This document shows, one piece after another, positions 1-64,000 of a stretch of DNA of 64,000 nt. How positions within the stretch are numbered: the stretch's first letter is position 1; every line of letters starts with the position of its first letter. Below the pieces are notes generated by a model. The model was not told the origin of the DNA. It saw only the letters and a program-made list of their open reading frames with translations, and made no database searches. The stretch comes from Aurantiacibacter zhengii (lineage in GTDB: Bacteria; Pseudomonadota; Alphaproteobacteria; Sphingomonadales; Sphingomonadaceae), in the NCBI RefSeq assembly GCF_003584125.1, contig NZ_QXFL01000003.1, forward strand, positions 186,001 through 250,000, read 5' to 3'. The translations under genes and the position numbers were made by a program.

Positions 1-103
1 GAATCGACCAGGCGACGGGGCCGCCCTGTTCCATGGCTTCCATGAAACCGAACTGGGTGTTCGGCGCTTCGCCTGCGGCGGCGGCAAGAATTTCGATAAG
101 CAT
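1..103 (-). CDS. exbB: ExbB/TolQ proton channel subunit, 5' end only
   Basis: Only the first 34 codons are inside the window; the rest lies beyond base 1. The protein starts MLIEILAAAAGEAPNTQFGF, the usual opening of sphingomonad ExbB, an inner-membrane protein of the ExbB-ExbD motor that energises TonB. The start ATG (101-103) has a purine-rich GAAGAGGAC about 10 bases upstream. It lies 37 bases downstream of tonB on the same strand, so the two are probably one tonB-exbB operon. The context makes ExbB more likely than TolQ or MotA, but the diagnostic transmembrane part is not visible. Confidence 0.75.
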   Translation of the reverse strand, partial: MLIEILAAAAGEAPNTQFGFMEAMEQGGPVAWSI

Positions 104-140
104 GCGATTTAAGTCCTCTTCCTAGAGAAAATCTGTTCGA

Positions 141-821
141 TCAGTTGATCTGGTAAACGATGTTGGTCGCCCAGCTGCCCGTCGTCGGGCGTCCGGCGTC
201 GTCCAGAGCCGGGTTGAACCGGGCATAGCGCGTGATGTCATCACAGGCGGCCTGATCCAGCGTCGGATCGGCTGCACGGGTGACCCGGCACGAGGACACG
301 CGTCCATCGGGCCCGACGGTCACGCTGACACCGACCGTACCCTCGATCTCGCGGCGAAGCGCGCGGGACGGGTAGTTTTCGATGATGCGACGCGTCCAGC
401 GGGCCTGGCCGTCCGGCGAAGCCGGGCGTGCCTGCGAAGGCGGCGGCGGCGGTGCTGGCGGCGGTGCCGGCGGTGCAGCCGGTGCCGGCGGCGGAACCCG
501 CAGTGCCGGGGGTGCCGGCGGCGGAATGTTCGGCTGCGTACGGATCTGCGGCGGCGCTGGCGATATGTTCATCGGCGGCGGCGGCGCGACAGGCGGCGGC
601 GGTGCGACTTCCTGTTCCGGCGGCGGGGGCGGTGGCTCCTCCTCCGGCTCCGGTGGTTCCGGCTCCTCGATATCCACGGTGGTCACCCGCTCTGCAATTT
701 CCTTCACCGCCGAAATGGCGAGCCCGGAAATGAGCAAATAGCCAACTGCCACGTGGATGAGGGCAACGATGACAATCGAAACAATTCGACTGCCGCTCAT
801 TTCTTGGTCAGCGTAAGCCAT
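141..821 (-). CDS. tonB: TonB energy-transducing protein
   Basis: 226 residues. It couples the inner-membrane proton motive force to outer-membrane TonB-dependent receptors across the periplasm. Layout: short cytoplasmic N-terminus, one membrane anchor at about residues 12-36, a long Pro/Glu-rich spacer at about 50-130 with repeated PPPP tracts, and a C-terminal TonB domain at about 140-226 with the YPSRALRREIEGTVGVSVTV segment and a late WATNIVYQ strand. Two cysteines in the C-terminal domain (near SSCRVTR and QAACDD) may form a disulfide. exbB follows 37 bases downstream on the same strand. The family call is firm; which receptors it serves cannot be told. Confidence 0.93.
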   Translation of the reverse strand: MAYADQEMSGSRIVSIVIVALIHVAVGYLLISGLAISAVKEIAERVTTVDIEEPEPPEPEEEPPPPPPEQEVAPPPPVAPPPPMNISPAPPQIRTQPNIPPPAPPALRVPPPAPAAPPAPPPAPPPPPSQARPASPDGQARWTRRIIENYPSRALRREIEGTVGVSVTVGPDGRVSSCRVTRAADPTLDQAACDDITRYARFNPALDDAGRPTTGSWATNIVYQIN

Positions 822-1200
822 CCAGTCCCTTCACTCCGTTTTTCGTCCGGCCGAATCGAAACGACCCGACCCGTCTGAGACTACCCGGAACACGCCCGGA
901 CGATCCCGCATGAATAGTATGCCTACCGTTTGATACCTTGTGACATCGACCCGACACAACAGAAAATGTGCCAAAAACGTCACAGCAGGAAATTTTCTAT
1001 CTTTTTCCCGGACAGACTTGGGCGGCTCTTAACGGGCCTGACGGGCTGGGGCAAACCCTTTGTTGATTAAGCGCCGATTCACCGTCGCTCGTCTGTCATG
1101 CGCAAAAGTGCGGACCCGCGCGTGCGCTTCACGCATTGTCGAGATGCAAGACGGCGCGCATAAGGCCGCGCGCAAGACCGGACTTGCCGGAAGGAAAAGC
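822..1200. other. Divergent intergenic region between tonB and an exported-protein gene
   Basis: About 380 bases without a gene. It should hold the promoter of the tonB operon (leftward) and of the exported-protein gene (rightward). The stretch 905-1010 is clearly richer in A and T than its surroundings. I could not pick a convincing -35/-10 pair or a Fur-type operator. An open frame continues upstream of 1201 in phase with the next gene, but it lacks a ribosome site and its residues do not look like a protein start. Confidence 0.4.
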
Positions 1201-2079
1201 ATGCCGATGCCATCACCTGTCACCCCCGCCAAGACGCTGCTTGCAGGCCTGCTGGCGGTTGCCACTCCCGCCTGTGTCTCCGCAGGCCCCACCATGTCGC
1301 AGGACGCTGCCCCGGTGGAACTGCCAGCGTCGCAGGCGCCCACCTATGCCGACCTGGTGACCATGGCGACCCAATCCGATACCGTCGCGGTGGTAGCGGT
1401 GGAGGATCAGATCGCCTTCCCGCCAGAGCGCGCGCCCAACGTGGAGCCGGGCAAGGTCCGTCTGTACATAGAGGCGCTGACACGAAGCCTGCTCATCGCG
1501 CCCCAGGGTGTTGGCAGCGAACTGGTTTTCGTGGTGGACCAACGACGCGATGCCGATGGCGATGCGCCCGACCTGGAAGAGCGTAGCTTCGTTATCTTCG
1601 GCGATCTTTCGCGCAGTCAGCCGGGCGCAATCCAGCTTCTATCGTCCGATTCCATGCTGCCGGCGGGGCCGCAGATAGAGGCGCGCGTGCGGCGCGTGCT
1701 GACCCAGCTTGCCGCCGCCGACGCCCCGCCCGCCATTACCGGTGTGCGCGACGTGATTTCCGTGCCGGGCAACCTGGCGGGGGAATCCGAAACCCAGATG
1801 TTCGTGGAGACAGAGGATGGTACGCCCGTTTCGCTATCGGTAATCCGCCGGCCCGGCATGGCGCCCGAATGGGGCGTCTCGCTGGGTGAACTGGTCGATT
1901 CCTCTGCCCGCTCGCCCGAACCCGAATCGCTGCTGTGGTTCCAGTTCGCCTGCTTCCTGCCCCGCGAGCTGCCTGGCGATTCGTTCCTCCAGAACGACCG
2001 CGCCTCGCAGAGACAGGCGCGCGAGGACTACGCCTTCATCCTTGCCCAGCTCGGACCCTGCGAGCGCCGCTTTACCTGA
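1201..2079 (+). CDS. Conserved exported protein of unknown function
   Basis: 292 residues from the ATG at 1201, preceded by AAGGA with a 5-base gap. I chose this start because it opens a signal peptide (MPMPSPVTPAKTLLAGLLAV, then small residues to an ACVSAGP cleavage region); in-frame codons further upstream give an implausible basic leader. The mature protein has no repeats or membrane segments and two late cysteines (FACFLP, GPCERRF) that could pair in the periplasm. I do not recognise a catalytic motif. It lies 81 bases upstream of hom on the same strand without an obvious terminator. Function unknown. Confidence 0.7.
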   Translation: MPMPSPVTPAKTLLAGLLAVATPACVSAGPTMSQDAAPVELPASQAPTYADLVTMATQSDTVAVVAVEDQIAFPPERAPNVEPGKVRLYIEALTRSLLIAPQGVGSELVFVVDQRRDADGDAPDLEERSFVIFGDLSRSQPGAIQLLSSDSMLPAGPQIEARVRRVLTQLAAADAPPAITGVRDVISVPGNLAGESETQMFVETEDGTPVSLSVIRRPGMAPEWGVSLGELVDSSARSPEPESLLWFQFACFLPRELPGDSFLQNDRASQRQAREDYAFILAQLGPCERRFT

Positions 2080-2160
2080 CCCAAGCAGGTCTGCTCTGGC
2101 CAAGCGGCGCGAGCATGCCTAACGCCTCGTCCCGCAACTGACACGAGCAACGGGAAAACG

Positions 2161-3471
2161 ATGGCGGACAATCTGCGAATTGCCCTGGCGGGCCTGGGAA
2201 CCGTGGGCGCCGGTGTGCTGCGCCTGCTGGCCGAGAACGGCGACTTGATCGCCGCGCGTGCAGGCCGGGCGATAGAGGTGGTGGCGGTATCTGCCCGGGA
2301 CAGGGGCAAGGATCGCGGTGTCGACCTGTCGTCCTACGCTTGGGAAGACGACATGACAGCCTTCGCCGGGCGCGACGACGTGGACGTCGTCGTGGAACTG
2401 GTGGGCGGGTCCGATGGTCCGGCCCTGGCCCTGGCACGCAAGGCGCTGGCTGGCGGTAAGGGACTGGTCACCGCGAACAAGGCGATGGTCGCGCACCACG
2501 GCCTGGAACTGGCGCGCCTTGCCGAAGCGAGCGAAGCGCCGCTGCGTTACGAAGCGGCGGTGGCGGGCGGGATCCCTGTCATCAAGGGCCTCTCCGAAGG
2601 TGCGGCGGCCAATCGTATCGAGCGGATCTACGGCATCCTCAACGGCACATCGAACTACATTCTGTCGAAAATGGAGACCACCGGCCGCGACTTTGGCGAC
2701 GTGCTGTCCGACGCCCAGGCGCTGGGCTATGCCGAGGCCGATCCGACATTCGACATCGAAGGGGTGGATGCGGGGCACAAGCTCGCCATCCTTGCCAGCC
2801 TGGCGTTTGGCACGCAGCTGGATTTCGCCGCGGTCGACGCCAGCGGCATCAGCCGGATTCGCGCCGCCGACATCGCTCAGGCCCGTGCGCTGGGCTACGT
2901 CATCCGCCTGATCGGCCTTGCCGATTGCGACGAGCGTGACGGGACACGGCATCTCTTCCAGCGCGTCGCACCCTACCTGGTGCCCGTGCGCCATCCGCTG
3001 GCCGCGGTCGACGGGCCGACCAATGCGGTGGTGGCAGAGGGCAACCACGTTGGCCGCCTGCTGTTCCAGGGCGCGGGTGCTGGCGATGGCCCTACCGCAA
3101 GCGCCGTGGTGGCAGACCTGGTAGACATTGCGCGCGGCAATCGCATGGCGCCGTTTTCCCAGCCGGTCGATTCGCTGGTGGCCAGCACGCCAGCCGATCC
3201 GGGTGACCGACGCAACCGCGCCTATGTGCGCTTCACCGTGGCGGACCGTGCCGGAGTGCTGGCCGAAATCACCGCCGCCATGCGCGATGCGGGGGTTTCC
3301 ATCGAGAGCATGATCCAGCACGGCCACCCGGAGGATGGCGGCGAGGAGCCTGTGCTGGTGGCGATCGTCACCCACGAAGGCCCGGAAAGCGGCGTAGCCC
3401 GCGCGCTGGAACTGCTCGAAGGCTCTCCCGCGTTGGTGGACGAGCCGCTGGTGATGCGCCTCGTCGGCTAG
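2161..3471 (+). CDS. hom: Homoserine dehydrogenase
   Basis: 436 residues, the usual length for the ACT-containing type. It reduces L-aspartate-4-semialdehyde to L-homoserine with NAD(P)H, the branch point to threonine and methionine. The N-terminal Rossmann fold shows GLGTVGAG at about residues 11-18; the catalytic domain has TANKAMVA (about 104-111) and the GILNGTSNYIL signature (about 158-168) followed by ALGYAEADPTFDIEGVDAGH. The last 80 or so residues (FTVADRAGVLAEITAAMRDA onward) form an ACT domain, typical of threonine feedback control. Its stop overlaps by 4 bases the stop of the convergent gene on the other strand. Confidence 0.96.
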   Translation: MADNLRIALAGLGTVGAGVLRLLAENGDLIAARAGRAIEVVAVSARDRGKDRGVDLSSYAWEDDMTAFAGRDDVDVVVELVGGSDGPALALARKALAGGKGLVTANKAMVAHHGLELARLAEASEAPLRYEAAVAGGIPVIKGLSEGAAANRIERIYGILNGTSNYILSKMETTGRDFGDVLSDAQALGYAEADPTFDIEGVDAGHKLAILASLAFGTQLDFAAVDASGISRIRAADIAQARALGYVIRLIGLADCDERDGTRHLFQRVAPYLVPVRHPLAAVDGPTNAVVAEGNHVGRLLFQGAGAGDGPTASAVVADLVDIARGNRMAPFSQPVDSLVASTPADPGDRRNRAYVRFTVADRAGVLAEITAAMRDAGVSIESMIQHGHPEDGGEEPVLVAIVTHEGPESGVARALELLEGSPALVDEPLVMRLVG

Positions 3472-3896
3472 TCCGCGGGATCATTCTCCACTTCGCTCAC
3501 CCGCGCGGCATCTTCCGCGCTCAGCGGCTCCGGGAATGCAGTGGTGTCCACCAAGGGCAACGGCGGAGGCGGCCGGCCCAGCTTGGGACAAAGACTGAGC
3601 GGCGGCGCGTGGACGCAAGGCGGCAGAGTGCTGACATCCGGGGGAATGAGCAGACCCCTGTCTCCATCGATCGGCGGCGGCAAGGGCGACATGTATCGCT
3701 CGGACTGCACCCGTTCCCGGCAAACCAGGATCGTGCCATCGTCCTGCACCGTATCTTCGCACGCCTTATCCTCCAGCAGAACACGTGGGGCATCCTCGTT
3801 CACCGGTTCGGCATCGACGGGTCTGTAGACCTGCTGCGCCTGCGCTTTGGAAGCGAGGCAGGCGGCCACCAGGGCAGCGATGCCACGCACCGTCAC
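3468..3896 (-). CDS. Secreted proline-rich protein, paralogue of its upstream neighbour
   Basis: 142 residues with a GTG start that directly follows the TGA of the upstream gene (TGAGTG), so the two are probably translationally coupled. A signal peptide covers about residues 1-20 (ending SKAQA). The mature part shares an ordered set of short motifs with the neighbour at 3897-4382: YRPVDAEP near the N-terminus, a Cys...Cys pair in KACEDTVQDDGTILVCRE, YMSPLPPPIDGDR, and FPEPLSAEDAARV near the end. No known catalytic domain is visible. The pair looks like a tandem duplication of a small periplasmic protein family; function unknown. Confidence 0.72.
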   Translation of the reverse strand: MTVRGIAALVAACLASKAQAQQVYRPVDAEPVNEDAPRVLLEDKACEDTVQDDGTILVCRERVQSERYMSPLPPPIDGDRGLLIPPDVSTLPPCVHAPPLSLCPKLGRPPPPLPLVDTTAFPEPLSAEDAARVSEVENDPAD

Positions 3897-4382
3897 TCAG
3901 TCATCGTCCGACAGGTCTATCGGCACTCGCTCGCCCGTGGATGCCTCGGTCTCCCGTGTGCCCTCTGTCTCGACAGCGTAAACGGCGGCCGCGTCCTCTT
4001 CGCTCAACGGTTCGGGGAAGGCGGTCATGTCGATCAGCGGCGGATAGGGCGGGACGGAGCCCAGCCGCATGCAGCCCAGCGATTCGCCCTGCGTTACCCA
4101 GCACGGCGGTTCGGTAAGGCCGGGAATGACCCTTCGGTCGGACTGCACGGGGCGCGGCAGGGGCGAGAGATAGCGATCCGCTTCCTCCAGTTCGCGGCAA
4201 ACGACGATAGCCCCATCCTCGCGCACTTCCTCCTCGCATGGCTTGGCTTCCACCAGCGGCACGGGCGCGTCGTTATTGGCCTCGCTGGCGAAATCGCTGG
4301 GACCGTAGACGTCCTGCGCCATCGCCGGTGCGGTGATGGCCAGAGGCGATAAAAAGAGCGCAAGCCGCCTCGACAATGTCAT
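3897..4382 (-). CDS. Secreted protein, first gene of a tandem paralogous pair
   Basis: 161 residues with a signal peptide ending near APAMAQD. It contains the same motif order as the following gene: DVYGPSDF, PCEEEVREDGAIVVCRE with a cysteine pair, YLSPLPRPVQSDR, and FPEPLSEEDAAAV. Two extra cysteines sit in PPCWVTQGESLGC. The C-terminus is acidic. The start ATG is 63 bases from the divergent glpX start, so the gap 4383-4445 must hold both promoters. I do not recognise the family. The repeated cysteine pair suggests a disulfide-stabilised envelope protein, which is inference only. Confidence 0.7.
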   Translation of the reverse strand: MTLSRRLALFLSPLAITAPAMAQDVYGPSDFASEANNDAPVPLVEAKPCEEEVREDGAIVVCRELEEADRYLSPLPRPVQSDRRVIPGLTEPPCWVTQGESLGCMRLGSVPPYPPLIDMTAFPEPLSEEDAAAVYAVETEGTRETEASTGERVPIDLSDDD

Positions 4383-4445
4383 CCCCCCGACCTAAGCGCC
4401 CAAGCCAATCATGGTCCGACATTCAGATGGGAGCCTGAATTACCT

Positions 4446-5435
4446 ATGAACTCCGATAATTCCGCCAAGAGCGTGCTCGACCGCGTCCTCGTCATGGAAC
4501 TGGTGCGCGTCACCGAAGCTGCTGCCATCGCCGCATCGGACCTGATCGGTCGCGGTGACGAAAAGGCCGCTGATGCCGCCGCCGTGGAGGCCATGCGCAA
4601 GAGCTTTGATACTCTCTACATCGACGGCACCGTGGTGATCGGCGAGGGGGAGCGGGACGAGGCACCCATGCTCTATATCGGCGAGAAGGTGGGCGGCGCG
4701 CCCGGCAAGGGACCGAAGATCGACATTGCGCTTGATCCGCTGGAGGGCACCACCATAACCGCCAAAGCCGGGCCGAACGCGCTGGCCGTGCTGGCGGCTG
4801 CCGAGGAAGGCTGCCTGCTGAACGCGCCCGATGTCTACATGGACAAGATAGCCGTTGGTCCCGGTTACCCCGAGGACGTGATCGACCTGGCGAAAACGCC
4901 GACCCAGAACGTCGAGGCCGTCGCCAAGGCCAAGGGCGTCGAGCCCAAGGACCTCATCGTCTGCGTGCTCGACCGTCCGCGCCATGCGGAACTGATCGCC
5001 GAACTGCGCGGCATCGGCTGCGGCGTGGTGCTGATCGGCGACGGCGACGTGGCCGGCGTGATCGCCACGACGGACCAGGACACCACCATCGACATCTACA
5101 TGGGTTCCGGCGGCGCGCCCGAAGGAGTGCTGGCCGCCGCTGCCCTGCGCTGCGTGGGCGGCCAGTTCAACGGCCGCCTGCTGTTCCGCAACGACGATGA
5201 GCGCAAGCGCGCCCGCAAGTGGGGGATCGAGGACCTCGACCGCATCTACAAGCTGCACGACCTTGCCAAGGGTGACTGCATCTTCGCGGCGACCGGCGTC
5301 ACCAGCGGATCGCTGCTTGACGGCGTGAAGCGCATCAAGCGTCCCAATGGCGAGCGGATCATGACCACCGAGAGCGTGGTGATGCGCGCCAGCAGCGGTA
5401 CCGTGCGCTGGGTGCGGGCCGAGCACCGTATCTAG
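4446..5435 (+). CDS. glpX: Class II fructose-1,6-bisphosphatase
   Basis: 329 residues, the normal GlpX length. It hydrolyses fructose 1,6-bisphosphate to fructose 6-phosphate with Mg or Mn in gluconeogenesis; in some bacteria it also takes sedoheptulose bisphosphate. Signatures: GTVVIGEGERDEAPML (about 60-75), the metal-binding DPLEGTT (about 99-105), and AAALRCVGGQFNGRL (about 230-244). The start follows GGGAG at a rather long distance. It is followed 19 bases later by a membrane-protein gene and may be cotranscribed with it. In many alphaproteobacteria glpX lies next to hom, which matches the position here. Confidence 0.95.
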   Translation: MNSDNSAKSVLDRVLVMELVRVTEAAAIAASDLIGRGDEKAADAAAVEAMRKSFDTLYIDGTVVIGEGERDEAPMLYIGEKVGGAPGKGPKIDIALDPLEGTTITAKAGPNALAVLAAAEEGCLLNAPDVYMDKIAVGPGYPEDVIDLAKTPTQNVEAVAKAKGVEPKDLIVCVLDRPRHAELIAELRGIGCGVVLIGDGDVAGVIATTDQDTTIDIYMGSGGAPEGVLAAAALRCVGGQFNGRLLFRNDDERKRARKWGIEDLDRIYKLHDLAKGDCIFAATGVTSGSLLDGVKRIKRPNGERIMTTESVVMRASSGTVRWVRAEHRI

Positions 5436-5454
5436 GCCAGATCAGGGTCAGCCA

Positions 5455-6018
5455 ATGGCAGGAATAAAAGTCAGGACATTTCGCGTTTCGCCCCTTGGCC
5501 TCTCGGTCATCGGCGGGGTGGTGCTGCTGGCGATTGTCGCCGTGCCTGTCCTGCTGCTGTTCGGCGCTGCCGAGTTCAGCGTGTGGGCGCTGGGCTGGAT
5601 ACCCGACCTGATCGGCGCTGCGGCGCTGGTGTCCCTCGCCCTTGTCCCGCTCGCGTTCATCCCGGCAACCCGCGCACTGGCGAGCGGCCTGTTCGGATTC
5701 GCCTCGCTCCTGTTCGGGATCAGCCTCTGGCTCTATGCGCTGGCCTCGACCTATATCGAGTGGGGAATGCTCGGCGTCATCCTGGGCGTGCTGCTGGCAG
5801 GCATCGGCGTGGTGTTCACCGGGATACTGGCCGCGCTGTTCTCTGCCAGCTGGGGCGTGCTGGGCAATATCGCCGTGCTCCTTGCGCTGAGCGTGGCGAC
5901 GCGTTTCGCCGCCAGCTTCCTGCGCGCCGCCGCGGCGCGCGATCTGCTGCGCAAGAGGACGCAGGAAAACCCCTCGGAAGCGATCATCGACCAGCCCGGA
6001 GCCGACGATCGTCGTTGA
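5455..6018 (+). CDS. Small integral membrane protein, unknown function
   Basis: 187 residues, mostly hydrophobic. About five membrane-spanning stretches can be seen: residues 13-36, 42-66, 75-98, 102-128 and 130-150. The C-terminal 35 residues are charged and probably cytoplasmic (RDLLRKRTQENPSEA). It starts 19 bases after glpX on the same strand. No transporter or enzyme signature is recognisable. Codon use resembles its neighbours, so there is no sign of recent transfer. Function unknown. Confidence 0.72.
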   Translation: MAGIKVRTFRVSPLGLSVIGGVVLLAIVAVPVLLLFGAAEFSVWALGWIPDLIGAAALVSLALVPLAFIPATRALASGLFGFASLLFGISLWLYALASTYIEWGMLGVILGVLLAGIGVVFTGILAALFSASWGVLGNIAVLLALSVATRFAASFLRAAAARDLLRKRTQENPSEAIIDQPGADDRR

Positions 6019-6097
6019 GGCGGTTGCATGGGCTTTGTGCCCCGCCAAAAGCGGCCAGTCTGCTAACGACCCCATAGCGGTCATTCGAGTCCGGGCT

Positions 6098-6430
6098 ATG
6101 ATCGACAACATGGACAGAAGAACGCGGAATACTTTTGTCATTGCGTTCGGCCTAATCTTGTCGGCTTGCGTGCGCCCTTCTCCCAGCGGGGACAGAGAAG
6201 GCATAACGCAGACCGAGGCAGACAATATTTCTGACAGTTGCCATGCACCGAGAGAGTGGACGAGTGTCCAAGGGTCGGACGTCTATTTCCAACCACAGGT
6301 TGGACCTGACAGCGGTTCTGCAGACTACGATGCTGCTGCATGTGTTCTCCAAAGCCTCAAGAATGCCGGTGCGACGGAATTTTGGGGCTTTGGTAACGAC
6401 AAAGTGCCTAGTGGCGAAGAGATGAACTAG
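6098..6430 (+). CDS. Putative small lipoprotein
   Basis: About 110 residues. The N-terminus has basic residues (DRRTRN), a hydrophobic stretch and a lipobox-like ILSAC, so a lipid-anchored envelope protein is likely. The start could be the ATG at 6098 or the one at 6110; neither has a good ribosome site. Three further cysteines occur in the mature part. The composition is less GC-rich than its neighbours, with codons such as TTT, ATT and CTA. It may have been acquired, or it may be a decaying gene. No homologue is recognised. Confidence 0.5.
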   Translation: MIDNMDRRTRNTFVIAFGLILSACVRPSPSGDREGITQTEADNISDSCHAPREWTSVQGSDVYFQPQVGPDSGSADYDAAACVLQSLKNAGATEFWGFGNDKVPSGEEMN

Positions 6431-6433
6431 AGG

Positions 6434-6483
6434 CCAATGTCCGCTTTCCACCCCATTCCAGAAGTTCGGCAATGTCCGTTTTC
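6434..6483 (+). repeat. Two direct copies of a short AATGTCCG motif
   Basis: CAATGTCCGCTTTC at about 6435-6448 and CAATGTCCGTTTTC at about 6470-6483 are the same 14-mer with one difference, 35 bases apart, directly after the stop of the small lipoprotein gene. The motif resembles dispersed non-coding repeats common in sphingomonad genomes, but I recall that only generally and cannot count copies here. Confidence 0.45.
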
Positions 6484-6509
6484 TATCTTGGCCTCCTAGG
6501 TAAGCGCGG

Positions 6510-6613
6510 GCTCGGTCGGCGCCCAGCCGACCGCAAGGGCGAACGCGCGCCCGCAGCGGGCGCGTAGCGTAGCGGAGCGCGTCTAGCGAGGACGCTCCGA
6601 CGGAGGTCGGAGC
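6510..6613 (+). repeat. Intergenic palindromic repeat (copy A) upstream of prs
   Basis: The reverse complement of about 6525-6598 aligns with 37401-37490 inside the GTA cluster. Shared blocks, in order, are CGTCCTCGCTAGA(C/T)GCGCT, GCGCCCGCTGCGGGCG, CGTTCG and CCTTGCGG. An added perfect hairpin lies at 6594-6613 (GCTCCGAC, loop GGAG, GTCGGAGC). The rest of the 6431-6713 gap has no gene; it must contain the prs promoter, which I could not place. Confidence 0.65.
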
Positions 6614-6713
6614 GAAAAGCAAACACTCGCGCAAAACAACGGGCCTCCACGTTGCAATTCCATGACTCTCGGCTAGGGCGGACCCGTCCGTATCGCCTGA
6701 GGGATTCGCATCC

Positions 6714-7649
6714 ATGAAAATCATGTCCGGCAATTCCAACCTGCCGCTCGCCCGTGCCATTGCCGGCTATCTCGAAGTCCCCCTCACCGACGCCAGCGTC
6801 CGCCGCTTCGCCGACGAGGAGGTGTTCATCGAGATTCACGAAAACGTGCGCGGGGAGGACGTGTTCATCGTCCAGTCCACCAGCTTCCCGGCGAACGACA
6901 ACCTGATGGAATTGCTGATCGGGATCGACGCGCTGCGCCGCGCGTCTGCCAAGCGCATCACTGCCGTCGTGCCCTACTTCGGCTATGCCCGGCAGGACCG
7001 GAAGCCCGGCCCGCGCACGCCGATCTCGGCCAAGCTGGTCGCCAACCTGATTACCGAGGCAGGGGCAGACCGCGTGCTGGCGGTGGACCTGCACGCGGGG
7101 CAGATCCAGGGCTTCTTCGATATTCCCACCGACAACCTCTACGCCGCGCCCACCATGGCTGCCGATATCCAGGCGCGTTACGGCGACGGGGACCTGATGG
7201 TCGTGTCTCCCGATGTGGGCGGCGTGGTGCGCGCCCGCGCTCTGGCCAAGCGGCTGGACAACGCCCCGCTCGCCATCGTCGACAAACGGCGCGACCGCCC
7301 GGGCGAGAGCGAGGTGATGAACATCATCGGCGATGTGAAGGGCCGCGCCTGCATCTTGATCGACGATATAGTCGATTCGGGCGGCACCCTGTGCAACGCG
7401 GCGCAGGCGCTGCTGGATCAGGGCGCGAAATCGGTGACGGCCTATATCACCCACGGCGTGCTGTCGGGCGGCGCGGTGGCCCGCGTGAACAAGTCCGCGC
7501 TGAAGGAGCTGGTGATTTCCGATTCCATCCAGCCGACCGACGCCGCGAAGGATTCCGACCGCATCCGCATCCTGCCCATCGCCCCGCTGCTGGGCGAGGC
7601 GATCCGCCGCATCGCCGACGAAAGCAGCGTTTCCAGCCTGTTCGACTGA
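6714..7649 (+). CDS. prs: Ribose-phosphate pyrophosphokinase (PRPP synthetase)
   Basis: 311 residues, the usual class I length. It makes 5-phosphoribosyl diphosphate from ribose 5-phosphate and ATP for nucleotide, histidine and tryptophan synthesis. Visible signatures: [20 protein letters not shown] (about 31-50), the catalytic [10 protein letters not shown] region (about 93-102), [12 protein letters not shown], and the PRPP-binding loop [14 protein letters not shown] (about 219-232). The next gene starts 1 base after its stop, so prs and hisN are probably cotranscribed; PRPP is the first substrate of histidine synthesis and HisN acts late in that pathway. Confidence 0.97.
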
Positions 7650-7650
7650 C

Positions 7651-8430
7651 GTGAACCTCGACGCCGAAATCGCCCTTGCCCACCGCCTTGCCGATGCGGC
7701 GCGGGCCGAGATCGTGCCGCTGTTTCGTTCGGGCGTGGATAGCGAGGCAAAGGACGATGCCTCGCCCGTGACGATTGCCGACCGCAACGCCGAGGAGGCG
7801 ATGCGCAAGCTTATCGAGGCGGAGTTTTCCGGCGACGGCATCCACGGCGAGGAATTCGGCGTGAAGGACGGTGTCACGGGCCGCCAGTGGGTGCTCGACC
7901 CCATCGACGGCACTACCGCCTTCCTGGCCGGTCGCCCGATCTTCGGCACGCTGATCGCGTTGCTGGTGGACGGCTTCCCGGTGCTGGGGATGCTCGACCA
8001 GCCAATTGCGGGCGAGCGCTGGCTGGGCATTGCCGGGCAAGCCACCACGTTCAACGGCAAGCGGGTCGAAACCCGGCGCTGCCGCGAGCTCTCGGCGGCC
8101 AGCATCGCCACCACCGGGCCGCACTATTTCAGCCAGACCGAGGGCGACATTTTCATGATGCTGGCGGCCAAGACCGATCACAAGCGCATGGTGATGGGCG
8201 GCGACTGCTACAATTACGCCTGCCTTGCCTCCGGTCACCTCGACATCGTGTGCGAGGCGGGGCTCAAACTGCACGATTACGCCGCACTGGTGCCTATTGT
8301 GGAAGGCGCAGGCGGGATGATGTGCGACTGGGCGGGGGAGCCTCTGCACGCTGGCAGCGACGGCAGCGTGCTGGCGTTGGGCGATCCCGCGCGGCTGGAA
8401 GACGTGCTGGAGGCGATGGGAGGCAACTGA
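7651..8430 (+). CDS. hisN: Inositol-monophosphatase-family phosphatase, probably histidinol-phosphatase
   Basis: 259 residues with a GTG start 1 base after the prs stop. The protein belongs to the Mg-dependent inositol monophosphatase superfamily: HGEEFG (about 67-72) supplies the first metal-binding glutamate, and LDPIDGTTAF (about 82-91) is the core metal site. CEAGLKLHDYAALVPIVEGAGG is the C-terminal signature, ending in the pattern of HisN rather than SuhB or CysQ. HisN removes phosphate from L-histidinol phosphate. An alternative is a broader sugar or inositol phosphatase. It overlaps the next gene by one base (TGATG). Confidence 0.8.
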   Translation: MNLDAEIALAHRLADAARAEIVPLFRSGVDSEAKDDASPVTIADRNAEEAMRKLIEAEFSGDGIHGEEFGVKDGVTGRQWVLDPIDGTTAFLAGRPIFGTLIALLVDGFPVLGMLDQPIAGERWLGIAGQATTFNGKRVETRRCRELSAASIATTGPHYFSQTEGDIFMMLAAKTDHKRMVMGGDCYNYACLASGHLDIVCEAGLKLHDYAALVPIVEGAGGMMCDWAGEPLHAGSDGSVLALGDPARLEDVLEAMGGN

Positions 8431-8858
8431 TGCGCCTGTTCGTTTACGGCGTACTCATAAAGAAGTTGGCAAAGGGCCGCGCAGCCGAATTGGTCGCCGC
8501 CCTCGACGACGGCTTGCCTGCCACCACGCGCGGCGCGCTCTACGCCGTCCAAGGCGAGGATGGCGGCTGGTATCCGATCCTCCTGCCCGATCCCGAAGGC
8601 GGCGAGGTACATGGCGTGGTGCACGAGGCGGGGGCGGTCGAATGGCAGGCGATGGACGCGTTCGAAGACGCCCACGATGGCCCGGACGCGGAGTATCGCC
8701 GCAAGACCATTCCCGTCATGCTTCCTAATGCCCTGGTGGTGGATGCCCAAGCCTATTGCTATGCGCGCGAAGTGCCAGCGGATGCGGTGCCCATTGAAGG
8801 CGGCAGCTTTGCGCGGTGGCTGGAGGATACGGGGCGCAGGCCGATCGGGTCGCGCTAA
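8430..8858 (+). CDS. Gamma-glutamylcyclotransferase-fold (GGCT) protein
   Basis: 142 residues starting at the ATG that shares its first base with the hisN stop. The N-terminal RLFVYGVLI matches the YGxL substrate-binding loop of the GGCT/AIG2-like fold, and a conserved acidic position is available in the AFEDAHD segment. Family members act on gamma-glutamyl peptides, but many bacterial ones have no known substrate. Length and motif order fit a single-domain member. The assignment to the fold is fairly safe; the substrate is unknown. Confidence 0.7.
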   Translation: MRLFVYGVLIKKLAKGRAAELVAALDDGLPATTRGALYAVQGEDGGWYPILLPDPEGGEVHGVVHEAGAVEWQAMDAFEDAHDGPDAEYRRKTIPVMLPNALVVDAQAYCYAREVPADAVPIEGGSFARWLEDTGRRPIGSR

Positions 8859-8987
8859 GTCCGACTTCGCTTGCAATTCGCCGCAGAATCGCTAAATGCG
8901 CGCCCTTCACTGACACGTGATTATCTTCCGGTCTGGCTGAAAGGGCTGCCAGGGCTGGTTGGACGTGTCTCTGCAAAGGAGATGAAA

Positions 8988-9191
8988 ATGCCCAAGCTGA
9001 AGACCAAGAGCGGCGTGAAGAAGCGCTTCAAGCTCACCGCCACCGGCAAGGTCAAGCATGGTGTCGCCGGCAAGCGCCACCGCCTGATCAGCCACAATGC
9101 CAAGTATATCCGCCAGCAGCGCGGCACCAAGGTCCTGTCCAAGGCAGACTGGAGTGCTGTGAAGAAGTGGGCGCCCTACGGTCTCGATTGA
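8988..9191 (+). CDS. rpmI: 50S ribosomal protein L35
   Basis: 67 residues, highly basic, beginning [20 protein letters not shown], the universal L35 opening. The ribosome site AAAGGAG lies just upstream of the ATG at 8988; an in-frame GTG-rich extension further upstream has no ribosome site. rplT follows 23 bases later, the conserved rpmI-rplT pair. infC, often upstream in other bacteria, is absent here. A weak promoter-like TTGCAA(8871-8876)-16-TAAATG lies in the leader. In other bacteria L20 controls this operon by binding the leader, but I see no clear L20-binding fold here. Confidence 0.97.
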
Positions 9192-9214
9192 GCCGGGTTT
9201 AAAGGAGAAAAGAT

Positions 9215-9574
9215 ATGCCTCGCATTAAACGTGGTGTGACCACCCGCCAGAAGCACAAGCGTATTCTCGATCAGGCCAAGGGTTACCGCGGCCGTCGCAA
9301 GAATACGATCCGCGTCGCCCGTCAGGCCGTCGAAAAGGCCGGCCAGTACGCCTATCGCGACCGCAAGGTTAAGAAGCGCAATTTCCGCGCCCTGTGGATC
9401 CAGCGCATCAACGCCGCCGTGCGTCCCGAAGGTTTGACCTACTCGCAGTTCATGCATGGCGTGAAGCTTGCCGGTATCGAGCTGGACCGGAAGGTCATGG
9501 CCGACCTGGCGATGAACGAAGCCGAAGCTTTCGGCCTGATCATCAAGCAGGCCAAGGACGCTCTGCCCGCTTGA
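9215..9574 (+). CDS. rplT: 50S ribosomal protein L20
   Basis: 119 residues, the standard length, highly basic. It binds 23S rRNA and is needed early in large-subunit assembly. The N-terminal [20 protein letters not shown] and the later [20 protein letters not shown] are hallmark L20 segments. The start has a strong AAAGGAG site. A clear rho-independent terminator follows at 9602-9642, closing the rpmI-rplT operon. Confidence 0.98.
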
Positions 9575-9601
9575 TCGCGGACAACGGCTTTCGAACAGCA
9601 A

Positions 9602-9642
9602 AAGGGCGCGGTTGGCAGATGCCATCCGCGCCCTTCGCTTTT
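9602..9642 (+). terminator. Rho-independent terminator after rplT
   Basis: Perfect 10-base stem AAGGGCGCGG (9602-9611) and CCGCGCCCTT (9626-9635), with a 14-base loop, followed by CGC and TTTT (9639-9642). It ends the ribosomal operon before the convergent exported-protein gene. Confidence 0.85.
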
Positions 9643-9708
9643 GCAGGCAGGCGTGCTCCCGCCGGGATCGCTTGAGCAGAAGCCCGCCCGCTGCGCAGAT
9701 GGTCAGCG

Positions 9709-10590
9709 TCAGAGCAGGTCTTCGACCGATACCCAGCCACTGGTGCCGAAATTGTCGGATACCTCGATCCACAGCCCTTCGCGGCGTCCCGACGGCGTCA
9801 ACTGAGTCCCCTCGCGAAGGGAGCGTATTTCTGCGCCCTCGGAACTGGGGCTGTCGCGCATGATAGTGTCGGTCGCCACGGTCGCCGCCGGTTCGGCCGC
9901 AGCAGGTGCGGGCGCCGAGGGAGCGGCTGCCAGCGCGGCACGCTGGTCTACCAGCTGATTGAAGGCGATGATGAAAGCCTCGGTGAGTTTGCGGCCGTTG
10001 CCGCTATCGGAATAGCCAACGCTGTCGGCCAGTGCGCGGTTGGCAGCACCGCCGGAGCCGCGAAAGCTCAGGCTGGAACTGCGCACGGATCCCGTGCCCG
10101 CCGCCAGCGGCTGGCCGGTGGCCGGGCTGACCACGGTCAGCGCCGCGGCAACGGTCGTCCGCCTGCCGCCAAGGCCGCCGAGCATGCCCAGAGCGGCGCC
10201 GCCGAAGGGGACGCGCGAAAGAACGGCTCCAGCAGCGCCGGATCGTACCAGCGCCTCCCGGGCAACGCCGGTCGCCACGTTGATCCCCTGATCGACCTCC
10301 TCCTGCGTGCCGGCGATCGCGGTCAGAAGGAACTGGGCCGGTGTGCCGTCGGCTCCGCTGTGCGGCGTGAAGCAACCGGATTCGGCAGCGAGCCGCGACA
10401 CCAGCATTCGCGGACTGCCAAGATCCCACTGGCTCCATCCTGCGTTCGGACTGTCGACCAGGGCGATGGTGCCCAGACTCTCCTCACACCGAACAAGCTG
10501 TACCTCTTCATCGTCCGCCAGAGCGGGTGCGGGTGCCAGCGCGATGGCGGCCAGGCCTGCGCATACGGCGGCATTTCTTAAAGTAGACAT
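9709..10590 (-). CDS. Exported CsgG-like protein with C-terminal SH3 domain
   Basis: 293 residues with a signal peptide (about 1-25, ending APALADD). The first half contains VDSPNAGWSQWDLGSPRMLV and a variable-rich middle, arranged like CsgG/HfaB-type outer-membrane lipoproteins, but there is no lipobox. A Pro/Ala-rich linker (about 205-225) leads to a bacterial SH3 domain (about 230-293, with DTIMRDSPSSEGAEIRSLREG and WIEVSDNFGTSGWVSVEDLL). Such SH3 domains often bind cell wall. An envelope role is likely; the exact function is unknown. It is convergent with rplT. Confidence 0.68.
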   Translation of the reverse strand: MSTLRNAAVCAGLAAIALAPAPALADDEEVQLVRCEESLGTIALVDSPNAGWSQWDLGSPRMLVSRLAAESGCFTPHSGADGTPAQFLLTAIAGTQEEVDQGINVATGVAREALVRSGAAGAVLSRVPFGGAALGMLGGLGGRRTTVAAALTVVSPATGQPLAAGTGSVRSSSLSFRGSGGAANRALADSVGYSDSGNGRKLTEAFIIAFNQLVDQRAALAAAPSAPAPAAAEPAATVATDTIMRDSPSSEGAEIRSLREGTQLTPSGRREGLWIEVSDNFGTSGWVSVEDLL

Positions 10591-10973
10591 TGCGTATCCC
10601 CTGCTAGACTGTTCGCGGTCGAAACGCCGCGCAAGTGGAGGACAATCGCAATCGCAGCGGTGAACAAGTGGCGCAGCGAAACCTAACAGCGCTTGTCATC
10701 TAGGTTACGGCGCTTTTCATCGTACCGGCCCCAATTGTCGGGCAAGGTGCACGCATTCAGTGGGCACAATCTCCGATCGCACCGAAAAATCTCTCGCCTT
10801 TGTCAAGGCGATGATTGTTCGAGTCGGCTTTGTTTCCCATCAATTCGCAGGGATGGCAGCGACTTGCTTGCGAAGTGAAGGAAGTGCTAGGCAGCGCGCT
10901 GTTTTCGATGCGCGGGGACTTTTTGTGGGGAAGATAAATCTCAGCAGCAACGAAGCAGGGTGACGGAATAGAG
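10591..10973. other. Divergent intergenic region with two inverted repeats
   Basis: About 380 bases without a credible gene. It contains AACCTA...TAGGTT (10680-10706) and a tight hairpin TCGCCTT-TGTC-AAGGCGA (10794-10811) without a T-tract, so not a standard terminator. Either could be a binding site for the AraC-type regulator encoded just downstream, but this is a guess. Short open frames here have no ribosome sites. Confidence 0.4.
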
Positions 10974-11810
10974 GTGCGGGTCTTCAACCTTGACTCGCGC
11001 CTGCACGACTATTTCGGGTCGCTGTACTTCTTTACGGTCGATGTCCCCGAAAAGGATCAGGTGGCGGACTGCCATTATCCCGACTGGGCAAGTATCAATT
11101 TTCTTGCCAGCGGGGAGCAGCACCGAGCGGCGCTGTGGGGTGACCCCATGCAACCGCTGGCGCGATGTTCCGCACACGGACCGACGAGCCGGGCGGTGCG
11201 TCTTCGTCTTGGCAACTCGCGGTCGTGGAGCATCGGGCTGAAACCGGCAGGCTGGGCGCGTTATGTCGAAGGCCCGGCCAGTGCCGTTGCCAACCAGTTA
11301 CACGATGGAGCGACCTTGCCCGCGCTGTCGCGATTTGCCCCCATTCAGCGACTGGTCGAGGGGGGTGTGGGTGATCCCGAAGTTACTGCGAGGTCGATAG
11401 AACAGTACCTGATCGATGCGCAGCCAGCGTCCAACCCGCATGAGGAAATGGTTACGGCCCTCTACCTGGCCCTGCGCGATCCGGAGATCGGTGACGTGGA
11501 TACGCTGGCACAGAAGGTGGGAGCCAGCCGCCGTACTATCGAACGTCTGGCCTCGCGCTATTTCGGTTTTTCGCCAAAGCTCCTGTTGCGGCGCCAGCGG
11601 TTCCTGCGCAGCTTGGGCAAGTTTTCCCTAGACCCGGATCGTACATGGAGCGCTTCGCTGGACGATCACTATGTCGACCAGGCGCATTTCGTGCGCGATT
11701 TTCGCGCCTTCATGGGGATGACTCCCAGTAAATACGCGAGATTGCCTCACCCCTTGCCCAATGCGATCATCGCCCATCGTCTCGAAGAGCAGGGCGCGCA
11801 CCAGCGCTGA
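10974..11810 (+). CDS. AraC-family transcriptional regulator
   Basis: 278 residues from a GTG start. The C-terminal 100 or so residues form the paired helix-turn-helix of AraC proteins: DVDTLAQKVGASRRTIERLA (first helix-turn-helix, about 178-197), then YVDQAHFVRDFRAFMGMTPSKY (second, about 235-256) with the family's F-R...G-x-x-P ending. The N-terminal 150 residues resemble the DUF6597-type sensor domain of such regulators. It stands alone, 90 bases before pheS on the same strand, and does not identify its target or ligand. Confidence 0.85.
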   Translation: MRVFNLDSRLHDYFGSLYFFTVDVPEKDQVADCHYPDWASINFLASGEQHRAALWGDPMQPLARCSAHGPTSRAVRLRLGNSRSWSIGLKPAGWARYVEGPASAVANQLHDGATLPALSRFAPIQRLVEGGVGDPEVTARSIEQYLIDAQPASNPHEEMVTALYLALRDPEIGDVDTLAQKVGASRRTIERLASRYFGFSPKLLLRRQRFLRSLGKFSLDPDRTWSASLDDHYVDQAHFVRDFRAFMGMTPSKYARLPHPLPNAIIAHRLEEQGAHQR

Positions 11811-11900
11811 GGCGGTCGATTGCCCTCATTTAGGGCTTGGGCACGGGCGGCATGGCGGCTAACAGGCGCGGCCTGTCCGCAAAAACAAATCGAAGTATCC

Positions 11901-13001
11901 ATGTCCGACCACGAACAAATGGCCCACGAGGCAAATGCCCGCATTGCCGGGGCCGCAGACCTGAACGCGCTGGAGGCGATGCGCGTCGAATATCTCGGTA
12001 AGCAGGGCAGCATTTCCGGCCTGCTGAAAACGCTCGGCAAGATGAGCCCGGAGGAACGGCAGGAGAAGGCGCCCGCCATCCAGTCGATGCGCCAGACGGT
12101 TGCCGATGCATTGGCCGCGCGCAAGGAAGAGCTGGAAGCGGCCGAGCTCGAAGCGCGCCTTGCTACCGAAACGATCGACCTGACACTGCCCGCGCCGACC
12201 GCACCCAAGGGCAGCGTACACCCGGTAAGCCAGGTGATGGACGAACTGGCGGAGATTTTCGCCGACCTCGGCTTCGCCGTGGCCACCGGGCCGGAGATCG
12301 AGGACGACTGGTACAACTTCACCGCGCTCAACATGCCGGAAAGCCACCCGGCCCGCGCGATGCACGACACGTTCTATTTCCCCGATACCGCGCCCAAGGG
12401 CGGCAAGATGCTGCTGCGCACGCACACCAGCCCGGTGCAGGTGCGCACGATGATGGCTGAAGGCGCTCCGCTGCGCATCATTGCGCCCGGCCGCGTCTAC
12501 CGTTCCGACAGCGATGCCACGCATACGCCGATGTTCCACCAGATCGAGGGCTTGGTGATCGACCGGGACATTCACCTCGGCCACCTGAAGTGGACGCTGG
12601 AAACTTTCCTCAAGGCCTTCTTCGAGACCGAAGACATCGTCCTGCGCCTGCGACCCAGTTACTTCCCCTTCACCGAGCCGAGCGTCGAAGTCGACGTCGG
12701 TTTCGCCATCGAGAATGGCAAGCGCATCCTCGGCGGCAGCGGTGACGAGCCGGGTCACGGCTGGATGGAACTGCTGGGCAGCGGCATGGTGAACCGGCGC
12801 GTGATCGAATTTGCCGGTCTCGACCCCGACGAATGGCAGGGCTTTGCCTGGGGCCTTGGCGTGGATCGTCTTGCCATGCTGAAATACGGGATGGATGACC
12901 TGCGCGCCTTCTTCGACGGGGATTCCCGCTGGCTGGCGCACTATGGCTTCAGCCCGTTCGACCAGCCGACCCTTTCCGCCGGTGTAGGAGCGAAAGCATG
13001 A
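11901..13001 (+). CDS. pheS: Phenylalanyl-tRNA synthetase alpha subunit
   Basis: 366 residues from the ATG at 11901 ([17 protein letters not shown]), the expected start for the N-terminal coiled-coil arm; an in-frame extension upstream has no support. It is the catalytic subunit of the alpha2-beta2 enzyme that charges tRNA-Phe. Class II motifs are present: motif 2 in [20 protein letters not shown] (about 204-223) and motif 3 in [18 protein letters not shown] (about 319-336). Its stop overlaps the pheT start by 4 bases (ATGA), the conserved pheS-pheT arrangement. Confidence 0.97.
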
Positions 13002-15388
13002 AGTTCTCGCTCGAATGGCTGACCTATTTCCTCGAGACCGAGGCTACCGTCGCCGAAATCGCCGCCAAGCTGAATGCCATCGGCATCGAAGTGGAAGATA
13101 TCGAGGATCCGGCCGACAAGCTGGAAGGCTTCCGCGTGGCAGAGGTGCTGACCGCGAAGCCGCATCCCGATGCCGATAAGCTTCAGGTGCTCACCGTATC
13201 CACGGGTGAGGGCGATCCGCTGACCGTGGTCTGCGGCGCGCCCAATGCCCGCGCCGGCATGAAGGGCGTGCTGGGCGTTGCCGGGGCCGTGGTTCCGGCC
13301 AACGGCATGAAGCTGCGCAAGTCGGAGATTCGCGGCGTCGAATCAAATGGCATGATGTGCTCCGTGCGAGAGCTGGAATTGGGCGACGCCCACGAAGGCA
13401 TCATCGAATTGCCGGAAGATGCGCCGGTGGGCGAAGCTTTCGCCGATTACCACGGCGCATCGCCGGTGTTCGATGTTGCGATCACGCCCAACCGTCCCGA
13501 TTGCATGGGCGTATACGGCATTGCCCGCGATCTTGCCGCGGCAGGCCTTGGTACGCTGAAGTCCATCGACGCAAATAGCGTTGCTGCGACCTTCCCCTGC
13601 CCGGTGGAAATCCGCACCGACGATCCCGAGGGTTGCCCGGCGTTCTACGGCCGCGTCATCAAGGGCGTGACCAACGGGGAAAGCCCCGAATGGATGCAGA
13701 AGCGCCTTATGGCGGCTGGCCAGCGCCCGATCAGCACACTGGTGGACATCACCAATTACATGATGCTGGCCTTCGGTCGCCCGGCTCACGTCTATGACCT
13801 TGCCAAGCTCTCCGGCTCGGTGGTCGCCCGCCGCGCCGAAGACGGCGAGCAGGTGCTGGCGCTGAACGAGAAGACCTACACTCTCGATTCCACCATGACC
13901 GTGATCGCCGACGATAACGGCGTGCACGATATTGGGGGCATCATGGGCGGCGAAGAGTCTTCGGTGCAGCCCGAGACGACCGACGTATTGCTGGAAATCG
14001 CCTATTTCGATCCCGAAGCCATCGGCGTGACGGGCCGCAAGCTGGGCCTCGCCACCGATGCCCGCACCCGGTTCGAGCGCGGGGTGGACCCGGCGTGGCT
14101 GGACGAGGGGCTGGAAACTCTCACCAGCCTGATCCAGCGTTTCTGCGGCGGCGAAGCGAGCAAGATCGTTCGCGCCGGAACTCCGCCGACGGAGCCGAAG
14201 GTAATCGCTTTCGATCCGGGCCTGACTGCGCGCCTTGGCGGGGTGGACGTGCCCGAGGCCGAGCAGAAGCGCATCCTCGAAGCGCTCGATTTCGGCGTGG
14301 GCGCGGACTGGAAAGTCACCTGTCCGCCGCGTCGTCACGACATCGAAAGCGCAGCCGATCTCGTCGAGGAAGTCGTGCGTATCTACGGCCTCGATAAGGT
14401 GGCCAGTGTGGCCCTGCCGCGAGCCGAAGGCGTTGCCCGACCCACCGCCACGCCGATGCAGGCGCTGGAACGCCGCCTGCGTCGCAGCGCTGCCTCGCGC
14501 GGTCTGAACGAAGCGGTGACCTGGTCTTTCCTGCCGACCCAGCAGGCGGAGCATTTCGCCGATGGCGATGCGCTGTGGGTGCTCGACAACCCCATCAGCG
14601 AGGACATGAAGGCCATGCGCCCCTCGCTCATCCCCGGCCTGCTGAGCGCGGCGAAGCGCAATGCCGATCGCGGCGCTGCCGGTGTACGCCTGTTCGAAGT
14701 GGGTCGCCGCTACCTGCGCGCGCAGGATGGATCGAGTGACGAGCATCCCACACTTTGCGTGCTGCTCGCTGGTGAGAAGACACCGCGTGGCTGGGCCAGC
14801 GGCAAGGCGGCGAAGTTCGACGCCTTCGATGGCAAGGCCGAGGCGGAAGCGCTGCTGGCCGAAGCCGGCGCACCGGTCGACAAGCTGATGGTGATGGGAG
14901 AGGCCGGTGGCCAGTTCCACCCCGGCCAGTCCGCCACACTCCGCCTTGGTCCCAAAAACGTGCTCGCCCGCTTTGGCGCGCTGCATCCCGCAACGCTCGA
15001 TGCCTTCGATATCGATGGGCCAGTGGTTGCCGTCGAGATTTACCTCGACGCTATTCCTGCCAAGAAGGGCAAGGCCGGGTTCGAGAAGCCCGATTTCGCT
15101 CCGCCTGCCCTGCAGTCGGTGGAGCGCGACTTTGCCTTCCTCGTGCCGGAAGACCTGGCGTCGGCAGACCTGCTGCGCGCTGTAAGAGGCGCGGACAAGG
15201 CCAACATCGTGGACGCGCGCGTCTTCGATGTGTTCGCCGGACAGGGCGTGCCCGAGGAGAAGAAGTCCATCGCCATCGAAGTAACGCTGCAACCGGGTGA
15301 GAAGTCGTTCAAGGACGAAGAGCTGAAAGCGATCAGCGACAAGGTCGTGGCCGCTGCTGCCAGGCAGGGCGCGGAACTGCGCGGCTGA
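12998..15388 (+). CDS. pheT: Phenylalanyl-tRNA synthetase beta subunit
   Basis: 796 residues, typical for bacterial PheT. Domains in order: an EMAP-type tRNA-binding domain (about 40-150, with [16 protein letters not shown]), B3/B4 domain with editing site (about 210-380), B5 domain (about 400-470), a catalytic-like core (about 480-680), and the C-terminal ferredoxin-fold anticodon-binding domain (about 700-795, [13 protein letters not shown] to [16 protein letters not shown]). It starts within the pheS stop and is followed 3 bases later by prfC, so pheS-pheT-prfC may be one transcript. Confidence 0.97.
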
Positions 15389-15391
15389 TCC

Positions 15392-16933
15392 ATGACCTCG
15401 AACCGTAGGACCTTCGCGATCATCTCGCACCCTGACGCGGGTAAGACCACGCTGACGGAAAAGCTGCTGCTGCAGGGCGGGGCGATCCATCAGGCGGGAC
15501 TGGTGAAAGCGCGCGGCGCGGCGCGTCGTGCCCGGTCCGACTGGATGAAGATCGAGCAGCAGCGCGGTATCTCCGTCACCTCGTCCGTGATGACGTTCGA
15601 GAAGGAATATGACGGTGAGACCATCACCTTCAACCTTCTCGACACGCCGGGGCACGAGGATTTCTCCGAAGACACCTACCGCACCCTGACTGCTGTCGAT
15701 TCCGCCATTATGGTGATCGACGCGGCCAAGGGTATCGAGCCGCAGACGCGCAAGCTGTTCGAAGTCTGCCGCCTGCGTTCGGTTCCGATCATCACCTTCG
15801 TCAACAAGGTGGACCGAGAAGGCCGCGACCCGTTCGAAACGATGGACGAAGTGGCCGACATGCTGGCGCTGGATGTCAGCCCGCAGATGTGGCCCATCGG
15901 CATGGGCGGCCTGTTCGAAGGCCTGCTGGATTTCCGCACACAGGAAGTCGCACGCGTGGAAGGCGGATCGAACGAGTACCTGGGCATGCGCGACCCGCTG
16001 GATCAGGCGGCAATCTCCGGCAACTTCGAGGAAGAGTACCAGCTGGCGCAGGCGGGGTATCCGGAATTCGACCTGGAAGCCTATCGCAACGGTGATCTGA
16101 CGCCGGTCTATTTCGGATCGGCGCTGAAGAACCTCGGCGTCGAGGAACTGATCGATGCGATCGCCCGAATCGCGCCGCCGCCGCGCCCGCAACCCGCAGG
16201 CGAAGAGAAGATCGGTCCGGAACACGATGAGGTCTCCGGCTTCATCTTCAAGGTGCAGGCCAACATGGACCCCAACCACCGCGACCGCATCGCCTTCATG
16301 CGGCAGGTGTCGGGGACTTTCAAACGCGGCATGAAGCTGACCCCCAGCGGCCTGGGCAAGCCCATCGCCGTCCACTCGCCAATCCTGTTTTTTGCGCAGG
16401 ACCGCGAGATTGCCGATACGGCGGAGCCGGGCGACATCATCGGCATTCCCAACCACGGCACCTTGCGTGTGGGCGATACGCTGAGCGAGAAGAACGAAAT
16501 CCGCTTCACCGGCCTGCCCAACTTCGCGCCGGAAATCCTGCGCCGCGTGCAGTTGAAGGATCCGACCAAGACAAAGCAGTTGCGCAAGGCGCTGGATGAC
16601 CTTTCAGAAGAAGGCGTGATCCAGGTCTTCTACCCCGAGATCGGCGGCAGCAGCATCGTGGGCGTCGTTGGCCAGTTGCAGCTCGACGTGCTGATTTCGC
16701 GGCTGGGTGCGGAATACAAGGTCGATGCCGCGCTCGAGGCTTCCCCTTTCGCCACGGCGCGATGGCTGAAGGGCACCGACGCGGCGCTGCGCGATTTCGA
16801 AAAGTTCAACCAGGGCAACCTTGCGCGCGACCGCGATGGCGACCTCGTCTTCATGGCCAAGAGCGCGTGGGACGTGGGCTACCAGGAAGAGAAGAATCCC
16901 GACCTCGCATTTTCTGCCACCAAGGAGCGGTGA
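15392..16933 (+). CDS. prfC: Peptide chain release factor 3
   Basis: 513 residues. RF3 is a translational GTPase that removes RF1/RF2 from the ribosome after termination. G-domain motifs: G1 SHPDAGKTTLTEKLLL (about 12-27), the RF3-specific GAARRARSDWMKIEQQRGIS segment, G3 DTPGHEDFSEDTYRTL (about 82-97), and G4 NKVDREGRD (about 137-145). The later SGFIFKVQANMDPNHRDRIA is domain II. It follows pheT with a 3-base gap. RF3 is not universal in alphaproteobacteria, so its presence is worth noting, but the family call is clear. Confidence 0.95.
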   Translation: MTSNRRTFAIISHPDAGKTTLTEKLLLQGGAIHQAGLVKARGAARRARSDWMKIEQQRGISVTSSVMTFEKEYDGETITFNLLDTPGHEDFSEDTYRTLTAVDSAIMVIDAAKGIEPQTRKLFEVCRLRSVPIITFVNKVDREGRDPFETMDEVADMLALDVSPQMWPIGMGGLFEGLLDFRTQEVARVEGGSNEYLGMRDPLDQAAISGNFEEEYQLAQAGYPEFDLEAYRNGDLTPVYFGSALKNLGVEELIDAIARIAPPPRPQPAGEEKIGPEHDEVSGFIFKVQANMDPNHRDRIAFMRQVSGTFKRGMKLTPSGLGKPIAVHSPILFFAQDREIADTAEPGDIIGIPNHGTLRVGDTLSEKNEIRFTGLPNFAPEILRRVQLKDPTKTKQLRKALDDLSEEGVIQVFYPEIGGSSIVGVVGQLQLDVLISRLGAEYKVDAALEASPFATARWLKGTDAALRDFEKFNQGNLARDRDGDLVFMAKSAWDVGYQEEKNPDLAFSATKER

Positions 16934-16964
16934 CACGGCGGCGCCTTGCGCGTAGTCTTTGCCC

Positions 16965-17537
16965 ATGGCCGACTTTTTCGAAGCACTGAACGAGAAACAT
17001 ATCGCGATGATCGAGGCCCAGCCGGTCTTTTTCGTCGCCACCTCTGCACCAGGCGCACGCATCAATCTCTCGCCCAAGGGATACGACGCCTTTCGGGTGC
17101 TCTCGCCAACGCGTGTCGGCTATCTCGACCTTGCCGGTTCGGGAAACGAGACCAACGCGCACCTGCTGGCCGATGGCCGGATCACGCTGATGTTCTGCAA
17201 TTTCCAGCAGCCAGCGCTCATCCTGCAGATCTACGGTGCGGGAAAACCGGTGTTGCCGTCGGACAGTGGCTGGGATGCCATCGCAAGGCATTTCACCCTG
17301 CTTCCCGGCACCCGTCAGATCTTCGATATCGAAATCGAAAGCGTGCAGACGTCCTGCGGATGGGGCGTGCCGTTCATGGAGTTCGAGCGCGAGCGGCAGA
17401 CGCTGCTGAAAGCGCATACCGGTGTCGATCCGCAGAAATGGGCGACCAAACACTCAAACCGCCGCGAAAGCATCGATGGGCTGCCAACGCGCCCCACCGA
17501 CCGTTACATCGCCGGGAACCTGCCGCAGGAGGGCTGA
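16965..17537 (+). CDS. Pyridoxamine 5'-phosphate oxidase-like flavin-binding protein
   Basis: 190 residues from the ATG at 16965. The pattern FFVATSAPGARINLSPKGYD near the N-terminus, followed by YLDLAGSGNETNAHLL and ITLMFCNFQQPALILQIYG, is that of the split-barrel PNPOx-like superfamily, which binds FMN or F420-like cofactors. This subgroup is usually annotated as pyridoxamine 5'-phosphate oxidase family of unknown substrate; it lacks the length and C-terminus of true PdxH. It overlaps the next gene by 1 base (TGATG) and is preceded by prfC on the same strand. Confidence 0.8.
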   Translation: MADFFEALNEKHIAMIEAQPVFFVATSAPGARINLSPKGYDAFRVLSPTRVGYLDLAGSGNETNAHLLADGRITLMFCNFQQPALILQIYGAGKPVLPSDSGWDAIARHFTLLPGTRQIFDIEIESVQTSCGWGVPFMEFERERQTLLKAHTGVDPQKWATKHSNRRESIDGLPTRPTDRYIAGNLPQEG

Positions 17538-18223
17538 TGCAGCTCACCTTCGCCAGCTACAATATTCACAAGGGCGTGGGACTGGACCGGCGCCGCGACC
17601 CGGATCGCATCCTGTCGGTGATCGAGGAACTGCAGGCGGATGTCATCGCGCTGCAGGAAGTCGACGAGCGATTCGGCACCCGGCGGGCGGTGCTCAATCG
17701 CCAGGAACTGGAAAGTGCGGGCTACCAAGTAGCCTCCCATTCGACAAAGCCCGCCAGCATGGGCTGGCACGGCAATGCGCTGCTCGTGCGCGACGGCCTG
17801 GAGGTGATTGAGGTCGAATCCGAGACATTGCCCCGGCTGGAACCGCGCGGCGCGGTGCGGGCGCAGTTGCGTGTCGATGGCCAGCAGATCTGCGTGACCT
17901 GCATGCATCTCGATCTGTCGGGCCTGCGACGCAAACGCCAGTTCGCCCATCTTTGCAACAACAGCCGCGCGCCCGGCCTGCCCGCCGTGATGCTGGGCGA
18001 CTGCAATGAATGGATCAGGCCCATCGGCGGCGTGCGGGGACTGGCCGCGCACTGGGAAATGGTGGAGCCCGGCAGGAGCTTTCCCGCCCGCAGGCCGCTG
18101 CTGGCGTTGGACCGCCTGATGCATACGCCGCATTGGTCGCTGGATCACGCACAGGTCCACACGAGCCCGCTGGCCCGGCAGGCATCGGACCACCTTCCCA
18201 TAAAGGTCGCGCTGACGCTTTGA
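17537..18223 (+). CDS. Endonuclease/exonuclease/phosphatase (EEP) family hydrolase
   Basis: 228 residues starting at the ATG inside the previous stop, with a strong AGGAGGG site. Metal-dependent EEP motifs: FASYNIHKG (about 5-13), ALQEVDERF (about 38-46) with the catalytic glutamate, GDCNEW (about 154-159) with the Asp/Asn pair, and the final SDHLPIKV (about 216-223) with the catalytic Asp-His. The family covers DNases, sphingomyelinase-like lipases and inositol phosphatases; the substrate cannot be read from sequence. No signal peptide, so it is probably cytoplasmic. Confidence 0.86.
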   Translation: MQLTFASYNIHKGVGLDRRRDPDRILSVIEELQADVIALQEVDERFGTRRAVLNRQELESAGYQVASHSTKPASMGWHGNALLVRDGLEVIEVESETLPRLEPRGAVRAQLRVDGQQICVTCMHLDLSGLRRKRQFAHLCNNSRAPGLPAVMLGDCNEWIRPIGGVRGLAAHWEMVEPGRSFPARRPLLALDRLMHTPHWSLDHAQVHTSPLARQASDHLPIKVALTL

Positions 18224-18236
18224 CGCGAAAGGCAGT

Positions 18237-18271
18237 GCCCAAAAAATAGGCGCGGTGCCTGTGTTTTGGGC
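18237..18271 (+). terminator. Nested hairpin, likely terminator after the EEP hydrolase gene
   Basis: Outer stem GCCCAAAA (18237-18244) with TTTTGGGC (18264-18271); inner stem AGGC (18248-18251) with GCCT (18257-18260). Both are perfect. The inner hairpin is followed by GTGTTTT, and on the minus strand the A-run becomes T-rich, so it could act in either direction. It sits 13 bases after the stop codon and before the sigma-54 promoter. Confidence 0.5.
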
Positions 18272-18336
18272 TTCGGGCGGGGGCTGCAACCCTCATCGCC
18301 GCGCCAAGTTCCCGTAAATTATCACCTCCCTGCTTC

Positions 18337-18352
18337 TGGCACGGCTGTTGCA
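18337..18352 (+). promoter_or_regulatory. Sigma-54 (RpoN) promoter of glnK-amt
   Basis: TGGCACGGCTGTTGCA matches the consensus TGGCAC-N5-TTGCA exactly, with the invariant GG at 18338-18339 (-24) and GC at 18350-18351 (-12). It lies 50 bases upstream of the glnK start. RpoN promoters with this match are turned on by NtrC under nitrogen limitation; an upstream NtrC site was not pinned down. Confidence 0.9.
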
Positions 18353-18392
18353 TTGCAGCATCTGCGGCCGGGAGCGACCCGGCAAGTCATAG

Positions 18393-18740
<348 letters not shown>

Positions 18741-18757
18741 TCAGGGGGTCAGACAAA

Positions 18758-20107
18758 ATGAAATCAGCAATTCTCAAGACCGGCGCCGTCGCTGCGACCG
18801 CGCTGCTTGCATCCAGCCCGGCCTTCGCGGCCCCGGCTGCCGATGCCGCCGCCACAGTGGCGGCTGACGCCGTAGGCGGGGGCACCGCCTATATCTTCAA
18901 CACGCTGCTGTTCCTTATCGGCGGCTTCCTGGTGATGTGGATGGCGGCAGGCTTCGCCATGCTCGAGGCGGGCCTCGTGCGCGCCAAGAACACCTCGACC
19001 CAGTGTCTCAAGAACATCGGCCTCTACGCTATCGCCGGCCTGATGTTCTGGATCATCGGCTACAACATTGCCTATCCCGGCTTCGGCGAGGATAGCATGG
19101 GCCTGTTCGGCATGGCTGGCACCGTCTACGGCATGCAGGACGTTGGCTCCGCCGATCTCGATACCGGCTATTCGGTGGCATCCGACTGGTTCTTCCAGAT
19201 GGTCTTCTGCGCCACCACCGCCTCTATCGTTTCGGGCACGCTGGCCGAACGCATCAAGATCGTGCCGTTCTTCATCTTCGTGACCATCCTTACCGCCGTG
19301 ATCTATCCGGTCGTGGTGAGCTGGGAATGGGGTGGCGGCTACCTCGACAGCGTCTGGGGCTTCTCCGACTTCGCCGGTTCCACCCTGGTTCACTCCACCG
19401 GCGGCTGGGCTGCCCTGGTCGGCGCGCTGATCCTCGGCCCGCGCCTCGGTCGCTACGGCGCCAATGGCATGGTCAATGTGTTCCCAGGCACCAACATCCC
19501 GCTGGCAACGCTCGGCACCTTCATCCTCTGGCTCGGCTGGTTCGGCTTCAACGGCGCATCGCAGCTGGCGATGGGCACCGTGGGTGACGTATCCGACGTG
19601 TCGAAGATTTTCGTGAATACCAACATGGCGGCCTGCGGCGGCGTGGTGATCGCGATCATCCTGACACAGCTGCGTTACAAGAAGGCCGACGTGACCATGG
19701 CCATGAACGGTGCGCTGGCCGGCCTCGTGTCGATCACCGCAGAGCCGTTGGCTCCCACCGTCGGGCAGTCGATCCTGATCGGCATGATCGGGGGTGCCAT
19801 CGTGGTCTTCACCGTGCCGCTGCTCGACAAGTTCAAGATCGACGACGTCGTCGGCGCTATCCCGGTTCACCTTGTTGCCGGTATCTGGGGCACGCTGATC
19901 GTGGCCTGGACGGGTGACGCAACCTTTGTCGGCCAGCTCGTGGGCGTGCTGCTCACCATGGTCTGGGTCAGTGTCGCTTCCGGTGTCATCTGGCTGGTTC
20001 TCAAGACCACCATCGGCCTGCGTCCCTCCGAAGAGATCGAACTTGCCGGTCTCGACATCCACGAAACCGGCGTGGAAGCCTATCCGGGTCTCGCCAACCA
20101 GGGCTGA
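18758..20107 (+). CDS. amtB: Ammonium transporter AmtB
   Basis: 449 residues from the ATG at 18758, with AGGGGG upstream. An N-terminal signal peptide (about 1-24, SSPAFAAP) precedes 11 predicted membrane helices, as in the family. Signatures: GFAMLEAGLVRAKNT in the first helices, the FxxVFCATTASIVSG-like FQMVFCATTASIVSG, and HSTGGWAALVGALILGPR with the pore histidine. The second pore histidine is in VHLVAGIWGT. It carries ammonium into the cell and is blocked by GlnK. It is cotranscribed with glnK and ends at a strong terminator. Confidence 0.96.
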   Translation: MKSAILKTGAVAATALLASSPAFAAPAADAAATVAADAVGGGTAYIFNTLLFLIGGFLVMWMAAGFAMLEAGLVRAKNTSTQCLKNIGLYAIAGLMFWIIGYNIAYPGFGEDSMGLFGMAGTVYGMQDVGSADLDTGYSVASDWFFQMVFCATTASIVSGTLAERIKIVPFFIFVTILTAVIYPVVVSWEWGGGYLDSVWGFSDFAGSTLVHSTGGWAALVGALILGPRLGRYGANGMVNVFPGTNIPLATLGTFILWLGWFGFNGASQLAMGTVGDVSDVSKIFVNTNMAACGGVVIAIILTQLRYKKADVTMAMNGALAGLVSITAEPLAPTVGQSILIGMIGGAIVVFTVPLLDKFKIDDVVGAIPVHLVAGIWGTLIVAWTGDATFVGQLVGVLLTMVWVSVASGVIWLVLKTTIGLRPSEEIELAGLDIHETGVEAYPGLANQG

Positions 20108-20202
20108 CCCTTCACCGAATTGGCGGGGGCGGGAACCACCTCTCTCCTCTCCCTCCCGACCCCGCCAACACTCGTTCCTCCTGCGAACGTACAACTCACA
20201 AT

Positions 20203-20235
20203 GGGCCGGAGCTTCGCTGCTCCGGCCCTTTTTTT
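20203..20235 (+). terminator. Rho-independent terminator after amtB
   Basis: Perfect 10-base stem GGGCCGGAGC (20203-20212) with GCTCCGGCCC (20219-20228), loop TTCGCT, then seven T residues (20229-20235). It separates the glnK-amt operon from the second P-II gene. Confidence 0.93.
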
Positions 20236-20291
20236 GTTGCGCGCGGGGGCGGGTGTCCGGTTACAAGGAGGTTACAACCCGCTCACGATAG

Positions 20292-21563
<1,272 letters not shown>

Positions 21564-21564
<1 letters not shown>

Positions 21565-21956
21565 CAGCCGCTATTATCACTGCTGTCAGTATTGGCCCAG
21601 ACCCGCGCGTCGCCCTCTGGTTCGATTTTCACAGCGGGCAGTGCGCGGATCGCTAGCACGCCGCCCTCGGCCGAGATCGGGGAGCCAGGTGCGAGCAGGC
21701 GAAAAACGAACTGGTTGCCGTGAGGCACGAGCACCGCCACGCGGCCCTGCCGGTCGCGCGCGATGGCCGCGCGCCCTTGCCTGTCGAGCTCTATCGCCAC
21801 TGGCTCGAAACCGCCGGGCGCAAGGCTGAACAGCTCTCGCGCCTCGTCGTGCGATTCGATTCGGGCCGCCCGCCGGAATCCCAGTGCCCATGTCACCGCG
21901 ACAATGGCCACAACGGCCACCAGCGATCCAAGCAGCTGCGGCAGCGCACCCGGCAT
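21564..21956 (-). CDS. Membrane-anchored protein of unknown function
   Basis: 130 residues from the ATG at 21956. One N-terminal membrane anchor (about 6-24, LLGSLVAVVAIVAVTWALGF) is followed by a soluble domain with beta-rich character (PVAIELDRQGRAAIARDRQG). It lies 4 bases after the phosphatase-like gene and its stop overlaps the desaturase start, so all three are probably cotranscribed. I do not recognise a domain. An in-frame extension upstream overlaps the neighbouring gene and is not credible. Confidence 0.65.
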
Positions 21957-21960
21957 GGCG

Positions 21961-22401
21961 TCAGTCGCGCGCCTTTGCGGACAGCATTTCGAGCATCGGC
22001 ACGATGGCGGTGATGTCGTACCCGGCGGCAAGCGCAGCTTCGGTTAGCGCGGACGGATCTTCGCCCCGGTGCGCCTGGGCCAGCGCCCACAGAAAAGTCG
22101 AGCGGGTTCCGGACCGGCAGTACGCCAACACCTTGTCATCGGCCTGGTCCAGCGCTTCGACCATGGCATCCACCTGCGGTTGACTGAAGCCCGCATGGTC
22201 GATGGGAATGGCGACATAGGCCAGCCCGTTCGCGGTTGCCGTTTGTTCTATCTGCGCCCCGGACGGCTGGCCATCCTGCTCCGCATCGGGCCGGTTGTTC
22301 ACGATCATGGTGAAACCCTGTTGCGCAGCATCCGCGACATCGTCCGCATCGATCTGCGGGCTGGCCCATACTGTGTCGCTGAGGCGCTTGAAATCCGACA
22401 T
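21961..22401 (-). CDS. TIGR01244 / DUF442 phosphatase-like protein
   Basis: 146 residues from the ATG at 22401, which has a strong AGGGAGG site; a longer in-frame start has none. The protein shows a dual-specificity phosphatase-like fold, with VNNRPDAEQDGQPSG near the middle and a CX5R active-site loop CRSGTRS (about 111-117). Family members occur as stand-alone proteins or fused to persulfide-dioxygenase-like metallohydrolases (BLH), where they are linked to sulfide handling. It is the first gene of a three-gene operon with a membrane protein and a lipid hydroxylase. Confidence 0.85.
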   Translation of the reverse strand: MSDFKRLSDTVWASPQIDADDVADAAQQGFTMIVNNRPDAEQDGQPSGAQIEQTATANGLAYVAIPIDHAGFSQPQVDAMVEALDQADDKVLAYCRSGTRSTFLWALAQAHRGEDPSALTEAALAAGYDITAIVPMLEMLSAKARD

Positions 22402-22664
22402 GAAACCTCCCTGAGAGGCAGGGCGGCGAAGATGCGGTCCTGCGGGCAATCCGAATGGAACAAGCGACAGGCAAGGGCAAGCCCGGCCGCGTTGCAGGTC
22501 TGTCACAGACCCGTAATCTTAAAACATTCGCGTCTCGCCTGATTCTTCGTTATAAACGTCCGTCGGAGCGACTGGGCAGGTCCGTCGGTCCCGGTTGTTG
22601 ACCATTTCGCTCGTGTCATCAGCTGCAACTTTGACAAGGGCGAGATTGAAGGTTTTGCGTATAC

Positions 22665-23438
22665 ATGGGTTATGATCGAGGGCGTCGCGGTCGGGGGCGC
22701 GACAAGCGGGACAACATCGGCGAAGAGGGGTTCGATCCCTTCATGGACGGACCTCCGCCCATGGAAAGCGGCGGTTGGCGCGATGGCGGTAACGATCGCT
22801 TCGGCGGCGGTGGTGGCGGCGGTGGCCGCTTCAACGACGATCGTGGCGGTGGCGGTTTCGGCGGTGGTAACCGCGGCGGCGGCTTCGGCGGCGGCGGTGC
22901 CGGTCGTGGTGGTCCGCGCGGCGGCGGCGGTGGTGGTGGCGGCATGCCCGCCCAGGTCGTCGGCACCGGTCAGGGCAAGGTCAAGTTCTTCAATACCCAG
23001 AAGGGTTTCGGCTTCATCCAGCGTGATGAAGGCGGCGAAGACGTGTTTGTCCACATCAGCCAGGTCGAACGTGCCGGTCTGGAAGGGCTGGCCGAAGGTC
23101 AGGAACTGCAGTTCAACCTCGTGGATCGCGGCGGAAAGATCTCTGCTGCCGACCTGCAGGTGGTTGGCGACGTCATCGAGGTGCAGTCGGCACCAAAGAG
23201 CCCGCAGCGTGAACTGACCGGCGAGAAAGCCGTAGGCACCGTCAAGTTCTTCAACACCATGAAGGGTTTCGGCTTCATCACGCGCGATGATGGCAAGGAA
23301 GATGCCTTCGTCCACATCAGCGCTGTCGAACGTTCGGGCCTCCAGGGCATCGCCGAGGGCGACCGATTCGAATTCGACCTCGAAGTCGATCGACGAGGCA
23401 AGTACTCGGCCGTCAACCTGGTGCCAGCGCAGGGCTAA
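22665..23438 (+). CDS. Two-domain cold-shock protein with glycine/arginine-rich N-terminus
   Basis: 257 residues. The first 95 or so residues are low-complexity (poly-Gly with RGG-like units, e.g. RGGGFGGGGAGRGG). Two cold-shock domains follow: about 101-166 (GKVKFFNTQKGFGFIQRDEG, then DVFVHISQVER) and about 187-255 (GTVKFFNTMKGFGFITRDDG, then DAFVHISAVER). Both keep the RNP1 and RNP2 nucleic-acid-binding aromatic residues, so it should bind RNA or single-stranded DNA. The 263-base gap upstream has no gene; a TATAAA at 22551-22556 could give a leader of about 100 bases, as in cold-shock mRNAs, but this is weak. Confidence 0.93.
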   Translation: MGYDRGRRGRGRDKRDNIGEEGFDPFMDGPPPMESGGWRDGGNDRFGGGGGGGGRFNDDRGGGGFGGGNRGGGFGGGGAGRGGPRGGGGGGGGMPAQVVGTGQGKVKFFNTQKGFGFIQRDEGGEDVFVHISQVERAGLEGLAEGQELQFNLVDRGGKISAADLQVVGDVIEVQSAPKSPQRELTGEKAVGTVKFFNTMKGFGFITRDDGKEDAFVHISAVERSGLQGIAEGDRFEFDLEVDRRGKYSAVNLVPAQG

Positions 23439-23462
23439 GCCCGCGGGGATCCAGCCAAGGTA

Positions 23463-23494
23463 GTGGCGGCCGTGTATGTTTGACCGGCCGCCAC
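23463..23494 (+). terminator. Long hairpin downstream of the cold-shock gene
   Basis: GTGGCGGCCG (23463-23472) pairs with CGGCCGCCAC (23485-23494) over a 12-base loop. No T-run follows, so it may stabilise the 3' end or act together with the terminator 26 bases downstream. Confidence 0.5.
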
Positions 23495-23519
23495 CACCCT
23501 CCTAGATGAGAGCGTATTG

Positions 23520-23544
23520 GCGGTCCGGAGAGGCCGCTTTTTTT
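23520..23544 (+). terminator. Rho-independent terminator after the cold-shock gene
   Basis: Stem GCGGTC (23520-23525) with GGCCGC (23532-23537), including one G-T pair, loop CGGAGA, then seven T residues (23538-23544). It lies 32 bases before argD and insulates it. Confidence 0.75.
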
Positions 23545-23576
23545 GATTTCACGCTTTCTCTAAGGACACATCCAAA

Positions 23577-24767
23577 ATGTCTATCACTCCGTTGATGCCC
23601 GTTTATCCGCGGTGCGGGGTCCGGCCCGTCGAGGGCGACAATTGCCACCTCATCGACGAGGACGGCACCCGTTATCTCGATTTTGCCGCCGGTATCGCGG
23701 TGAACCTGCTCGGCCATTCGCACCCCGGCCTGATCGGCGCGATCCAGGAGCAGGCGGCCAAACTCATGCACGTCTCGAACCTCTACGGCAGCCCGCAGGG
23801 AGAGGAACTGGCGCAAAAGCTGGTCGACACCACCTTTGCCGACACCGTGTTCTTCACCAACTCCGGTGCCGAGGCGGTGGAATGCGCGATAAAGACCGCG
23901 CGCGCCTATCATCAGCATGCAGGCGACGAGAACAAGTTCGAGCTGATCACCTTCAACAACGCGTTTCACGGGCGCACGATGGCCACAATCAGCGCATCGA
24001 ATCAGGAGAAGATGCACAAGGGTTTCAACCCGCTGCTGCCCGGCTTCAAATACGTCGATTTCAACGACCTCGAGGGCGCCAAGGCGGCCATCGGTCCGAA
24101 CACGGCAGGCTTCCTGGTGGAACCGATCCAGGGCGAAGGCGGTATCCGGCCGGCAACGCCGGAGTTCCTGCAGGGACTTCGCCAGCTGTGCGATGAGCAC
24201 GACCTGATGCTGGTGCTGGACGAAGTGCAATGCGGCGTAGCGCGCACCGGCACGTTCTATGCCTACGAACAGTACGGGATCGAGCCGGACATTGTTGCCT
24301 CGGCCAAGGGCATCGGCGGTGGTTTCCCGCTGGGCGCCTGCCTCGCTACTGAAAAGGCTGCCCGCGGCATGGTGATTGGTACCCACGGTTCCACCTACGG
24401 TGGCAATCCTCTGGCAATGGCTGCGGGAATGGCCGTGATGAATACCGTGGCGAACGACGAATTCCTTGGCCAGGTGCGCGCCAAGGGCGAGCGCCTGCGC
24501 GCCCGGCTGGAACAGTTCATCGGCAACTATCCCGACCTGTTCGAGAGCGTTCGTGGTGCGGGCTTGATGCTTGGCATCAAGATGAAGGTCGAGCCGAGAC
24601 CGTTCATGGTCCACCTGCGCGACAATCACCAGTTGCTCACCGTGGCGGCGGGGGATTCGACGCTGCGCCTGTTGCCGCCATTGGTGATCGAGGACGCCGA
24701 GATGGACGAATTCATCGAGAAGCTGTCGGCAGGCGCTGCCGATTTCGAGGTCCCGACCGGATCATGA
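23577..24767 (+). CDS. argD: Acetylornithine aminotransferase
   Basis: 396 residues, the usual class III aminotransferase length. It converts N-acetylglutamate semialdehyde to N-acetylornithine with PLP in arginine synthesis; many ArgD proteins also serve in lysine synthesis (DapC). Signatures: [15 protein letters not shown] (about 98-112), the PLP-binding [14 protein letters not shown] (about 218-231), and [13 protein letters not shown] with the Schiff-base lysine (about 247). It overlaps argF by 4 bases (ATGA), forming the common alphaproteobacterial argD-argF-hslO cluster. Confidence 0.94.
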
Positions 24768-25726
24768 CCGACCAGCCCCCGCTCGACGTTGCGCCGGTCG
24801 TGCGCAACTTCCTGGACCTGTCGGATGCCGGTGGTCACGCCATTGCGGCCATGATCAACGACGCCCAGGATCGCAAGCGCGCCCGTCGCGGCTGGCCCAA
24901 GGGTCGGCCTGACGCGGACCAGCCGCTGGCCGGCCACGTGCTGGCGATGGTGTTCGAGAAGGCTTCGACCCGCACCCGGATCAGCTTCGACATCGCCATG
25001 CGCCAGCTGGGCGGTACGGCGCTGATCCTCGATTCGGGGACGACGCAACTCGGGCGGGGGGAATCGATCGCGGATACAGCGCGCGTGCTCAGCCGCATGG
25101 CCGATGCCATCATGGTGCGCACCGACGATCACGCAAAGATCGAGGAGATGGCGCACTATGCGCATGTCCCGGTGATCAACGGCCTGACCGATCGCTCGCA
25201 CCCGTGCCAGATCGTGGCGGACCTGCTGACGGTGATCGAACACCGCAAGGCGCTGCCAGGGCTGGAAGTCGCCTGGTTGGGGGACGGCAACAACGTGCTG
25301 CACTCCATCCTGGAGGCAGCGGCACTGATGAAGTTCAACGTGCGCGTGGCGACACCGGCGGGCTATGAGCCTGCCGCTGAGTTCGTTCACCATGCACGTT
25401 CGGCCGGGTCGTCAGTAACGCTGACTCAAGATGCCGCAGAGGCCGCGTCGGGTGCGGATGTGATCGTCACGGACACGTGGATATCCATGGGCCAGGCCCA
25501 TGCGCAGGAAAAGCTGGCGGCGATGGAGCCTTACCGCGTCGATGCCAATCTCATGGCGCACGCGAAGCCCGATGCTATCTTCCTGCACTGCCTCCCGGCG
25601 CATGTCGGCGAGGAAGTGAGCGGAGACGTTTTCGAAGGGCCGCAGTCGGTCGTTTTCGACGAAGCCGAAAACCGCATACACGCGCAGAAGTCGATCCTCC
25701 TGTGGTGTTTCGGCAAGCTGGGATAG
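24764..25726 (+). CDS. argF: Ornithine carbamoyltransferase
   Basis: 320 residues. It makes citrulline from ornithine and carbamoyl phosphate. The carbamoyl-phosphate site [11 protein letters not shown] (about 66-76), the ornithine-site [11 protein letters not shown] (about 145-155) and the HCLPAH signature (about 276-281) are all intact. It starts in the argD stop and is followed 31 bases later by hslO on the same strand. Confidence 0.96.
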
Positions 25727-25757
25727 CTGCGCTTCACAATGGCCGCGCGCGCCCCAT

Positions 25758-26663
25758 ATGGTGCGCATGAGCGATACCCGAACCGAAACCTACTCCGACG
25801 AACTGCTTGGCTTCTCCATCCCGTCGCATGATTCGCGCGGTCGTGCGGTGCGTCTGGGCCCCGTGCTAGAAGACGTGCTGTCCGCGCACGACTATCCGCC
25901 CGCGCTGAAGCATTGCCTGGCCGAAGCGCTGGTTCTGGTGTCGCTAATGGGCAGTTTGCTGAAGGATGACGGCGACCAGCTCACCATGCAGGCGCAGGGC
26001 GAAGGCGGTATCGTCAGTCTGCTGGTATGCGATTACCGCGACGGAGAGATCCGCGGTTACGTCGAACATGACGAGGTGCAGATGCAGGCTGGAGGGGTAA
26101 ACCCTTCGCTCGAGGCGCTGTTCGGCAAGGCGCACTTGGCGATCACTTTTGACATCGCGAAAACCGGGAAGCGCTACCAGGGCATCGTGCCGCTTGAGGG
26201 CAATTCGCTTTCCGCTGCGGTAGAAAGTTATTTCGCGCAGAGCGAGCAAATCCCGACGTCAATTCGTACCGCGGTAAAGTCCGGCTCTGGCCGTACCGTG
26301 GCGGCCGGGCTGCTGGTCCAGCACCTGCCCGAAGGTGAGGAAGGGCGCGAGCGGCTGCACGTGCGGCTGGACGACCCGGAGTGGGAGCATGTCGCGGTCC
26401 TCGCCGAAAGCCTGCGGCACGAGGAACTGGTCGAGCCAGGTCTGTCGCTGGAAGAGATCGTATGGCGCCTCTACCATGAAGAGGACAAGATACTGGTCTC
26501 CCCCGGCGCACGACTTGCGAAGGGATGTCGCTGCACGATGGCGCATTTCGAGGACGTCCTTTCACGTTTCCCGAGGGAAGAGCGGCGCGACATGGCGAAC
26601 GAGGAAGGGATCATACTTGTCGATTGCGCATTCTGCTCGAAAGTCTTCCCGATTCAGGACTAA
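25758..26663 (+). CDS. hslO: Redox-regulated chaperone Hsp33
   Basis: 301 residues; the ATG at 25767 is an equally possible start. Hsp33 is a cytoplasmic holdase switched on by oxidative unfolding. The C-terminal zinc switch is complete: CRC (about 255-257) and CAFC (about 290-293), the CxC and CxxC pairs that bind zinc when reduced. The N-terminal substrate-binding domain is recognisable by GEGGIVSLLVCDYRDGEIRG. It follows argD-argF, the arrangement seen in many alphaproteobacteria, possibly in the same transcript. Confidence 0.94.
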   Translation: MVRMSDTRTETYSDELLGFSIPSHDSRGRAVRLGPVLEDVLSAHDYPPALKHCLAEALVLVSLMGSLLKDDGDQLTMQAQGEGGIVSLLVCDYRDGEIRGYVEHDEVQMQAGGVNPSLEALFGKAHLAITFDIAKTGKRYQGIVPLEGNSLSAAVESYFAQSEQIPTSIRTAVKSGSGRTVAAGLLVQHLPEGEEGRERLHVRLDDPEWEHVAVLAESLRHEELVEPGLSLEEIVWRLYHEEDKILVSPGARLAKGCRCTMAHFEDVLSRFPREERRDMANEEGIILVDCAFCSKVFPIQD

Positions 26664-26734
26664 CGGTTCGTCGCTCGCCCGGGGCAATTGGTCGTTCAGG
26701 CAAACCGTGCTATAGGGATGGACGAAGGAGCGAA

Positions 26735-27145
26735 TTGAGCGTGTTTGGCATCAGATCCAGAGTGGGAATTGCAAGCGCGACGGCAGCAGCCATGCTCGCG
26801 CTGACCCCGGCGTCTGCGCGGGCGCCTGAACTGGCCATGCTCGAGACGCTCAATGATGGAGCGTGGACCCTGCGACTGCGCTCGGAGGGGACGAGCCAGC
26901 GCATCTGTGTGCGTACCGGTCGCGAACTCATCCAGATTCGCCACCGGCAACCCAATTGCGACCGGTTTGTCGTGCAGGATGAGGCGGATGTCGTAACCGT
27001 CCAGTACACGTGCAGGGGGAATGGATATGGGCGCACCACCATACGGCGGGAAGGGCCGGACGTGGTGCAGGTCCGAAGCCAGGGCATTTACGGCGGCGCG
27101 CCGTTTTCGATAGAGGGGGAAGCGCGGCATTCCGGTTCGTGCTGA
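26735..27145 (+). CDS. Small exported protein, DUF3617-like
   Basis: About 136 residues, from a TTG at 26735 (or GTG at 26741) behind a clear GAAGGAG site; longer in-frame starts lie inside hslO and are unlikely. A signal peptide spans about 1-28 (ALTPASARAP). The mature part has three spaced cysteines (ICVRTG, NCDRF, YTCRGNGYGRT) and a final cysteine, a pattern like the DUF3617 family of periplasmic proteins in sphingomonads. No enzymatic motif is visible. Function unknown. Confidence 0.65.
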   Translation: MSVFGIRSRVGIASATAAAMLALTPASARAPELAMLETLNDGAWTLRLRSEGTSQRICVRTGRELIQIRHRQPNCDRFVVQDEADVVTVQYTCRGNGYGRTTIRREGPDVVQVRSQGIYGGAPFSIEGEARHSGSC

Positions 27146-27212
27146 TCGTCCGGTTAGTGTTGATCGGATTGTCTGTCTTGCCTGGCGCGTCCCGAGTGCC
27201 TAGCCCCCACCC

Positions 27213-27905
27213 ATGACAGAAACTGCAAAGATCGCCGTTGTCCTGCTGTCGGGCGGACTGGATTCCATGGTAACGGGCGCTCTCGCCCGAGAGCAGGGTT
27301 TTCGCCTGCATGCCTTGTCCATCGATTACGGCCAGCGCCATCGCCGTGAATTGCAGTCTGCGCGGGCGATCGCCGAAAAACTCGAGGTGGAAAGGCACGT
27401 CCAGTTGCCGCTCGACCTGCGGCAATTCGGCGCGTCGGCGCTTACCGCCGATATCGACGTTCCGAAGGACGGTGTGGGTGACGACATACCGGTTACATAC
27501 GTTCCGGCACGCAATCTGCTGTTCCTCGCGCTTACCACGGCCTTCGCCGAAAGCGCGGGTGCCAGCGACATCTTCATCGGGGTGAACGCGCTGGACTACT
27601 CCGGTTATCCCGATTGCCGACCTGAATTCATTGCCAGCTTTGCCGAAACCGCGCGGCTGGGAACAAGGCAGGGAGTGGAAGGGCGCCCGTTCGACATCCA
27701 TGCCCCCTTACAGCACATGACGAAAGCGGACATCGCGCGCCAATGTCACCGGCTTGGCCTCGACCCTGCCTGGAGCTGGTCGTGCTACGATCCAACTCCG
27801 GAAGGGCTTGCCTGCGGCCTCTGCGATAGCTGCCGCTTGCGGCTGAAAGGCTTCGCGGAAGCGGGGGTGGAAGACACAACCCGCTATGCAAGCAAGCCCT
27901 CCTGA
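27213..27905 (+). CDS. queC: 7-cyano-7-deazaguanine synthase
   Basis: 230 residues. QueC converts 7-carboxy-7-deazaguanine to preQ0 with ATP and ammonia, on the way to queuosine in tRNA. The PP-loop SGGLDSM (about 13-19) binds ATP, and the C-terminal zinc site is seen in GLACGLCDSCRLRLKGF with the cysteines about 3 residues apart. The other que genes are not in the window, but gluQ, which glutamylates queuosine, is at 58851. It converges on sodC with only 5 bases between the stops. Confidence 0.95.
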   Translation: MTETAKIAVVLLSGGLDSMVTGALAREQGFRLHALSIDYGQRHRRELQSARAIAEKLEVERHVQLPLDLRQFGASALTADIDVPKDGVGDDIPVTYVPARNLLFLALTTAFAESAGASDIFIGVNALDYSGYPDCRPEFIASFAETARLGTRQGVEGRPFDIHAPLQHMTKADIARQCHRLGLDPAWSWSCYDPTPEGLACGLCDSCRLRLKGFAEAGVEDTTRYASKPS

Positions 27906-27910
27906 CAGCC

Positions 27911-28441
27911 TCAGCTGCGGGAGAAAACTCCGCAGGCTACCCGGCTGCCGGCGGCTCCTGCCGGATCGGTCATGTAGTCGTCCGCACCCTCGTGCACGAC
28001 CAGGGCCGTGCCATCGGCATCGAAGATCTGCGAGATCACTGTGGCACTGTTTCCGCGCAAGATGGTGCTGGACGAGCCAATACCGGCAGTGGAAACCTCG
28101 ACATTGGGAAGATCGCCCAGATGCGCGCCTTGCGGGTTCATCGTGCCGTGTTCGTTACCCATGGGATTGAGGTGCCCCCCGGCAGACGTAAAGTCGGCGG
28201 CGCTGCAATCGCCTGTCGTGTGCAGGTGAACCGCGTGCGTACCCTGCGAGACACCGTTGAGCGAAACCGACACGGTTACTTCACCGTCCTGCGCATAGAG
28301 CATCGCCGTGCCCACGCTATTGCCCGAACGATCGGAAATCGTGGCGCTTCCCACTTCGGTTGCCGGGTCTTCATAGGTTGTGGCGCAACCGCTTATGGCG
28401 AGGGCGACAAGAGCAGCGAGGGGAAGTTTAGCGCGATGCAT
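27911..28441 (-). CDS. sodC: Copper/zinc superoxide dismutase, lipoprotein form
   Basis: 176 residues from the ATG at 28441, preceded by AAAGGAG; an ATG 27 bases upstream would place that site inside the gene. The N-terminus has a lipobox (ALAISGCA), so it is anchored in the envelope, where it removes superoxide. Metal ligands are visible: HAVHLH (copper), GGHLNP with the bridging and zinc histidines, GAHLGDLPN (zinc His and Asp), and VVHEGADD (copper). The disulfide cysteines GDCSAAD and VACGVF are present. It lies 59 bases downstream of the GTA cluster and is probably not part of it. Confidence 0.94.
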   Translation of the reverse strand: MHRAKLPLAALVALAISGCATTYEDPATEVGSATISDRSGNSVGTAMLYAQDGEVTVSVSLNGVSQGTHAVHLHTTGDCSAADFTSAGGHLNPMGNEHGTMNPQGAHLGDLPNVEVSTAGIGSSSTILRGNSATVISQIFDADGTALVVHEGADDYMTDPAGAAGSRVACGVFSRS

Positions 28442-28500
28442 GTGGTGAGCTCCTTTAACGGGTTTCATCCTTCACTACGCATGTTCGAGACATTAGGTCC

Positions 28501-28959
28501 TCATGACGCGGGCAGGATGCCGAGAGAAATCAGATTGGCGACAAGCTCGCCGAGAGTAGCGCGCGCTTCGACGTCTATCACCTCGCCGCCAGCCGGCACC
28601 GCCACACTCGCACCCCTCACCCATCCATCTCTGAAGCGGACCAGCTGCTTGGTAGACCTGTCGTAGACTGTCATGCCCTCAATGGGGGCGGCGAACAGCC
28701 AGTTGCCGCTCTGTCGGCAGGCTAGCCGCCCTGAATGTCCGGCCCAGTCTCCGCTCGGACCAATTCCGACGAGCCAGCATTCGCCTTCGCCGGGGTCGGA
28801 AGGCGGCGCGTCGGCCTCGCCTTCGACCGCCGCATGCAGCAGAGAGTCGATGAGGGCAAAAGCCTCGTTCACGGTGAATTCTTTCTGCGCCTGCGCGGTG
28901 AACAGGTTGGGCAGGCCAAGGCGCGGGGTGGTCGATGCAAAAGAGAAGATGTCGGTCAT
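28501..28959 (-). CDS. DUF2793 domain protein at the end of the GTA cluster
   Basis: 152 residues. The opening FSFASTTPRLGLPNLFTAQAQKEFTVNEAFALID region and the later GSWLFAAP-like GNWLFAAPIEGMTVYD match the DUF2793 family found in phage and GTA tail regions. The C-terminus is beta- or helix-mixed and ends with LVANLISLGILPAS. It begins 7 bases after gp15, so it is the last gene of the operon. A tail-tip or receptor-recognition role is plausible because it follows the hub genes, but this is inference. Confidence 0.8.
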   Translation of the reverse strand: MTDIFSFASTTPRLGLPNLFTAQAQKEFTVNEAFALIDSLLHAAVEGEADAPPSDPGEGECWLVGIGPSGDWAGHSGRLACRQSGNWLFAAPIEGMTVYDRSTKQLVRFRDGWVRGASVAVPAGGEVIDVEARATLGELVANLISLGILPAS

Positions 28960-28966
28960 GATGGCC

Positions 28967-31150
28967 TCAGCTAATGGTGGTCAGGAACAGGGCTTCGGAG
29001 CGGTCGTGCGTGCCGATCTGGCGCACCCACAGGGAGGTGCCGGGGAATTCGGCGGCGAGTTGGCTGCGGTTGGCGGCGTCGAGGAGAAACGCAGGTTCTG
29101 CGGTTTCCCAGCTGGCGCTGGGTTTGTCCGGATCTCCCAGACCGACTTCGTACCGTTCGAACTGCTCGTTCAAGGGTACGTCGACCGCACCATCCCAGGT
29201 CCAGCTGCCGCGAGAGCGACGACGCCACGAAAGCGTCAGGCCCACGCCCTCGCGCGTTTCGACACGGGAATGGACCGGCATCAGCGGCTTGCGGCTACGG
29301 CCTGATGCAATGATCGGGGCAATCACGGGTTCGCTGTCGGCAAGCCCGATGGCAGCGATTGCCGGGCTATCGCCAATTTCGCCCGCCGCCATGGCGAGGG
29401 GCCTTTGATCGAGCAAGACGAAGTCCGCCCCCTGCGGCGTTCCTGCCATTGCGACAGGTTCGGTTCCCCCGCGACCGCGCAGTAGGCCGCCAATTCGCCA
29501 GTGTCCGCCGCCGAGGTCTTCGGCCTTGCAGAACTGAATGACCTCATTGCCGACCAGAGCCCGGTTGGCACCGTTGGCCACATTCTCCAGCGAGGCCGTG
29601 GCCAGCAGAAAGTCTGCCGAATCGAGCTTCACTTCGAGAGTGGCCAGCCGATCGACGAGACATGCCTGGCTGGGTGCAAGCGGCGAAGCCGTTACGCCGG
29701 TCACGCTGCGCCGCGTGCCGGTTCCGCCGATGGGGACGAGGCTGTCGTTGCGCTCTGCATAAAGCGTGGCCCCCGTCCAGCCGTCACTGGCGGAACTGGG
29801 AGCCGCGAAAATTTGTCGTTGGTCAGCCGAACCCTGGCCGTCCCACGGCAGTTCGAAAGCACGAAGCGTGGTGGGGGTAGCGACCTTGTCCCTCGGCGTT
29901 GCGGACACACCTGCATCGGTGGTCACATGCGCGCCGCGAAGGTAGGGCAGGCGCAACAATTCCAGTTCGAGGCCGTTCTCGCGCCATTCCCACGCCTCGA
30001 TCCGCCAGGTCCCGCTTCGACCCGGCACCGAAACGATCTTTCCGGGCCCGATGGCAGGATCCAGTTGCGCGACGCGGTACGCGAGGCGCTCCTGCGACCA
30101 ACCGGCGCGCTCTGCCGCGTCGTCGGCCAGCTTGCGCGCCTTTGCCGCGACAAGCGCTCCGGGAAATTCCAGTATCCTGTTGCGGCCTGCCTGCGCCTTG
30201 CCCCCGGCACGCTGCAGACCGGCCTGATAGTCGCGCTCCACGTCGTAATAGCGCAGGCCGGACGGGATTTCCGCCCCATCGGCGCGGGTCTGCCGGGCCC
30301 GGCCCGATGTGGCACCAAAGCCTTCGCGCGATAGGTCTACCGCGGCTTCGGGCAGCTGGATAACCGGCTGGGCCGAAGGGTGGCCATCGAAGAAAGCCAG
30401 CCGCGCTCCGCTGGCATCGCAGGCCAGCGGATAGAGCCAACCGACCGAATCGAGCACGGACTGGAGCGGCCCGCCGGTGTCCGAATAGCCCTGAAGGTCG
30501 GCAAGTGGACGGTCCACGCTGCTCTCGTCATCGGCAGGAGCCAGAATTGCCTGTAGCGACACCTCTCCGTCGTCCGCCACGATCTCAAACGTAAGGGCTG
30601 AAATGCGATTGCCGAAGTCGCCCAGTTGCAGGTCCTCGAACACGCAATAGGCGAGCCCCCGGAAAGCCGGGCATTGTGCGCCCCTGTCAGCGGCAATCAG
30701 CGGATCGGGCTGTTGGTCGCCATGCCCGGAATGGAAACGGAACGTGCCGCCCACTTTCAGGTCTCCCGCCGCACCGCGAAGCAGGTTGCCATCGGCCCAG
30801 ATACGCCGGACCATGGTGATAGGCCTGCTCGCCAGGGCAACGGCAAACGAGGTGGAATAACTGTAGGTCGTGACCGAGGGACTGCCTTTGCCGCCGCCAG
30901 CTTCTTCGCTGCTTTCGACAAGGTCGGTTGCCCAGATGATCGAGCCGGGCGCGCGCATGGTGCCGAAATGGCGCGGAACCGCCGTGCCGTAGCTGGACGT
31001 AGTGACGCTGAGTTCCTGCAGGCGCGGGCCCTCGCGACCGGGCGAGCCGAACAGCGCGCCGTCGATCTGGCTGCCGAGCAGCGAGCCCAGCGCGCCGCCG
31101 AGCGGCCCGCCGATGGCGGTGCCGACGGCGGTAAGTACGAGAGTAGCCAT
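28967..31150 (-). CDS. GTA gp15-like baseplate/tail-fibre protein, short form
   Basis: 727 residues. The N-terminus has a glycine-rich hydrophobic start (LVLTAVGTAIGGPLGGALGS), then the conserved RHFGTMRAPGSIIWATDLVES strand and PITMVRRIWADGNLL. The middle and C-terminal parts resemble the phage-tail domains of RcGTA gp15 (GNEVIQFCKAEDLGGGHWRI, GLLRGRGGTE). RcGTA gp15 is about 1300 residues and carries a TIM-barrel domain; that domain is missing here and a barrel-like domain is found instead on gp12. The start follows a 10-base gap after gp14. Confidence 0.88.
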   Translation of the reverse strand: MATLVLTAVGTAIGGPLGGALGSLLGSQIDGALFGSPGREGPRLQELSVTTSSYGTAVPRHFGTMRAPGSIIWATDLVESSEEAGGGKGSPSVTTYSYSTSFAVALASRPITMVRRIWADGNLLRGAAGDLKVGGTFRFHSGHGDQQPDPLIAADRGAQCPAFRGLAYCVFEDLQLGDFGNRISALTFEIVADDGEVSLQAILAPADDESSVDRPLADLQGYSDTGGPLQSVLDSVGWLYPLACDASGARLAFFDGHPSAQPVIQLPEAAVDLSREGFGATSGRARQTRADGAEIPSGLRYYDVERDYQAGLQRAGGKAQAGRNRILEFPGALVAAKARKLADDAAERAGWSQERLAYRVAQLDPAIGPGKIVSVPGRSGTWRIEAWEWRENGLELELLRLPYLRGAHVTTDAGVSATPRDKVATPTTLRAFELPWDGQGSADQRQIFAAPSSASDGWTGATLYAERNDSLVPIGGTGTRRSVTGVTASPLAPSQACLVDRLATLEVKLDSADFLLATASLENVANGANRALVGNEVIQFCKAEDLGGGHWRIGGLLRGRGGTEPVAMAGTPQGADFVLLDQRPLAMAAGEIGDSPAIAAIGLADSEPVIAPIIASGRSRKPLMPVHSRVETREGVGLTLSWRRRSRGSWTWDGAVDVPLNEQFERYEVGLGDPDKPSASWETAEPAFLLDAANRSQLAAEFPGTSLWVRQIGTHDRSEALFLTTIS

Positions 31151-31160
31151 GGGGTTTCCT

Positions 31161-31568
31161 TCAGTTCTCGATCAGGTTCCAGCGGGCCTGGACGGGCCAA
31201 GGCAACGGTGCAGGGCTTTCAACGACGCGGCCAAGGCCGGCATGGGCGTGCACGAGCAGGCCGGAGGGGCCGATGATCGCAAGGTGGTATTGCGCGGCAG
31301 ATGGGCGCAGCAGGACGACGTCTCCGGGCGCTGGGTCGGCTCGGCTGGGTACGAGACCAACCTGGGGAAGCAATTCCAGGAAGCGGGCGCAGCTTGCATT
31401 GCGCATCGCGTAATGCGGCAGTGTCGGCGGAGTGCGACCGGCGCGGGCGAGTGCAGAAGCCACTAGGCCGATGCAGTCGAGCCCCGTTTGCGGATCGCGC
31501 CCGCGCAGCCGGAAAGGCGCGCCGACAAGTTCGCTGGCCGCGCGGGCCAGCGCCTGCGCCGCAGTCAC
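31161..31568 (-). CDS. GTA gp14, NlpC/P60-type cell-wall peptidase
   Basis: 135 residues from a GTG that overlaps the gp13 stop (GTGA); a longer frame reaching 31682 runs inside gp13 and is rejected. The catalytic cysteine lies in TGLDCIGLVASAL (about 28-40) and the histidine in AAQYHLAIIG (about 93-102). In RcGTA this enzyme belongs to the tail tip and probably cuts the peptidoglycan of the recipient. Confidence 0.88.
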   Translation of the reverse strand: MTAAQALARAASELVGAPFRLRGRDPQTGLDCIGLVASALARAGRTPPTLPHYAMRNASCARFLELLPQVGLVPSRADPAPGDVVLLRPSAAQYHLAIIGPSGLLVHAHAGLGRVVESPAPLPWPVQARWNLIEN

Positions 31569-32389
31569 GATGCGCTGGTGGGATAGCGGGTCAACAGGTC
31601 GTTGCCCGGCAGGAACGGCTCCCCCTGGAAATTGGCAGCATTGCCGAAGCGGCTGGCGCAGGTGCTCACCGTATGGTCGCACCCCTCCCGCAGGTACGCG
31701 CGCTGCCCGCTTTCCAGCAGGTTGGCAGCGATGGACTGGTCGAGGACCAGCGCGCCGCCCTGAACGTCGACCACGCGCATGGTGATGCCGGCATGGGCCC
31801 CGTCGATCCAGCGCACCTGTCCGTGGAGGAAAGCGGCTGCCGCGGCGCCAGCATCGAAGGTTATACTGTTGGCATCGGCATTCACGGCGGAGATCTTCGC
31901 GATGCGGGTGAATGACGCCGGGTTCAGCCTGCAGGCCGCATCGCAGAAGGCGGCGCGGCAGGTGGGGCTGGTGCGCGGTACGAAGTCCTGTTCCAGCGCG
32001 GCCTTGGCGGAGCGCAATTCAGCGGTGAAGCCGTGATCTTCGGCAGAGACATTGCCAAGCGTGCCCTGGAACAGGCTGGAATAGGAAAGGCTTTCCCAGT
32101 CGACCAGGCCAATCGTCACGCGGGCCTCGGCATAGCGGCCGTCCTCGAGATCTGACTCCGCGATTGCGTCATGAGCGAGGATGCCCTGCACCTCGACGCT
32201 GTCACGCTCCAGCCGCGCCGTGCGGCGAATGGCGGAAGGGAGCATGCCGGGTGCCGCAAGATGGGTGATTCCCTCGAACGTCAGGGGGCGATTGTGGCTG
32301 GTAAAGGCCAGCGTCACCCCGTCGCGGCGCATGATGCGCCAATATGTGGCAACGCCTTCCAGCTCGCTGGCGAAGAAGACCGCGCTCAT
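31565..32389 (-). CDS. GTA gp13, tail hub protein (DUF2163)
   Basis: 274 residues. It begins with an N-terminal DUF2163 domain (WRIMRRDGVTLAFTSHNRPL, about 17-36) and has the C-terminal phage_BR0599 pattern GCDHTVSTCASRFGNAANFQ (about 232-251). Cysteines at about 145, 150, 154 plus the late C-x6-C pair could bind a metal cluster, as reported for the RcGTA hub; that is a parallel, not proven here. The start ATG overlaps the gp12 stop by 4 bases. Confidence 0.9.
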   Translation of the reverse strand: MSAVFFASELEGVATYWRIMRRDGVTLAFTSHNRPLTFEGITHLAAPGMLPSAIRRTARLERDSVEVQGILAHDAIAESDLEDGRYAEARVTIGLVDWESLSYSSLFQGTLGNVSAEDHGFTAELRSAKAALEQDFVPRTSPTCRAAFCDAACRLNPASFTRIAKISAVNADANSITFDAGAAAAAFLHGQVRWIDGAHAGITMRVVDVQGGALVLDQSIAANLLESGQRAYLREGCDHTVSTCASRFGNAANFQGEPFLPGNDLLTRYPTSAS

Positions 32390-34704
32390 ATGTCCTCGCG
32401 CACTTCGATCAGCGGTACCGAGGGCGCTTCGCCCGCGGCAAAGGTCGAGCCGGAAATGTCCAGCCTGTCCTGCGCGAACCGCACGGGAACATCGAAGAGG
32501 AAGCCTGCCCGCACTTCGGCCCCTTCGGGTGGGGCATCGGTCAGCACCACGCGCCCGCCGGGTTGCAAAGTCCAGTCCGTCGTCTCGGCACCGTCCACGC
32601 TGACGCGGATTGTTTCGGCGCGGGGGCGGGTGATCGGGCGCACCTGCGGATCGTCGCCCGCACCATAGGATTTCGACAGGCGGAACGTCGCGGCAAGGCC
32701 ATCGCCTATACCGATAAGCTGGTCAGTCGGCGTGGGGTTGCCAGTGAGGCCGTTGGAACTGAAGTCGAACGGGTCTGCCAGGCGGAAGCCGCGTGCTGGG
32801 CCGCGCCGGGCGCGGAAGAATTGCAGCAACACTCCCAACTCTGCTTCGGACCTGAGACCGGGCCCGACATCGTAATGCATGCGCGCATCGCCCCACTGGC
32901 TGTTGCGCCGCTCGAAACCGGATGCGGTGAGTGAAATCGAGGTGGAAAATTCGGGGCTGGCGGCCGTGTCGCGCCCTAGCGCCAGCGGATAGAGTACATC
33001 GTCGAAAGCTTGCAATTGGTCCTCCTGTGACTTGGGCAGGCGCACGTAACCGTCGCGCAGTACCTGGGGCATGGCCCACACGAACTGGCGCGCGACGCCG
33101 CGGGCGGCGGCTTCATCCACGCCGTCGTCGATCAGCTGCCAGAAACGCTCGGCATCGGCGGGGTCGAGCACGAAGCCGGAAAGGTAGTCCTGCAATTGGG
33201 TCGGGTAATTCAGGCGCTGCTGCACTTCGGCGTAGGCCTTCAGCCGCCGCGCTTCTGCACGGCCTGTCAGCCAGTCGTAGTCCTCGAGTTGAAGCCGGTC
33301 ATAGGCGGGGTAGGCCCAATCGGTTGGCATGTTGGCGCGGCGCAACTCGGGCCATTTCGGATCGAGCACGGTGGGCGTGAACACCAGCAGGTAGACCTGC
33401 GCATCGCCGCCCGCAGCCCCTTGCACGGTATCGCGTAGCGTCCTTGTGGCCGAAGCCAGGCGCCCTCCCGCCCAGTCGAGGTGGGCGAGCTGCTCTGCGC
33501 TCAGCGGCACGGTCAGGTCCGGGATCTCGGGTGCATCGGGGAAGAACCGCCGCACGTTTTCGTCGTAGACACACAACTTGCCGTCGGGCGTCACCCACCA
33601 CCACGGCTCGCCAATCTGGAAATGCACCGGCAAGCCTGCTGCCATGACTTGCTCGACCAGAGTCGCCGCAGTCCGGCGCAGGAAATACATGGCGCTTCCC
33701 GACAGCGGAGATAGCAGCGTCGAAGGCGGATCCCATCCGGTCAATGCCAGTTCGCCCTCGTAGGTGCGTTGGCCCCACTCGGGAGGGCAATGCGCGGCGA
33801 ACAGTTCGAACGAGAGAGAGACGATAGGCTGGAAGCCAAATTCCACGCAGCGGGCGAAGAAATCCTCGTGCCAGGCAATGCACGGCTGGCAAAGTTCGCC
33901 GCCGGGCTCGGCCTGCAGGCCCCCCGGTTTGCGGGCGAGCCGGTAGTAGTGGCTCATGCCTACATAATGGACCAGCGCATCGCGGTAGCCCATCTGCATG
34001 ATTGCGCGCATCATCCGCGCCGGAGTCAGGTTGTAGCTGTCGTCGTAGGCCGTACACATGCCCAGGCCATGCGGTGGCACGATCACATCGCCTATCGTCA
34101 GCATGGCGCGGTCGCCGTCGCAGTGTATCTGCGTCAGTTCGACCCAGCCGTTGGCGCGCGCCGGCAGCAGGCCCGTGGCCTCCGGGTCAAATGCGGGAGC
34201 GACCAGCGAGATGAACATCCGGTCGATCCCCGCAGGCTGCACTGCCGCTCCGTCAGCCTGCCAGCCTTCCCGCAATTCCGAGAATGGCAGCGTGACCGTT
34301 GCATCCTGTGCGGTGCCGACAGCATAGTTCCACAGCCGCACATACCAGCTGCGCGCGTTGCCCGAAGCGTCGCGGCCCTCGATTGTAAGGGTAGGGCCAT
34401 GCACCGCATCCAGCGGCAGCACCCCTTCGCTGCGCCAGCGAAACGACAGCGTCGTGCGCGAATAATCCCGGTCGGTATCGTAGGACAGAAGCGGGTGGTC
34501 GAACCGGTCCTCGCTTTCCCAGATCAGCCCCACCAACCCATTGCCAAGTTGCAGTTCGAGGTCGACACGTAGCGAGTCCGGCCCGGTCGTGACGACCGAG
34601 GCCATGTCCCCGCGCGGGAAGTCGATGGTCCAGAAACGCGGATCGAAACGCTGGACATAATCGGTGTCCTGCCCGGTGCGTGTCCGGGCGAGCCAGTAGG
34701 CCAT
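32386..34704 (-). CDS. GTA gp12-like tail protein with a large N-terminal TIM-barrel-like extension
   Basis: 772 residues, against about 210 for RcGTA gp12. The last 204 residues are a typical DUF2460/TIGR02217 distal tail domain (SEFSTSISLTASGFERRNSQ region, then FFRARRGPARGFRLADPFDF). The first 565 or so residues are extra: a beta-sandwich-like part (about 1-210), then a stretch that looks like a glycoside-hydrolase-type barrel (about 215-550), including MSHYYRLARKPGGL, EPWWWVTPDGKLCVYDENVR and DWLTGRAEARRLKAYAE. The glutamate in QIGEPWWW is a candidate active-site residue. It starts 12 bases after the tape-measure gene. Confidence 0.85.
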   Translation of the reverse strand: MAYWLARTRTGQDTDYVQRFDPRFWTIDFPRGDMASVVTTGPDSLRVDLELQLGNGLVGLIWESEDRFDHPLLSYDTDRDYSRTTLSFRWRSEGVLPLDAVHGPTLTIEGRDASGNARSWYVRLWNYAVGTAQDATVTLPFSELREGWQADGAAVQPAGIDRMFISLVAPAFDPEATGLLPARANGWVELTQIHCDGDRAMLTIGDVIVPPHGLGMCTAYDDSYNLTPARMMRAIMQMGYRDALVHYVGMSHYYRLARKPGGLQAEPGGELCQPCIAWHEDFFARCVEFGFQPIVSLSFELFAAHCPPEWGQRTYEGELALTGWDPPSTLLSPLSGSAMYFLRRTAATLVEQVMAAGLPVHFQIGEPWWWVTPDGKLCVYDENVRRFFPDAPEIPDLTVPLSAEQLAHLDWAGGRLASATRTLRDTVQGAAGGDAQVYLLVFTPTVLDPKWPELRRANMPTDWAYPAYDRLQLEDYDWLTGRAEARRLKAYAEVQQRLNYPTQLQDYLSGFVLDPADAERFWQLIDDGVDEAAARGVARQFVWAMPQVLRDGYVRLPKSQEDQLQAFDDVLYPLALGRDTAASPEFSTSISLTASGFERRNSQWGDARMHYDVGPGLRSEAELGVLLQFFRARRGPARGFRLADPFDFSSNGLTGNPTPTDQLIGIGDGLAATFRLSKSYGAGDDPQVRPITRPRAETIRVSVDGAETTDWTLQPGGRVVLTDAPPEGAEVRAGFLFDVPVRFAQDRLDISGSTFAAGEAPSVPLIEVREDI

Positions 34705-34716
34705 CTCGGGTCTCCC

Positions 34717-35301
34717 TCAACCTTCCCGCATCGCGCGGGCGACCGCGCTGGCAACCTGGCGGGATGAACGCTGCAACATCACCGGCGCGTCGGTGCCGCG
34801 CGGCGCAGAAAGGTTGATCGATACGCGCACATCTCTCGATCCACCGGGCTGCGAGAGCCCCGCTTCGACCCGGCCCGCGCTGGTAGGCACGAATAGTTCC
34901 GGCCCACGCTCGCCCACAAGGTAAGCGCTGCCGGGTGCCACAGGTCCGCCGGTGGCACGCCCCGGCAAACCGAAGACCGAACCGATCACGCCGTTGAGCA
35001 GCGAGCCGAGGCCGCTGGCTCCGCCTTCCCTGCCGTTGCCGAACAGATGCGCGATGCCCGACTGCACGGCCTGTGCGGCAATCTGGTTCAGCGCATCGAA
35101 GGCCACGTCCTTCAGTTCGTCGAAGCCCAGCTTGCCGCGCCGGATGGCGGACAGCAGCCCGCGCTCCAGCACGTTGCCTGCACGGGAAAAGCCATCGAGT
35201 AGCGAGGTGTCGAGGCTGGTGCGCATCGATTCCACATCGGCGCGAAAGCCGCTGGTGCTGGCGCGCACGTCGACCATCAGGGTTTCCACGGTGTCATCCA
35301 T
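34717..35301 (-). CDS. GTA gp11, short tail tape-measure protein
   Basis: 194 residues, similar to the short RcGTA protein (about 219). It opens with TLMVDVRASTSGFRADVESM, a tape-measure start, has FDALNQIAAQAVQSGIAHLF (about 68-87), a glycine-rich turn, and the frequent ATGGPVAPGSAYLVGERGPE (about 116-135) with the GERGPEL signature of phage tape-measure proteins. The short length predicts a short tail. It overlaps the upstream chaperone gene by 8 bases. Confidence 0.9.
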   Translation of the reverse strand: MDDTVETLMVDVRASTSGFRADVESMRTSLDTSLLDGFSRAGNVLERGLLSAIRRGKLGFDELKDVAFDALNQIAAQAVQSGIAHLFGNGREGGASGLGSLLNGVIGSVFGLPGRATGGPVAPGSAYLVGERGPELFVPTSAGRVEAGLSQPGGSRDVRVSINLSAPRGTDAPVMLQRSSRQVASAVARAMREG

Positions 35302-35512
35302 TGCTGTCTTGCTCCAGGAGACGGTCGAGGTCGGCGCGGCTCATGCCGTCCGCCTGGCCATCGGGGGTTTCGAAAATGCTGGCGAACTCGCGCGGCGTGG
35401 TTTGCCAGAACCAGTGCGGCGGCCAGCCGAAGAGGCGTGCGGCCACACCAGCAAGGCGGCGGGCATGGTCGCCAAAGCGCTTCCGCTCGTCCTGAGCCTG
35501 TCGAAGGGTCAT
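35294..35512 (-). CDS. GTA tail assembly chaperone (gp10.1-like, DUF2376)
   Basis: 72 residues from an ATG that overlaps the gp10 stop (ATGA). The segment FGWPPHWFWQTTPREFASIF (about 28-47) is the core of the small phage tail-assembly chaperone seen in GTA clusters. Its first codons (MTLRQAQDER) are encoded by a dispersed sphingomonad DNA repeat, so the true ancestral N-terminus may have been replaced. No better start is available. Confidence 0.8.
   Translation of the reverse strand: MTLRQAQDERKRFGDHARRLAGVAARLFGWPPHWFWQTTPREFASIFETPDGQADGMSRADLDRLLEQDSNG
35483..35508 (-). repeat. Dispersed repeat CTTCGACAGGCTCAGGACGA inside a GTA gene
   Basis: On the minus strand the bases read CCCTTCGACAGGCTCAGG then ACGAGCGG, the sequence of a very abundant intergenic repeat of sphingomonads and other bacteria, familiar from spurious peptides such as LRQAQDER and LSLSKG. 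Here it lies in frame at the 5' end of the chaperone gene. No second copy was found in this window. Confidence 0.75.
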
Positions 35513-35823
35513 GTCCGGCCTTGCAGGATTTGCTTTAGCAGTTCGCGTAAAGGTGCAGACGCGCCGGCGAGGCCCAGGGCCATCACCGCTTCGCCCACTG
35601 CCTCGCGCGGCACGCGCTCGCGCTCTGCGCAGCAATGCCAGAACAGACCGGCGATTTCCGCCAGCCGAAGCTGCCCTTCGCTGGCCCGTTCGACCAGGGC
35701 GAACAGCGGGCCGAGTTCCTCTTCTGCGGCAACAAGCGCGCTGAAAGTGGGGCGCAGCACACGCACCTGCCCAGCGACGACCAGCGCGGTCTCGCCGCGT
35801 TCGGGATTGGCTGGATCGATCAT
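35509..35823 (-). CDS. GTA gp10 family protein
   Basis: 104 residues: PERGETALVVAGQVRVLRPT, then FSALVAAEEELGPLFALVER and LFWHCCAERERVP. This is the conserved GTA-family tail chaperone-like protein (Phage_TAC_11 type) placed between major tail protein and gp10.1. It overlaps the major tail gene by 4 bases at its start and the next gene by 4 at its end. Confidence 0.88.
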   Translation of the reverse strand: MIDPANPERGETALVVAGQVRVLRPTFSALVAAEEELGPLFALVERASEGQLRLAEIAGLFWHCCAERERVPREAVGEAVMALGLAGASAPLRELLKQILQGRT

Positions 35824-36227
35824 GCCGGGACCACGGCCCCCGAGCTTTCCAGCTGCAGCGTGTAATTGCGCTCGCCGTTGAAATCGCCGGCGTAATCGAG
35901 CCGCTGGACCAGGAAGCGACCGCGCAGCTTTGCACCGTCCTCGAAGGACAGTTCGAAATCCTCGATCGTACCGGCCAGGGCATGGGCGCGGATGGCCGCC
36001 TCTGCATCGCTGCCAAGGAATATGCCTGCCGCGCTGACCGAAACGGAGCGCGTGCCAGCGCCCGAGAGCAAGTCGCGCCAGCCGCCGGACTGCTTGTGAG
36101 TCACCACCACGGCATCCCCGTTGATGGACATTTGCGTGGTGCGAAGACCGGCGACGGTTTCGTAGGTGGGGGGCTGGGCGCCGTCTCCGATCTTGAGGAG
36201 GAAGGCGCTGCCTTTCTGTGCTGTCAT
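35820..36227 (-). CDS. GTA gp9, major tail tube protein
   Basis: 135 residues. The sequence KGSAFLLKIGDG, then YETVAGLRTTQMSINGDAVV and WRDLLSGAGTRSVSVSAAGI, fits the TP901-1-type phage major tail protein, which polymerises to form the tail tube. It follows gp8 after 22 bases, with a GGAGAACC site. The length equals that of RcGTA gp9. Confidence 0.93.
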   Translation of the reverse strand: MTAQKGSAFLLKIGDGAQPPTYETVAGLRTTQMSINGDAVVVTHKQSGGWRDLLSGAGTRSVSVSAAGIFLGSDAEAAIRAHALAGTIEDFELSFEDGAKLRGRFLVQRLDYAGDFNGERNYTLQLESSGAVVPA

Positions 36228-36249
36228 GGATGGTTCTCCGGTATGGGGG

Positions 36250-36639
36250 TCAGGCTTCGAGGATGCGGAAGCGGTATTCGATCAGCACCGCGCGCGTGTT
36301 GCGCGGACGCTGTTCGGCGCGGGCGCGCAGGAAGGTGGTGCTGGCGATCGAGAGGCCTGGATACTGACACGGCAGGCTCTCGATCCGCTCCTCCACCTGC
36401 GCTGCAATGGCGGATGTTTCCGCCGCGCCATCGCCGCGCGTCTGCAATTCCAGCGCCACGCGAACCTCGCGCCCGCGCCGGGTCTTCGTGCTCCAGTCGG
36501 TGCTGGCGCTGGCGGCGATGCCCAGCCACGGCAGGCTTGCGCGCGAGGGCGCTTCCTCGGCCACATCGTTCAGCGTGGTGGAGAGCGCCGGGTCGCTGGC
36601 CAGCCAGTCCAGCAGGATCGTGCGAAACAGGCTTTCCAT
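36250..36639 (-). CDS. GTA gp8, tail terminator (DUF3168)
   Basis: 129 residues: ESLFRTILLDWLASDPALST, KTRRGREVRVALELQTRGDG, and FLRARAEQRPRNTRAVLIEY near the end. This is the DUF3168 tail-completion family. Its ATG directly follows the TAG of the preceding small gene without a gap, indicating coupled translation. Confidence 0.9.
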   Translation of the reverse strand: MESLFRTILLDWLASDPALSTTLNDVAEEAPSRASLPWLGIAASASTDWSTKTRRGREVRVALELQTRGDGAAETSAIAAQVEERIESLPCQYPGLSIASTTFLRARAEQRPRNTRAVLIEYRFRILEA

Positions 36640-36813
36640 CTATCGGGGCTCCTGTGTGGTGTCGGGCCAGAGCAGGCGCGCATCGCGCCAGCGCCACGGA
36701 TCGCGTCGCTTCTCTCGCAGGGTGTTTTCTGCGCGCGCCTCGGCAGCGATGTGGGCGCGATTGGCCAGTCGGCGGGCGAGGGCGGCAAAACCGCTCGTGG
36801 TTGCCTCGATCAT
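36640..36813 (-). CDS. Small GTA ORF in the gp7 (head closure) position
   Basis: 57 residues, basic, rich in Arg and Ala (MIEATTSGFAALARRLANRA start). Its ATG overlaps the gp6 stop (ATGA) and its TAG abuts the gp8 ATG exactly. This tight packing makes it a real gene even though it is short. RcGTA gp7, the head-closure protein, is about twice as long and I cannot see its sequence pattern here. It may be a reduced head-closure protein or an unrelated replacement. No homologue is recognised. Confidence 0.68.
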   Translation of the reverse strand: MIEATTSGFAALARRLANRAHIAAEARAENTLREKRRDPWRWRDARLLWPDTTQEPR

Positions 36814-37358
36814 GCCAGCCGCATCCGTCGCCAGGGTTGCCAGAGCGCAGCGACAGCGCGCGGAGGGGCGTGGTTCGCCTCGCCGGAATCGCGATCCCTG
36901 TACTGGTGCGCGGCCAGGCGGATAATGCCGTGGCGCAGGCCTTCGGGCAGGCTTGCCCAGTCCGGCGAAAGCCCGGCATCGAAGCGCACGATGATGCGGC
37001 TTTCGGCAATCGTTCGCGTCAGCCGAACGCGGCCGCATCCCTCTGCCGTGATGTCGATAAGGCATCCGTCCACCGGCAGCGCGCTGAGCGTTCCGTTGGC
37101 GGTCAGCCGTTCGACGCCGGTGATGGCAATGACCGGAGAGGCGGCGATGCCCTGCCAGTCATGGGTGGCGCGCAGCACTTCCTCGCATCCTGCTTCCAGC
37201 GGCATCAGCCCTGTAAAGGCCTCGCAAGTGTCGAGAGCCGCGCGCAGCAAGGCGGTGAGTGATGCATCGTCGCGATTGGTGGTTATCGCGAGCCAGTCTT
37301 TCAGCTCGGCAAGCGCCGCGTCCGCCAGAACGGGCGGCACGATCATAGCTCGCTTCAT
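36810..37358 (-). CDS. GTA gp6, head-tail connector
   Basis: 182 residues from the ATG at 37358, which has AAAGGATC at the right distance; a longer frame to 37400 lacks one. The sequence IVPPVLADAALAELKDWLAI and the following helical segment, then GIIRLAAHQYRDRDSGEANH, is the phage gp6-like head-tail connector (TIGR02215 type). It starts 384 bases after the capsid stop, an unusually wide gap for this cluster. Confidence 0.88.
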   Translation of the reverse strand: MKRAMIVPPVLADAALAELKDWLAITTNRDDASLTALLRAALDTCEAFTGLMPLEAGCEEVLRATHDWQGIAASPVIAITGVERLTANGTLSALPVDGCLIDITAEGCGRVRLTRTIAESRIIVRFDAGLSPDWASLPEGLRHGIIRLAAHQYRDRDSGEANHAPPRAVAALWQPWRRMRLA

Positions 37359-37742
37359 GTGTATTGATCCTTTTTGTGTTTCGATTGCGCCTCCGCGCAA
37401 TCGTCCTCGCTAGATGCGCTTCCCCCGGATCAAGTCCGGGGTGCGCGCCCGCTGCGGGCGGCCGTTCGGCCTTGCGGCCTGCTAGTCGCAGACCGGGCAA
37501 TTTCCGGCTTTGGCGGATCGTGCGGGACACGGGCGCGAAGCGGCCGCAAGCGCGAACGCGCGCCCGAGCCAATGCGAGGAAAGCCAAGGGGCGCGGAGGC
37601 GCCCCGCCCGGCGCTTGAGGGACTAAAGCAAGAATGCCCGCCCGCCGGAGGGGGAAGGGAGTATCTCAACGGCGAGCGGGCATGAAACGGGCGGCGGCAT
37701 GTTCCTCGCCGCCCGCTGGTCGAAGCGTCAGATGGCGCGCGC
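37359..37742. repeat. Composite inverted repeat (copy B) between capsid and connector genes
   Basis: A gene-free 384-base gap. Left arm about 37401-37490 (CGTCCTCGCTAGATGCGCT, GCGCGCCCGCTGCGGGCG, CGTTCGGCCTTGCGGCC) matches the reverse complement of the repeat upstream of prs (6510-6600). A palindrome CCCCGGA-TCAAG-TCCGGGG (37423-37441) is inserted in that arm. The right arm 37535-37570 (GCGAAGCGGCCGCAAGCGCG, AACGCGCGCCCG) is roughly its inverse. The end 37573-37620 (GCGAGGAAAGCC...CGGCGCTTGAGG) recurs at 39002-39051. It may form an extended hairpin in DNA or RNA. Confidence 0.7.
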
Positions 37743-38897
37743 TTACGCTTCGATTTTCAGCAGCTTGATGGCCGAGCTGTCCAGCACCTGCCCGCCGACG
37801 CGCTTCGTCGCGTAGAAGTGGACGAAGGGCTTGTTGGTGAACGGATCGCGCAGGATCTGCGTGGCGCTGCGTTCGGCGATGATATAGCCGGCCTTGAAGT
37901 TGCCGAAGGCGATGGGGAAGGTGCCGCCTGCCACGTCCGGCATGTCCTCGGCCTCGATCACCGGATAGCCCAACAGGCGATCCGGCTGGCCTTCCACTAG
38001 GCCCGGCTGCCACAGGAACGCGCCGTCGGTGGTCTTCAGCTTGCGCACGTGGGAGAGCGTGGCCGAGTTCATCACCCAGCTTGCGCCCTGGCGGTGCCCG
38101 GCTTTCATCGTGTGAACGAGGTCGATCAGGCGGCCTTCGGGGTTGGCGTCGAAGCCGTCCGCATCGCCCGAGCCGATGTACTGCACCGAGCCGAACGGAC
38201 GCACCGCGTCACCCGCCATGCTGGTGGGCGAGGCGAGGAAGCCGCGCGGCTGGTCCACGCCCGAGCCATTGACGAAAGCAGCACCCTCGGCGCGAGCGAA
38301 TTCCATCGCCACTTCGCTGGCGAGCCAGCCTTCAAGGTCGAACGCGGCATCGTCCAGCATGGACTGGCTGGCGGCGGGATTGGCGTAGAGCTCACCCGTG
38401 GGCGGCGCGATCTCGGCAAAGTTCGGCGCATCGGTTTCCGGACGCGGCGCGGTTTCTCCGACCCAGCCCGAGGCGGTGCCGCCGGTGGTGACGAGCTTGC
38501 GATAACCGGCAGAGCCGACCTGCACCACCTGCGCGATCTGGCGGATGGGGGAGATTTCCTTGAGCTCGCTGGCAATCATCGCGTCGATCTCACGCGGGAC
38601 GGCATAGCCGCCATCCGCCGGGCTGGAGCCGGACATCGACTTCACTTCGGTTTCCCGGCCACGGCGCAGGTAGCCATCGACGAAGCCTTTCACTTCGGCG
38701 CTGGGTTCCTGTCCTGCGGCAGAGCCGATGGCGGGACGCACAGCAGCCTTTCCGATCTTGTCGATGCGGGCCTTCACTTCGTCGACATCAGAACGCAGCA
38801 CCTTGATCGCCTCGTCCGCCTTGTCCTGGCGGGCGACGATGTCGAAGCTGTCGTTGAGAGTGTCGGTGTTGAGAGGGGTTTCGATCTGGATATCCAT
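37743..38897 (-). CDS. GTA gp5, major capsid protein (HK97 family)
   Basis: 384 residues from the ATG at 38897, with AAAGGAAA upstream; a longer frame to 38954 has none and reads into the repeat. The N-terminal 100 or so residues are a charged delta-domain scaffold (DKADEAIKVLRSDVDEVKAR), normally removed by the protease. The mature part shows the HK97 fold markers PREIDAMIASELKEISPIRQ and GYPVIEAEDMPDVAGGTFPI. Repeats flank the gene on both sides (37359-37742 and 38936-39048). Confidence 0.95.
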   Translation of the reverse strand: MDIQIETPLNTDTLNDSFDIVARQDKADEAIKVLRSDVDEVKARIDKIGKAAVRPAIGSAAGQEPSAEVKGFVDGYLRRGRETEVKSMSGSSPADGGYAVPREIDAMIASELKEISPIRQIAQVVQVGSAGYRKLVTTGGTASGWVGETAPRPETDAPNFAEIAPPTGELYANPAASQSMLDDAAFDLEGWLASEVAMEFARAEGAAFVNGSGVDQPRGFLASPTSMAGDAVRPFGSVQYIGSGDADGFDANPEGRLIDLVHTMKAGHRQGASWVMNSATLSHVRKLKTTDGAFLWQPGLVEGQPDRLLGYPVIEAEDMPDVAGGTFPIAFGNFKAGYIIAERSATQILRDPFTNKPFVHFYATKRVGGQVLDSSAIKLLKIEA

Positions 38898-38935
38898 GTA
38901 TTTCCTTTCGGTGGGGGGAGGGTTTGGCGGCGTCC

Positions 38936-39048
38936 GGGCGCGAAGCGACCGCAAGCGCGGATGCGCGCCTGCAGCCGCCCCGGAGCGGAGGGGAGAGGTT
39001 CAGGCGAGGAAAGCCTAAGGGCCCCGATGGGCCTGCCGGCGCTCGAGG
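38936..39048. repeat. Intergenic repeat (copy C) between protease and capsid genes
   Basis: GCGAAGCGACCGCAAGCGCG then GATGCGCGCCTGCAGCC (38941-38977) aligns with 37537-37570 at most positions, and GCGAGGAAAGCCTAAGGG ... CCGGCGCTCGAGG (39004-39050) aligns with the end of copy B. The two copies flank the capsid gene in the same orientation. Confidence 0.68.
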
Positions 39049-39441
39049 CTAAACAAACAGATGCACTCGTGCATTGGGTTGCAGGGGGTGGGTGACGAGG
39101 CTGACTTCGAACAGGTCGATGTCCTCCAGCACGCGTCCGGCTGGCCCGCGGCGGTATCCACGGGCGCGGTAGCCGAAGCTGAGCCCGTTGGTGCGGCGAG
39201 CGAGCAGCTCCTGACTTGCCCGGCTGGCGGGATTGTCGATGCGGGCGATCACCCTGAGGCCGCGATCGTCTTCCTGCGCCAGTTCGACCGTGCCGATCGG
39301 CTGGTCCGAATTGTGCTGCCAGTACAGCGGCAAAGGCTCCTTCCGCGCAGCCAGCGTGCGGGCGAAAGCGCCTTTGACGATGGTGTCCCTCGCGCTGTCG
39401 GCAATGTCGAACAGGGCGGCGTACCCTGCGATACGCGTCAC
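39049..39441 (-). CDS. GTA gp4, prohead protease
   Basis: 130 residues from a GTG that overlaps the upstream stop (GTGA); a longer frame to 39516 is not supported. The pattern IAGYAALFDIADSARDTIVKGAF, then LPLYWQHNSDQPIGTVELAQ with the catalytic histidine, and RTNGLSFGYRARGYRRGP with the serine, is the HK97 prohead protease (U35) family. It matures the capsid protein encoded next. It is shorter than many phage relatives but like the GTA version. Confidence 0.9.
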   Translation of the reverse strand: MTRIAGYAALFDIADSARDTIVKGAFARTLAARKEPLPLYWQHNSDQPIGTVELAQEDDRGLRVIARIDNPASRASQELLARRTNGLSFGYRARGYRRGPAGRVLEDIDLFEVSLVTHPLQPNARVHLFV

Positions 39442-39746
39442 CGCAGCAGCTCCGGCACGCCGATGCGCACGGCAATGCCAATCAGCAGCAGCGCCATCAG
39501 GCCGCGCACGCACCACTCGATCACCGCCTTTGAAGCGCTGGCCTTCGCCGCGCGCCAGGCGCTCAGCAGGTCACGCAGTTCGTCGAGATCGTCGTGCGCG
39601 CCCTCGTCATCGAGGCCGAGCTTGTCGAGCACGCGTTCCGCGCCCAGTTCGCTCGACTCTTCCACGATGGCGCGCAGCGTCACCAGGTCCGCGCCGGTAT
39701 CGATTGCCTGGGCTACCAGCCCGGCGAGCATGTCTTGTCGGTTCAT
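39438..39746 (-). CDS. DUF6127 family small membrane protein of GTA clusters
   Basis: 102 residues. It starts MNRQDMLAGLVAQAIDTGADL, has an acidic middle (LGLDDEGAHDDLDELRD) and one C-terminal membrane segment (about 76-97, CVRGLMALLLIGIAVRIGVP). It lies between portal and protease, overlapping both by 4 bases. RcGTA has a small gene (g3.5) in the same place. Function unknown; membrane attachment of assembling heads is only a guess. Confidence 0.8.
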   Translation of the reverse strand: MNRQDMLAGLVAQAIDTGADLVTLRAIVEESSELGAERVLDKLGLDDEGAHDDLDELRDLLSAWRAAKASASKAVIEWCVRGLMALLLIGIAVRIGVPELLR

Positions 39747-40906
39747 GTGTTGTCTCCTGATGGAGCGAGGCCCAGCATCGCGCGCTTCTCGTCAGCGGTA
39801 AGGAAATCGGCGCCGCTCACCTGCGCCCACAGCTTCTCACGGTCTTCCGCAAGCGCAGGCACACGGTCGAGATCGACCGAGAGCGACAGGTCTGGGAACC
39901 ACGGCGAGAGGCCTTGCGAGAGGCCATCGAGGATCTTGCCAGCAAGCGGCAGCAGGGTGAGCCGCCACAGCGCGCGGTTGGCCTCGCGGTAATTGGAATA
40001 GGTGTTGTCGCCCGGCAGGCCGAGCAGCATGGGCGGCACGCCAAACGCGAGCGCAATGTCGCGCGCGGCGGCCGCTTTCAGCTCGGCAAAGTCCATGTCG
40101 GCGGGCGAGAGCGAGAGGCTCTGCCACCTCAGCCCGCCCTCCAGCAGCATCGGTCGCCCGGCATTGCCGCCACCCTGGTAGGCGCTGGAAAGCTCTGCCT
40201 TCAGCCTGTCGAACTGGTCGGAGGTGAGGCCCGCGGTGTCGCTGCCGTTGTCATAGACCAGCGCGCCACTGGGCCGCGCCGCGTTTTCCAGCAGGGCAAG
40301 GTTCCAGCGCGCGGCCTCGTTGTGGATCGCCACCGCCTGCTCCGCCGCCGAGAGGCAGCCCGCGCCGTAATGATCGTCCGCCGGATGAAAGGCTTTCAGG
40401 TGGATGAGGCAGGGCCAGCCATCCTCGTCCTCTAGCGGAATGTCGCGAACCGCATCGCCCACGCGGTAGCGATAGGCGACGGGCCAGCCATCCTCGCCCT
40501 GCACGACCGAAACCCGCTCGGGCCGCAAGGCGAACAGCGAGGCGGGGCGATTGCCCGCGCCTTTGCCGATCTGCACGAAGGCATTGCCGTGAAGCAGCAG
40601 GTGCGCTGCGAGCGTTTCCATCAGCGATCCGCCATCCTGTGCGGCGCGCAGCATCGCGGCGATCTGCGGAGCAGTGTCGGAGAGGGGCGCATTGCCCACC
40701 CCCTCCGCCACGATCCGCACGGCCCGCTGGGCGACGGGATTGTCGAGGAAGGCATGGCGCACGGCGGAGCGGTATTCGAACGGCTGGCGGGCACCGCCGC
40801 GCTCGTGCGTCCACCCCCAGGCGGAATGAAACCCGCGCCCGATAGGCACGGCTGTTGCTCCGCCGCCGCCCTTGAAGGCGGCGCGGAGGCTGTGGATGAA
40901 AGACAT
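39743..40906 (-). CDS. GTA gp3, portal protein (HK97 family)
   Basis: 387 residues. Features: YRSAVRHAFLDNPVAQRAVR (about 45-64) and LAAHLLLHGNAFVQIGKGAG (about 97-116), the portal-specific helix and stem. Further on are VAIHNEAARWNLALLENAAR and IALAFGVPPMLLGLPGDNTY (about 279-298), the signature of HK97-type portals. It forms the dodecameric ring through which DNA is packed. It starts 50 bases before the opposite-strand insertion gene. Confidence 0.95.
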   Translation of the reverse strand: MSFIHSLRAAFKGGGGATAVPIGRGFHSAWGWTHERGGARQPFEYRSAVRHAFLDNPVAQRAVRIVAEGVGNAPLSDTAPQIAAMLRAAQDGGSLMETLAAHLLLHGNAFVQIGKGAGNRPASLFALRPERVSVVQGEDGWPVAYRYRVGDAVRDIPLEDEDGWPCLIHLKAFHPADDHYGAGCLSAAEQAVAIHNEAARWNLALLENAARPSGALVYDNGSDTAGLTSDQFDRLKAELSSAYQGGGNAGRPMLLEGGLRWQSLSLSPADMDFAELKAAAARDIALAFGVPPMLLGLPGDNTYSNYREANRALWRLTLLPLAGKILDGLSQGLSPWFPDLSLSVDLDRVPALAEDREKLWAQVSGADFLTADEKRAMLGLAPSGDNT

Positions 40907-40956
40907 GGGTTTTCCTTCGTCTTGCCGTCTTGCGGTCGGGCGGCCACAAGAGCGGG

Positions 40957-41463
40957 ATGGGAATTTTCGAGTATTTCAAAGGCCGCAGGATTCGACTTGA
41001 GTCGCCCCTAAGTCCGGACGAAGTTGCGAAAAGGATAAACCGGGCAAGCGGCTCGCGCTTCAACCTCTTCAGCAGAGGGATTAAGGGCGGGGTCCTTAGA
41101 CATCACATGAACCTGTTCGATCAGGGCACATGGCCTTTCAGCTATAATGCGAGCCCGGTTTTGGTCGGAAGGCTTATGGACAAGGATGGCGGGTGCGCGA
41201 TCGACGCGAAATTCAGGGCCCCGGTCTGGGTCTATGGGTTCTATATCATGTGGTATTTGATCGTGACGCTGTTCGTTTTGATCGCCGTTGCGCTGGTTCT
41301 TGAAGGCAGAATGACCACAGAAGGGTGGATCATATTTCCTGCCATGGCCTTCTTCTCCATTGCTCCCGTAGGGTTGCATTATCTCTTCGTTAGAGGTGAG
41401 CAATCGCTGGAAGGCATTTTGCAGATGCTTACAGATGAGGGCTCGTTAATTCGGATCGAGTAA
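40957..41463 (+). CDS. Opposite-strand membrane protein inserted in the GTA cluster (moron-like)
   Basis: 168 residues from the ATG at 40957 (AGAGCGGG upstream). It runs against all other genes of the cluster, its stop being 2 bases from the terL stop. A soluble N-terminal part (about 1-88, with SPLSPDEVAKRINRASGSRF) precedes two membrane helices (about 89-115 and 124-145) and a short tail. GC content and codon choice (ATA, AGA, TTA, CTT, TTG) differ from the flanking genes, suggesting later acquisition. No family is recognised; it could be a cargo gene altering the host envelope or an immunity protein. Confidence 0.75.
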   Translation: MGIFEYFKGRRIRLESPLSPDEVAKRINRASGSRFNLFSRGIKGGVLRHHMNLFDQGTWPFSYNASPVLVGRLMDKDGGCAIDAKFRAPVWVYGFYIMWYLIVTLFVLIAVALVLEGRMTTEGWIIFPAMAFFSIAPVGLHYLFVRGEQSLEGILQMLTDEGSLIRIE

Positions 41464-41465
41464 CT

Positions 41466-42797
41466 TTATAGCGCCCGAACAGCAGGCTCACCCCTTCTTC
41501 CCAGCATCAGCTCGGTCATCGCCCACACCAGCGCGTCCGCCCTGTCCGGCGATCTCCCCGGTCCTTGGTAGCCGCCGCCGGCCATTACGCAGCACAGTTC
41601 GTCTTCCAGCAGCGGGAAGGTGCCGATGTGGTTCACGCGGCCTGCTTCGTAGAGCGCGGCGACGGGTTCGGCCCGCGCGCTCTTGCCGGTGCTGGCGTGG
41701 ACCAGTTTCAGCGGCATCTGGCAGTCGGCGGCGCGCAGCACGCTTTCCACCATCGCGCCGCCCTGGTTGGCTTCGGCCACCACGCGGTCGGCCTTCCACA
41801 CCATTGCGGCAGAGGCGACCGCGCGGGCCCAGCGTTCGGGGCTGGGGCGCTCCACGCTGGCATCGGCCAGCACCTTGGCCTGTCCGCTCTCGGTTAAAGC
41901 GCAAACCACTATCCCGCAGGCATCGCCGCGCGCGCTGGCGGGCGGGTCGACGCCGATCACGGTGCGCATGCGCTGCTCAAGGCACAAATCCTGGCGGCAC
42001 CTCTCCAGCATGGAGCGGGACCACAATGCGCCCTCGACATCGGCCAGCAGTTCGCCGTTCAGCTCCTGGCGCCCCAGGGCGGTGGAGCCGTATTGCCGCT
42101 TCATCGCGCGGATGAAGTCGGCGGGCAGGTGCTCCGCATTGTGATAGGTGCTGCCGCGCGTCACCGCGACATCGGGGTCGGTCCCGTCGCCCACCAGCCT
42201 ACGCATCAGCGGCACGGCGCGCGGGGTGGTGGTGGCGAGCACTTGCGGGCGCTCTCCCAACCGCAGACCCATCTGCAGATTATCCCAGCAAGTCATGGCG
42301 CGTTCCGAAGAATTATCCCATTTGGCGATTTCATCGCACCAGGCGTGGCTGTGCTGCGGCCCTCGCAATGATTCGGGTTCAAGCGCCGAATATAGCGTCG
42401 CCTGCGCGCCATTCGGCCAGGTCAGCCGCCGCAGGGACGGTTCGAAAACTGGCCCGTCGTCACCCGTGTGGCAAGCGAGCAGGCCGCTCTCGCCTTCCAC
42501 CATCACGCTGCGCGCCTCTCCGATGGATCGGGCGACCAGTGCGATGCGGGCGAAGGGGTCCTCCTCCGCGATGTGGCGCACCCATTCCGCCCCGGCGCGC
42601 GTCTTGCCGAAACCGCGCCCGGCGCAGATCAGCCAGACGCGCCAATTGCTTTCTGGCGGCAGCTGTTCGCTGCGGGCCCAGAACGGCCAGTAAGCCTCCA
42701 GCGTTTCCTTCTCGTCTTCCGGCAAGTGCCGCAGCAGCCTGTGCCGGTCACTGTCTTCCATATTGAAGACGAAGCGGCCCCGCTCAATCGCGTCCAT
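41466..42797 (-). CDS. terL: GTA gp2, terminase large subunit
   Basis: 443 residues. The ATPase Walker A is CAGRGFGKTRAGAEW (about 59-73) and Walker B is HSHAWCDEIAKW with the catalytic D-E (about 149-160); the coupling motif is ATTTPR. The nuclease domain starts with TVIGVDPPAS (about 282-291) and ends with SPDRADALVWAMTELML. It drives DNA packaging and, in GTAs, works without sequence preference. Its start overlaps the upstream terS-like gene by 14 bases. Confidence 0.96.
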   Translation of the reverse strand: MDAIERGRFVFNMEDSDRHRLLRHLPEDEKETLEAYWPFWARSEQLPPESNWRVWLICAGRGFGKTRAGAEWVRHIAEEDPFARIALVARSIGEARSVMVEGESGLLACHTGDDGPVFEPSLRRLTWPNGAQATLYSALEPESLRGPQHSHAWCDEIAKWDNSSERAMTCWDNLQMGLRLGERPQVLATTTPRAVPLMRRLVGDGTDPDVAVTRGSTYHNAEHLPADFIRAMKRQYGSTALGRQELNGELLADVEGALWSRSMLERCRQDLCLEQRMRTVIGVDPPASARGDACGIVVCALTESGQAKVLADASVERPSPERWARAVASAAMVWKADRVVAEANQGGAMVESVLRAADCQMPLKLVHASTGKSARAEPVAALYEAGRVNHIGTFPLLEDELCCVMAGGGYQGPGRSPDRADALVWAMTELMLGRRGEPAVRAL

Positions 42798-43428
42798 CGG
42801 GCAACGGCAGGGTCATGCCGTCCTCCGCCAGCAGCTTCTCCGCCGCCGCCTTGCGTTCTCGCATCAGGTCGATCTTGGCATTGAGGCGCGCCAGCACGTC
42901 GCCCCTGTTCTGCTTGCTGCGCCGGGCCTTTTCGCGCGCGGCACTTTCCTTGTGCGCGGCCAGCAGGCGCAGGGCGTTGGCCACGTCCATCTTGTAGCCC
43001 GGATCGGGATCGCGCAGGTAACCCAGCACTTCCATTTCCAGGTTGGTGTAGCCTTCATACAGCGCGGCTTCCCACTTCGCGGCAAAAGCAGTGTCGCTGG
43101 CGCGCTTGGAATAAACCGTGGAGAGGGGCACGTTCGCCTGCGATGCGGACAGGCGAATGTTGGACGTTTCGGCAAGCAGTTCGAGGAAGTGGCGCTGCCA
43201 CTTGCCATCGTTGCTGTTCGTGGCGGGCACTTCATCCACCCGCACCACGCCTTCGTGCAGGGCGGTTTTCCATGCTTGCGCGAAGATGTGGTTGCGGTCT
43301 TTCTGCGTATAGACCGCCCGTTTGGAAACACCGCTGGCGGCGACTGCCGACGTGATGGTGCGCGTTTCGGCCAGCGTTTCCAGAAACGCCGGTATCCATT
43401 TCGGTCCGGGTATGGCGATATCGCTCAC
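42784..43428 (-). CDS. terS: GTA gp1-like DNA-binding small terminase subunit
   Basis: 214 residues. Two similar helix-turn-helix units are visible: about 8-55 (PKWIPAFLETLAETRTITSA, then GVSKRAVYTQK) and about 73-125 (GKWQRHFLELLAETSNIRLS, then NVPLSTVYSKR), each ending in a W-x-x-A-L-x-E-G-like segment (WKTALHEG and WEAALYEG). The C-terminal half is a long charged helix. RcGTA gp1 also acts as small terminase and binds DNA only weakly. It is the first gene of the operon. Confidence 0.86.
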   Translation of the reverse strand: MSDIAIPGPKWIPAFLETLAETRTITSAVAASGVSKRAVYTQKDRNHIFAQAWKTALHEGVVRVDEVPATNSNDGKWQRHFLELLAETSNIRLSASQANVPLSTVYSKRASDTAFAAKWEAALYEGYTNLEMEVLGYLRDPDPGYKMDVANALRLLAAHKESAAREKARRSKQNRGDVLARLNAKIDLMRERKAAAEKLLAEDGMTLPLPDGRD

Positions 43429-43484
43429 ATGCCCCTCCGTTGGTTCTGCCTGTTGAATCCTGCGCGATGCCGGGCCCGGCCACG

Positions 43485-43516
43485 AAAAAGGGCGGCTCCC
43501 GTAACGGGACCGCCCT
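43485..43516 (-). terminator. Intrinsic terminator in the GTA leader
   Basis: Reading leftward, AGGGCGG-TCCCG (43516-43505) pairs with CGGGA-CCGCCCT (43501-43489) with loop TTA and one bulged base, followed by TTTTT (43489-43485). It lies 57 bases upstream of the first GTA gene, so any transcript starting near 43570 must read through it. It may be an attenuator or may insulate the operon from upstream transcription. Confidence 0.78.
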
Positions 43517-43571
43517 CGAAGTGCCTCAGCCCGGTGGTGCGGGCCGACTCGGTTTATCGCGATGTTCCGTT

Positions 43572-43600
43572 TCTCTAACCAAACAGCGTGACGATGTCAA
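43572..43600 (-). promoter_or_regulatory. Possible promoter of the GTA operon
   Basis: On the minus strand TTGACA (43600-43595) is followed after 17 bases by TAGAGA (43577-43572). The -35 is perfect for a housekeeping sigma factor and the -10 is poor. The surroundings (43560-43640) are AT-richer than average, as in promoter regions. It lies between yqaA-like and the leader terminator. Evidence is positional and weak. Confidence 0.35.
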
Positions 43601-43698
43601 TGCAAAAGTGCCAAATAGGTTAGTTTGTTGGACTTGGTGGGAGGCTTGGCAAACCCTCCTGCCTGCCGTAGATGCCGCAAAACCTCTCGGGATCTTCC

Positions 43699-44349
43699 AT
43701 GCTTCGCGGACTTTACAACTGGACGATGGCCAAGGCCGCGCATCCCCACGCGCAGTGGTGGCTGGCCTTTTTCGCCTTCATCGAATCGAGCTTTTTCCCC
43801 ATCCCGCCGCACCCTCTGCTGGGGCTGATGTGCCTGGCAGAGCCGAAGAAGGCGATCCGTTTCGCGCTGATCTGCACCGGCTTTTCCGTGCTGGGCGGGC
43901 TGTTCGGTTACCTGATCGGTTACTTCCTTTACGACCTCGTTGGCGAATGGCTGATCGGGGTGCTGGGCCTGACGGACAGCTTTCCCAAGGCCGCCTGCTA
44001 CATCCGCGAACAGGGCGCGGCAGCGGTATTCCTGGCGGCGGGCACGCCGATCCCGTTCAAGCTGATGACCATCACCGCCGGCTTCATCGAGATGAACCTC
44101 GTCACTTTCCTGCTGGCCGCGATCGCGGGCAGGGCGCTGATCTTCATGGTGGTGGGCGTACTGTTCCAGTTCTTCGGGGCACCGATCAAGGCGATTATCG
44201 ACAAGTACCTGGGCATGGTGACCACCGCCTTTGTCATTCTGGTCGTGGGCGGCTTCGTGGCCATCACCCAACTGGGCGGCCACGATGATGAAAGCGATTC
44301 GAGCGATCCGTGCGCCCAGGTCACCTCGATGGAGGATCTCCAGCGCTAG
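43699..44349 (+). CDS. YqaA/DedA-like SNARE-associated membrane protein
   Basis: 216 residues from the ATG at 43699; 43672 is also possible. It has about five hydrophobic segments and the family pattern FIESSFFPIPPHPLLGLMCL (about 27-46), with conserved proline-rich loop, and FLAAGTPIPFKLMTITAGFI (about 115-134) near the second half. YqaA-like proteins are short relatives of DedA membrane proteins, several of which act as lipid flippases. It lies 16 bases before arsC on the same strand. Confidence 0.85.
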   Translation: MLRGLYNWTMAKAAHPHAQWWLAFFAFIESSFFPIPPHPLLGLMCLAEPKKAIRFALICTGFSVLGGLFGYLIGYFLYDLVGEWLIGVLGLTDSFPKAACYIREQGAAAVFLAAGTPIPFKLMTITAGFIEMNLVTFLLAAIAGRALIFMVVGVLFQFFGAPIKAIIDKYLGMVTTAFVILVVGGFVAITQLGGHDDESDSSDPCAQVTSMEDLQR

Positions 44350-44365
44350 GGAGGAGGCAAGTGCG

Positions 44366-44893
44366 ATGCGCAACGTACTGTTCCTGTGCACGGCCAATTC
44401 GGCACGCTCAATTCTGGCCGAGGTGATCCTGCGCGACGCTGCGCCGGGACGCTTCGCCGCTTATTCCGCGGGTAGCACCCCGCGCGGGGTGCCCAACCCG
44501 CTGGCGCTGCAACTGCTGGCGGCGAAAGGGCATGTGATCGACGATCTCTCGTCCAAGAGTTGGGAGGTCTTCGCGCGCGGCGCGCCAACGATGCACGCCG
44601 TCATCACGGTATGCGACAATGCCAGAGGCGAAAGCTGTCCGATCTGGCCAATGAACGCCGCGTTCGGCAGGCCGGTGCAGGCGCATTGGGGCGTGCCAGA
44701 CCCCGCCGGCGTGACGCCTGACGGCACGCATGTCGATGGCGACATGTCCAGCTTCGAAACAGCCTATGCGCGCCTGTCGGACAGGGTGGCCAGGATGCTC
44801 GCGCTGGATGAAGATGCCATGACGCCGCGCGAATGGGGCGACGCCCTGATTGCCATCGGGCGCGAAGCAGAGGGGGCGACGGGGCATGGCTGA
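44366..44893 (+). CDS. arsC: Arsenate reductase, low-molecular-weight phosphatase type
   Basis: 175 residues from the ATG at 44366 with a strong GGAGGAGG site. The N-terminal CTANSARS (about 8-15) is the CX5R catalytic loop, and later VTVCDNARGESCPIWP (about 80-95) holds two further cysteines for the thiol relay seen in thioredoxin-linked ArsC. It reduces arsenate to arsenite. The next gene, overlapping by 8 bases, encodes an aquaglyceroporin, which can release arsenite; no arsB or acr3 efflux gene is nearby. Confidence 0.88.
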   Translation: MRNVLFLCTANSARSILAEVILRDAAPGRFAAYSAGSTPRGVPNPLALQLLAAKGHVIDDLSSKSWEVFARGAPTMHAVITVCDNARGESCPIWPMNAAFGRPVQAHWGVPDPAGVTPDGTHVDGDMSSFETAYARLSDRVARMLALDEDAMTPREWGDALIAIGREAEGATGHG

Positions 44894-45578
44894 ATACACA
44901 TTGCCGCGCCGCTTGACGGCAGAGGCGCTGGGCAGCTTCTTCCTGTTCGCAGGCGTGCTGGGATCAGGTGTGATGGCGGAAAACCTGGCGGACGGGAATG
45001 TCGCCATTGCCCTGCTCGGCAACACTCTTGCCACGGGCGCGATCCTCTTCGTGATCATAGCGATGCTCGGCCCGGTCTCGGGTGCGCATTTCAATCCGGC
45101 GGTTACGCTGGCCTTCGCGATTCGCCGGGAGATCGGCTGGAGAGAGGGCGCGGCTTATGTGCTGGTTCAACTTGCCGCAGGGGCGATGGGCGCCTGGGCG
45201 GTGCACCTGATGTTCGACCTGCCGATCATGCAGCTGAGCACCAAGGCACGTGAAGGGATAGGTCAGTGGACCGGCGAGGGCATCGCCACCTTTGGCCTCG
45301 TGTTCACGATTCTCGCGCTGGTGCGGGTGCGGCGGGATGCGATACCAATGGCGGTGGCTCTCTACATCGTGGCTGCTTACTGGTTCACCAGTTCAACCAG
45401 TTTTGCCAATCCGGCAATCACCGTGGTGCGAAGCCTCTCCAACACCTTCGCCGGGATCGCGCCAGGCGACGTGCCCGGCTTTATCGCTGCGCAAATTGCA
45501 GGCACGATCCTGGCAGTGGTGCTGGCGGGGTGGATGTTCGAAGGCGGGATCAGCCCTCGAACTTCGTCTCCAGAGTGA
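44886..45578 (+). CDS. Aquaporin/aquaglyceroporin of the MIP family, arsC-linked
   Basis: 230 residues from the ATG at 44886, inside the arsC end. Six membrane segments and two half-helices are visible, with pore motifs FNPAVT (about 68-73) and ANPAIT followed by VVRS (about 177-186); the arginine after the second motif is the selectivity filter. In Sinorhizobium meliloti the similar AqpS, encoded with arsC, lets arsenite out down its gradient; the same task is likely here by context. It converges with osmC, and the coding ends overlap by 29 bases. Confidence 0.88.
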   Translation: MAEYTLPRRLTAEALGSFFLFAGVLGSGVMAENLADGNVAIALLGNTLATGAILFVIIAMLGPVSGAHFNPAVTLAFAIRREIGWREGAAYVLVQLAAGAMGAWAVHLMFDLPIMQLSTKAREGIGQWTGEGIATFGLVFTILALVRVRRDAIPMAVALYIVAAYWFTSSTSFANPAITVVRSLSNTFAGIAPGDVPGFIAAQIAGTILAVVLAGWMFEGGISPRTSSPE

Positions 45579-45981
45579 TCTCGGTGTCGAGCAGGCGGGA
45601 GATCGGGCAGCCTTCCTTGGCTTCCTTGGCCAGTTCCTCGAACTTCGCCTGATCGAGGCCGGGCACCTTTGCTTTTGTCTTGAGCGCTGACTTCGTCACC
45701 TTGAAACCGGCGTCGTCCTTTTCCAGCGTCACCTCGGCATGGGTGACAACCGAGCCGTCGGTGTGCCCCGCATCGGCCAGCTTGAAGCTGAGCGCCATCG
45801 TGAAACAGCTGGCGTGGGCCGCCGCGATCAGTTCTTCGGGGTTGGTGCCGGGCGCATCCTCGAACCGCGTCTGGAAACCATAGGGCTGCGCAGCCAGCGC
45901 GCCCGAGCCGGTGGACACGTGGCCCTTGCCGCCTTTACCGAGGCCTTCGTAAGTTGCGCTGCCTGTGTTGGTAGTCTTCAT
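45550..45981 (-). CDS. OsmC/Ohr family organic-hydroperoxide protection protein
   Basis: 143 residues. The two redox cysteines are in AAHASCFTMAL (about 57-67) and KEGCPISRLL (about 123-132), as in OsmC peroxidases, which reduce organic hydroperoxides. Length and motif spacing fit the OsmC subgroup of general stress proteins. The start region is exceptional: the AUG lies in one arm of a perfect 14-base-pair hairpin and the Shine-Dalgarno in its loop (45974-46006), suggesting translational control. It lies 51 bases downstream of spt on the same strand. Confidence 0.92.
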   Translation of the reverse strand: MKTTNTGSATYEGLGKGGKGHVSTGSGALAAQPYGFQTRFEDAPGTNPEELIAAAHASCFTMALSFKLADAGHTDGSVVTHAEVTLEKDDAGFKVTKSALKTKAKVPGLDQAKFEELAKEAKEGCPISRLLDTEITLETKFEG

Positions 45982-46006
45982 AGGGAATCTCCTTCCCTAT
46001 GAAGAC
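45974..46006 (-). promoter_or_regulatory. Perfect hairpin sequestering the osmC start site
   Basis: On the mRNA strand GTCTTCATAGGGAA, loop GGAGA, then TTCCCTATGAAGAC: all 14 pairs match. The loop and flanking bases spell AAGGAGA, the ribosome site, and the ATG of osmC lies in the 3' arm. It could act as an RNA thermometer, a protein-responsive switch or, as DNA, a repressor palindrome. It also follows spt, so a terminator role is possible, but no T-run follows. Confidence 0.8.
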
Positions 46007-46032
46007 GTGCAGGCTGCGGCGCTGTTCCGGAC

Positions 46033-47283
46033 CTAGATGATCCCGACCATTTTGCCCGCGCGCTCGAACATGCCGAGGATCGTCTCGACTTCCTCGTCCG
46101 AATGCAGGGCGCACAGCGAACAGCGCAGCAGGGTCATGTTGGCGGGCGTGGCCGGCGGACGGGCAAGGTTTACATAGAGCCCCTCCGTCAGCAGCGCGCT
46201 CCACATGGCGGCGCCTTTTTCCAGGTCCGGCATGATGACGGCGACGATGGCGCTCTGCGGTTCGTCCGTGCCCAGCTTGAACCCCATCTCGGTAAGGCCC
46301 GAGTGAAGCCGCCGCGAATTCTTCCAGAGATGCTCGCGCTTGTCCTTGGCGGTCATCAGCTTGCGAATGGAGGCGGCGGCCGTTGCCACCACGCTGGGCG
46401 GCAGGCTGGCGGTAAAGACGTAGGGGCGGCACACCAGCCGCATGATCTCGAACTTGGGGTGGTTGGACACGCAGAAGCCGCCAACCGTGCCCACGCTCTT
46501 GGAGAAGGTGCCGATGATGAAATCGACATCGTCCATGACCCCTGCGTCTTCCACCACGCCGCGGCCATTTTCGCCGATGAAGCCCATGGAGTGCGCCTCG
46601 TCCACCAGCACCATTGCGCCGTTGTCCTTGGCGACCTTCACCATTTCGGCAAGCGGGGCGACGTCGCCCAGCATCGAATAGACGCCTTCCAGCACGACCA
46701 GTTTGCCCGCACCTTCGGGAATGCGCTTCAGGCGCTTTTCCATGGCGACGATATCGTTGTGCTTGAACGGCACGATCTCGGCATTGCCCATCGCGCAGCC
46801 ATCCCAGATGGAGGCGTGGCTATCGATGTCGAGCACCACATAATCGCCCTTGCCCGCGATGGTCGAAATGATGCCGAGGTTCGCCTGGTAGCCGGTCGAG
46901 AACACCATGGCATGTTCCATGCCGTAGAACTCGCGCAGCGCGTCCTCGCATTCCCGGTGGCCCTGGTAGGTGCCGTTGAGCACGCGGCTGCCGGTGGTAC
47001 CGCTGCCGAAATCGGCCAGCGCCCTCTGCCCGGCATCGATCACGTCCGGGTCGAACGTCATGCCCATGTAGTTGTAGGTGCCCAGCAGGATCGTGTCGCG
47101 CCCGTTGCATATGGCGCGGGTGGGGGAGAGGACTTTCTCCATCACCAGGCTGAACGGGTCTTCCACCCCGCTGGCGAGAAGGTTCTCGCGCAGCTTGATG
47201 GTATCGTCGAACTTGCTGAAAAGGTCGGACGTATTGCCGGCCAGCTCGGGCGGCTGGTCCGCCTGCATGATTCCTTCGCTCAT
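46033..47283 (-). CDS. spt: Serine palmitoyltransferase
   Basis: 416 residues from the ATG at 47283, close to the length of the Sphingomonas enzyme (420). It condenses L-serine with palmitoyl thioester to 3-ketodihydrosphingosine with PLP, the first step of sphingolipid synthesis. Signatures of the alpha-oxoamine synthase family: YNYMGMTFDP (about 69-78), GSGTTGSRVLNGTYQGH, VDEAHSMGFIGENGRG, and GTFSKSVGTVGGF with the PLP lysine (about 255). It differs from ALA synthase and KBL by the sphingomonad pattern and by the acyl carrier gene 7 bases upstream. Confidence 0.92.
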   Translation of the reverse strand: MSEGIMQADQPPELAGNTSDLFSKFDDTIKLRENLLASGVEDPFSLVMEKVLSPTRAICNGRDTILLGTYNYMGMTFDPDVIDAGQRALADFGSGTTGSRVLNGTYQGHRECEDALREFYGMEHAMVFSTGYQANLGIISTIAGKGDYVVLDIDSHASIWDGCAMGNAEIVPFKHNDIVAMEKRLKRIPEGAGKLVVLEGVYSMLGDVAPLAEMVKVAKDNGAMVLVDEAHSMGFIGENGRGVVEDAGVMDDVDFIIGTFSKSVGTVGGFCVSNHPKFEIMRLVCRPYVFTASLPPSVVATAAASIRKLMTAKDKREHLWKNSRRLHSGLTEMGFKLGTDEPQSAIVAVIMPDLEKGAAMWSALLTEGLYVNLARPPATPANMTLLRCSLCALHSDEEVETILGMFERAGKMVGII

Positions 47284-47290
47284 GGGTGCC

Positions 47291-47533
47291 TCAGCTGCTG
47301 ACCAGGTCGTGCACGGCATCGACGAGCTGGCCGTATTTCTCGATCTCGGCCTGCTGGTTCATCGAAATGATGACGTCGAACTCGTCCTCGATCTCGGCAA
47401 CGAAATCCATCACTGTCAGGCTGTCGAATTCCAGGTCACCGGCAAAGGTGGTGTCTTCGGTAATGGCAACGCCCTTCTTGTTGAAGGGCTCGATGATCGA
47501 GCGGATACGGGTATCGACTTCGGCGCGGTCCAT
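47291..47533 (-). CDS. Acyl carrier protein paired with spt
   Basis: 80 residues, acidic. The phosphopantetheine serine is in LEFDSLTVMDF (about 35). It is directly upstream of spt, with 7 bases between, so it is likely the dedicated carrier that delivers the fatty-acyl chain to serine palmitoyltransferase, as in other sphingolipid-making alphaproteobacteria. It is different from the housekeeping AcpP. Confidence 0.9.
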   Translation of the reverse strand: MDRAEVDTRIRSIIEPFNKKGVAITEDTTFAGDLEFDSLTVMDFVAEIEDEFDVIISMNQQAEIEKYGQLVDAVHDLVSS

Positions 47534-47668
47534 CTAGGAAATTTCCTCAAGGCTGATAAGGCTGCCCCCTATAGGGCAGCACGGCCCGCGCGGCAAAGCT
47601 TTCGCGCGGTTGCTTGTCAAGCAGCCCGGCTATGGGGCTGTAGAATCGGCCTGATACTTGCGCGCGTC

Positions 47669-48058
47669 CTAGCTGGCGACCGCTGTCGGTGCGTCTTCGA
47701 CAAGGCCCTTCACCGCCGCCATGAAAGGGCCGATCGAAACCGGTTTGGCGAGGTAACCTTCCGCACCGGAATCACGAATACGCTGTTCGTCGCCCTTTCC
47801 GGCATAGGCGGTTACGGCCAGCACCGGCACATCGGCCAGGTCGGCATCGTGTTTCAGGATGGCGATGAGATCGAGGCCGGAGACGTCCTGCAACTGGATG
47901 TCCATCACCACCAGATTGGGCGTAAAGGCACGGGCAGCTTCGATAGCGAGGTTGCCGTCGGCAACAGGCTCGACAGAAAAACCACCTGCCTGAAGCACGT
48001 CGCAGAAAAGTTTCCGGTTTAGATCGTTGTCCTCGACAACGAGGATACGCTTCTTCAT
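47669..48058 (-). CDS. divK: DivK-like single-domain response regulator
   Basis: 129 residues, one receiver domain. ILVVEDNDLNRKLFCDVLQA at the N-terminus, the phospho-acceptor aspartate in NLVVMDIQLQDVSGLDLI (about 53), TAYAGKGDEQRIRDSGAEGY and the conserved lysine in LAKPVS. The sequence tracks Caulobacter DivK closely in order and spacing. DivK controls CtrA through the cell-cycle phosphorelay. The next gene on the opposite strand starts only 25 bases away. Confidence 0.9.
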   Translation of the reverse strand: MKKRILVVEDNDLNRKLFCDVLQAGGFSVEPVADGNLAIEAARAFTPNLVVMDIQLQDVSGLDLIAILKHDADLADVPVLAVTAYAGKGDEQRIRDSGAEGYLAKPVSIGPFMAAVKGLVEDAPTAVAS

Positions 48059-48083
48059 TTAGCCCCCGAATTCCTCCGACCCG

Positions 48084-48404
48084 ATGGAGGGATATCCAAA
48101 CGTCTATCTTTATAACGGACTGCTGACAATTATTAACACAGGTGAAGATTCCGTAAAGGATGCCTCTGCACTGGCCCTTGCCGCCCTTGGTTGGGTGCTG
48201 GCGGACGAACGCAGGGCGCACAGGTTCCTCGATCTGACGGGCCTTTCGCCCGATGGGCTTCGCGAATCGATTGGCGAGGTTTCGACGCATCGCGCCGTGC
48301 TCGATTTCCTCAGCCAGCACGAACCGGACCTGCTGGGCGCGGCGCAGGCGCTGGACGTGGCGCCGGAAACGCTTGTCGCTGCCCGAAAGGATCTCATTCG
48401 ATGA
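48084..48404 (+). CDS. DUF3572 family protein
   Basis: About 106 residues. The part from KDASALALAALGWVLADERR (residue 25 on) matches DUF3572, a small helical family of alphaproteobacteria. The first 23 residues (MEGYPNVYLYNGLLTIINTG) are unlike the family and are encoded by AT-rich DNA that looks like the divK promoter, so the true start may be later, though no ATG or GTG is available in frame there. It overlaps the HAD gene by 4 bases. Confidence 0.75.
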   Translation: MEGYPNVYLYNGLLTIINTGEDSVKDASALALAALGWVLADERRAHRFLDLTGLSPDGLRESIGEVSTHRAVLDFLSQHEPDLLGAAQALDVAPETLVAARKDLIR

Positions 48405-49030
48405 AACGCCCTCTGGTTGTCACTGACTGTGACGAAGTGCTGCTGCACATGGTCCGCCATTTTCGCGACTGGCTGGATACGGAGCACGACATCGATTTTG
48501 CGCTGAACGGCGATCCCTTCGTGCAGTCCATGCGCCGCCGCGGCAGCGATGCGGAGGTCGCCAAGGAGGAGGTCTGGAGCCTGCTGGGCGGCTTCTTCGA
48601 CACGCAGATGGACCGGCAGGAGCCGATCGAGGGCGCGATAGAAGCAATCCGCGACCTGCAGCGCGAAGCCGATGTGGTGGTGCTGACCAACCTGGTAGAC
48701 GAACGCAACGCGGCGCGCCGCCGCCAGCTCGAAGCACTGGGCATCGCAGCGCCGGTCTTTACCAACCAGGGCCCCAAGGGCGATGCACTGTCGCGCATCG
48801 TCGAGGAGCACGGGGCGGAGCGGATCGTATTCATCGACGACATCGCCCAGCATCACAGGTCCGCGATGGAGGTGGCGCCGCAGGTTCATCGCCTGCACTT
48901 CTGCGGCGAGCCGTCGATCTCCCCGTACGTGCCCTGCGCACTCGAGGCGGGTCACGCCCATGCGCGGATAGACAATTGGGCAGAGGCTCTGCCATGGATC
49001 AGGGAAACCCTTCACGGAGAGAAAGCATGA
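48401..49030 (+). CDS. HAD-superfamily hydrolase
   Basis: 209 residues, starting in the DUF3572 stop (ATGA). HAD motifs: VTDCDEVLL (about 7-15) where the first Asp is the nucleophile and the cysteine replaces the common hydrophobic residue; motif II in VVLTNLVDE (about 90-98); motif III and IV in QGPKGDALSRI and IVFIDDIAQHH with the D-D pair (about 146). Likely a cytosolic phosphatase; substrate unknown. Confidence 0.85.
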   Translation: MKRPLVVTDCDEVLLHMVRHFRDWLDTEHDIDFALNGDPFVQSMRRRGSDAEVAKEEVWSLLGGFFDTQMDRQEPIEGAIEAIRDLQREADVVVLTNLVDERNAARRRQLEALGIAAPVFTNQGPKGDALSRIVEEHGAERIVFIDDIAQHHRSAMEVAPQVHRLHFCGEPSISPYVPCALEAGHAHARIDNWAEALPWIRETLHGEKA

Positions 49031-49488
49031 GCATCGAGGCACGCCTGAAAGAACTCGGAATCGCCCTTCCCGAAGTATCGCCCCCGCTGGCAAGCTATGT
49101 GCCGGTGATGGTGCATGGCGACCTGGCTTTCGTGTCCGGTCAGCTGCCGTTCGTCGATGGCGAGGTGGTTACCGGAACACTGGGCAAGGATGTGGAGCTT
49201 GACCGCGCGATCGCCGCGGCGCGGGCCTGCGGCATGATGATCCTGGCGCAGCTGAAGGCAGAGATCGGCTCGCTCGACAGGGTGGAGCGGATCGTGAAGC
49301 TGGGCGGGTTCGTTGCCTGCACACCGGACTTCACCGACCAGCACAAGGTGATCAACGGCGCGTCCGACCTGATGGCCGAGGTGTTCGGCGACAAGGGTCG
49401 CCACGCCCGCGCGGCGGTGGGTGTGCCGAGCCTGCCCGTCGGCGCGGCGGTGGAAGTGGACGCGGTGATCGCCCTTGGATCGGCCTGA
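49027..49488 (+). CDS. RidA/YjgF family protein (enamine/imine deaminase)
   Basis: 153 residues overlapping the HAD gene by 4 bases. The family pattern FVSGQLPFVDGEVVTGTLGK (about 37-56) and VVVE-like arginine/glutamate region RAAVGVPSLPVGAAVEVDAV (about 127-146) is present, with the arginine and the terminal acidic residue available for the RidA site. It probably removes reactive 2-aminoacrylate-type imines. Members of this subgroup (about 150 residues) are named RidA family without fixed role. Confidence 0.85.
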   Translation: MSIEARLKELGIALPEVSPPLASYVPVMVHGDLAFVSGQLPFVDGEVVTGTLGKDVELDRAIAAARACGMMILAQLKAEIGSLDRVERIVKLGGFVACTPDFTDQHKVINGASDLMAEVFGDKGRHARAAVGVPSLPVGAAVEVDAVIALGSA

Positions 49489-50251
49489 ACCGGATCGGCC
49501 CGTTTCTGATCGGGCCACAAGTATAGCCGCGCTGCAATCGTGCGCCTACGCCCACCGCGGGCTGCACGATGCGGGCGTGCCGGAGAACTCGCTCGCTGCT
49601 TTCCGCGCCGCGATAGGAGCCGGGCTCGGCATCGAATGCGATGTGCGCAAGAGCAGCGACGGGCGCGCTGTGGTGTTCCACGATGCGGACCTGGAGCGGC
49701 TGACGGACCAGGCAGGAGCCATGGGGGTACGCCCGGTGGGAGAACTCACGGCCCTCGCGCTGACCGGCAGCGAAGAGAAGATTCCTACCCTGCGCGATAC
49801 TCTCGACTTGATCGCGGGCCAGGTGCCGGTTCTGCTGGAACTGAAAAGCGACGATCGTCGTCCCATCGATGCGCTGTGCCGCGCGGTGCGCCGCGATTTG
49901 GATGGTTACCGGGGTGCGGTCGCGATCATGAGCTTCGATCCCCGGATCCCGCGCTGGTTTGCCGAGCGGGAGCCTGACGTGCCGGGCGGACTGGTGGTGA
50001 CGGAGCAGAATTCCCGCACCCTGGCCGCCGCGATCAAACGCAGACTGGCCGTATCGCATTCGCGCGCCGATTTCCTCGCCCTCGACATTCGCGACCTGCC
50101 CAGCAGCCTTTCGCGCAGGCAGGTGCGTAAAGGGCAGCCGCTCTTCAGCTGGACCGTGCGCAGCGCGGCTCAGGTCGAAACGGCGCTGAAGGCGGGCGCC
50201 ATCCCCATAGTCGAAGGGCCAGGGGTAGCGGCGTGGGAGGCGGGTGCCTAG
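49475..50251 (+). CDS. Glycerophosphodiester phosphodiesterase
   Basis: 258 residues from a TTG at 49475, 14 bases inside the RidA gene. No ATG or GTG is better placed. The active-site pair YAHRGLHDAGVPENSLAAFR (about 25-44) with His and Arg, then GIECDVRKSSDGRAVVFHD (about 52-70) with Glu, Asp and His, matches the GDPD family, which splits glycerophosphodiesters into alcohol and glycerol 3-phosphate. No signal peptide, so cytoplasmic. The next gene follows after 10 bases. Confidence 0.9.
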   Translation: MDRPEPDRPVSDRATSIAALQSCAYAHRGLHDAGVPENSLAAFRAAIGAGLGIECDVRKSSDGRAVVFHDADLERLTDQAGAMGVRPVGELTALALTGSEEKIPTLRDTLDLIAGQVPVLLELKSDDRRPIDALCRAVRRDLDGYRGAVAIMSFDPRIPRWFAEREPDVPGGLVVTEQNSRTLAAAIKRRLAVSHSRADFLALDIRDLPSSLSRRQVRKGQPLFSWTVRSAAQVETALKAGAIPIVEGPGVAAWEAGA

Positions 50252-50261
50252 ATTGGCACCG

Positions 50262-51398
50262 ATGGCCGAATCTTCCCTCACTGCCAGGATCGCTCCGGGC
50301 GTCGGCACGATCGACGCCGCCGAATGGGACGCGCTGGCAGGCCCTGACAATCCGTTTACCAGCCACGCCTTCCTCACCCTGCTGGAGGATTCGGGCAGCG
50401 TGGGTCCCGGCACCGGCTGGCAGGCTGCGCCGCTGCTGCTGGAAGACGGTGCCGGAAAGCTTCTGGGAGCGCTGCCGGGCTACCTGAAGGGGCATAGTCA
50501 GGGCGAATACGTGTTCGACTACGCATGGGCGGACGCCTGGCACCGCGCCGGCGGCGAGTATTACCCCAAGTACCAGATCAGCGTACCGTTCACCCCCGCC
50601 ACCGGCCCGCGGCTGTTGCTGGCCGACGATGCTCATGCCCTGCCTTTGCTGCGTTCTGCCGAACAACTGGTGCGGCAGAACGGCTGGTCCAGCGCCCATG
50701 CCACCTTCATCGAGCCCGTTCAGCAGCAACTGTTTGCCAACGCTGGCTGGCTGCGGCGCGAGGATATCCAGTTCCACTGGTACAACCGCGATTACGCCAG
50801 TTTCGACGCATTTCTGGAAGATCTGACCAGTCGCAAGCGCAAGGACCTGCGCAAGGAACGGCGTGCCGCGAACGAGGGGCTGGAGATAAAGGTGCTGACC
50901 GGCGAAGATATCCGGCCCGAGCACTGGGATGCCTTCTGGCTTTTCTACCAGGACACCGGCGCGCGCAAATGGGGCACCCCCTACCTTACGCGCGAAGCTT
51001 TCGACCTGATGGGGGAGCGCATGGCCGACCGCCTGCTGCTGCTGCTAGCTTACGAGGATGGCCACCCGATCGCAGGCGCGCTCAACTTTATTGGCGGACA
51101 AGCGCTCTACGGGCGCTATTGGGGATGCCTTGCCGACAGGCGCTTCCTGCATTTCGAGCTATGCTATTACCGCGCCATCGATGCGGCGATCGACCTGGGC
51201 CTTGCCCGCGTGGAGGCGGGGGCGCAGGGTGGGCACAAGCTGGCCCGCGGTTATGAGCCGGTGGCGACGGTGTCGATGCACTACCTCGCCGATCCGGGCT
51301 TTCGCGATGCGGTGGAGGACTTTCTCTCCCGCGAACGCATGGGCGTAGGCATGGACAGGCTTCACCTGGCCGAACGCACGCCCTTCAAGAAGGGCTAA
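50262..51398 (+). CDS. FemAB/GNAT-like acyltransferase family protein (DUF482)
   Basis: 378 residues from the ATG at 50262; a GTG at 50244 is an alternative. The sequence SHAFLTLLEDSGSVGPGTGW, then GEYVFDYAWADAWHRAGGEY and YYPKYQISVPFTPATGPRLL, and the later RKRKDLRKERRA, is the DUF482 family of GNAT/FemAB folds, often mislabelled as peptidoglycan synthesis proteins. An acyl transfer role is expected. It is about 3 kb from spt and acp; a link with sphingolipid N-acylation is possible but untested. Confidence 0.85.
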   Translation: MAESSLTARIAPGVGTIDAAEWDALAGPDNPFTSHAFLTLLEDSGSVGPGTGWQAAPLLLEDGAGKLLGALPGYLKGHSQGEYVFDYAWADAWHRAGGEYYPKYQISVPFTPATGPRLLLADDAHALPLLRSAEQLVRQNGWSSAHATFIEPVQQQLFANAGWLRREDIQFHWYNRDYASFDAFLEDLTSRKRKDLRKERRAANEGLEIKVLTGEDIRPEHWDAFWLFYQDTGARKWGTPYLTREAFDLMGERMADRLLLLLAYEDGHPIAGALNFIGGQALYGRYWGCLADRRFLHFELCYYRAIDAAIDLGLARVEAGAQGGHKLARGYEPVATVSMHYLADPGFRDAVEDFLSRERMGVGMDRLHLAERTPFKKG

Positions 51399-51439
51399 AC
51401 CCTAGTCCGGACCGTGCCACGGTCCGGTTCGAGCGCTGT

Positions 51440-51769
51440 TCAGGCGGCGGCGGCTTCACCGCGCAGCCATTCGCGCGCACGGCGCTGCGCTTCGGCAATT
51501 TCCCGCGCCGTCATCTCGTCCGACACATCGGCCCGGCACCAGCTGGCAGCCTCATGCCCCTGCGAGGCGGCGAGGTTAAACCACTTGTGCGCTTCGATAA
51601 GGTCGCAGCCTACGCCGTGGCTGCCGGTCGAATAGGCGACGCCCAGGTCGTAAAAAGCATTGGTGTCGCCGTCCGATGCCGCTGCCAGGCAGCGTGCCAC
51701 CAGCATGTCCGCGCCCGAAACGTCGGCCGGTTCGATCTTTGCAAATGTCTCGATCTTGGCAAGTTCCAT
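51440..51769 (-). CDS. Sel1-repeat protein
   Basis: 109 residues. One or two Sel1-like helical repeats are visible: AFYDLGVAYSTGSHGVGCDL then IEAHKWFNLAASQGHEAASW, with the typical G-x-x-Y-x-x-G and A-x-x-W-x-x-x-A-A-x-x-G spacing. It mediates protein binding in known families. No signal peptide. It is convergent with the FemAB-like gene. The 279 bases to dksA (51770-52048) hold no gene that I can support. Confidence 0.8.
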   Translation of the reverse strand: MELAKIETFAKIEPADVSGADMLVARCLAAASDGDTNAFYDLGVAYSTGSHGVGCDLIEAHKWFNLAASQGHEAASWCRADVSDEMTAREIAEAQRRAREWLRGEAAAA

Positions 51770-52048
51770 GATCGTTGGTCCCCTGTTGCTGTCCCGGTCG
51801 GATTGCTTCCGGGTGAAGCGATGTTTTGATGAACGTGGTCAAGAAATGGTTAACGGGGCTGGAGATTTATGCATTTCGCGCGTGTCGGGGGGCTTCTCGC
51901 GATTGCTGCTTGTGCCGACTTTGCCCTCGCCCTATAGGCGCGCCTCACGACGGCTTCAGCAGCCGGGGGGATAGATCCCGATTTCAATCGGGGCGGTCGC
52001 CGGGTGCAGCAGGGGAAGCCTTCACCGATCGGTTTTCGGAGTGACTGA

Positions 52049-52507
52049 ATGGCCACCGCCACCCATGACGATATCGACATTCTCGCGAAGGCGAAGCGCG
52101 CCCTGCCCGCTGACTATTCGCCGGGCGAGGATGAAGAGTACATGTCGGAAAAGCAGCTCAACTATTTCCGCGTCCTGTTGCTGGAATGGAAGCGCAGCAT
52201 CGTGCAGGCATCGGAGGGGACACTGCAGAACTTGCAGGATGGCCCCATCCGCGAGCCCGACCTGAACGACCGCGCCTCCAGCGAAACCGACTGGGGTATC
52301 GAGCTGCGCACGCGCGACCGGCAGCGCAAACTCATCTCCAAGATCGATGCCGCCCTGCGCCGCATCGACGAGGGTGAATACGGCTGGTGCGACAAGACCG
52401 GCGAACCCATCGGCATCAACCGCCTTATCGCACGCCCCATCGCCACCATGACCGTGGAAGCCCAGCAGGCGCACGAGCGGCGCGAGAAGATCTCCCGCGA
52501 CGACTGA
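52049..52507 (+). CDS. dksA: RNA polymerase-binding transcription factor DksA
   Basis: 152 residues. DksA acts with ppGpp at the RNA-polymerase secondary channel. The coiled-coil tip carries DLNDRAS (D71, D74, A76, as needed for activity). The C-terminal fold shows YGWCDKTGEPIGINRLIARP (about 111-130) but only one of the four zinc cysteines (C114) remains; the other three positions hold Thr and other residues. Such reduced-cysteine DksA occurs in other alphaproteobacteria. Confidence 0.94.
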   Translation: MATATHDDIDILAKAKRALPADYSPGEDEEYMSEKQLNYFRVLLLEWKRSIVQASEGTLQNLQDGPIREPDLNDRASSETDWGIELRTRDRQRKLISKIDAALRRIDEGEYGWCDKTGEPIGINRLIARPIATMTVEAQQAHERREKISRDD

Positions 52508-52554
52508 TTTTCAACTGGCCCGCAATGGGACAGGTTGGATCCGCAGCCGATAAA

Positions 52555-52569
52555 TTAGCAAACGGTTAG
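52555..52569 (+). promoter_or_regulatory. CtrA-like half-palindromic site upstream of the PilZ gene
   Basis: TTAG-CAAACGG-TTAG fits the CtrA consensus TTAA-N7-TTAA at six of eight fixed positions. It is 117 bases upstream of the PilZ gene, in an AT-rich patch. PilZ and motility genes are frequent CtrA targets in alphaproteobacteria. Weak evidence, as one mismatch lies in each half. Confidence 0.3.
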
Positions 52570-52685
52570 TCATTTGCGCTGCATGCCGCTGGCGTCATTT
52601 CAACGGCCCGCCGCGTTTCGCCCTTTCGTGGCGCTTCGTGGCTGGGTGACGAGCGAGACGCAACACAGACGAAGAGCCCGCCGCC

Positions 52686-53045
52686 ATGAGCAATGTGGAT
52701 ACCCGCCAGGTCGATCGCGACAGCCTGTTCCTGCTGGCACAGTTGCGCGTGGACGGGCGCGACGAAGTCTTTCGCGTGAAGGTCCGCAACCTGTCCGCCG
52801 GCGGGATGATGGCCGAAGGCGATGTGAAAGTGATCCGCGGTGCGCTAGTCGAGGTCGAGCTTCGCAATATCGGCTGGGTCGAAGGCACCGTGGCATGGAA
52901 GCAGGAAAGCCGCTTCGGCATCGCCTTCGTCGACGAGATTGACCCCAAGCAGGCCCGCGCAAATGTCAGCGGTTCCACGGTGAACCATGGCGCCGCGACC
53001 AGGCAGGTCTTCGGCGCTGACGGTAAGCGTATTCTCAAGCTCTAG
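52686..53045 (+). CDS. PilZ domain protein
   Basis: 119 residues. The PilZ pattern is clear: a basic RxxxR-like start is reduced (DRDSLFLLAQLR), followed by VRNLSAGGMMAEGD (about 34-47) with the D/N-x-S-x-x-G motif, and FGIAFVDEID. The reduced first motif means c-di-GMP binding is uncertain. It is a single-domain protein of the kind that adjusts motility or surface polysaccharide. Confidence 0.85.
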   Translation: MSNVDTRQVDRDSLFLLAQLRVDGRDEVFRVKVRNLSAGGMMAEGDVKVIRGALVEVELRNIGWVEGTVAWKQESRFGIAFVDEIDPKQARANVSGSTVNHGAATRQVFGADGKRILKL

Positions 53046-53108
53046 GCTCTTGGGCCAAAGCCCAAAGCTGGGTTGAAGCCGCCTTCGCCCGGGCCTATCG
53101 CTGCGGGC

Positions 53109-54590
53109 ATGAACGCCCGCCATCTCCTGATCCTCGCCGCCTTTGGACTGGGCCTCGCAGCTTGCGATTCGAGCAGCGATGGCGCGGTGGACGTCGCGCT
53201 GATCGGCACGCCGGAAAGCGTCCTCACCACCAGCCTGCGGCTGTCCGAACCGGCGCAGCACGTGCGCGCGGCCACGCAATCGGGTCTCGTCGCGCTCAAT
53301 GCGCAGGGTGAGACCGTACCCGCCCTGGCCGAACGCTGGATCGTCACCGATGACGGGCGCAGCTTCATCTTCCGCCTGCGTGAAGGGACCTGGCCCGATG
53401 GCAGCGAACTCACTGCTGCGAGTGTTCGCGATGCACTGGTGGACGCGATAGACGGCCTGGAAGGCACGTCGCTGGCGCAGGATCTCGCCCCGGTAGACGA
53501 GGTGCGCGCCATGGCCGGCCGGGTGATCGAACTGCGCCTGTCGACGCCCGAACCCTACCTGCTGCAACTGCTCGCCCAGCCGGAACTGGCGCTGCGCCAG
53601 CCGGGCGCAGAAACCGGGCCGATGACGATGCAGCGCGACGGGGAGGAAATTACTCTCAACTTCAAGCCGCCGCTGGAGCGCGGGCTGCCAGAGGACGAGC
53701 AGTGGCAGGAGACCGTGCGCGAGATCCGTCTTCACGTTCTCGCTGCCGATGACGCGATCGCCCTGTTCGACAGCGGCGAGGCCGAGGCCGTGATCGGCGG
53801 GACCCTCGGCGATTTTCCTTTGGTCGAAACAGGGCCGCTGTCGTCGGGCACCTTGCGGCTCGATTCCACCTTCGGCCTGTTCGGTATCCAGGTGCGCGCA
53901 GAAAGCGGGCTGCTGTCGAACACCGGGGTGCGAGAGGGGCTGGCCATGGCCATCGACCGCCCGGCACTGATGGCGCGATACAATATCGGCGGCTGGGTAG
54001 CGACCACCCGGCCTGTCTCCCCCGGCCTGCCCGGAGATCCCGGCCTGTTGCGCGAGCGATGGGCGGATCAGCCCATCGAGGAACGCCGTGCAGAGGCCGC
54101 CTCGCGCATTTCCGCATGGCGGCGCCAGTTCGATGAGGGCGACCTTGCGCAGCCCGCCACAGTTACCATCGCTTTGGGAGAGGGGCCGGGCTGGGACCTG
54201 CTGTTTCGCGATCTGGCCGGGCAACTGGCCAATGTCGGCCTTCGCCTGGAACGTGCCGAGGATGCGCGCGGTGCCGATCTGCTGCTGATCGACCGGGTCG
54301 CTCGCTATCCCGCTCCGCGCTGGTTCCTCAACCAGTTCCATTGCAGCCTTAACCGCGGGCTGTGTGACGAGAATGTCGATGCCCTGGTAGAGGCTGCACT
54401 GGCCGAACTGGACCCGACCCTGCGCGCCCGTGCCATGGCGCAGGCAGAGGCGGAACTGACGCTGGCCAACGTCTACATACCCATAGGCGCACCGCTGCGC
54501 TGGTCACTGGTGCGCGGCAGCGTGGATGCCTTCCTGCCTAATCCCTACGCCTTCCATCCCTTGCCCGAACTGGCGCAGATACCCAGATAG
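53109..54590 (+). CDS. Peptide-type ABC substrate-binding lipoprotein (SBP family 5), orphan
   Basis: 493 residues from the ATG at 53109. The N-terminus is a lipoprotein signal with lipobox LGLAACD (Cys 19 or so). The fold follows family 5 binding proteins (VALNAQGETVPALAERWIVT, then FRLREGTWPDGSELTAASVR with the W-S-DG-x-P-like segment, and GLAMAIDRPALM near the middle). No permease or ATPase gene is close by, so its transporter partner is elsewhere or it has another role, such as a sensor. Confidence 0.86.
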   Translation: MNARHLLILAAFGLGLAACDSSSDGAVDVALIGTPESVLTTSLRLSEPAQHVRAATQSGLVALNAQGETVPALAERWIVTDDGRSFIFRLREGTWPDGSELTAASVRDALVDAIDGLEGTSLAQDLAPVDEVRAMAGRVIELRLSTPEPYLLQLLAQPELALRQPGAETGPMTMQRDGEEITLNFKPPLERGLPEDEQWQETVREIRLHVLAADDAIALFDSGEAEAVIGGTLGDFPLVETGPLSSGTLRLDSTFGLFGIQVRAESGLLSNTGVREGLAMAIDRPALMARYNIGGWVATTRPVSPGLPGDPGLLRERWADQPIEERRAEAASRISAWRRQFDEGDLAQPATVTIALGEGPGWDLLFRDLAGQLANVGLRLERAEDARGADLLLIDRVARYPAPRWFLNQFHCSLNRGLCDENVDALVEAALAELDPTLRARAMAQAEAELTLANVYIPIGAPLRWSLVRGSVDAFLPNPYAFHPLPELAQIPR

Positions 54591-54611
54591 AGGCGGAGGA
54601 GATAACGCTTC

Positions 54612-55082
54612 ATGGCCGATACGCCGGAATCGAAACTGACAGTGATGGAGCCCGAGCCGGCGCGCGGCGAAGGGCGCGCACGGCGCATGAACACCGTTCG
54701 GGACCTGCCGCTGGGCAAGGATGCCGCCTCGATCCGACGCCGCATAGAGGCGATGGAAATGGTGCTGGAGCGCAGCTTTACCGTCCCTGGCATCAATCGC
54801 CCCGTGGGTCTCGATGCGATCATCGGTCTGGTGCCGGTGGTGGGTGACATCATCGCCATGGGCATGGGCGGCTGGATCGTGTGGGAAGCCCGCAATCTGG
54901 GCATGCCCAAATGGAAACTGGCGCGCATGGCGGGCAATGTCGCTTTCGACACCGCAGTAGGCGCGGTGCCGATGGTGGGCGACGTGTTCGACTTCATGTT
55001 CCGCTCCAACACCCGCAACCTCCGCATCGTGAAGAAGCATCTCGACAAGCATCACCCGCATACGAAAGTGATCGACCAGTAG
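54612..55082 (+). CDS. DUF4112 family membrane protein
   Basis: 156 residues. After an acidic and basic N-terminus (about 1-60) come two hydrophobic stretches, VGLDAIIGLVPVVGDIIAMGMGGWIV (about 66-90, shown in part) and the repeat-like GAVPMVGDVFDFMF (about 118-131). The duplicated P-V/M-V-G-D motif is the DUF4112 hallmark. Function unknown; probably a small inner-membrane protein. It is preceded by the binding-protein gene with 21 bases between. Confidence 0.85.
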   Translation: MADTPESKLTVMEPEPARGEGRARRMNTVRDLPLGKDAASIRRRIEAMEMVLERSFTVPGINRPVGLDAIIGLVPVVGDIIAMGMGGWIVWEARNLGMPKWKLARMAGNVAFDTAVGAVPMVGDVFDFMFRSNTRNLRIVKKHLDKHHPHTKVIDQ

Positions 55083-55118
55083 TTTCTTTCGAGACCGGTT
55101 TGCCTTAGGCGAGAGACC

Positions 55119-55913
55119 ATGGCCAAGCGCGACGTTACCTATTCATCCTACCTCGACCTGGACCGCATCCTGTCGGCGCAGCATCCGGCATCCGATGCGC
55201 ATGACGAGTTCCTGTTCATCATCGTCCACCAGGCCAGCGAGCTGTGGCTGAAATTGTGCCTGCATGAATTGGAGGCCGCGCGCGAGCTGATCGTGGCGGA
55301 TACGCTAGGCCCTGCCTTCAAGATGCTGGCCCGCGTGGCGCAGGCGCAGCGGCAGCTGATTTCCAGCTGGGACGTGCTTTCCACCATGACCCCGCATGAC
55401 TATTCGCTGGTGAGGCCGCACCTGGGCAATTCCAGCGGCTTCCAGTCGGCGCAATACCGGCTGATGGAATTCATCCTGGGCGGTCGCAATCCGGACATGG
55501 TGACCATGCACGAGGCAACGCCAGAGGTGGCAGCAAAGCTGAAGGCCGAACTGGCGCGCCCCAGTCTTTACGGCGAGGTGCTGCGCTTGTTGCAGCGGCG
55601 GGCTTTCGATTTGCCGGACGAAATCTTCGACCGCGACCTGAAAGCGCCGCACGAACCACTGGGCGTGGTGACCGAAGCATGGGCGAGGGTCTATCGCGAA
55701 CCGCAGAAATACTGGGATCTCTACGAACTGGCCGAAAAGCTGGTGGACCTAGAATACCATTTCCAGCGCTGGCGGTTCGGACACCTCAAGACGGTGGAGC
55801 GGGTGATCGGCTTCAAGCGCGGCACCGGCGGCACGGCGGGCGTCCCCTATCTGGAAAGCGTGCTGAAGCTGGGCTTCTTCCCCGAACTGCTGGCCGTGAG
55901 GACGGAGATTTGA
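55119..55913 (+). CDS. kynA: Tryptophan 2,3-dioxygenase
   Basis: 264 residues. It opens the indole ring of L-tryptophan to N-formylkynurenine with heme and O2. Signatures: TYSSYLDLDRILSAQ (about 5-19), HDEFLFIIVHQASELWLKL (about 28-46) with the distal histidine, and later NSSGFQSAQYRLMEFILG (about 107-124). The C-terminal YLESVLKLGFFPELLAVR and proximal histidine region WRFGHLKTVERVIGF are intact. It overlaps kynU by 4 bases. Confidence 0.95.
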   Translation: MAKRDVTYSSYLDLDRILSAQHPASDAHDEFLFIIVHQASELWLKLCLHELEAARELIVADTLGPAFKMLARVAQAQRQLISSWDVLSTMTPHDYSLVRPHLGNSSGFQSAQYRLMEFILGGRNPDMVTMHEATPEVAAKLKAELARPSLYGEVLRLLQRRAFDLPDEIFDRDLKAPHEPLGVVTEAWARVYREPQKYWDLYELAEKLVDLEYHFQRWRFGHLKTVERVIGFKRGTGGTAGVPYLESVLKLGFFPELLAVRTEI

Positions 55914-57136
55914 CCGACTGGCAAGCCGAAGCCGCGCGGTTGGACGCCGCCGATCCCCTGGCGGCGCACCGCAGCGATTTCATTATCGATGAAGACCTCG
56001 CCTACCTCGATGGCAATTCGCTGGGCGCCTTGCCAAGTGCTACGCCGGACCGAGTTGCCGAAGTCGTGCGCGATGAGTGGGGTGAGGGGCTGATTTCCAG
56101 CTGGAATACGGCGAACTGGATTGACCTGCCGCAACGCATTGGTGCAAAGATCGCTCCACTGGTTGGCGCGCAGCCGCACGAGGTGGTGGTGGCCGACAGC
56201 GTTTCGGTAAACCTGTTCAAGCTGATCAGCGCGGCGCTCGCGATGCAGCAGGGCCGCAAGGTCGTGCTGTCCGAGCCGGGCAATTTCCCCACCGATCTCT
56301 ACATGATCGACGGGCTGGAGAAGCAGAGACTGGCCGAGCGGCGACTGGCCGACCGCGCCGATATCGAAAGCGCGCTGAATGATGATGTGGCGCTGCTGCT
56401 GCTCACCCACGTGCATTACAAGACCGGCGCAATGTTCGACATGGCGCGGCTGACGAAGGCCGCCCACGATGCTGGCGCGCTGGTGCTGTGGGACCTGTCG
56501 CACTCTGTCGGCGCGGTGCCGGTGGACCTGAATGGCGCGGGCGCGGATTTCGCGGTTGGCTGCGGCTACAAGTACCTGAACGGCGGCCCCGGCGCCCCGG
56601 CCTTCGCCTGGGTGGCGGAGCGGCATCATGCAGACTTGCAGCAACCGCTCAGCGGCTGGATGGGTCATGCAAAGCCGTTCAAATTTGCCGACGACTACAC
56701 GCCTGCGCCAGGCGTAGACCAGCTACTGTGCGGCACGCCGCCGATCGTTTCGATGAGCGCGCTGGAAGTGGGCGTAGACCTGATGGCGGGCATCGGGATC
56801 GAGGCGCTGGTGGCAAAATCGCGCCAGCTATCCGAATTTACGCGCGCAGCGACGGCAGCGGTCGTGCCTGAACTGCCGTGCATTTCACCAGAAGACCCCG
56901 AGCGGCGCGGAAGCCAGCTCTCCTTCCGGCACGAGCACGCCTACGAACTGTGCCAGGCCCTGATCGCGCGCAGGGTGGTGGGCGATTTCCGCGCGCCCGA
57001 TGTGCTGCGCCTCGGCTTTGCCCCTGCCTACGTGCGCTTCGCCGATTGCTGGAGAGCGGTGAGCGAGTTGCGGGACATTCTCGACAGCGGCGAATGGCGG
57101 AAGGCGAAATATGCGGAGCGGGGCCAAGTGACCTGA
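55910..57136 (+). CDS. kynU: Kynureninase
   Basis: 408 residues from a TTG that overlaps the kynA stop (TTGA), with GGACGGAGA upstream. It cleaves kynurenine to anthranilate and alanine with PLP. Signatures: FIIDEDLAYLDGNSLGALP (about 23-41), WDLSHSVGAVPVDLNGAGAD with the PLP aspartate (about 194-213), and AVGCGYKYLNGGPGAPAF with the PLP lysine (about 223). The formamidase kynB that works between them is not in this window. Together kynA and kynU suggest the anthranilate route. Confidence 0.93.
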   Translation: MTDWQAEAARLDAADPLAAHRSDFIIDEDLAYLDGNSLGALPSATPDRVAEVVRDEWGEGLISSWNTANWIDLPQRIGAKIAPLVGAQPHEVVVADSVSVNLFKLISAALAMQQGRKVVLSEPGNFPTDLYMIDGLEKQRLAERRLADRADIESALNDDVALLLLTHVHYKTGAMFDMARLTKAAHDAGALVLWDLSHSVGAVPVDLNGAGADFAVGCGYKYLNGGPGAPAFAWVAERHHADLQQPLSGWMGHAKPFKFADDYTPAPGVDQLLCGTPPIVSMSALEVGVDLMAGIGIEALVAKSRQLSEFTRAATAAVVPELPCISPEDPERRGSQLSFRHEHAYELCQALIARRVVGDFRAPDVLRLGFAPAYVRFADCWRAVSELRDILDSGEWRKAKYAERGQVT

Positions 57137-57230
57137 GTGCGGTCCATTGAATGAAAGCCGGCTATTGCGCCTACGAACCACCGGGGCATATTGCGAAAGC
57201 GTTACGGCGACCGGCAAAGGCAACAGGCTC

Positions 57231-58061
57231 ATGAAGAAGAATTTTTTTTCAATCGCGGCTGGAGTTATAGCATCCAGCGTCCCTGTCTCCATGAACGCTG
57301 CCGAACCCCCCGTCGTCGAAATGTGGCGGCTCGATTGTGGCACTATCGAGATCGGGAACTTGGACGATTACTCGGACAGTTTCCTGTATCCGGGCCGCAG
57401 CATGGAATTCACCGACAGTTGTTACCTGATCCGCAATGGCGAACGGTTTATTCTCTGGGACACAGGCCTGCCAAAGGCGCTGGAGGGCACAAAGGAAGAA
57501 AGCGGTACCGACCGTATGAGCCTTAATCGAAGTGTCATCGGGCAACTTGCCGAACTGGGAATAACGCCCGACCAGATCGATTTCGTCGGGATCAGCCATT
57601 ATCACTACGACCATACCGGGCAGGCAGCCGACTTTGGTAGCTCGACACTGTTGATTGACCGGCGAGATTGGGATGTCGTCAACGCGCGGCAGGATCTGTC
57701 GGCCAGTTTCACACCGTGGATTTCCGGGGGCAGCACTGTGCAGACGGTCACGTATGATCACGACGTATTCGGCGACGGGTCGGTCATCATGCTCAAGACA
57801 CCCGGCCACACCCCAGGGCACCGGTCACTGCTGGTCCGGTTGGCAGATCGCGGGCCAATTTTGCTTTCTGGTGATGCGGTCCACTTTCGTGAAAACTGGA
57901 GCCGCAGGGGAGTGCCTGGTTTCAACACAAGTCGAGCAGAGTCGTTGGCATCGATGGACAGGATCAGGGATGTCGCAGACCAGCTCGGCGCGACTTTGGT
58001 CATTCAGCACGAACCTGAAGACATTGCGAAACTGGCGCTATTCCCGGAAGCGTCGCATTAG
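57231..58061 (+). CDS. Exported metallo-beta-lactamase-fold hydrolase, AHL-lactonase-like
   Basis: 276 residues from the ATG at 57231. A signal peptide spans about 1-24 (FFSIAAGVIASSVPVSMNA). The dinuclear metal motif HYHYDHTGQ (about 124-132) is HxHxDH, followed by TPGHTPGH (about 188-195), SGDAVHF (about 213-219) and IQHEPED (about 261-267). The layout matches secreted N-acyl-homoserine lactone lactonases. It could quench quorum signals or act on other lactones. Confidence 0.85.
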   Translation: MKKNFFSIAAGVIASSVPVSMNAAEPPVVEMWRLDCGTIEIGNLDDYSDSFLYPGRSMEFTDSCYLIRNGERFILWDTGLPKALEGTKEESGTDRMSLNRSVIGQLAELGITPDQIDFVGISHYHYDHTGQAADFGSSTLLIDRRDWDVVNARQDLSASFTPWISGGSTVQTVTYDHDVFGDGSVIMLKTPGHTPGHRSLLVRLADRGPILLSGDAVHFRENWSRRGVPGFNTSRAESLASMDRIRDVADQLGATLVIQHEPEDIAKLALFPEASH

Positions 58062-58122
58062 CTGGGAAGTCTGAAGCAGAAGGTCTCGCGAAACACCTCT
58101 TTCGGCGTTCCACGTTCGCGCC

Positions 58123-58728
58123 CTATTCCTCCAGCTCGATGTCCCAGTAGAGCCAGTCGCGCCAGGTTTCGTGCAGGTAGTTGGGCGGGAAGGCCTTGCC
58201 GTGCTGCTGCAATTGCCAGCTGGTCGGGCGGATCGGCCTCACGAGGTGCATCCCGGCTTGCTTTGGCGTGCGTCCGCCCTTCTTCATGTTGCACGGCGCG
58301 CAGGCGGTGGCGATGTTCTCCCACGTCGTCTTGCCACCTTGTCGGCGCGGGATCACGTGATCGTAGGTCAGGTGCTGCTGGCTGCCACAGTACTGGCAGC
58401 TGAACTTGTCGCGCAGGAACAGGTTGAAGCGGGTGAAGGCGGGAAACTCGCTGGTCTTCACGTACTGCCGCAGGGCGATCACGCTGGGCACTTTCATGTC
58501 CAGCGATTGGGAGTGGACCGCCCGGTCATAGCTGGCGACGATGTCCACCCTCTCGAGGAAAACCGCCTTGATCGCGGTCTGCCAAGGCCAGAGGCTGAGG
58601 GGGTAATAGGAGAGCGGCGTGTAGTCGGCATTGAGCACGAGCGCCGGGCAGCTTTCCAGCGTCCGGGTCGGGTCATCCGCCGCGCTCCGGAATTTCGCGG
58701 CCCGTTCGATCAGTTCGGCTTTGAACAC
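58123..58728 (-). CDS. HNH endonuclease family protein
   Basis: 201 residues. The C-terminal half has the HNH core: SCQYCGSQQHLTYDHVIPRR (about 109-128) with the first CxxC and H, followed by CAPCNMKKGG with the second CxxC (about 142-151). The N-terminal part (ALVLNADYTPLSYYPLSLWP) is typical of the bacterial chromosomal HNH proteins of about 190 residues, which have no clear role in restriction. Bases 58062-58122 separate it from the convergent lactonase-like gene. Confidence 0.88.
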   Translation of the reverse strand: MFKAELIERAAKFRSAADDPTRTLESCPALVLNADYTPLSYYPLSLWPWQTAIKAVFLERVDIVASYDRAVHSQSLDMKVPSVIALRQYVKTSEFPAFTRFNLFLRDKFSCQYCGSQQHLTYDHVIPRRQGGKTTWENIATACAPCNMKKGGRTPKQAGMHLVRPIRPTSWQLQQHGKAFPPNYLHETWRDWLYWDIELEE

Positions 58729-58797
58729 GTTGGTGTCCTCCCTGATGCGTTTGAAAATGCACTTGCACGCCGATGCGTCAACCCTGTTACAGACAGT

Positions 58798-58818
58798 CTA
58801 TCCACAGTGATATTCACA
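58798..58818 (+). promoter_or_regulatory. Two near-consensus DnaA-box-like 9-mers
   Basis: CTATCCACA (58798-58806) and ATATTCACA (58810-58818) each differ from the DnaA box TTATNCACA at the first base and are 12 bases apart, in the same orientation. They lie in the 122-base gap between the HNH gene and gluQ. The site could bind DnaA as a promoter element; there is no AT-rich unwinding region to make it an origin. Confidence 0.3.
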
Positions 58819-58850
58819 AGGGCGCGGCTAATGTCCTATGCGAGACGCGC

Positions 58851-59714
58851 ATGATCGTTACCCGTTTCGCCCCCAGCCCCAACGGCCCGCTGCACCTTGG
58901 CCATGCCTACTCGGCAGTGGTGGCGCACGATCTGGCGCGCGAGGCGGGCGGGCGATTCCTGCTGCGGATCGAGGATATCGATGGTGCCCGTTCCCGCCCC
59001 GAACTGGTGGATGACTTTCGCCGCGATCTCGAATGGCTGGGTCTGGAATGGGAAGAGGTGGCCGCCCAGTCGGCGCGGCTGGGCAGTTACGAGGTGGCCG
59101 CCCGGCGGCTGATGGCCGATGGGCTGCTCTACCGCTGCACCTGCACCCGCGCGGAAATCCAGGCGCTGGAGCCGCGCATGGGCCCCGAAGGTCTGGTCTA
59201 TCCCGGCACCTGCAAGCACAAGCATGTCGACCTGTCGCGCCCGTCCGCCCTGCGGCTGGACATGGACGCTGCCCTGGCGCGTACTGGGGAGCTGTTCTGG
59301 GAGGACGAGACCGCCGGCTGCATCGCCGCCGACCCGCGCGAACTGGGCGACGTGGTGCTGGTGCGCAAGGATGCACCCGCCGGCTACCACCTTGCCGCCA
59401 CGCTGGACGATGCCGCCGACGGGGTGACGCTGGTAACGCGCGGGGCGGACCTGTTTTTCGCCAGCCACATCCACCGCGTGCTGCAGGAACTGCTCGGCCT
59501 GCCGGTACCGATGTGGCACCACCATGCGCTGATGCTGGAGGGCGACGGACGCAAGCTCGCCAAAAGCCGCCAGTCCGGTGAACGCGGGTCGGGCTGGGGG
59601 CTGACGGCAATGCGGGAAGCGGGCGAAGATGGCCGCGCGCTTGCGGAGCGGCTGCGCATAGGCCAAATGCCGTGTGGCATTACCCTTTCACGCTTCCCAC
59701 ATGGTAGTTCATGA
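58851..59714 (+). CDS. gluQ: Glutamyl-Q tRNA(Asp) synthetase
   Basis: 287 residues from the ATG at 58851; longer frames have no support. It is a truncated GltX paralogue that attaches glutamate to queuosine in tRNA-Asp. RFAPSPNGPLHLGHAYSAVV (about 5-24) carries the HIGH-like HLGH, FLLRIEDIDGARSRP lies downstream, and the KMSKS-like KLAKSR (about 237-242) is retained. There is no anticodon-binding domain, as expected. Its stop overlaps the HIG1 gene by 4 bases. Confidence 0.93.
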   Translation: MIVTRFAPSPNGPLHLGHAYSAVVAHDLAREAGGRFLLRIEDIDGARSRPELVDDFRRDLEWLGLEWEEVAAQSARLGSYEVAARRLMADGLLYRCTCTRAEIQALEPRMGPEGLVYPGTCKHKHVDLSRPSALRLDMDAALARTGELFWEDETAGCIAADPRELGDVVLVRKDAPAGYHLAATLDDAADGVTLVTRGADLFFASHIHRVLQELLGLPVPMWHHHALMLEGDGRKLAKSRQSGERGSGWGLTAMREAGEDGRALAERLRIGQMPCGITLSRFPHGSS

Positions 59715-59938
59715 ATACATTCCTCATTATCCTCCTCGCCATTTTCGCCATCATGGCCGTTGTCTCGCTGGTGCGCGGCATCGTCGCCTTTTTGCAGACG
59801 ACGAAAGTCGACCTCGAGAGCGGCGGCGAGAACTCCAAGGAACTGATGGAACGGCAGAACGCCGCCATGTTCTCGCGTATCAAGTATCAGGCGCTGGCGA
59901 TCGTCGTCGTAGCCGTGTTGCTGATGGTGAACAGTTAG
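59711..59938 (+). CDS. HIG1-domain two-helix membrane protein
   Basis: 75 residues starting in the gluQ stop (ATGA). Two membrane segments (about 3-26 and 58-73) flank a charged loop (ELMERQNAAMFSRIKYQALA) with the conserved M-x-x-R-I-K-Y-Q pattern of the HIG1/twin-helix family, which in alphaproteobacteria is related to cytochrome-oxidase assembly or stability. The pattern, not the function, is visible here. pduO starts 1 base after its stop. Confidence 0.88.
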   Translation: MNTFLIILLAIFAIMAVVSLVRGIVAFLQTTKVDLESGGENSKELMERQNAAMFSRIKYQALAIVVVAVLLMVNS

Positions 59939-59939
59939 G

Positions 59940-60521
59940 GTGGTCAAGCTCAACAAGATCTACACGCGCACCGGTGACGACGGCACGACCGGCCTCGTCG
60001 ATGGATCGCGCCTGCCAAAGCACGCTGCGCGATTGCAGGCGGTTGGCGATGTGGACGAGGCGAATGCCGCGCTCGGCTTTGCCGCCGTTGTCGCCGATGG
60101 CGAGCTGAAGGCCGACCTGTTCCGCTTCCAGAATGCCCTGTTCGATCTGGGTGCAGACCTTGCAACCCCTCTCGGAGAGATCGGCGGCGACGATTTCGAG
60201 CCGTCCGAAATGGTGCTGCGCATCGTCGGCTCGCAGGTCGAGCATGTCGAGAGCCGTATCGACGCGTTGAACGAGTCGCTGGAGCCGCTCACCAGCTTCG
60301 TGCTGCCCGGTGGCAGCGAGCTTTCCGCGCGGCTGCACCATGCCCGCACCGTTGCCCGCCGGGCCGAACGCAGCATGACGGCCCTTGCCGAGGCCGAGCC
60401 GGTAAACCCTGCCGCGCTTTCCTATATCAATCGCCTGTCCGACTGGCTGTTCGTCGCTGCCCGCGTTGCCAACGATGGCGGCAAGGAAGATGTGAAGTGG
60501 GTGCCGGGCGCCAACCGCTAG
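59940..60521 (+). CDS. pduO: PduO-type ATP:cob(I)alamin adenosyltransferase
   Basis: 193 residues from a GTG 1 base after the HIG1 stop. It transfers the adenosyl group of ATP to cobalamin. The N-terminal KIYTRTGDDGTTGLVDGSR (about 5-23) is the ATP-binding loop; GDVDEANAALGF and RRAERSMTALAEAEPVNPAA with VRRAER-like arginine follow, and it ends with YINRLSDWLFVAARVANDGG. Only the housekeeping CobA-independent PduO type fits the length. Confidence 0.94.
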   Translation: MVKLNKIYTRTGDDGTTGLVDGSRLPKHAARLQAVGDVDEANAALGFAAVVADGELKADLFRFQNALFDLGADLATPLGEIGGDDFEPSEMVLRIVGSQVEHVESRIDALNESLEPLTSFVLPGGSELSARLHHARTVARRAERSMTALAEAEPVNPAALSYINRLSDWLFVAARVANDGGKEDVKWVPGANR

Positions 60522-60584
60522 TCCGGTCTTCCGATCCGGAACCTGTCCCCTTTGCCGCCCGTTGATGGGGCAAAGGAGATTTCC

Positions 60585-60929
60585 ATGACCGACAAGAACG
60601 CCGAATCCAAGGAACAGCGCATGGCTGGCCTCGCGCCGGAAATGCACAACGACGAGCAGGACGATCACCGCATGCAGGCGCAGGAAGTGTCCGAAGAAGC
60701 GCGCCGCACCACCGTGACCACGCAAATGCCGACAGAGAGCGAGCGCGGGCCCAACGGCACCGGCATTTTCGGCAATTCGACGCAGGACACCGTCGATCGC
60801 ATGCGCGACATGGAAAGTTCCGGCCGGATCGACATGAACGCCTACGCGGGTGAGCCCAACCACGACGACAATGTCGACAAGCTCGGCAAGGATGCCAAGC
60901 CCGACGGTCTTCGTGGCGATGGCACCTAA
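60585..60929 (+). CDS. Small acidic hydrophilic protein, unknown
   Basis: 114 residues from the ATG at 60585, with a strong AAAGGAG site; the frame upstream is not supported. Rich in Glu, Asp, Met and Asn, without hydrophobic segments or cysteines, so probably disordered. A repeated pattern of M-R-D/E-M is visible in the middle (RMRDMESSGRIDMNAY). Its stop overlaps by 4 bases the convergent DUF202 gene. It may be a stress-type protein, but no family is recognised. Confidence 0.65.
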   Translation: MTDKNAESKEQRMAGLAPEMHNDEQDDHRMQAQEVSEEARRTTVTTQMPTESERGPNGTGIFGNSTQDTVDRMRDMESSGRIDMNAYAGEPNHDDNVDKLGKDAKPDGLRGDGT

Positions 60930-61339
60930 ACGGTAGAAATCGTCCCGTCGTTCAGCACCCACAGTGCCGCGATCAGGGTGGCAGCGCCGGCAGAGATCGA
61001 CCACGCGAGCAACCGGATATTCGGCATTTTGGGCGAGTCGACGGCGTGCGATGACAGGCGGTTGAACGCCTTGCACGCGCGCCGCTCTGCACTCAGTGCG
61101 ATCAGGATGGCGAGTGCGATGAACGCCGTGGCAATGGCCTTGGCCAGCCACGGCGGATCGAACTCACCGAAAAGGGCTCTGAAGCCCACGCCAATGGCAA
61201 TCGCGGCGAAGGCAGTTCGCATCCATCCCGCAAAGGTACGCTCCAGCGCCATGATGGTGCGGTCCTCGGCCCAGTCGGTCCGGCTCTCCGCCCACTGGGT
61301 GGAAGAGTCTTCTTCTCGTTCGGGATCGCTCACGGCCAT
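60926..61339 (-). CDS. DUF202/YidH family inner-membrane protein
   Basis: 137 residues. The signature DWAEDRTIMALERTFAGWMRT (about 22-42, given in part) with N-L-x-x-A-x-x-R-T-like spacing is the DUF202 domain, followed by three membrane segments (about 40-58, 63-82, 108-130). Function unknown. It lies 38 bases after mutS on the same strand. Confidence 0.88.
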   Translation of the reverse strand: MAVSDPEREEDSSTQWAESRTDWAEDRTIMALERTFAGWMRTAFAAIAIGVGFRALFGEFDPPWLAKAIATAFIALAILIALSAERRACKAFNRLSSHAVDSPKMPNIRLLAWSISAGAATLIAALWVLNDGTISTV

Positions 61340-61377
61340 CGTGGCACGCTAATACGAAAGCGGGCGATTGCAACTGC

Positions 61378-63996
61378 CTAGCTGGAATCCGCCTCGCGCT
61401 TGAGCTCGTAAAGCAGGTCGAGCGCATCACGCGGGGACAGGGCATCGACATCGGTTTCGCGCAGCTTTTCGCGCAGGGTGTCGCACTTCTCCTCTTCCGC
61501 CGCCAGGCTGGCCGCGAACAGCGGCAGGTCGCCAAGCCCAGCCGCTAGGCCGCCGGTTTCCGCGCGCCCTTTTTCCAGTTTGTCGAGAACGCTGCGCGCC
61601 CGCTTCACTACGGGCGCAGGTACGCCTGCCAGTTTGGCAACGGCGAGGCCGTAGGACCGATCGGCAGCCCCCTCGGCAAGTTCGTGGAGAAGAACCAGGT
61701 CGCCCTTCCATTCCTTCGCCCGCACATGGTGGAGGGAGAGCGCCTCGCACGTCTCGGCCAGTCGCGCCAGTTCGTGATAGTGCGTGGCGAACAGGCAGCG
61801 GCTCTGGTTCGTCTCGTGGATCGCCTCAGCCACGGCCCAGGCCAGTGCAAGCCCGTCGTAAGTGCTGGTGCCCCGGCCCACCTCGTCCAGGATCACGAAG
61901 CTGCGCTGTCCGGCCTGCGAGAGGATTGCCGCCGTCTCCACCATCTCGACCATGAACGTGGAGCGCCCGCGGGCAAGGTTGTCTGACGCGCCGACGCGGC
62001 TGAACAACTGGTCGACCAGCCCGATCTGAGCGCTGCTGGCCGGTACGAACCCGCCAGCCTGCGCCATCAGCACGATCAGCGCATTCTGGCGCAGGAAGGT
62101 TGACTTGCCGCCCATGTTCGGGCCGCCGACAAGCCACAGCCGGTCCTGGTCGGAAAGCGAACAATCGTTGGCGACGAACCGCTCGCCATTGGCCGCCAGC
62201 GCCGCTTCCACCACCGGGTGGCGTCCAGCCTCGATCGCCAGCAGCGGTTCTTCCGAAATCGTCGGGCGGCACCACTCGCCATCGCTGGCGCGCTCGGCCT
62301 GGCCGGCCGCCACGTCAAGCCGCGCCAGCGCCGCGGCGGTCCGGGCAATAGCTTTGCGCCGGGCTGCGACGCGTTCGTTCAATTCCTCGAAATGCGCCTC
62401 TTCGGCGGCAAGCGCGCGCCCGCCCGCCTCCGCAATCCGGTTGGCCTCCTCGTGCAGGGTCAGCGAGTTGAAGCGCACGGCATTGGCCATCGTCTGGCGA
62501 TGGGTAAAGCCGCTGTCGGGCGACATCAGCTTGTCGGCATGCTTGCTGGGCACCTCGATGAAATAGCCCAGCACCCCGTTGTGCCTGATCTTCAGCGAGG
62601 GCGTATCGGTTTCGGCGCGGTAGCGCGCCTCCATCGCCGCGATGGCGCGCCTGGCATTGCCCGATACTTCGCGCAGATCGTCAAGCGCGGCATCATACCC
62701 TTCCGCGATATAACCGCCCGATTGGCGCTCGGTCGGCGGAGAGGGCACCAGTGCGCGGGCAAGCAGATCGGTCAGTTCGCCGTGGCCGGCAAGATCGGGC
62801 AGCAGCGCATCCAGCAGGGCGGGGCGATCGGGCTTACCCTGCAGGACATCGTGGATACGGCGCGCTTCGGAAAGGCCGTCGCGAATCTGCCCAAGATCGC
62901 GCGGAGAGCCGCGCCCGGCGACAAGGCGGCCCAGGGCCCGGCCAATGTCCGGCAGGCTGCGCAGCATGGTTCGCAGATCCCCGCGCAGCAGGGGGTCGCG
63001 AAGCATGTAATCGACCAGCGCCAAGCGTGCCTCGATTGCGCCGCGGTCGGCGAGAGGCGCGGAAAGGTCTTCGGCCAGTTGGCGCGCTCCCGCGCCGGTT
63101 ACGCAGCGATCGATGGCCGCGATCAGGCTGCCGGCCCGGCCGCCCTGCTGGCTGGCAAGGATTTCCAGCGAGGCACGCGTTGCCTCGTCCATCGCCATAT
63201 GTTCGCCGCTGGTGCGCGCGGTGGGCGGCAGCAGCAGCGGCAGGGATCCGCGGCCTGCATGTTCGAGGTAGGCCACCAGTCCGCCGGCCGCTGCCAGCAT
63301 CGCGCGGCTGAACTGGCCGAAGCCATCCAGCGTCGCGACGCCGTGAACCTTTTTCAACCGCGCTTCGCCGGGATCGCTGGCGAAGTCCGCGCGCGGACGC
63401 ACCACGGCATCGAAGGGCGCCTCGCTCCAGTCTTCGGGTGCCACCACCTCGCTCGCGCCGATCCGCGCCAATACGCCGGGCAGGCGTTCGGGAGCACATT
63501 CTTCCAGTTGCATCGCGCCGGTCGAGATATCGCACGCGGCCACGCCGCAGGCCCCGCGCACCTCGCATACGGCGGCCAGCATGTTGGCCCGGCGCGGTTC
63601 CAGCAGCGCTTCTTCGGTCAGCGTGCCGGCAGTGACGAAACGCACGATATCGCGTTTCACCAGCGCCTTCGACGAGGGGGTGCCTTCACGCTTCGCACGT
63701 TCCTTCGCCTCGTCGGGCGTCTCGACCTGCTCGGCGATCGCCACCCGGCATCCGGCGCGGATCAGGCGGGCCAGATAGTTCTCCGCCGAATGGACCGGCA
63801 CGCCGCACATCGGGACGGGGTTGCCGTCATGTTCGCCGCGCGTGGTCAGCGCGATGTCGAGCACGCCCGCCGCCGTCTTCGCATCGTCGAAGAACAGTTC
63901 GAAGAAGTCGCCCATGCGGTAGAACAGAAGGCTGTCTCCGGCCTCTGCCTTGAGGTCGAAATACTGCTGCATCATAGGGGTTGCGGTGCCGGCCAT
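61378..63996 (-). CDS. mutS: DNA mismatch repair protein MutS
   Basis: 872 residues, complete in the window (ATG at 63994-63996), normal MutS length. It detects mismatches and starts repair with MutL. The mismatch-binding FYRMGDFFELFFDDA (about 25-39) keeps the F-x-E motif (FFEL, Glu 34 or so); the lever and clamp domains follow. The ATPase has Walker A GGPNMGGKSTFLRQ (about 622-635), Walker B VILDEVGRGTSTYDG and the FATHYHEL histidine. Upstream sequence is beyond the window edge, so a slightly longer N-terminus is possible. Confidence 0.97.
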   Translation of the reverse strand: MAGTATPMMQQYFDLKAEAGDSLLFYRMGDFFELFFDDAKTAAGVLDIALTTRGEHDGNPVPMCGVPVHSAENYLARLIRAGCRVAIAEQVETPDEAKERAKREGTPSSKALVKRDIVRFVTAGTLTEEALLEPRRANMLAAVCEVRGACGVAACDISTGAMQLEECAPERLPGVLARIGASEVVAPEDWSEAPFDAVVRPRADFASDPGEARLKKVHGVATLDGFGQFSRAMLAAAGGLVAYLEHAGRGSLPLLLPPTARTSGEHMAMDEATRASLEILASQQGGRAGSLIAAIDRCVTGAGARQLAEDLSAPLADRGAIEARLALVDYMLRDPLLRGDLRTMLRSLPDIGRALGRLVAGRGSPRDLGQIRDGLSEARRIHDVLQGKPDRPALLDALLPDLAGHGELTDLLARALVPSPPTERQSGGYIAEGYDAALDDLREVSGNARRAIAAMEARYRAETDTPSLKIRHNGVLGYFIEVPSKHADKLMSPDSGFTHRQTMANAVRFNSLTLHEEANRIAEAGGRALAAEEAHFEELNERVAARRKAIARTAAALARLDVAAGQAERASDGEWCRPTISEEPLLAIEAGRHPVVEAALAANGERFVANDCSLSDQDRLWLVGGPNMGGKSTFLRQNALIVLMAQAGGFVPASSAQIGLVDQLFSRVGASDNLARGRSTFMVEMVETAAILSQAGQRSFVILDEVGRGTSTYDGLALAWAVAEAIHETNQSRCLFATHYHELARLAETCEALSLHHVRAKEWKGDLVLLHELAEGAADRSYGLAVAKLAGVPAPVVKRARSVLDKLEKGRAETGGLAAGLGDLPLFAASLAAEEEKCDTLREKLRETDVDALSPRDALDLLYELKREADSS

Positions 63997-64000
63997 ACGG

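Follow-up and report, generated by a model that had tools for sequence, protein, structure and literature searches.

The closest described systems to the locus analyzed here are the gene transfer agent (GTA) of Rhodobacter capsulatus (RcGTA) and the tail of phage N4. According to the accessible parts of PMC7296036, the RcGTA distal-tail protein (gp12) is a hexamer bound by the hub and by the megatron (gp15), partly at its N-terminus; the megatron is a trimer, and its peripheral domain comprises residues 230-744. What the megatron TIM barrel does is given as still unknown in the available portion of PMC13420450, a 2026 preprint on the RcGTA tailspike. In N4, the sheath is arranged six-fold round the tail, and its protein gp65 is described, in the available portions of that literature, as a receptor-binding protein.

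The two systems are treated apart in the parts of the literature examined, and the locus described below now links the N4 sheath with the GTA baseplate. In the open-access literature, as represented by titles and the starts of abstracts, we found nothing on the fusion or on a missing gp15 barrel in Sphingomonadales, and the fusion is not mentioned in the accessible parts of PMC7296036, PMC10276861, PMC12633501, PMC10925440, PMC8669472, PMC10883770, and PMC13420450. The domain itself is already known, being named in Pfam and UniProt. The reading that we favor, with moderate confidence, is that the GTAs of Sphingomonadales carry a surface-glycan module of the N4 sheath family on the N-terminus of gp12, together with a gp15 that is without the RcGTA peripheral barrel region, to which the module is unrelated.

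The GTA cluster of Aurantiacibacter zhengii

The window, a stretch of 64,000 nucleotides from A. zhengii (Sphingomonadales), contains homologues of gp11 to gp15 in RcGTA gene order (Table 1). The HK97-type portal (178.3 bits) and capsid (369.2 bits) and the tail tube (43.8 bits) of the cluster all scored above their cut-offs; the terminase match of the open reading frame (ORF) at 41466-42797 reached only 14.8/150 bits, and the rcc01693-family match of the ORF at 35294-36016 reached 16.3/56.1 bits. The gp11 homologue matched phrog_30701 at 1.2e-52 and NF058675 (the RcGTA tape measure; 220 positions) at 1.2e-5, which is far under the cut-off (25.1/220 bits). Judging by its gene order, portal, capsid, and short tape measure, the cluster appears to be an RcGTA-type GTA. 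The likeness to RcGTA (Rcc01695 and Rcc01698; PDB 6tba/6teh) extends to the DUF2460 domain of gp12 and to the N-terminal, central, and C-terminal parts of gp15. In contrast to the proteins of the window, the RcGTA gp12 chain has 210 aa and no module, and the gp15 chain has 1304 aa and a peripheral barrel domain.

Table 1. Features of the tail-gene region, in positions of the window
Feature	Position	Strand	Evidence
gp15 (megatron) homologue, 727 aa, without peripheral region	28967..31150	-	Pfam, NCBIfam, RcGTA megatron match
gp15 slot for RcGTA-type peripheral barrel region, 13 aa	30509..30547	-	comparison with tree loci
gp14 homologue, NlpC/P60 peptidase, ORF from first start codon	31161..31682	-	PF00877, 1.3e-5, 25.5 bits vs cut-off 23
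gp13 hub homologue, separate, 274 aa	31565..32389	-	PF09931, PF09356; TIGR02218
gp12 homologue, 772 aa: NCTSP_N + TIM barrel + DUF2460 distal-tail protein	32386..34704	-	Pfam, PDB sequence match, model
DUF2460 distal-tail domain, residues 568-769 of gp12 homologue	32398..33003	-	Pfam PF09343, 1.4e-70
Sheath-type TIM barrel, residues 210-553 of gp12 homologue	33046..34077	-	Pfam PF23845, 6.9e-158
E474 codon, gp12 homologue	33283..33285	-	invariance; strand at model residues 265-269
QIGEPWWW, residues 363-370 of gp12 homologue	33595..33618	-	contains invariant E366
NCTSP_N domain, residues 17-205 of gp12 homologue	34090..34656	-	Pfam PF23844, 7e-91, 303.1 bits; mostly strands in model
gp11 homologue, very short tape measure, 194 aa	34717..35301	-	NF058675, phrog_30701

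The gp12 extension and phage N4

The original prediction had recognized the lengths of the gp12 and gp15 homologues and the C-terminal distal-tail domain of the former, all of which hold (Table 1). Residues 566-769 match RcGTA gp12 (Rcc01695; PDB chain 6tba_6B) at 1.4e-43 and the distal-tail protein of phage R4C (8gtc_G) at 1.8e-34. The presence of a barrel in the N-terminal extension, proposed from sequence texture, was likewise borne out. The PF23845 match spans positions 1-348 of the 348 in the model (525.6 bits against a cut-off of 27), and the AlphaFold2 model of residues 206-562, built with 40 sequences, has a mean pLDDT of 94.0 and eight strands assigned to a beta/alpha barrel. The earlier description of the extension was nonetheless incomplete, as a second domain, NCTSP_N, lies directly N-terminal of the barrel. 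In the model of the full gp12 homologue, the DUF2460 part is poor (pLDDT <50 at residues 577-619 and 746-764), and the linker at residues 560-567 has low confidence and may therefore be flexible.

Searched against the PDB by sequence, the extension matched N4 gp64 at 3e-48 and N4 gp65, in its N-terminal part, at 1.9e-19. Foldseek placed the barrel model on N4 gp64 at 1.7e-25. Two N4 gp64 chains were the top structures among the matches listed (Z 29.9 and 28.4), the former superposing with an rmsd of 2.6 over 302 aligned residues; below them, beta-galactosidases, beta-amylases, and PgaB glycoside hydrolase domains (Z 20-23.4) made up most of the matches listed. The top five viral models among the matches listed were phage proteins, two of which bear the same domain's name. 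The barrel of the gp12 extension is a member of the phage N4 tail-sheath family (PF23845), and the extension is homologous to N4 gp64 and gp65.

The proteins of N4 (PDB 9lc0, 9yf4, 9yf5) share with the window protein NCTSP_N, the TIM barrel, QIGEPWWW, and the other conserved carboxylates, and the gp64 barrel superposes on the gp12 barrel at Z 28.4-29.9. N4 differs in being a podophage whose barrel is split between two chains, gp65 holding NCTSP_N and the first barrel segment along with many further domains and gp64 holding the rest; neither chain matches DUF2460. The free-standing proteins phi92 gp142 and Acinetobacter phage fJoAci04 gene 44 also combine NCTSP_N with the TIM barrel but have only 54 and 49 residues after it and no recognized tail-protein partner domain.

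The gp15 homologue and its variable slot

In the 727-aa gp15 homologue, Pfam found Phage-tail_3 and Rcc01698_C above their cut-offs and no PF13547, in agreement with the original prediction that this protein is without the barrel. It scored 373.8 bits against the NCBIfam megatron model NF048004 (1299 positions; cut-off, 800), falling short of a full-length megatron, and the peripheral region is missing. The N-terminal 192 residues match the RcGTA megatron, and the later parts match more weakly. Between the N-terminal and central parts lie 13 aa here, compared with 513-804 aa in the 24 barrel clusters of the tree set. Across the tree loci, this slot holds a PF13547-type barrel in those 24 and 305-510 aa without a barrel in 13, and it is almost empty in the NCTSP clusters; Tetraselmis viridis virus S20, with 41 aa between the gp15 parts and no match to either barrel, likewise has an almost empty slot. 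The barrel-less long gp15s and the barrel type have about 84 end columns of the peripheral region in common (97.5% in a profile comparison), which points to an older common part.

Other arrangements of gp15 were also seen. In L098 (5103-10517), gp15 extends over two ORFs, the first of which has a beta-propeller-like stretch after the N-terminal part. In five loci (L095, L096, L362, L363, and L364), gp12 stands separately, the two domains of gp13 are 98-281 aa apart, and the gp15 frame, 1169-1184 aa long, includes a middle region of 421-423 aa; in the one member scanned (L095), this region matched no Pfam family. A 674-aa frame in L100 (7964-9985, minus strand) contains the hub attachment domain as well as two gp15 domains, the central and the C-terminal one, and recalls T4 gp27 as compared with RcGTA in the accessible parts of PMC7296036.

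Distribution of the two barrels

Among 196 sampled genomes of Sphingomonadales, PF23845 was found in 99 and PF13547 in none, the latter search giving its match in a Caulobacter control. The genome of the window has one PF23845 match and no PF13547 match. In a sample of 289 genomes of the class, PF13547 occurred in 29 and PF23845 in 4, of which 3 belong to the window's own family. No genome among the 196 of the order and the 289 of the class contained both barrels.

DUF2460 was present in 102 of the 196 genomes of the order, namely, the 99 with the sheath barrel and three others (G021, G039, and G065). The latter are the only genomes of the order with gp15 frames longer than 1000 aa from stop to stop (two copies in G021), and their gp12 frames measure 204-232 aa with no NCTSP match. 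The C-terminal family of gp15 was found in 112/196 genomes, one below the cut-off, including 97 of the 99 with the sheath barrel, where the gp15 frames do not exceed 958 aa. Relatives in which gp12 and gp15 are both long, named earlier as evidence that would count against a transfer of the barrel, were sought in the 196 genomes, and none combined a sheath-bearing gp12 with a gp15 frame >958 aa. Fifteen gp15-positive genomes of the order have no barrel, and 12 of them also have no DUF2460; these 12 have incomplete clusters and are neutral on the long/long question.

Within the order, the module is spread over six family codes (f1, f3, f4, f6, f7, and f8) and is therefore probably old there. The gp12 gene is broken or cut in several genomes (two reading frames in G035, G140, and G072 and a stop in G010), and G144 keeps only the end of the barrel. 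These copies, together with the 12 genomes without barrel or DUF2460, indicate that the gene is not kept everywhere.

Carriers of the sheath module

The window, annotated phage loci, and scanned loci together contain at least 254 barrel-bearing ORFs, the scanned loci coming from three pattern-based scans (the best 80 loci each among the matches listed). The NCTSP_N-TIM-DUF2460 architecture accounts for at least 221 of them, a class that is overrepresented, since two of the three scans retained those loci that matched the window best. At least 7 ORFs are NCTSP_N-TIM-hub (gp13) fusions, and at least 19 have NCTSP_N-TIM without a partner recognized by profiles, including five N4 gp65-type chains and one fragment; the TIM barrel stands alone in at least 6, and at least one is a TIM-DUF2460 piece. 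Both gp15 parts lie in one ORF in at least 187 gp12-type and at least 6 gp13-type loci, with spans of up to 737 aa (the shortest, 320 aa, being incomplete), and none of these gp15s matched the gp15-barrel profile.

The gp13 type is represented by prophage-type clusters (L093, L094, L270, L275, L276, L277, L278, and L379), which have the same module as the window but fused to the hub. Their gp15 spans measure 717-737 aa in the six loci with both gp15 parts in one ORF. The separate gp12 has frames of 208-216 aa in six loci and of 489 aa from stop to stop in L276, and L275 is cut before gp12. The tape-measure frames of L276, L277, and L278 have 595-799 aa, compared with 194 aa in the window. One of these clusters, L093, lies outside the order (G352), and the genomes of L094 (G013) and L379 (G026) also have a gp12-type gene elsewhere.

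Several loci were unusual in other respects. In a decayed sphingomonad cluster (L378:6355-7197, minus strand), an NCTSP_N piece is joined to a gp13 remnant. The N4-like proteins of L263 and L272 have about 400 residues after the barrel, and in L263 a weak DUF2460 match below the cut-off (0.0058) may indicate a different distal-tail partner. The 80 IMG/VR "viral" contigs L101-L180 (~4-17 kb) resemble sphingomonad GTA clusters or pieces of them, not viruses. A 5.4-kb "Bacteriophage sp." record from human feces (L058; MT840053.1), in which the barrel extends over two overlapping frames, likewise looks like a GTA fragment.

Origin of the gp12 barrel and the short gp15

The original prediction was that the barrel had moved from gp15 to gp12. 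Literal relocation, with the gp15 barrel cut out and fused to gp12, would be consistent with a gp15 without a barrel beside a gp12 with one of similar size and with the invariant acidic residues kept in both barrel families. The two barrels belong to different Pfam families, however, and a comparison in hhalign of profiles for the module (120 sequences of the gp12 type and 27 others) and for the peripheral region of gp15 (21 sequences of the main type and 3 divergent ones) gave probabilities of 0.2-1.4%, i.e., no detectable similarity, against 100% for the positive controls (gp12-type versus other NCTSP sequences and main versus divergent gp15). For the barrel domains alone, the value was 1.3%. 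Megatron chains were not among the 50 matches listed in the fold searches of the barrel model, which excludes nothing. The nearest non-GTA relatives found are in phages and have the same N-terminal NCTSP_N, and the sheath family sits elsewhere on gp13 or is free-standing, so that a literal relocation is very improbable. The profile comparison contradicts it, and the similar sizes gained and lost are a coincidence of two different inserts. A change of carrier does occur, but inside the sheath family (gp12, gp13, and free-standing).

The order of events bears on whether anything was replaced. In an unrooted five-domain gene tree of 58 loci (L366 and L369 were skipped for missing domains), the loci with NCTSP on gp12 form one side of a branch with an SH-aLRT of 99. 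Later tree and AU runs left out L372 (long branch) and L363 and L364 (near copies). The short gp15 requires two changes on the trees found, and a single clade of all 21 short-gp15 rows was not rejected (p-AU, 0.157, or 0.646 with a simpler model). With that simpler model, the AU test on all NCTSP rows yielded 0.536. Because the tree has no root, loss and gain of the gp15 region are not separable. A module tree of 42 rows, which is quick and unrooted and took in a chosen part of the gp12-type rows (L058, L265, L274, and L277 were dropped as a fragment or near copies), has the gp13 type on one side of a branch (99). A further branch (97) sets the gp13 and gp12 types apart, with phage and viral-contig proteins on both sides, which suggests at least two separate fusions of the module; two viral-contig rows interrupt the gp12 type at unstarred support.

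The ancestral gp15 of the sphingomonad GTA could have been short; the other lineage would then have gained the peripheral region by insertion, and gp12 would have acquired the sheath module independently. We regard this course without replacement as a serious contender that falls a little short of an even chance. It agrees with the rootless gene tree, with the single short-gp15 clade that the AU test allows, and with the gp15 of Tetraselmis viridis virus S20, which is short and matches neither barrel. On the other hand, the two barrels never overlap in the 58 tree loci, and gp15 is short with gp12 carriers as well as with gp13 carriers, both of which suggest some link, although this exclusivity is no proof of exchange because the independent changes are few (five for four labels). 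The end columns shared by barrel-less long gp15s and the barrel type also speak against an insertion in the other lineage.

Conserved carboxylates and possible function

In 27 sequences that were picked without a pattern, among them those of N4 gp64, phi92, Lokivirus Shy, and an Acinetobacter phage, four carboxylates of the gp12 barrel (E300, E366, D381, and E474) do not vary. Among the matches listed, E300 and D381, neither of them part of a scan pattern, are also invariant in 252/252 barrels (231 distinct), as are E366 and E474, for which this set is partly preselected because both residues lie inside the patterns used to fetch loci. The glutamate of QIGEPWWW (E366), singled out earlier for a conservation check, thus proved invariant in both sets. 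By our own strand count in the model, E300, E366, and E474 are placed at the ends of strands 3, 4, and 6 or immediately beyond them, with E366 directly after the fourth strand and E474 the last residue of the sixth. In clan GH-A, the acid/base glutamate follows strand 4 and the nucleophile glutamate follows strand 7. By the same count, the two glutamates E366 and E474 of the gp12 barrel are at strands 4 and 6, which speaks against the enzymatic reading. The model and the conserved residues nevertheless suggest a glycosidase-like active site.

In the parts of the literature examined, no NCTSP barrel is credited with enzyme activity. The main rival to an enzymatic role is binding, since N4 gp65 is described as a receptor-binding protein: the module may be a receptor-binding or structural sheath element, with an inactive glycosidase fold that binds a glycan or an outer-membrane protein. 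We consider this somewhat doubtful. In the available portions of the N4 literature, gp65 is a receptor-binding sheath protein that binds NfrA, and the split of the N4 barrel between two chains would also fit such a role. Invariance of the four carboxylates across carriers and hosts, however, is more than a variable receptor surface should need.

Under the favored reading of an N4-type glycan module on gp12, fusion to the N-terminus would put six modules round the junction of the distal-tail protein, hub, and megatron. As gp12 is a hexameric ring in RcGTA, each sphingomonad GTA tail probably has six copies, their position being carried over from RcGTA, and the six barrels would surround the tail end on short flexible linkers, as opposed to three on a trimeric megatron. 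With the four carboxylates near their mouths, the barrels would bind, and probably cleave, a cell-surface or extracellular polysaccharide. The module may thereby help the particle through the glycan layer, after which the hub and gp15 would engage the outer membrane. With the megatron barrel in none of the 196 genomes of the order and an unrelated glycosidase-like barrel in 99, these genomes offer a natural comparison for the role of such barrels in GTA uptake.

A broader reading, which we put forward tentatively and believe rather less than we doubt, is that GTA baseplates need one glycan module per tail tip and that unrelated modules are interchangeable at different addresses, six sheath-type enzymes on the distal-tail ring of the Sphingomonadales GTA standing against the three hub-borne barrels of RcGTA. 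The interchangeable modules would be the PF13547 barrel, a beta-propeller, or a region of 305-510 aa on gp15 or the N4-sheath module on gp12 or gp13.

Annotation of short distal-tail proteins

The glycoside hydrolase label also appears where the barrel is missing. The short distal-tail proteins of three phages (L382:5037-5639, L383:6960-7580, and L384:6499-7107) are annotated as "(putative) glycoside hydrolase," and PHROG 2913, a family with that label, is confined in its match to the DUF2460 part of the gp12 homologue. According to the accessible parts of PMC10276861, the R4C distal-tail protein was linked with glycoside hydrolases by PSI-BLAST and Pfam. This link likely stems from fusions like the gp12 homologue of the window, and the label on the short distal-tail proteins has perhaps been carried over from barrel-fused relatives.
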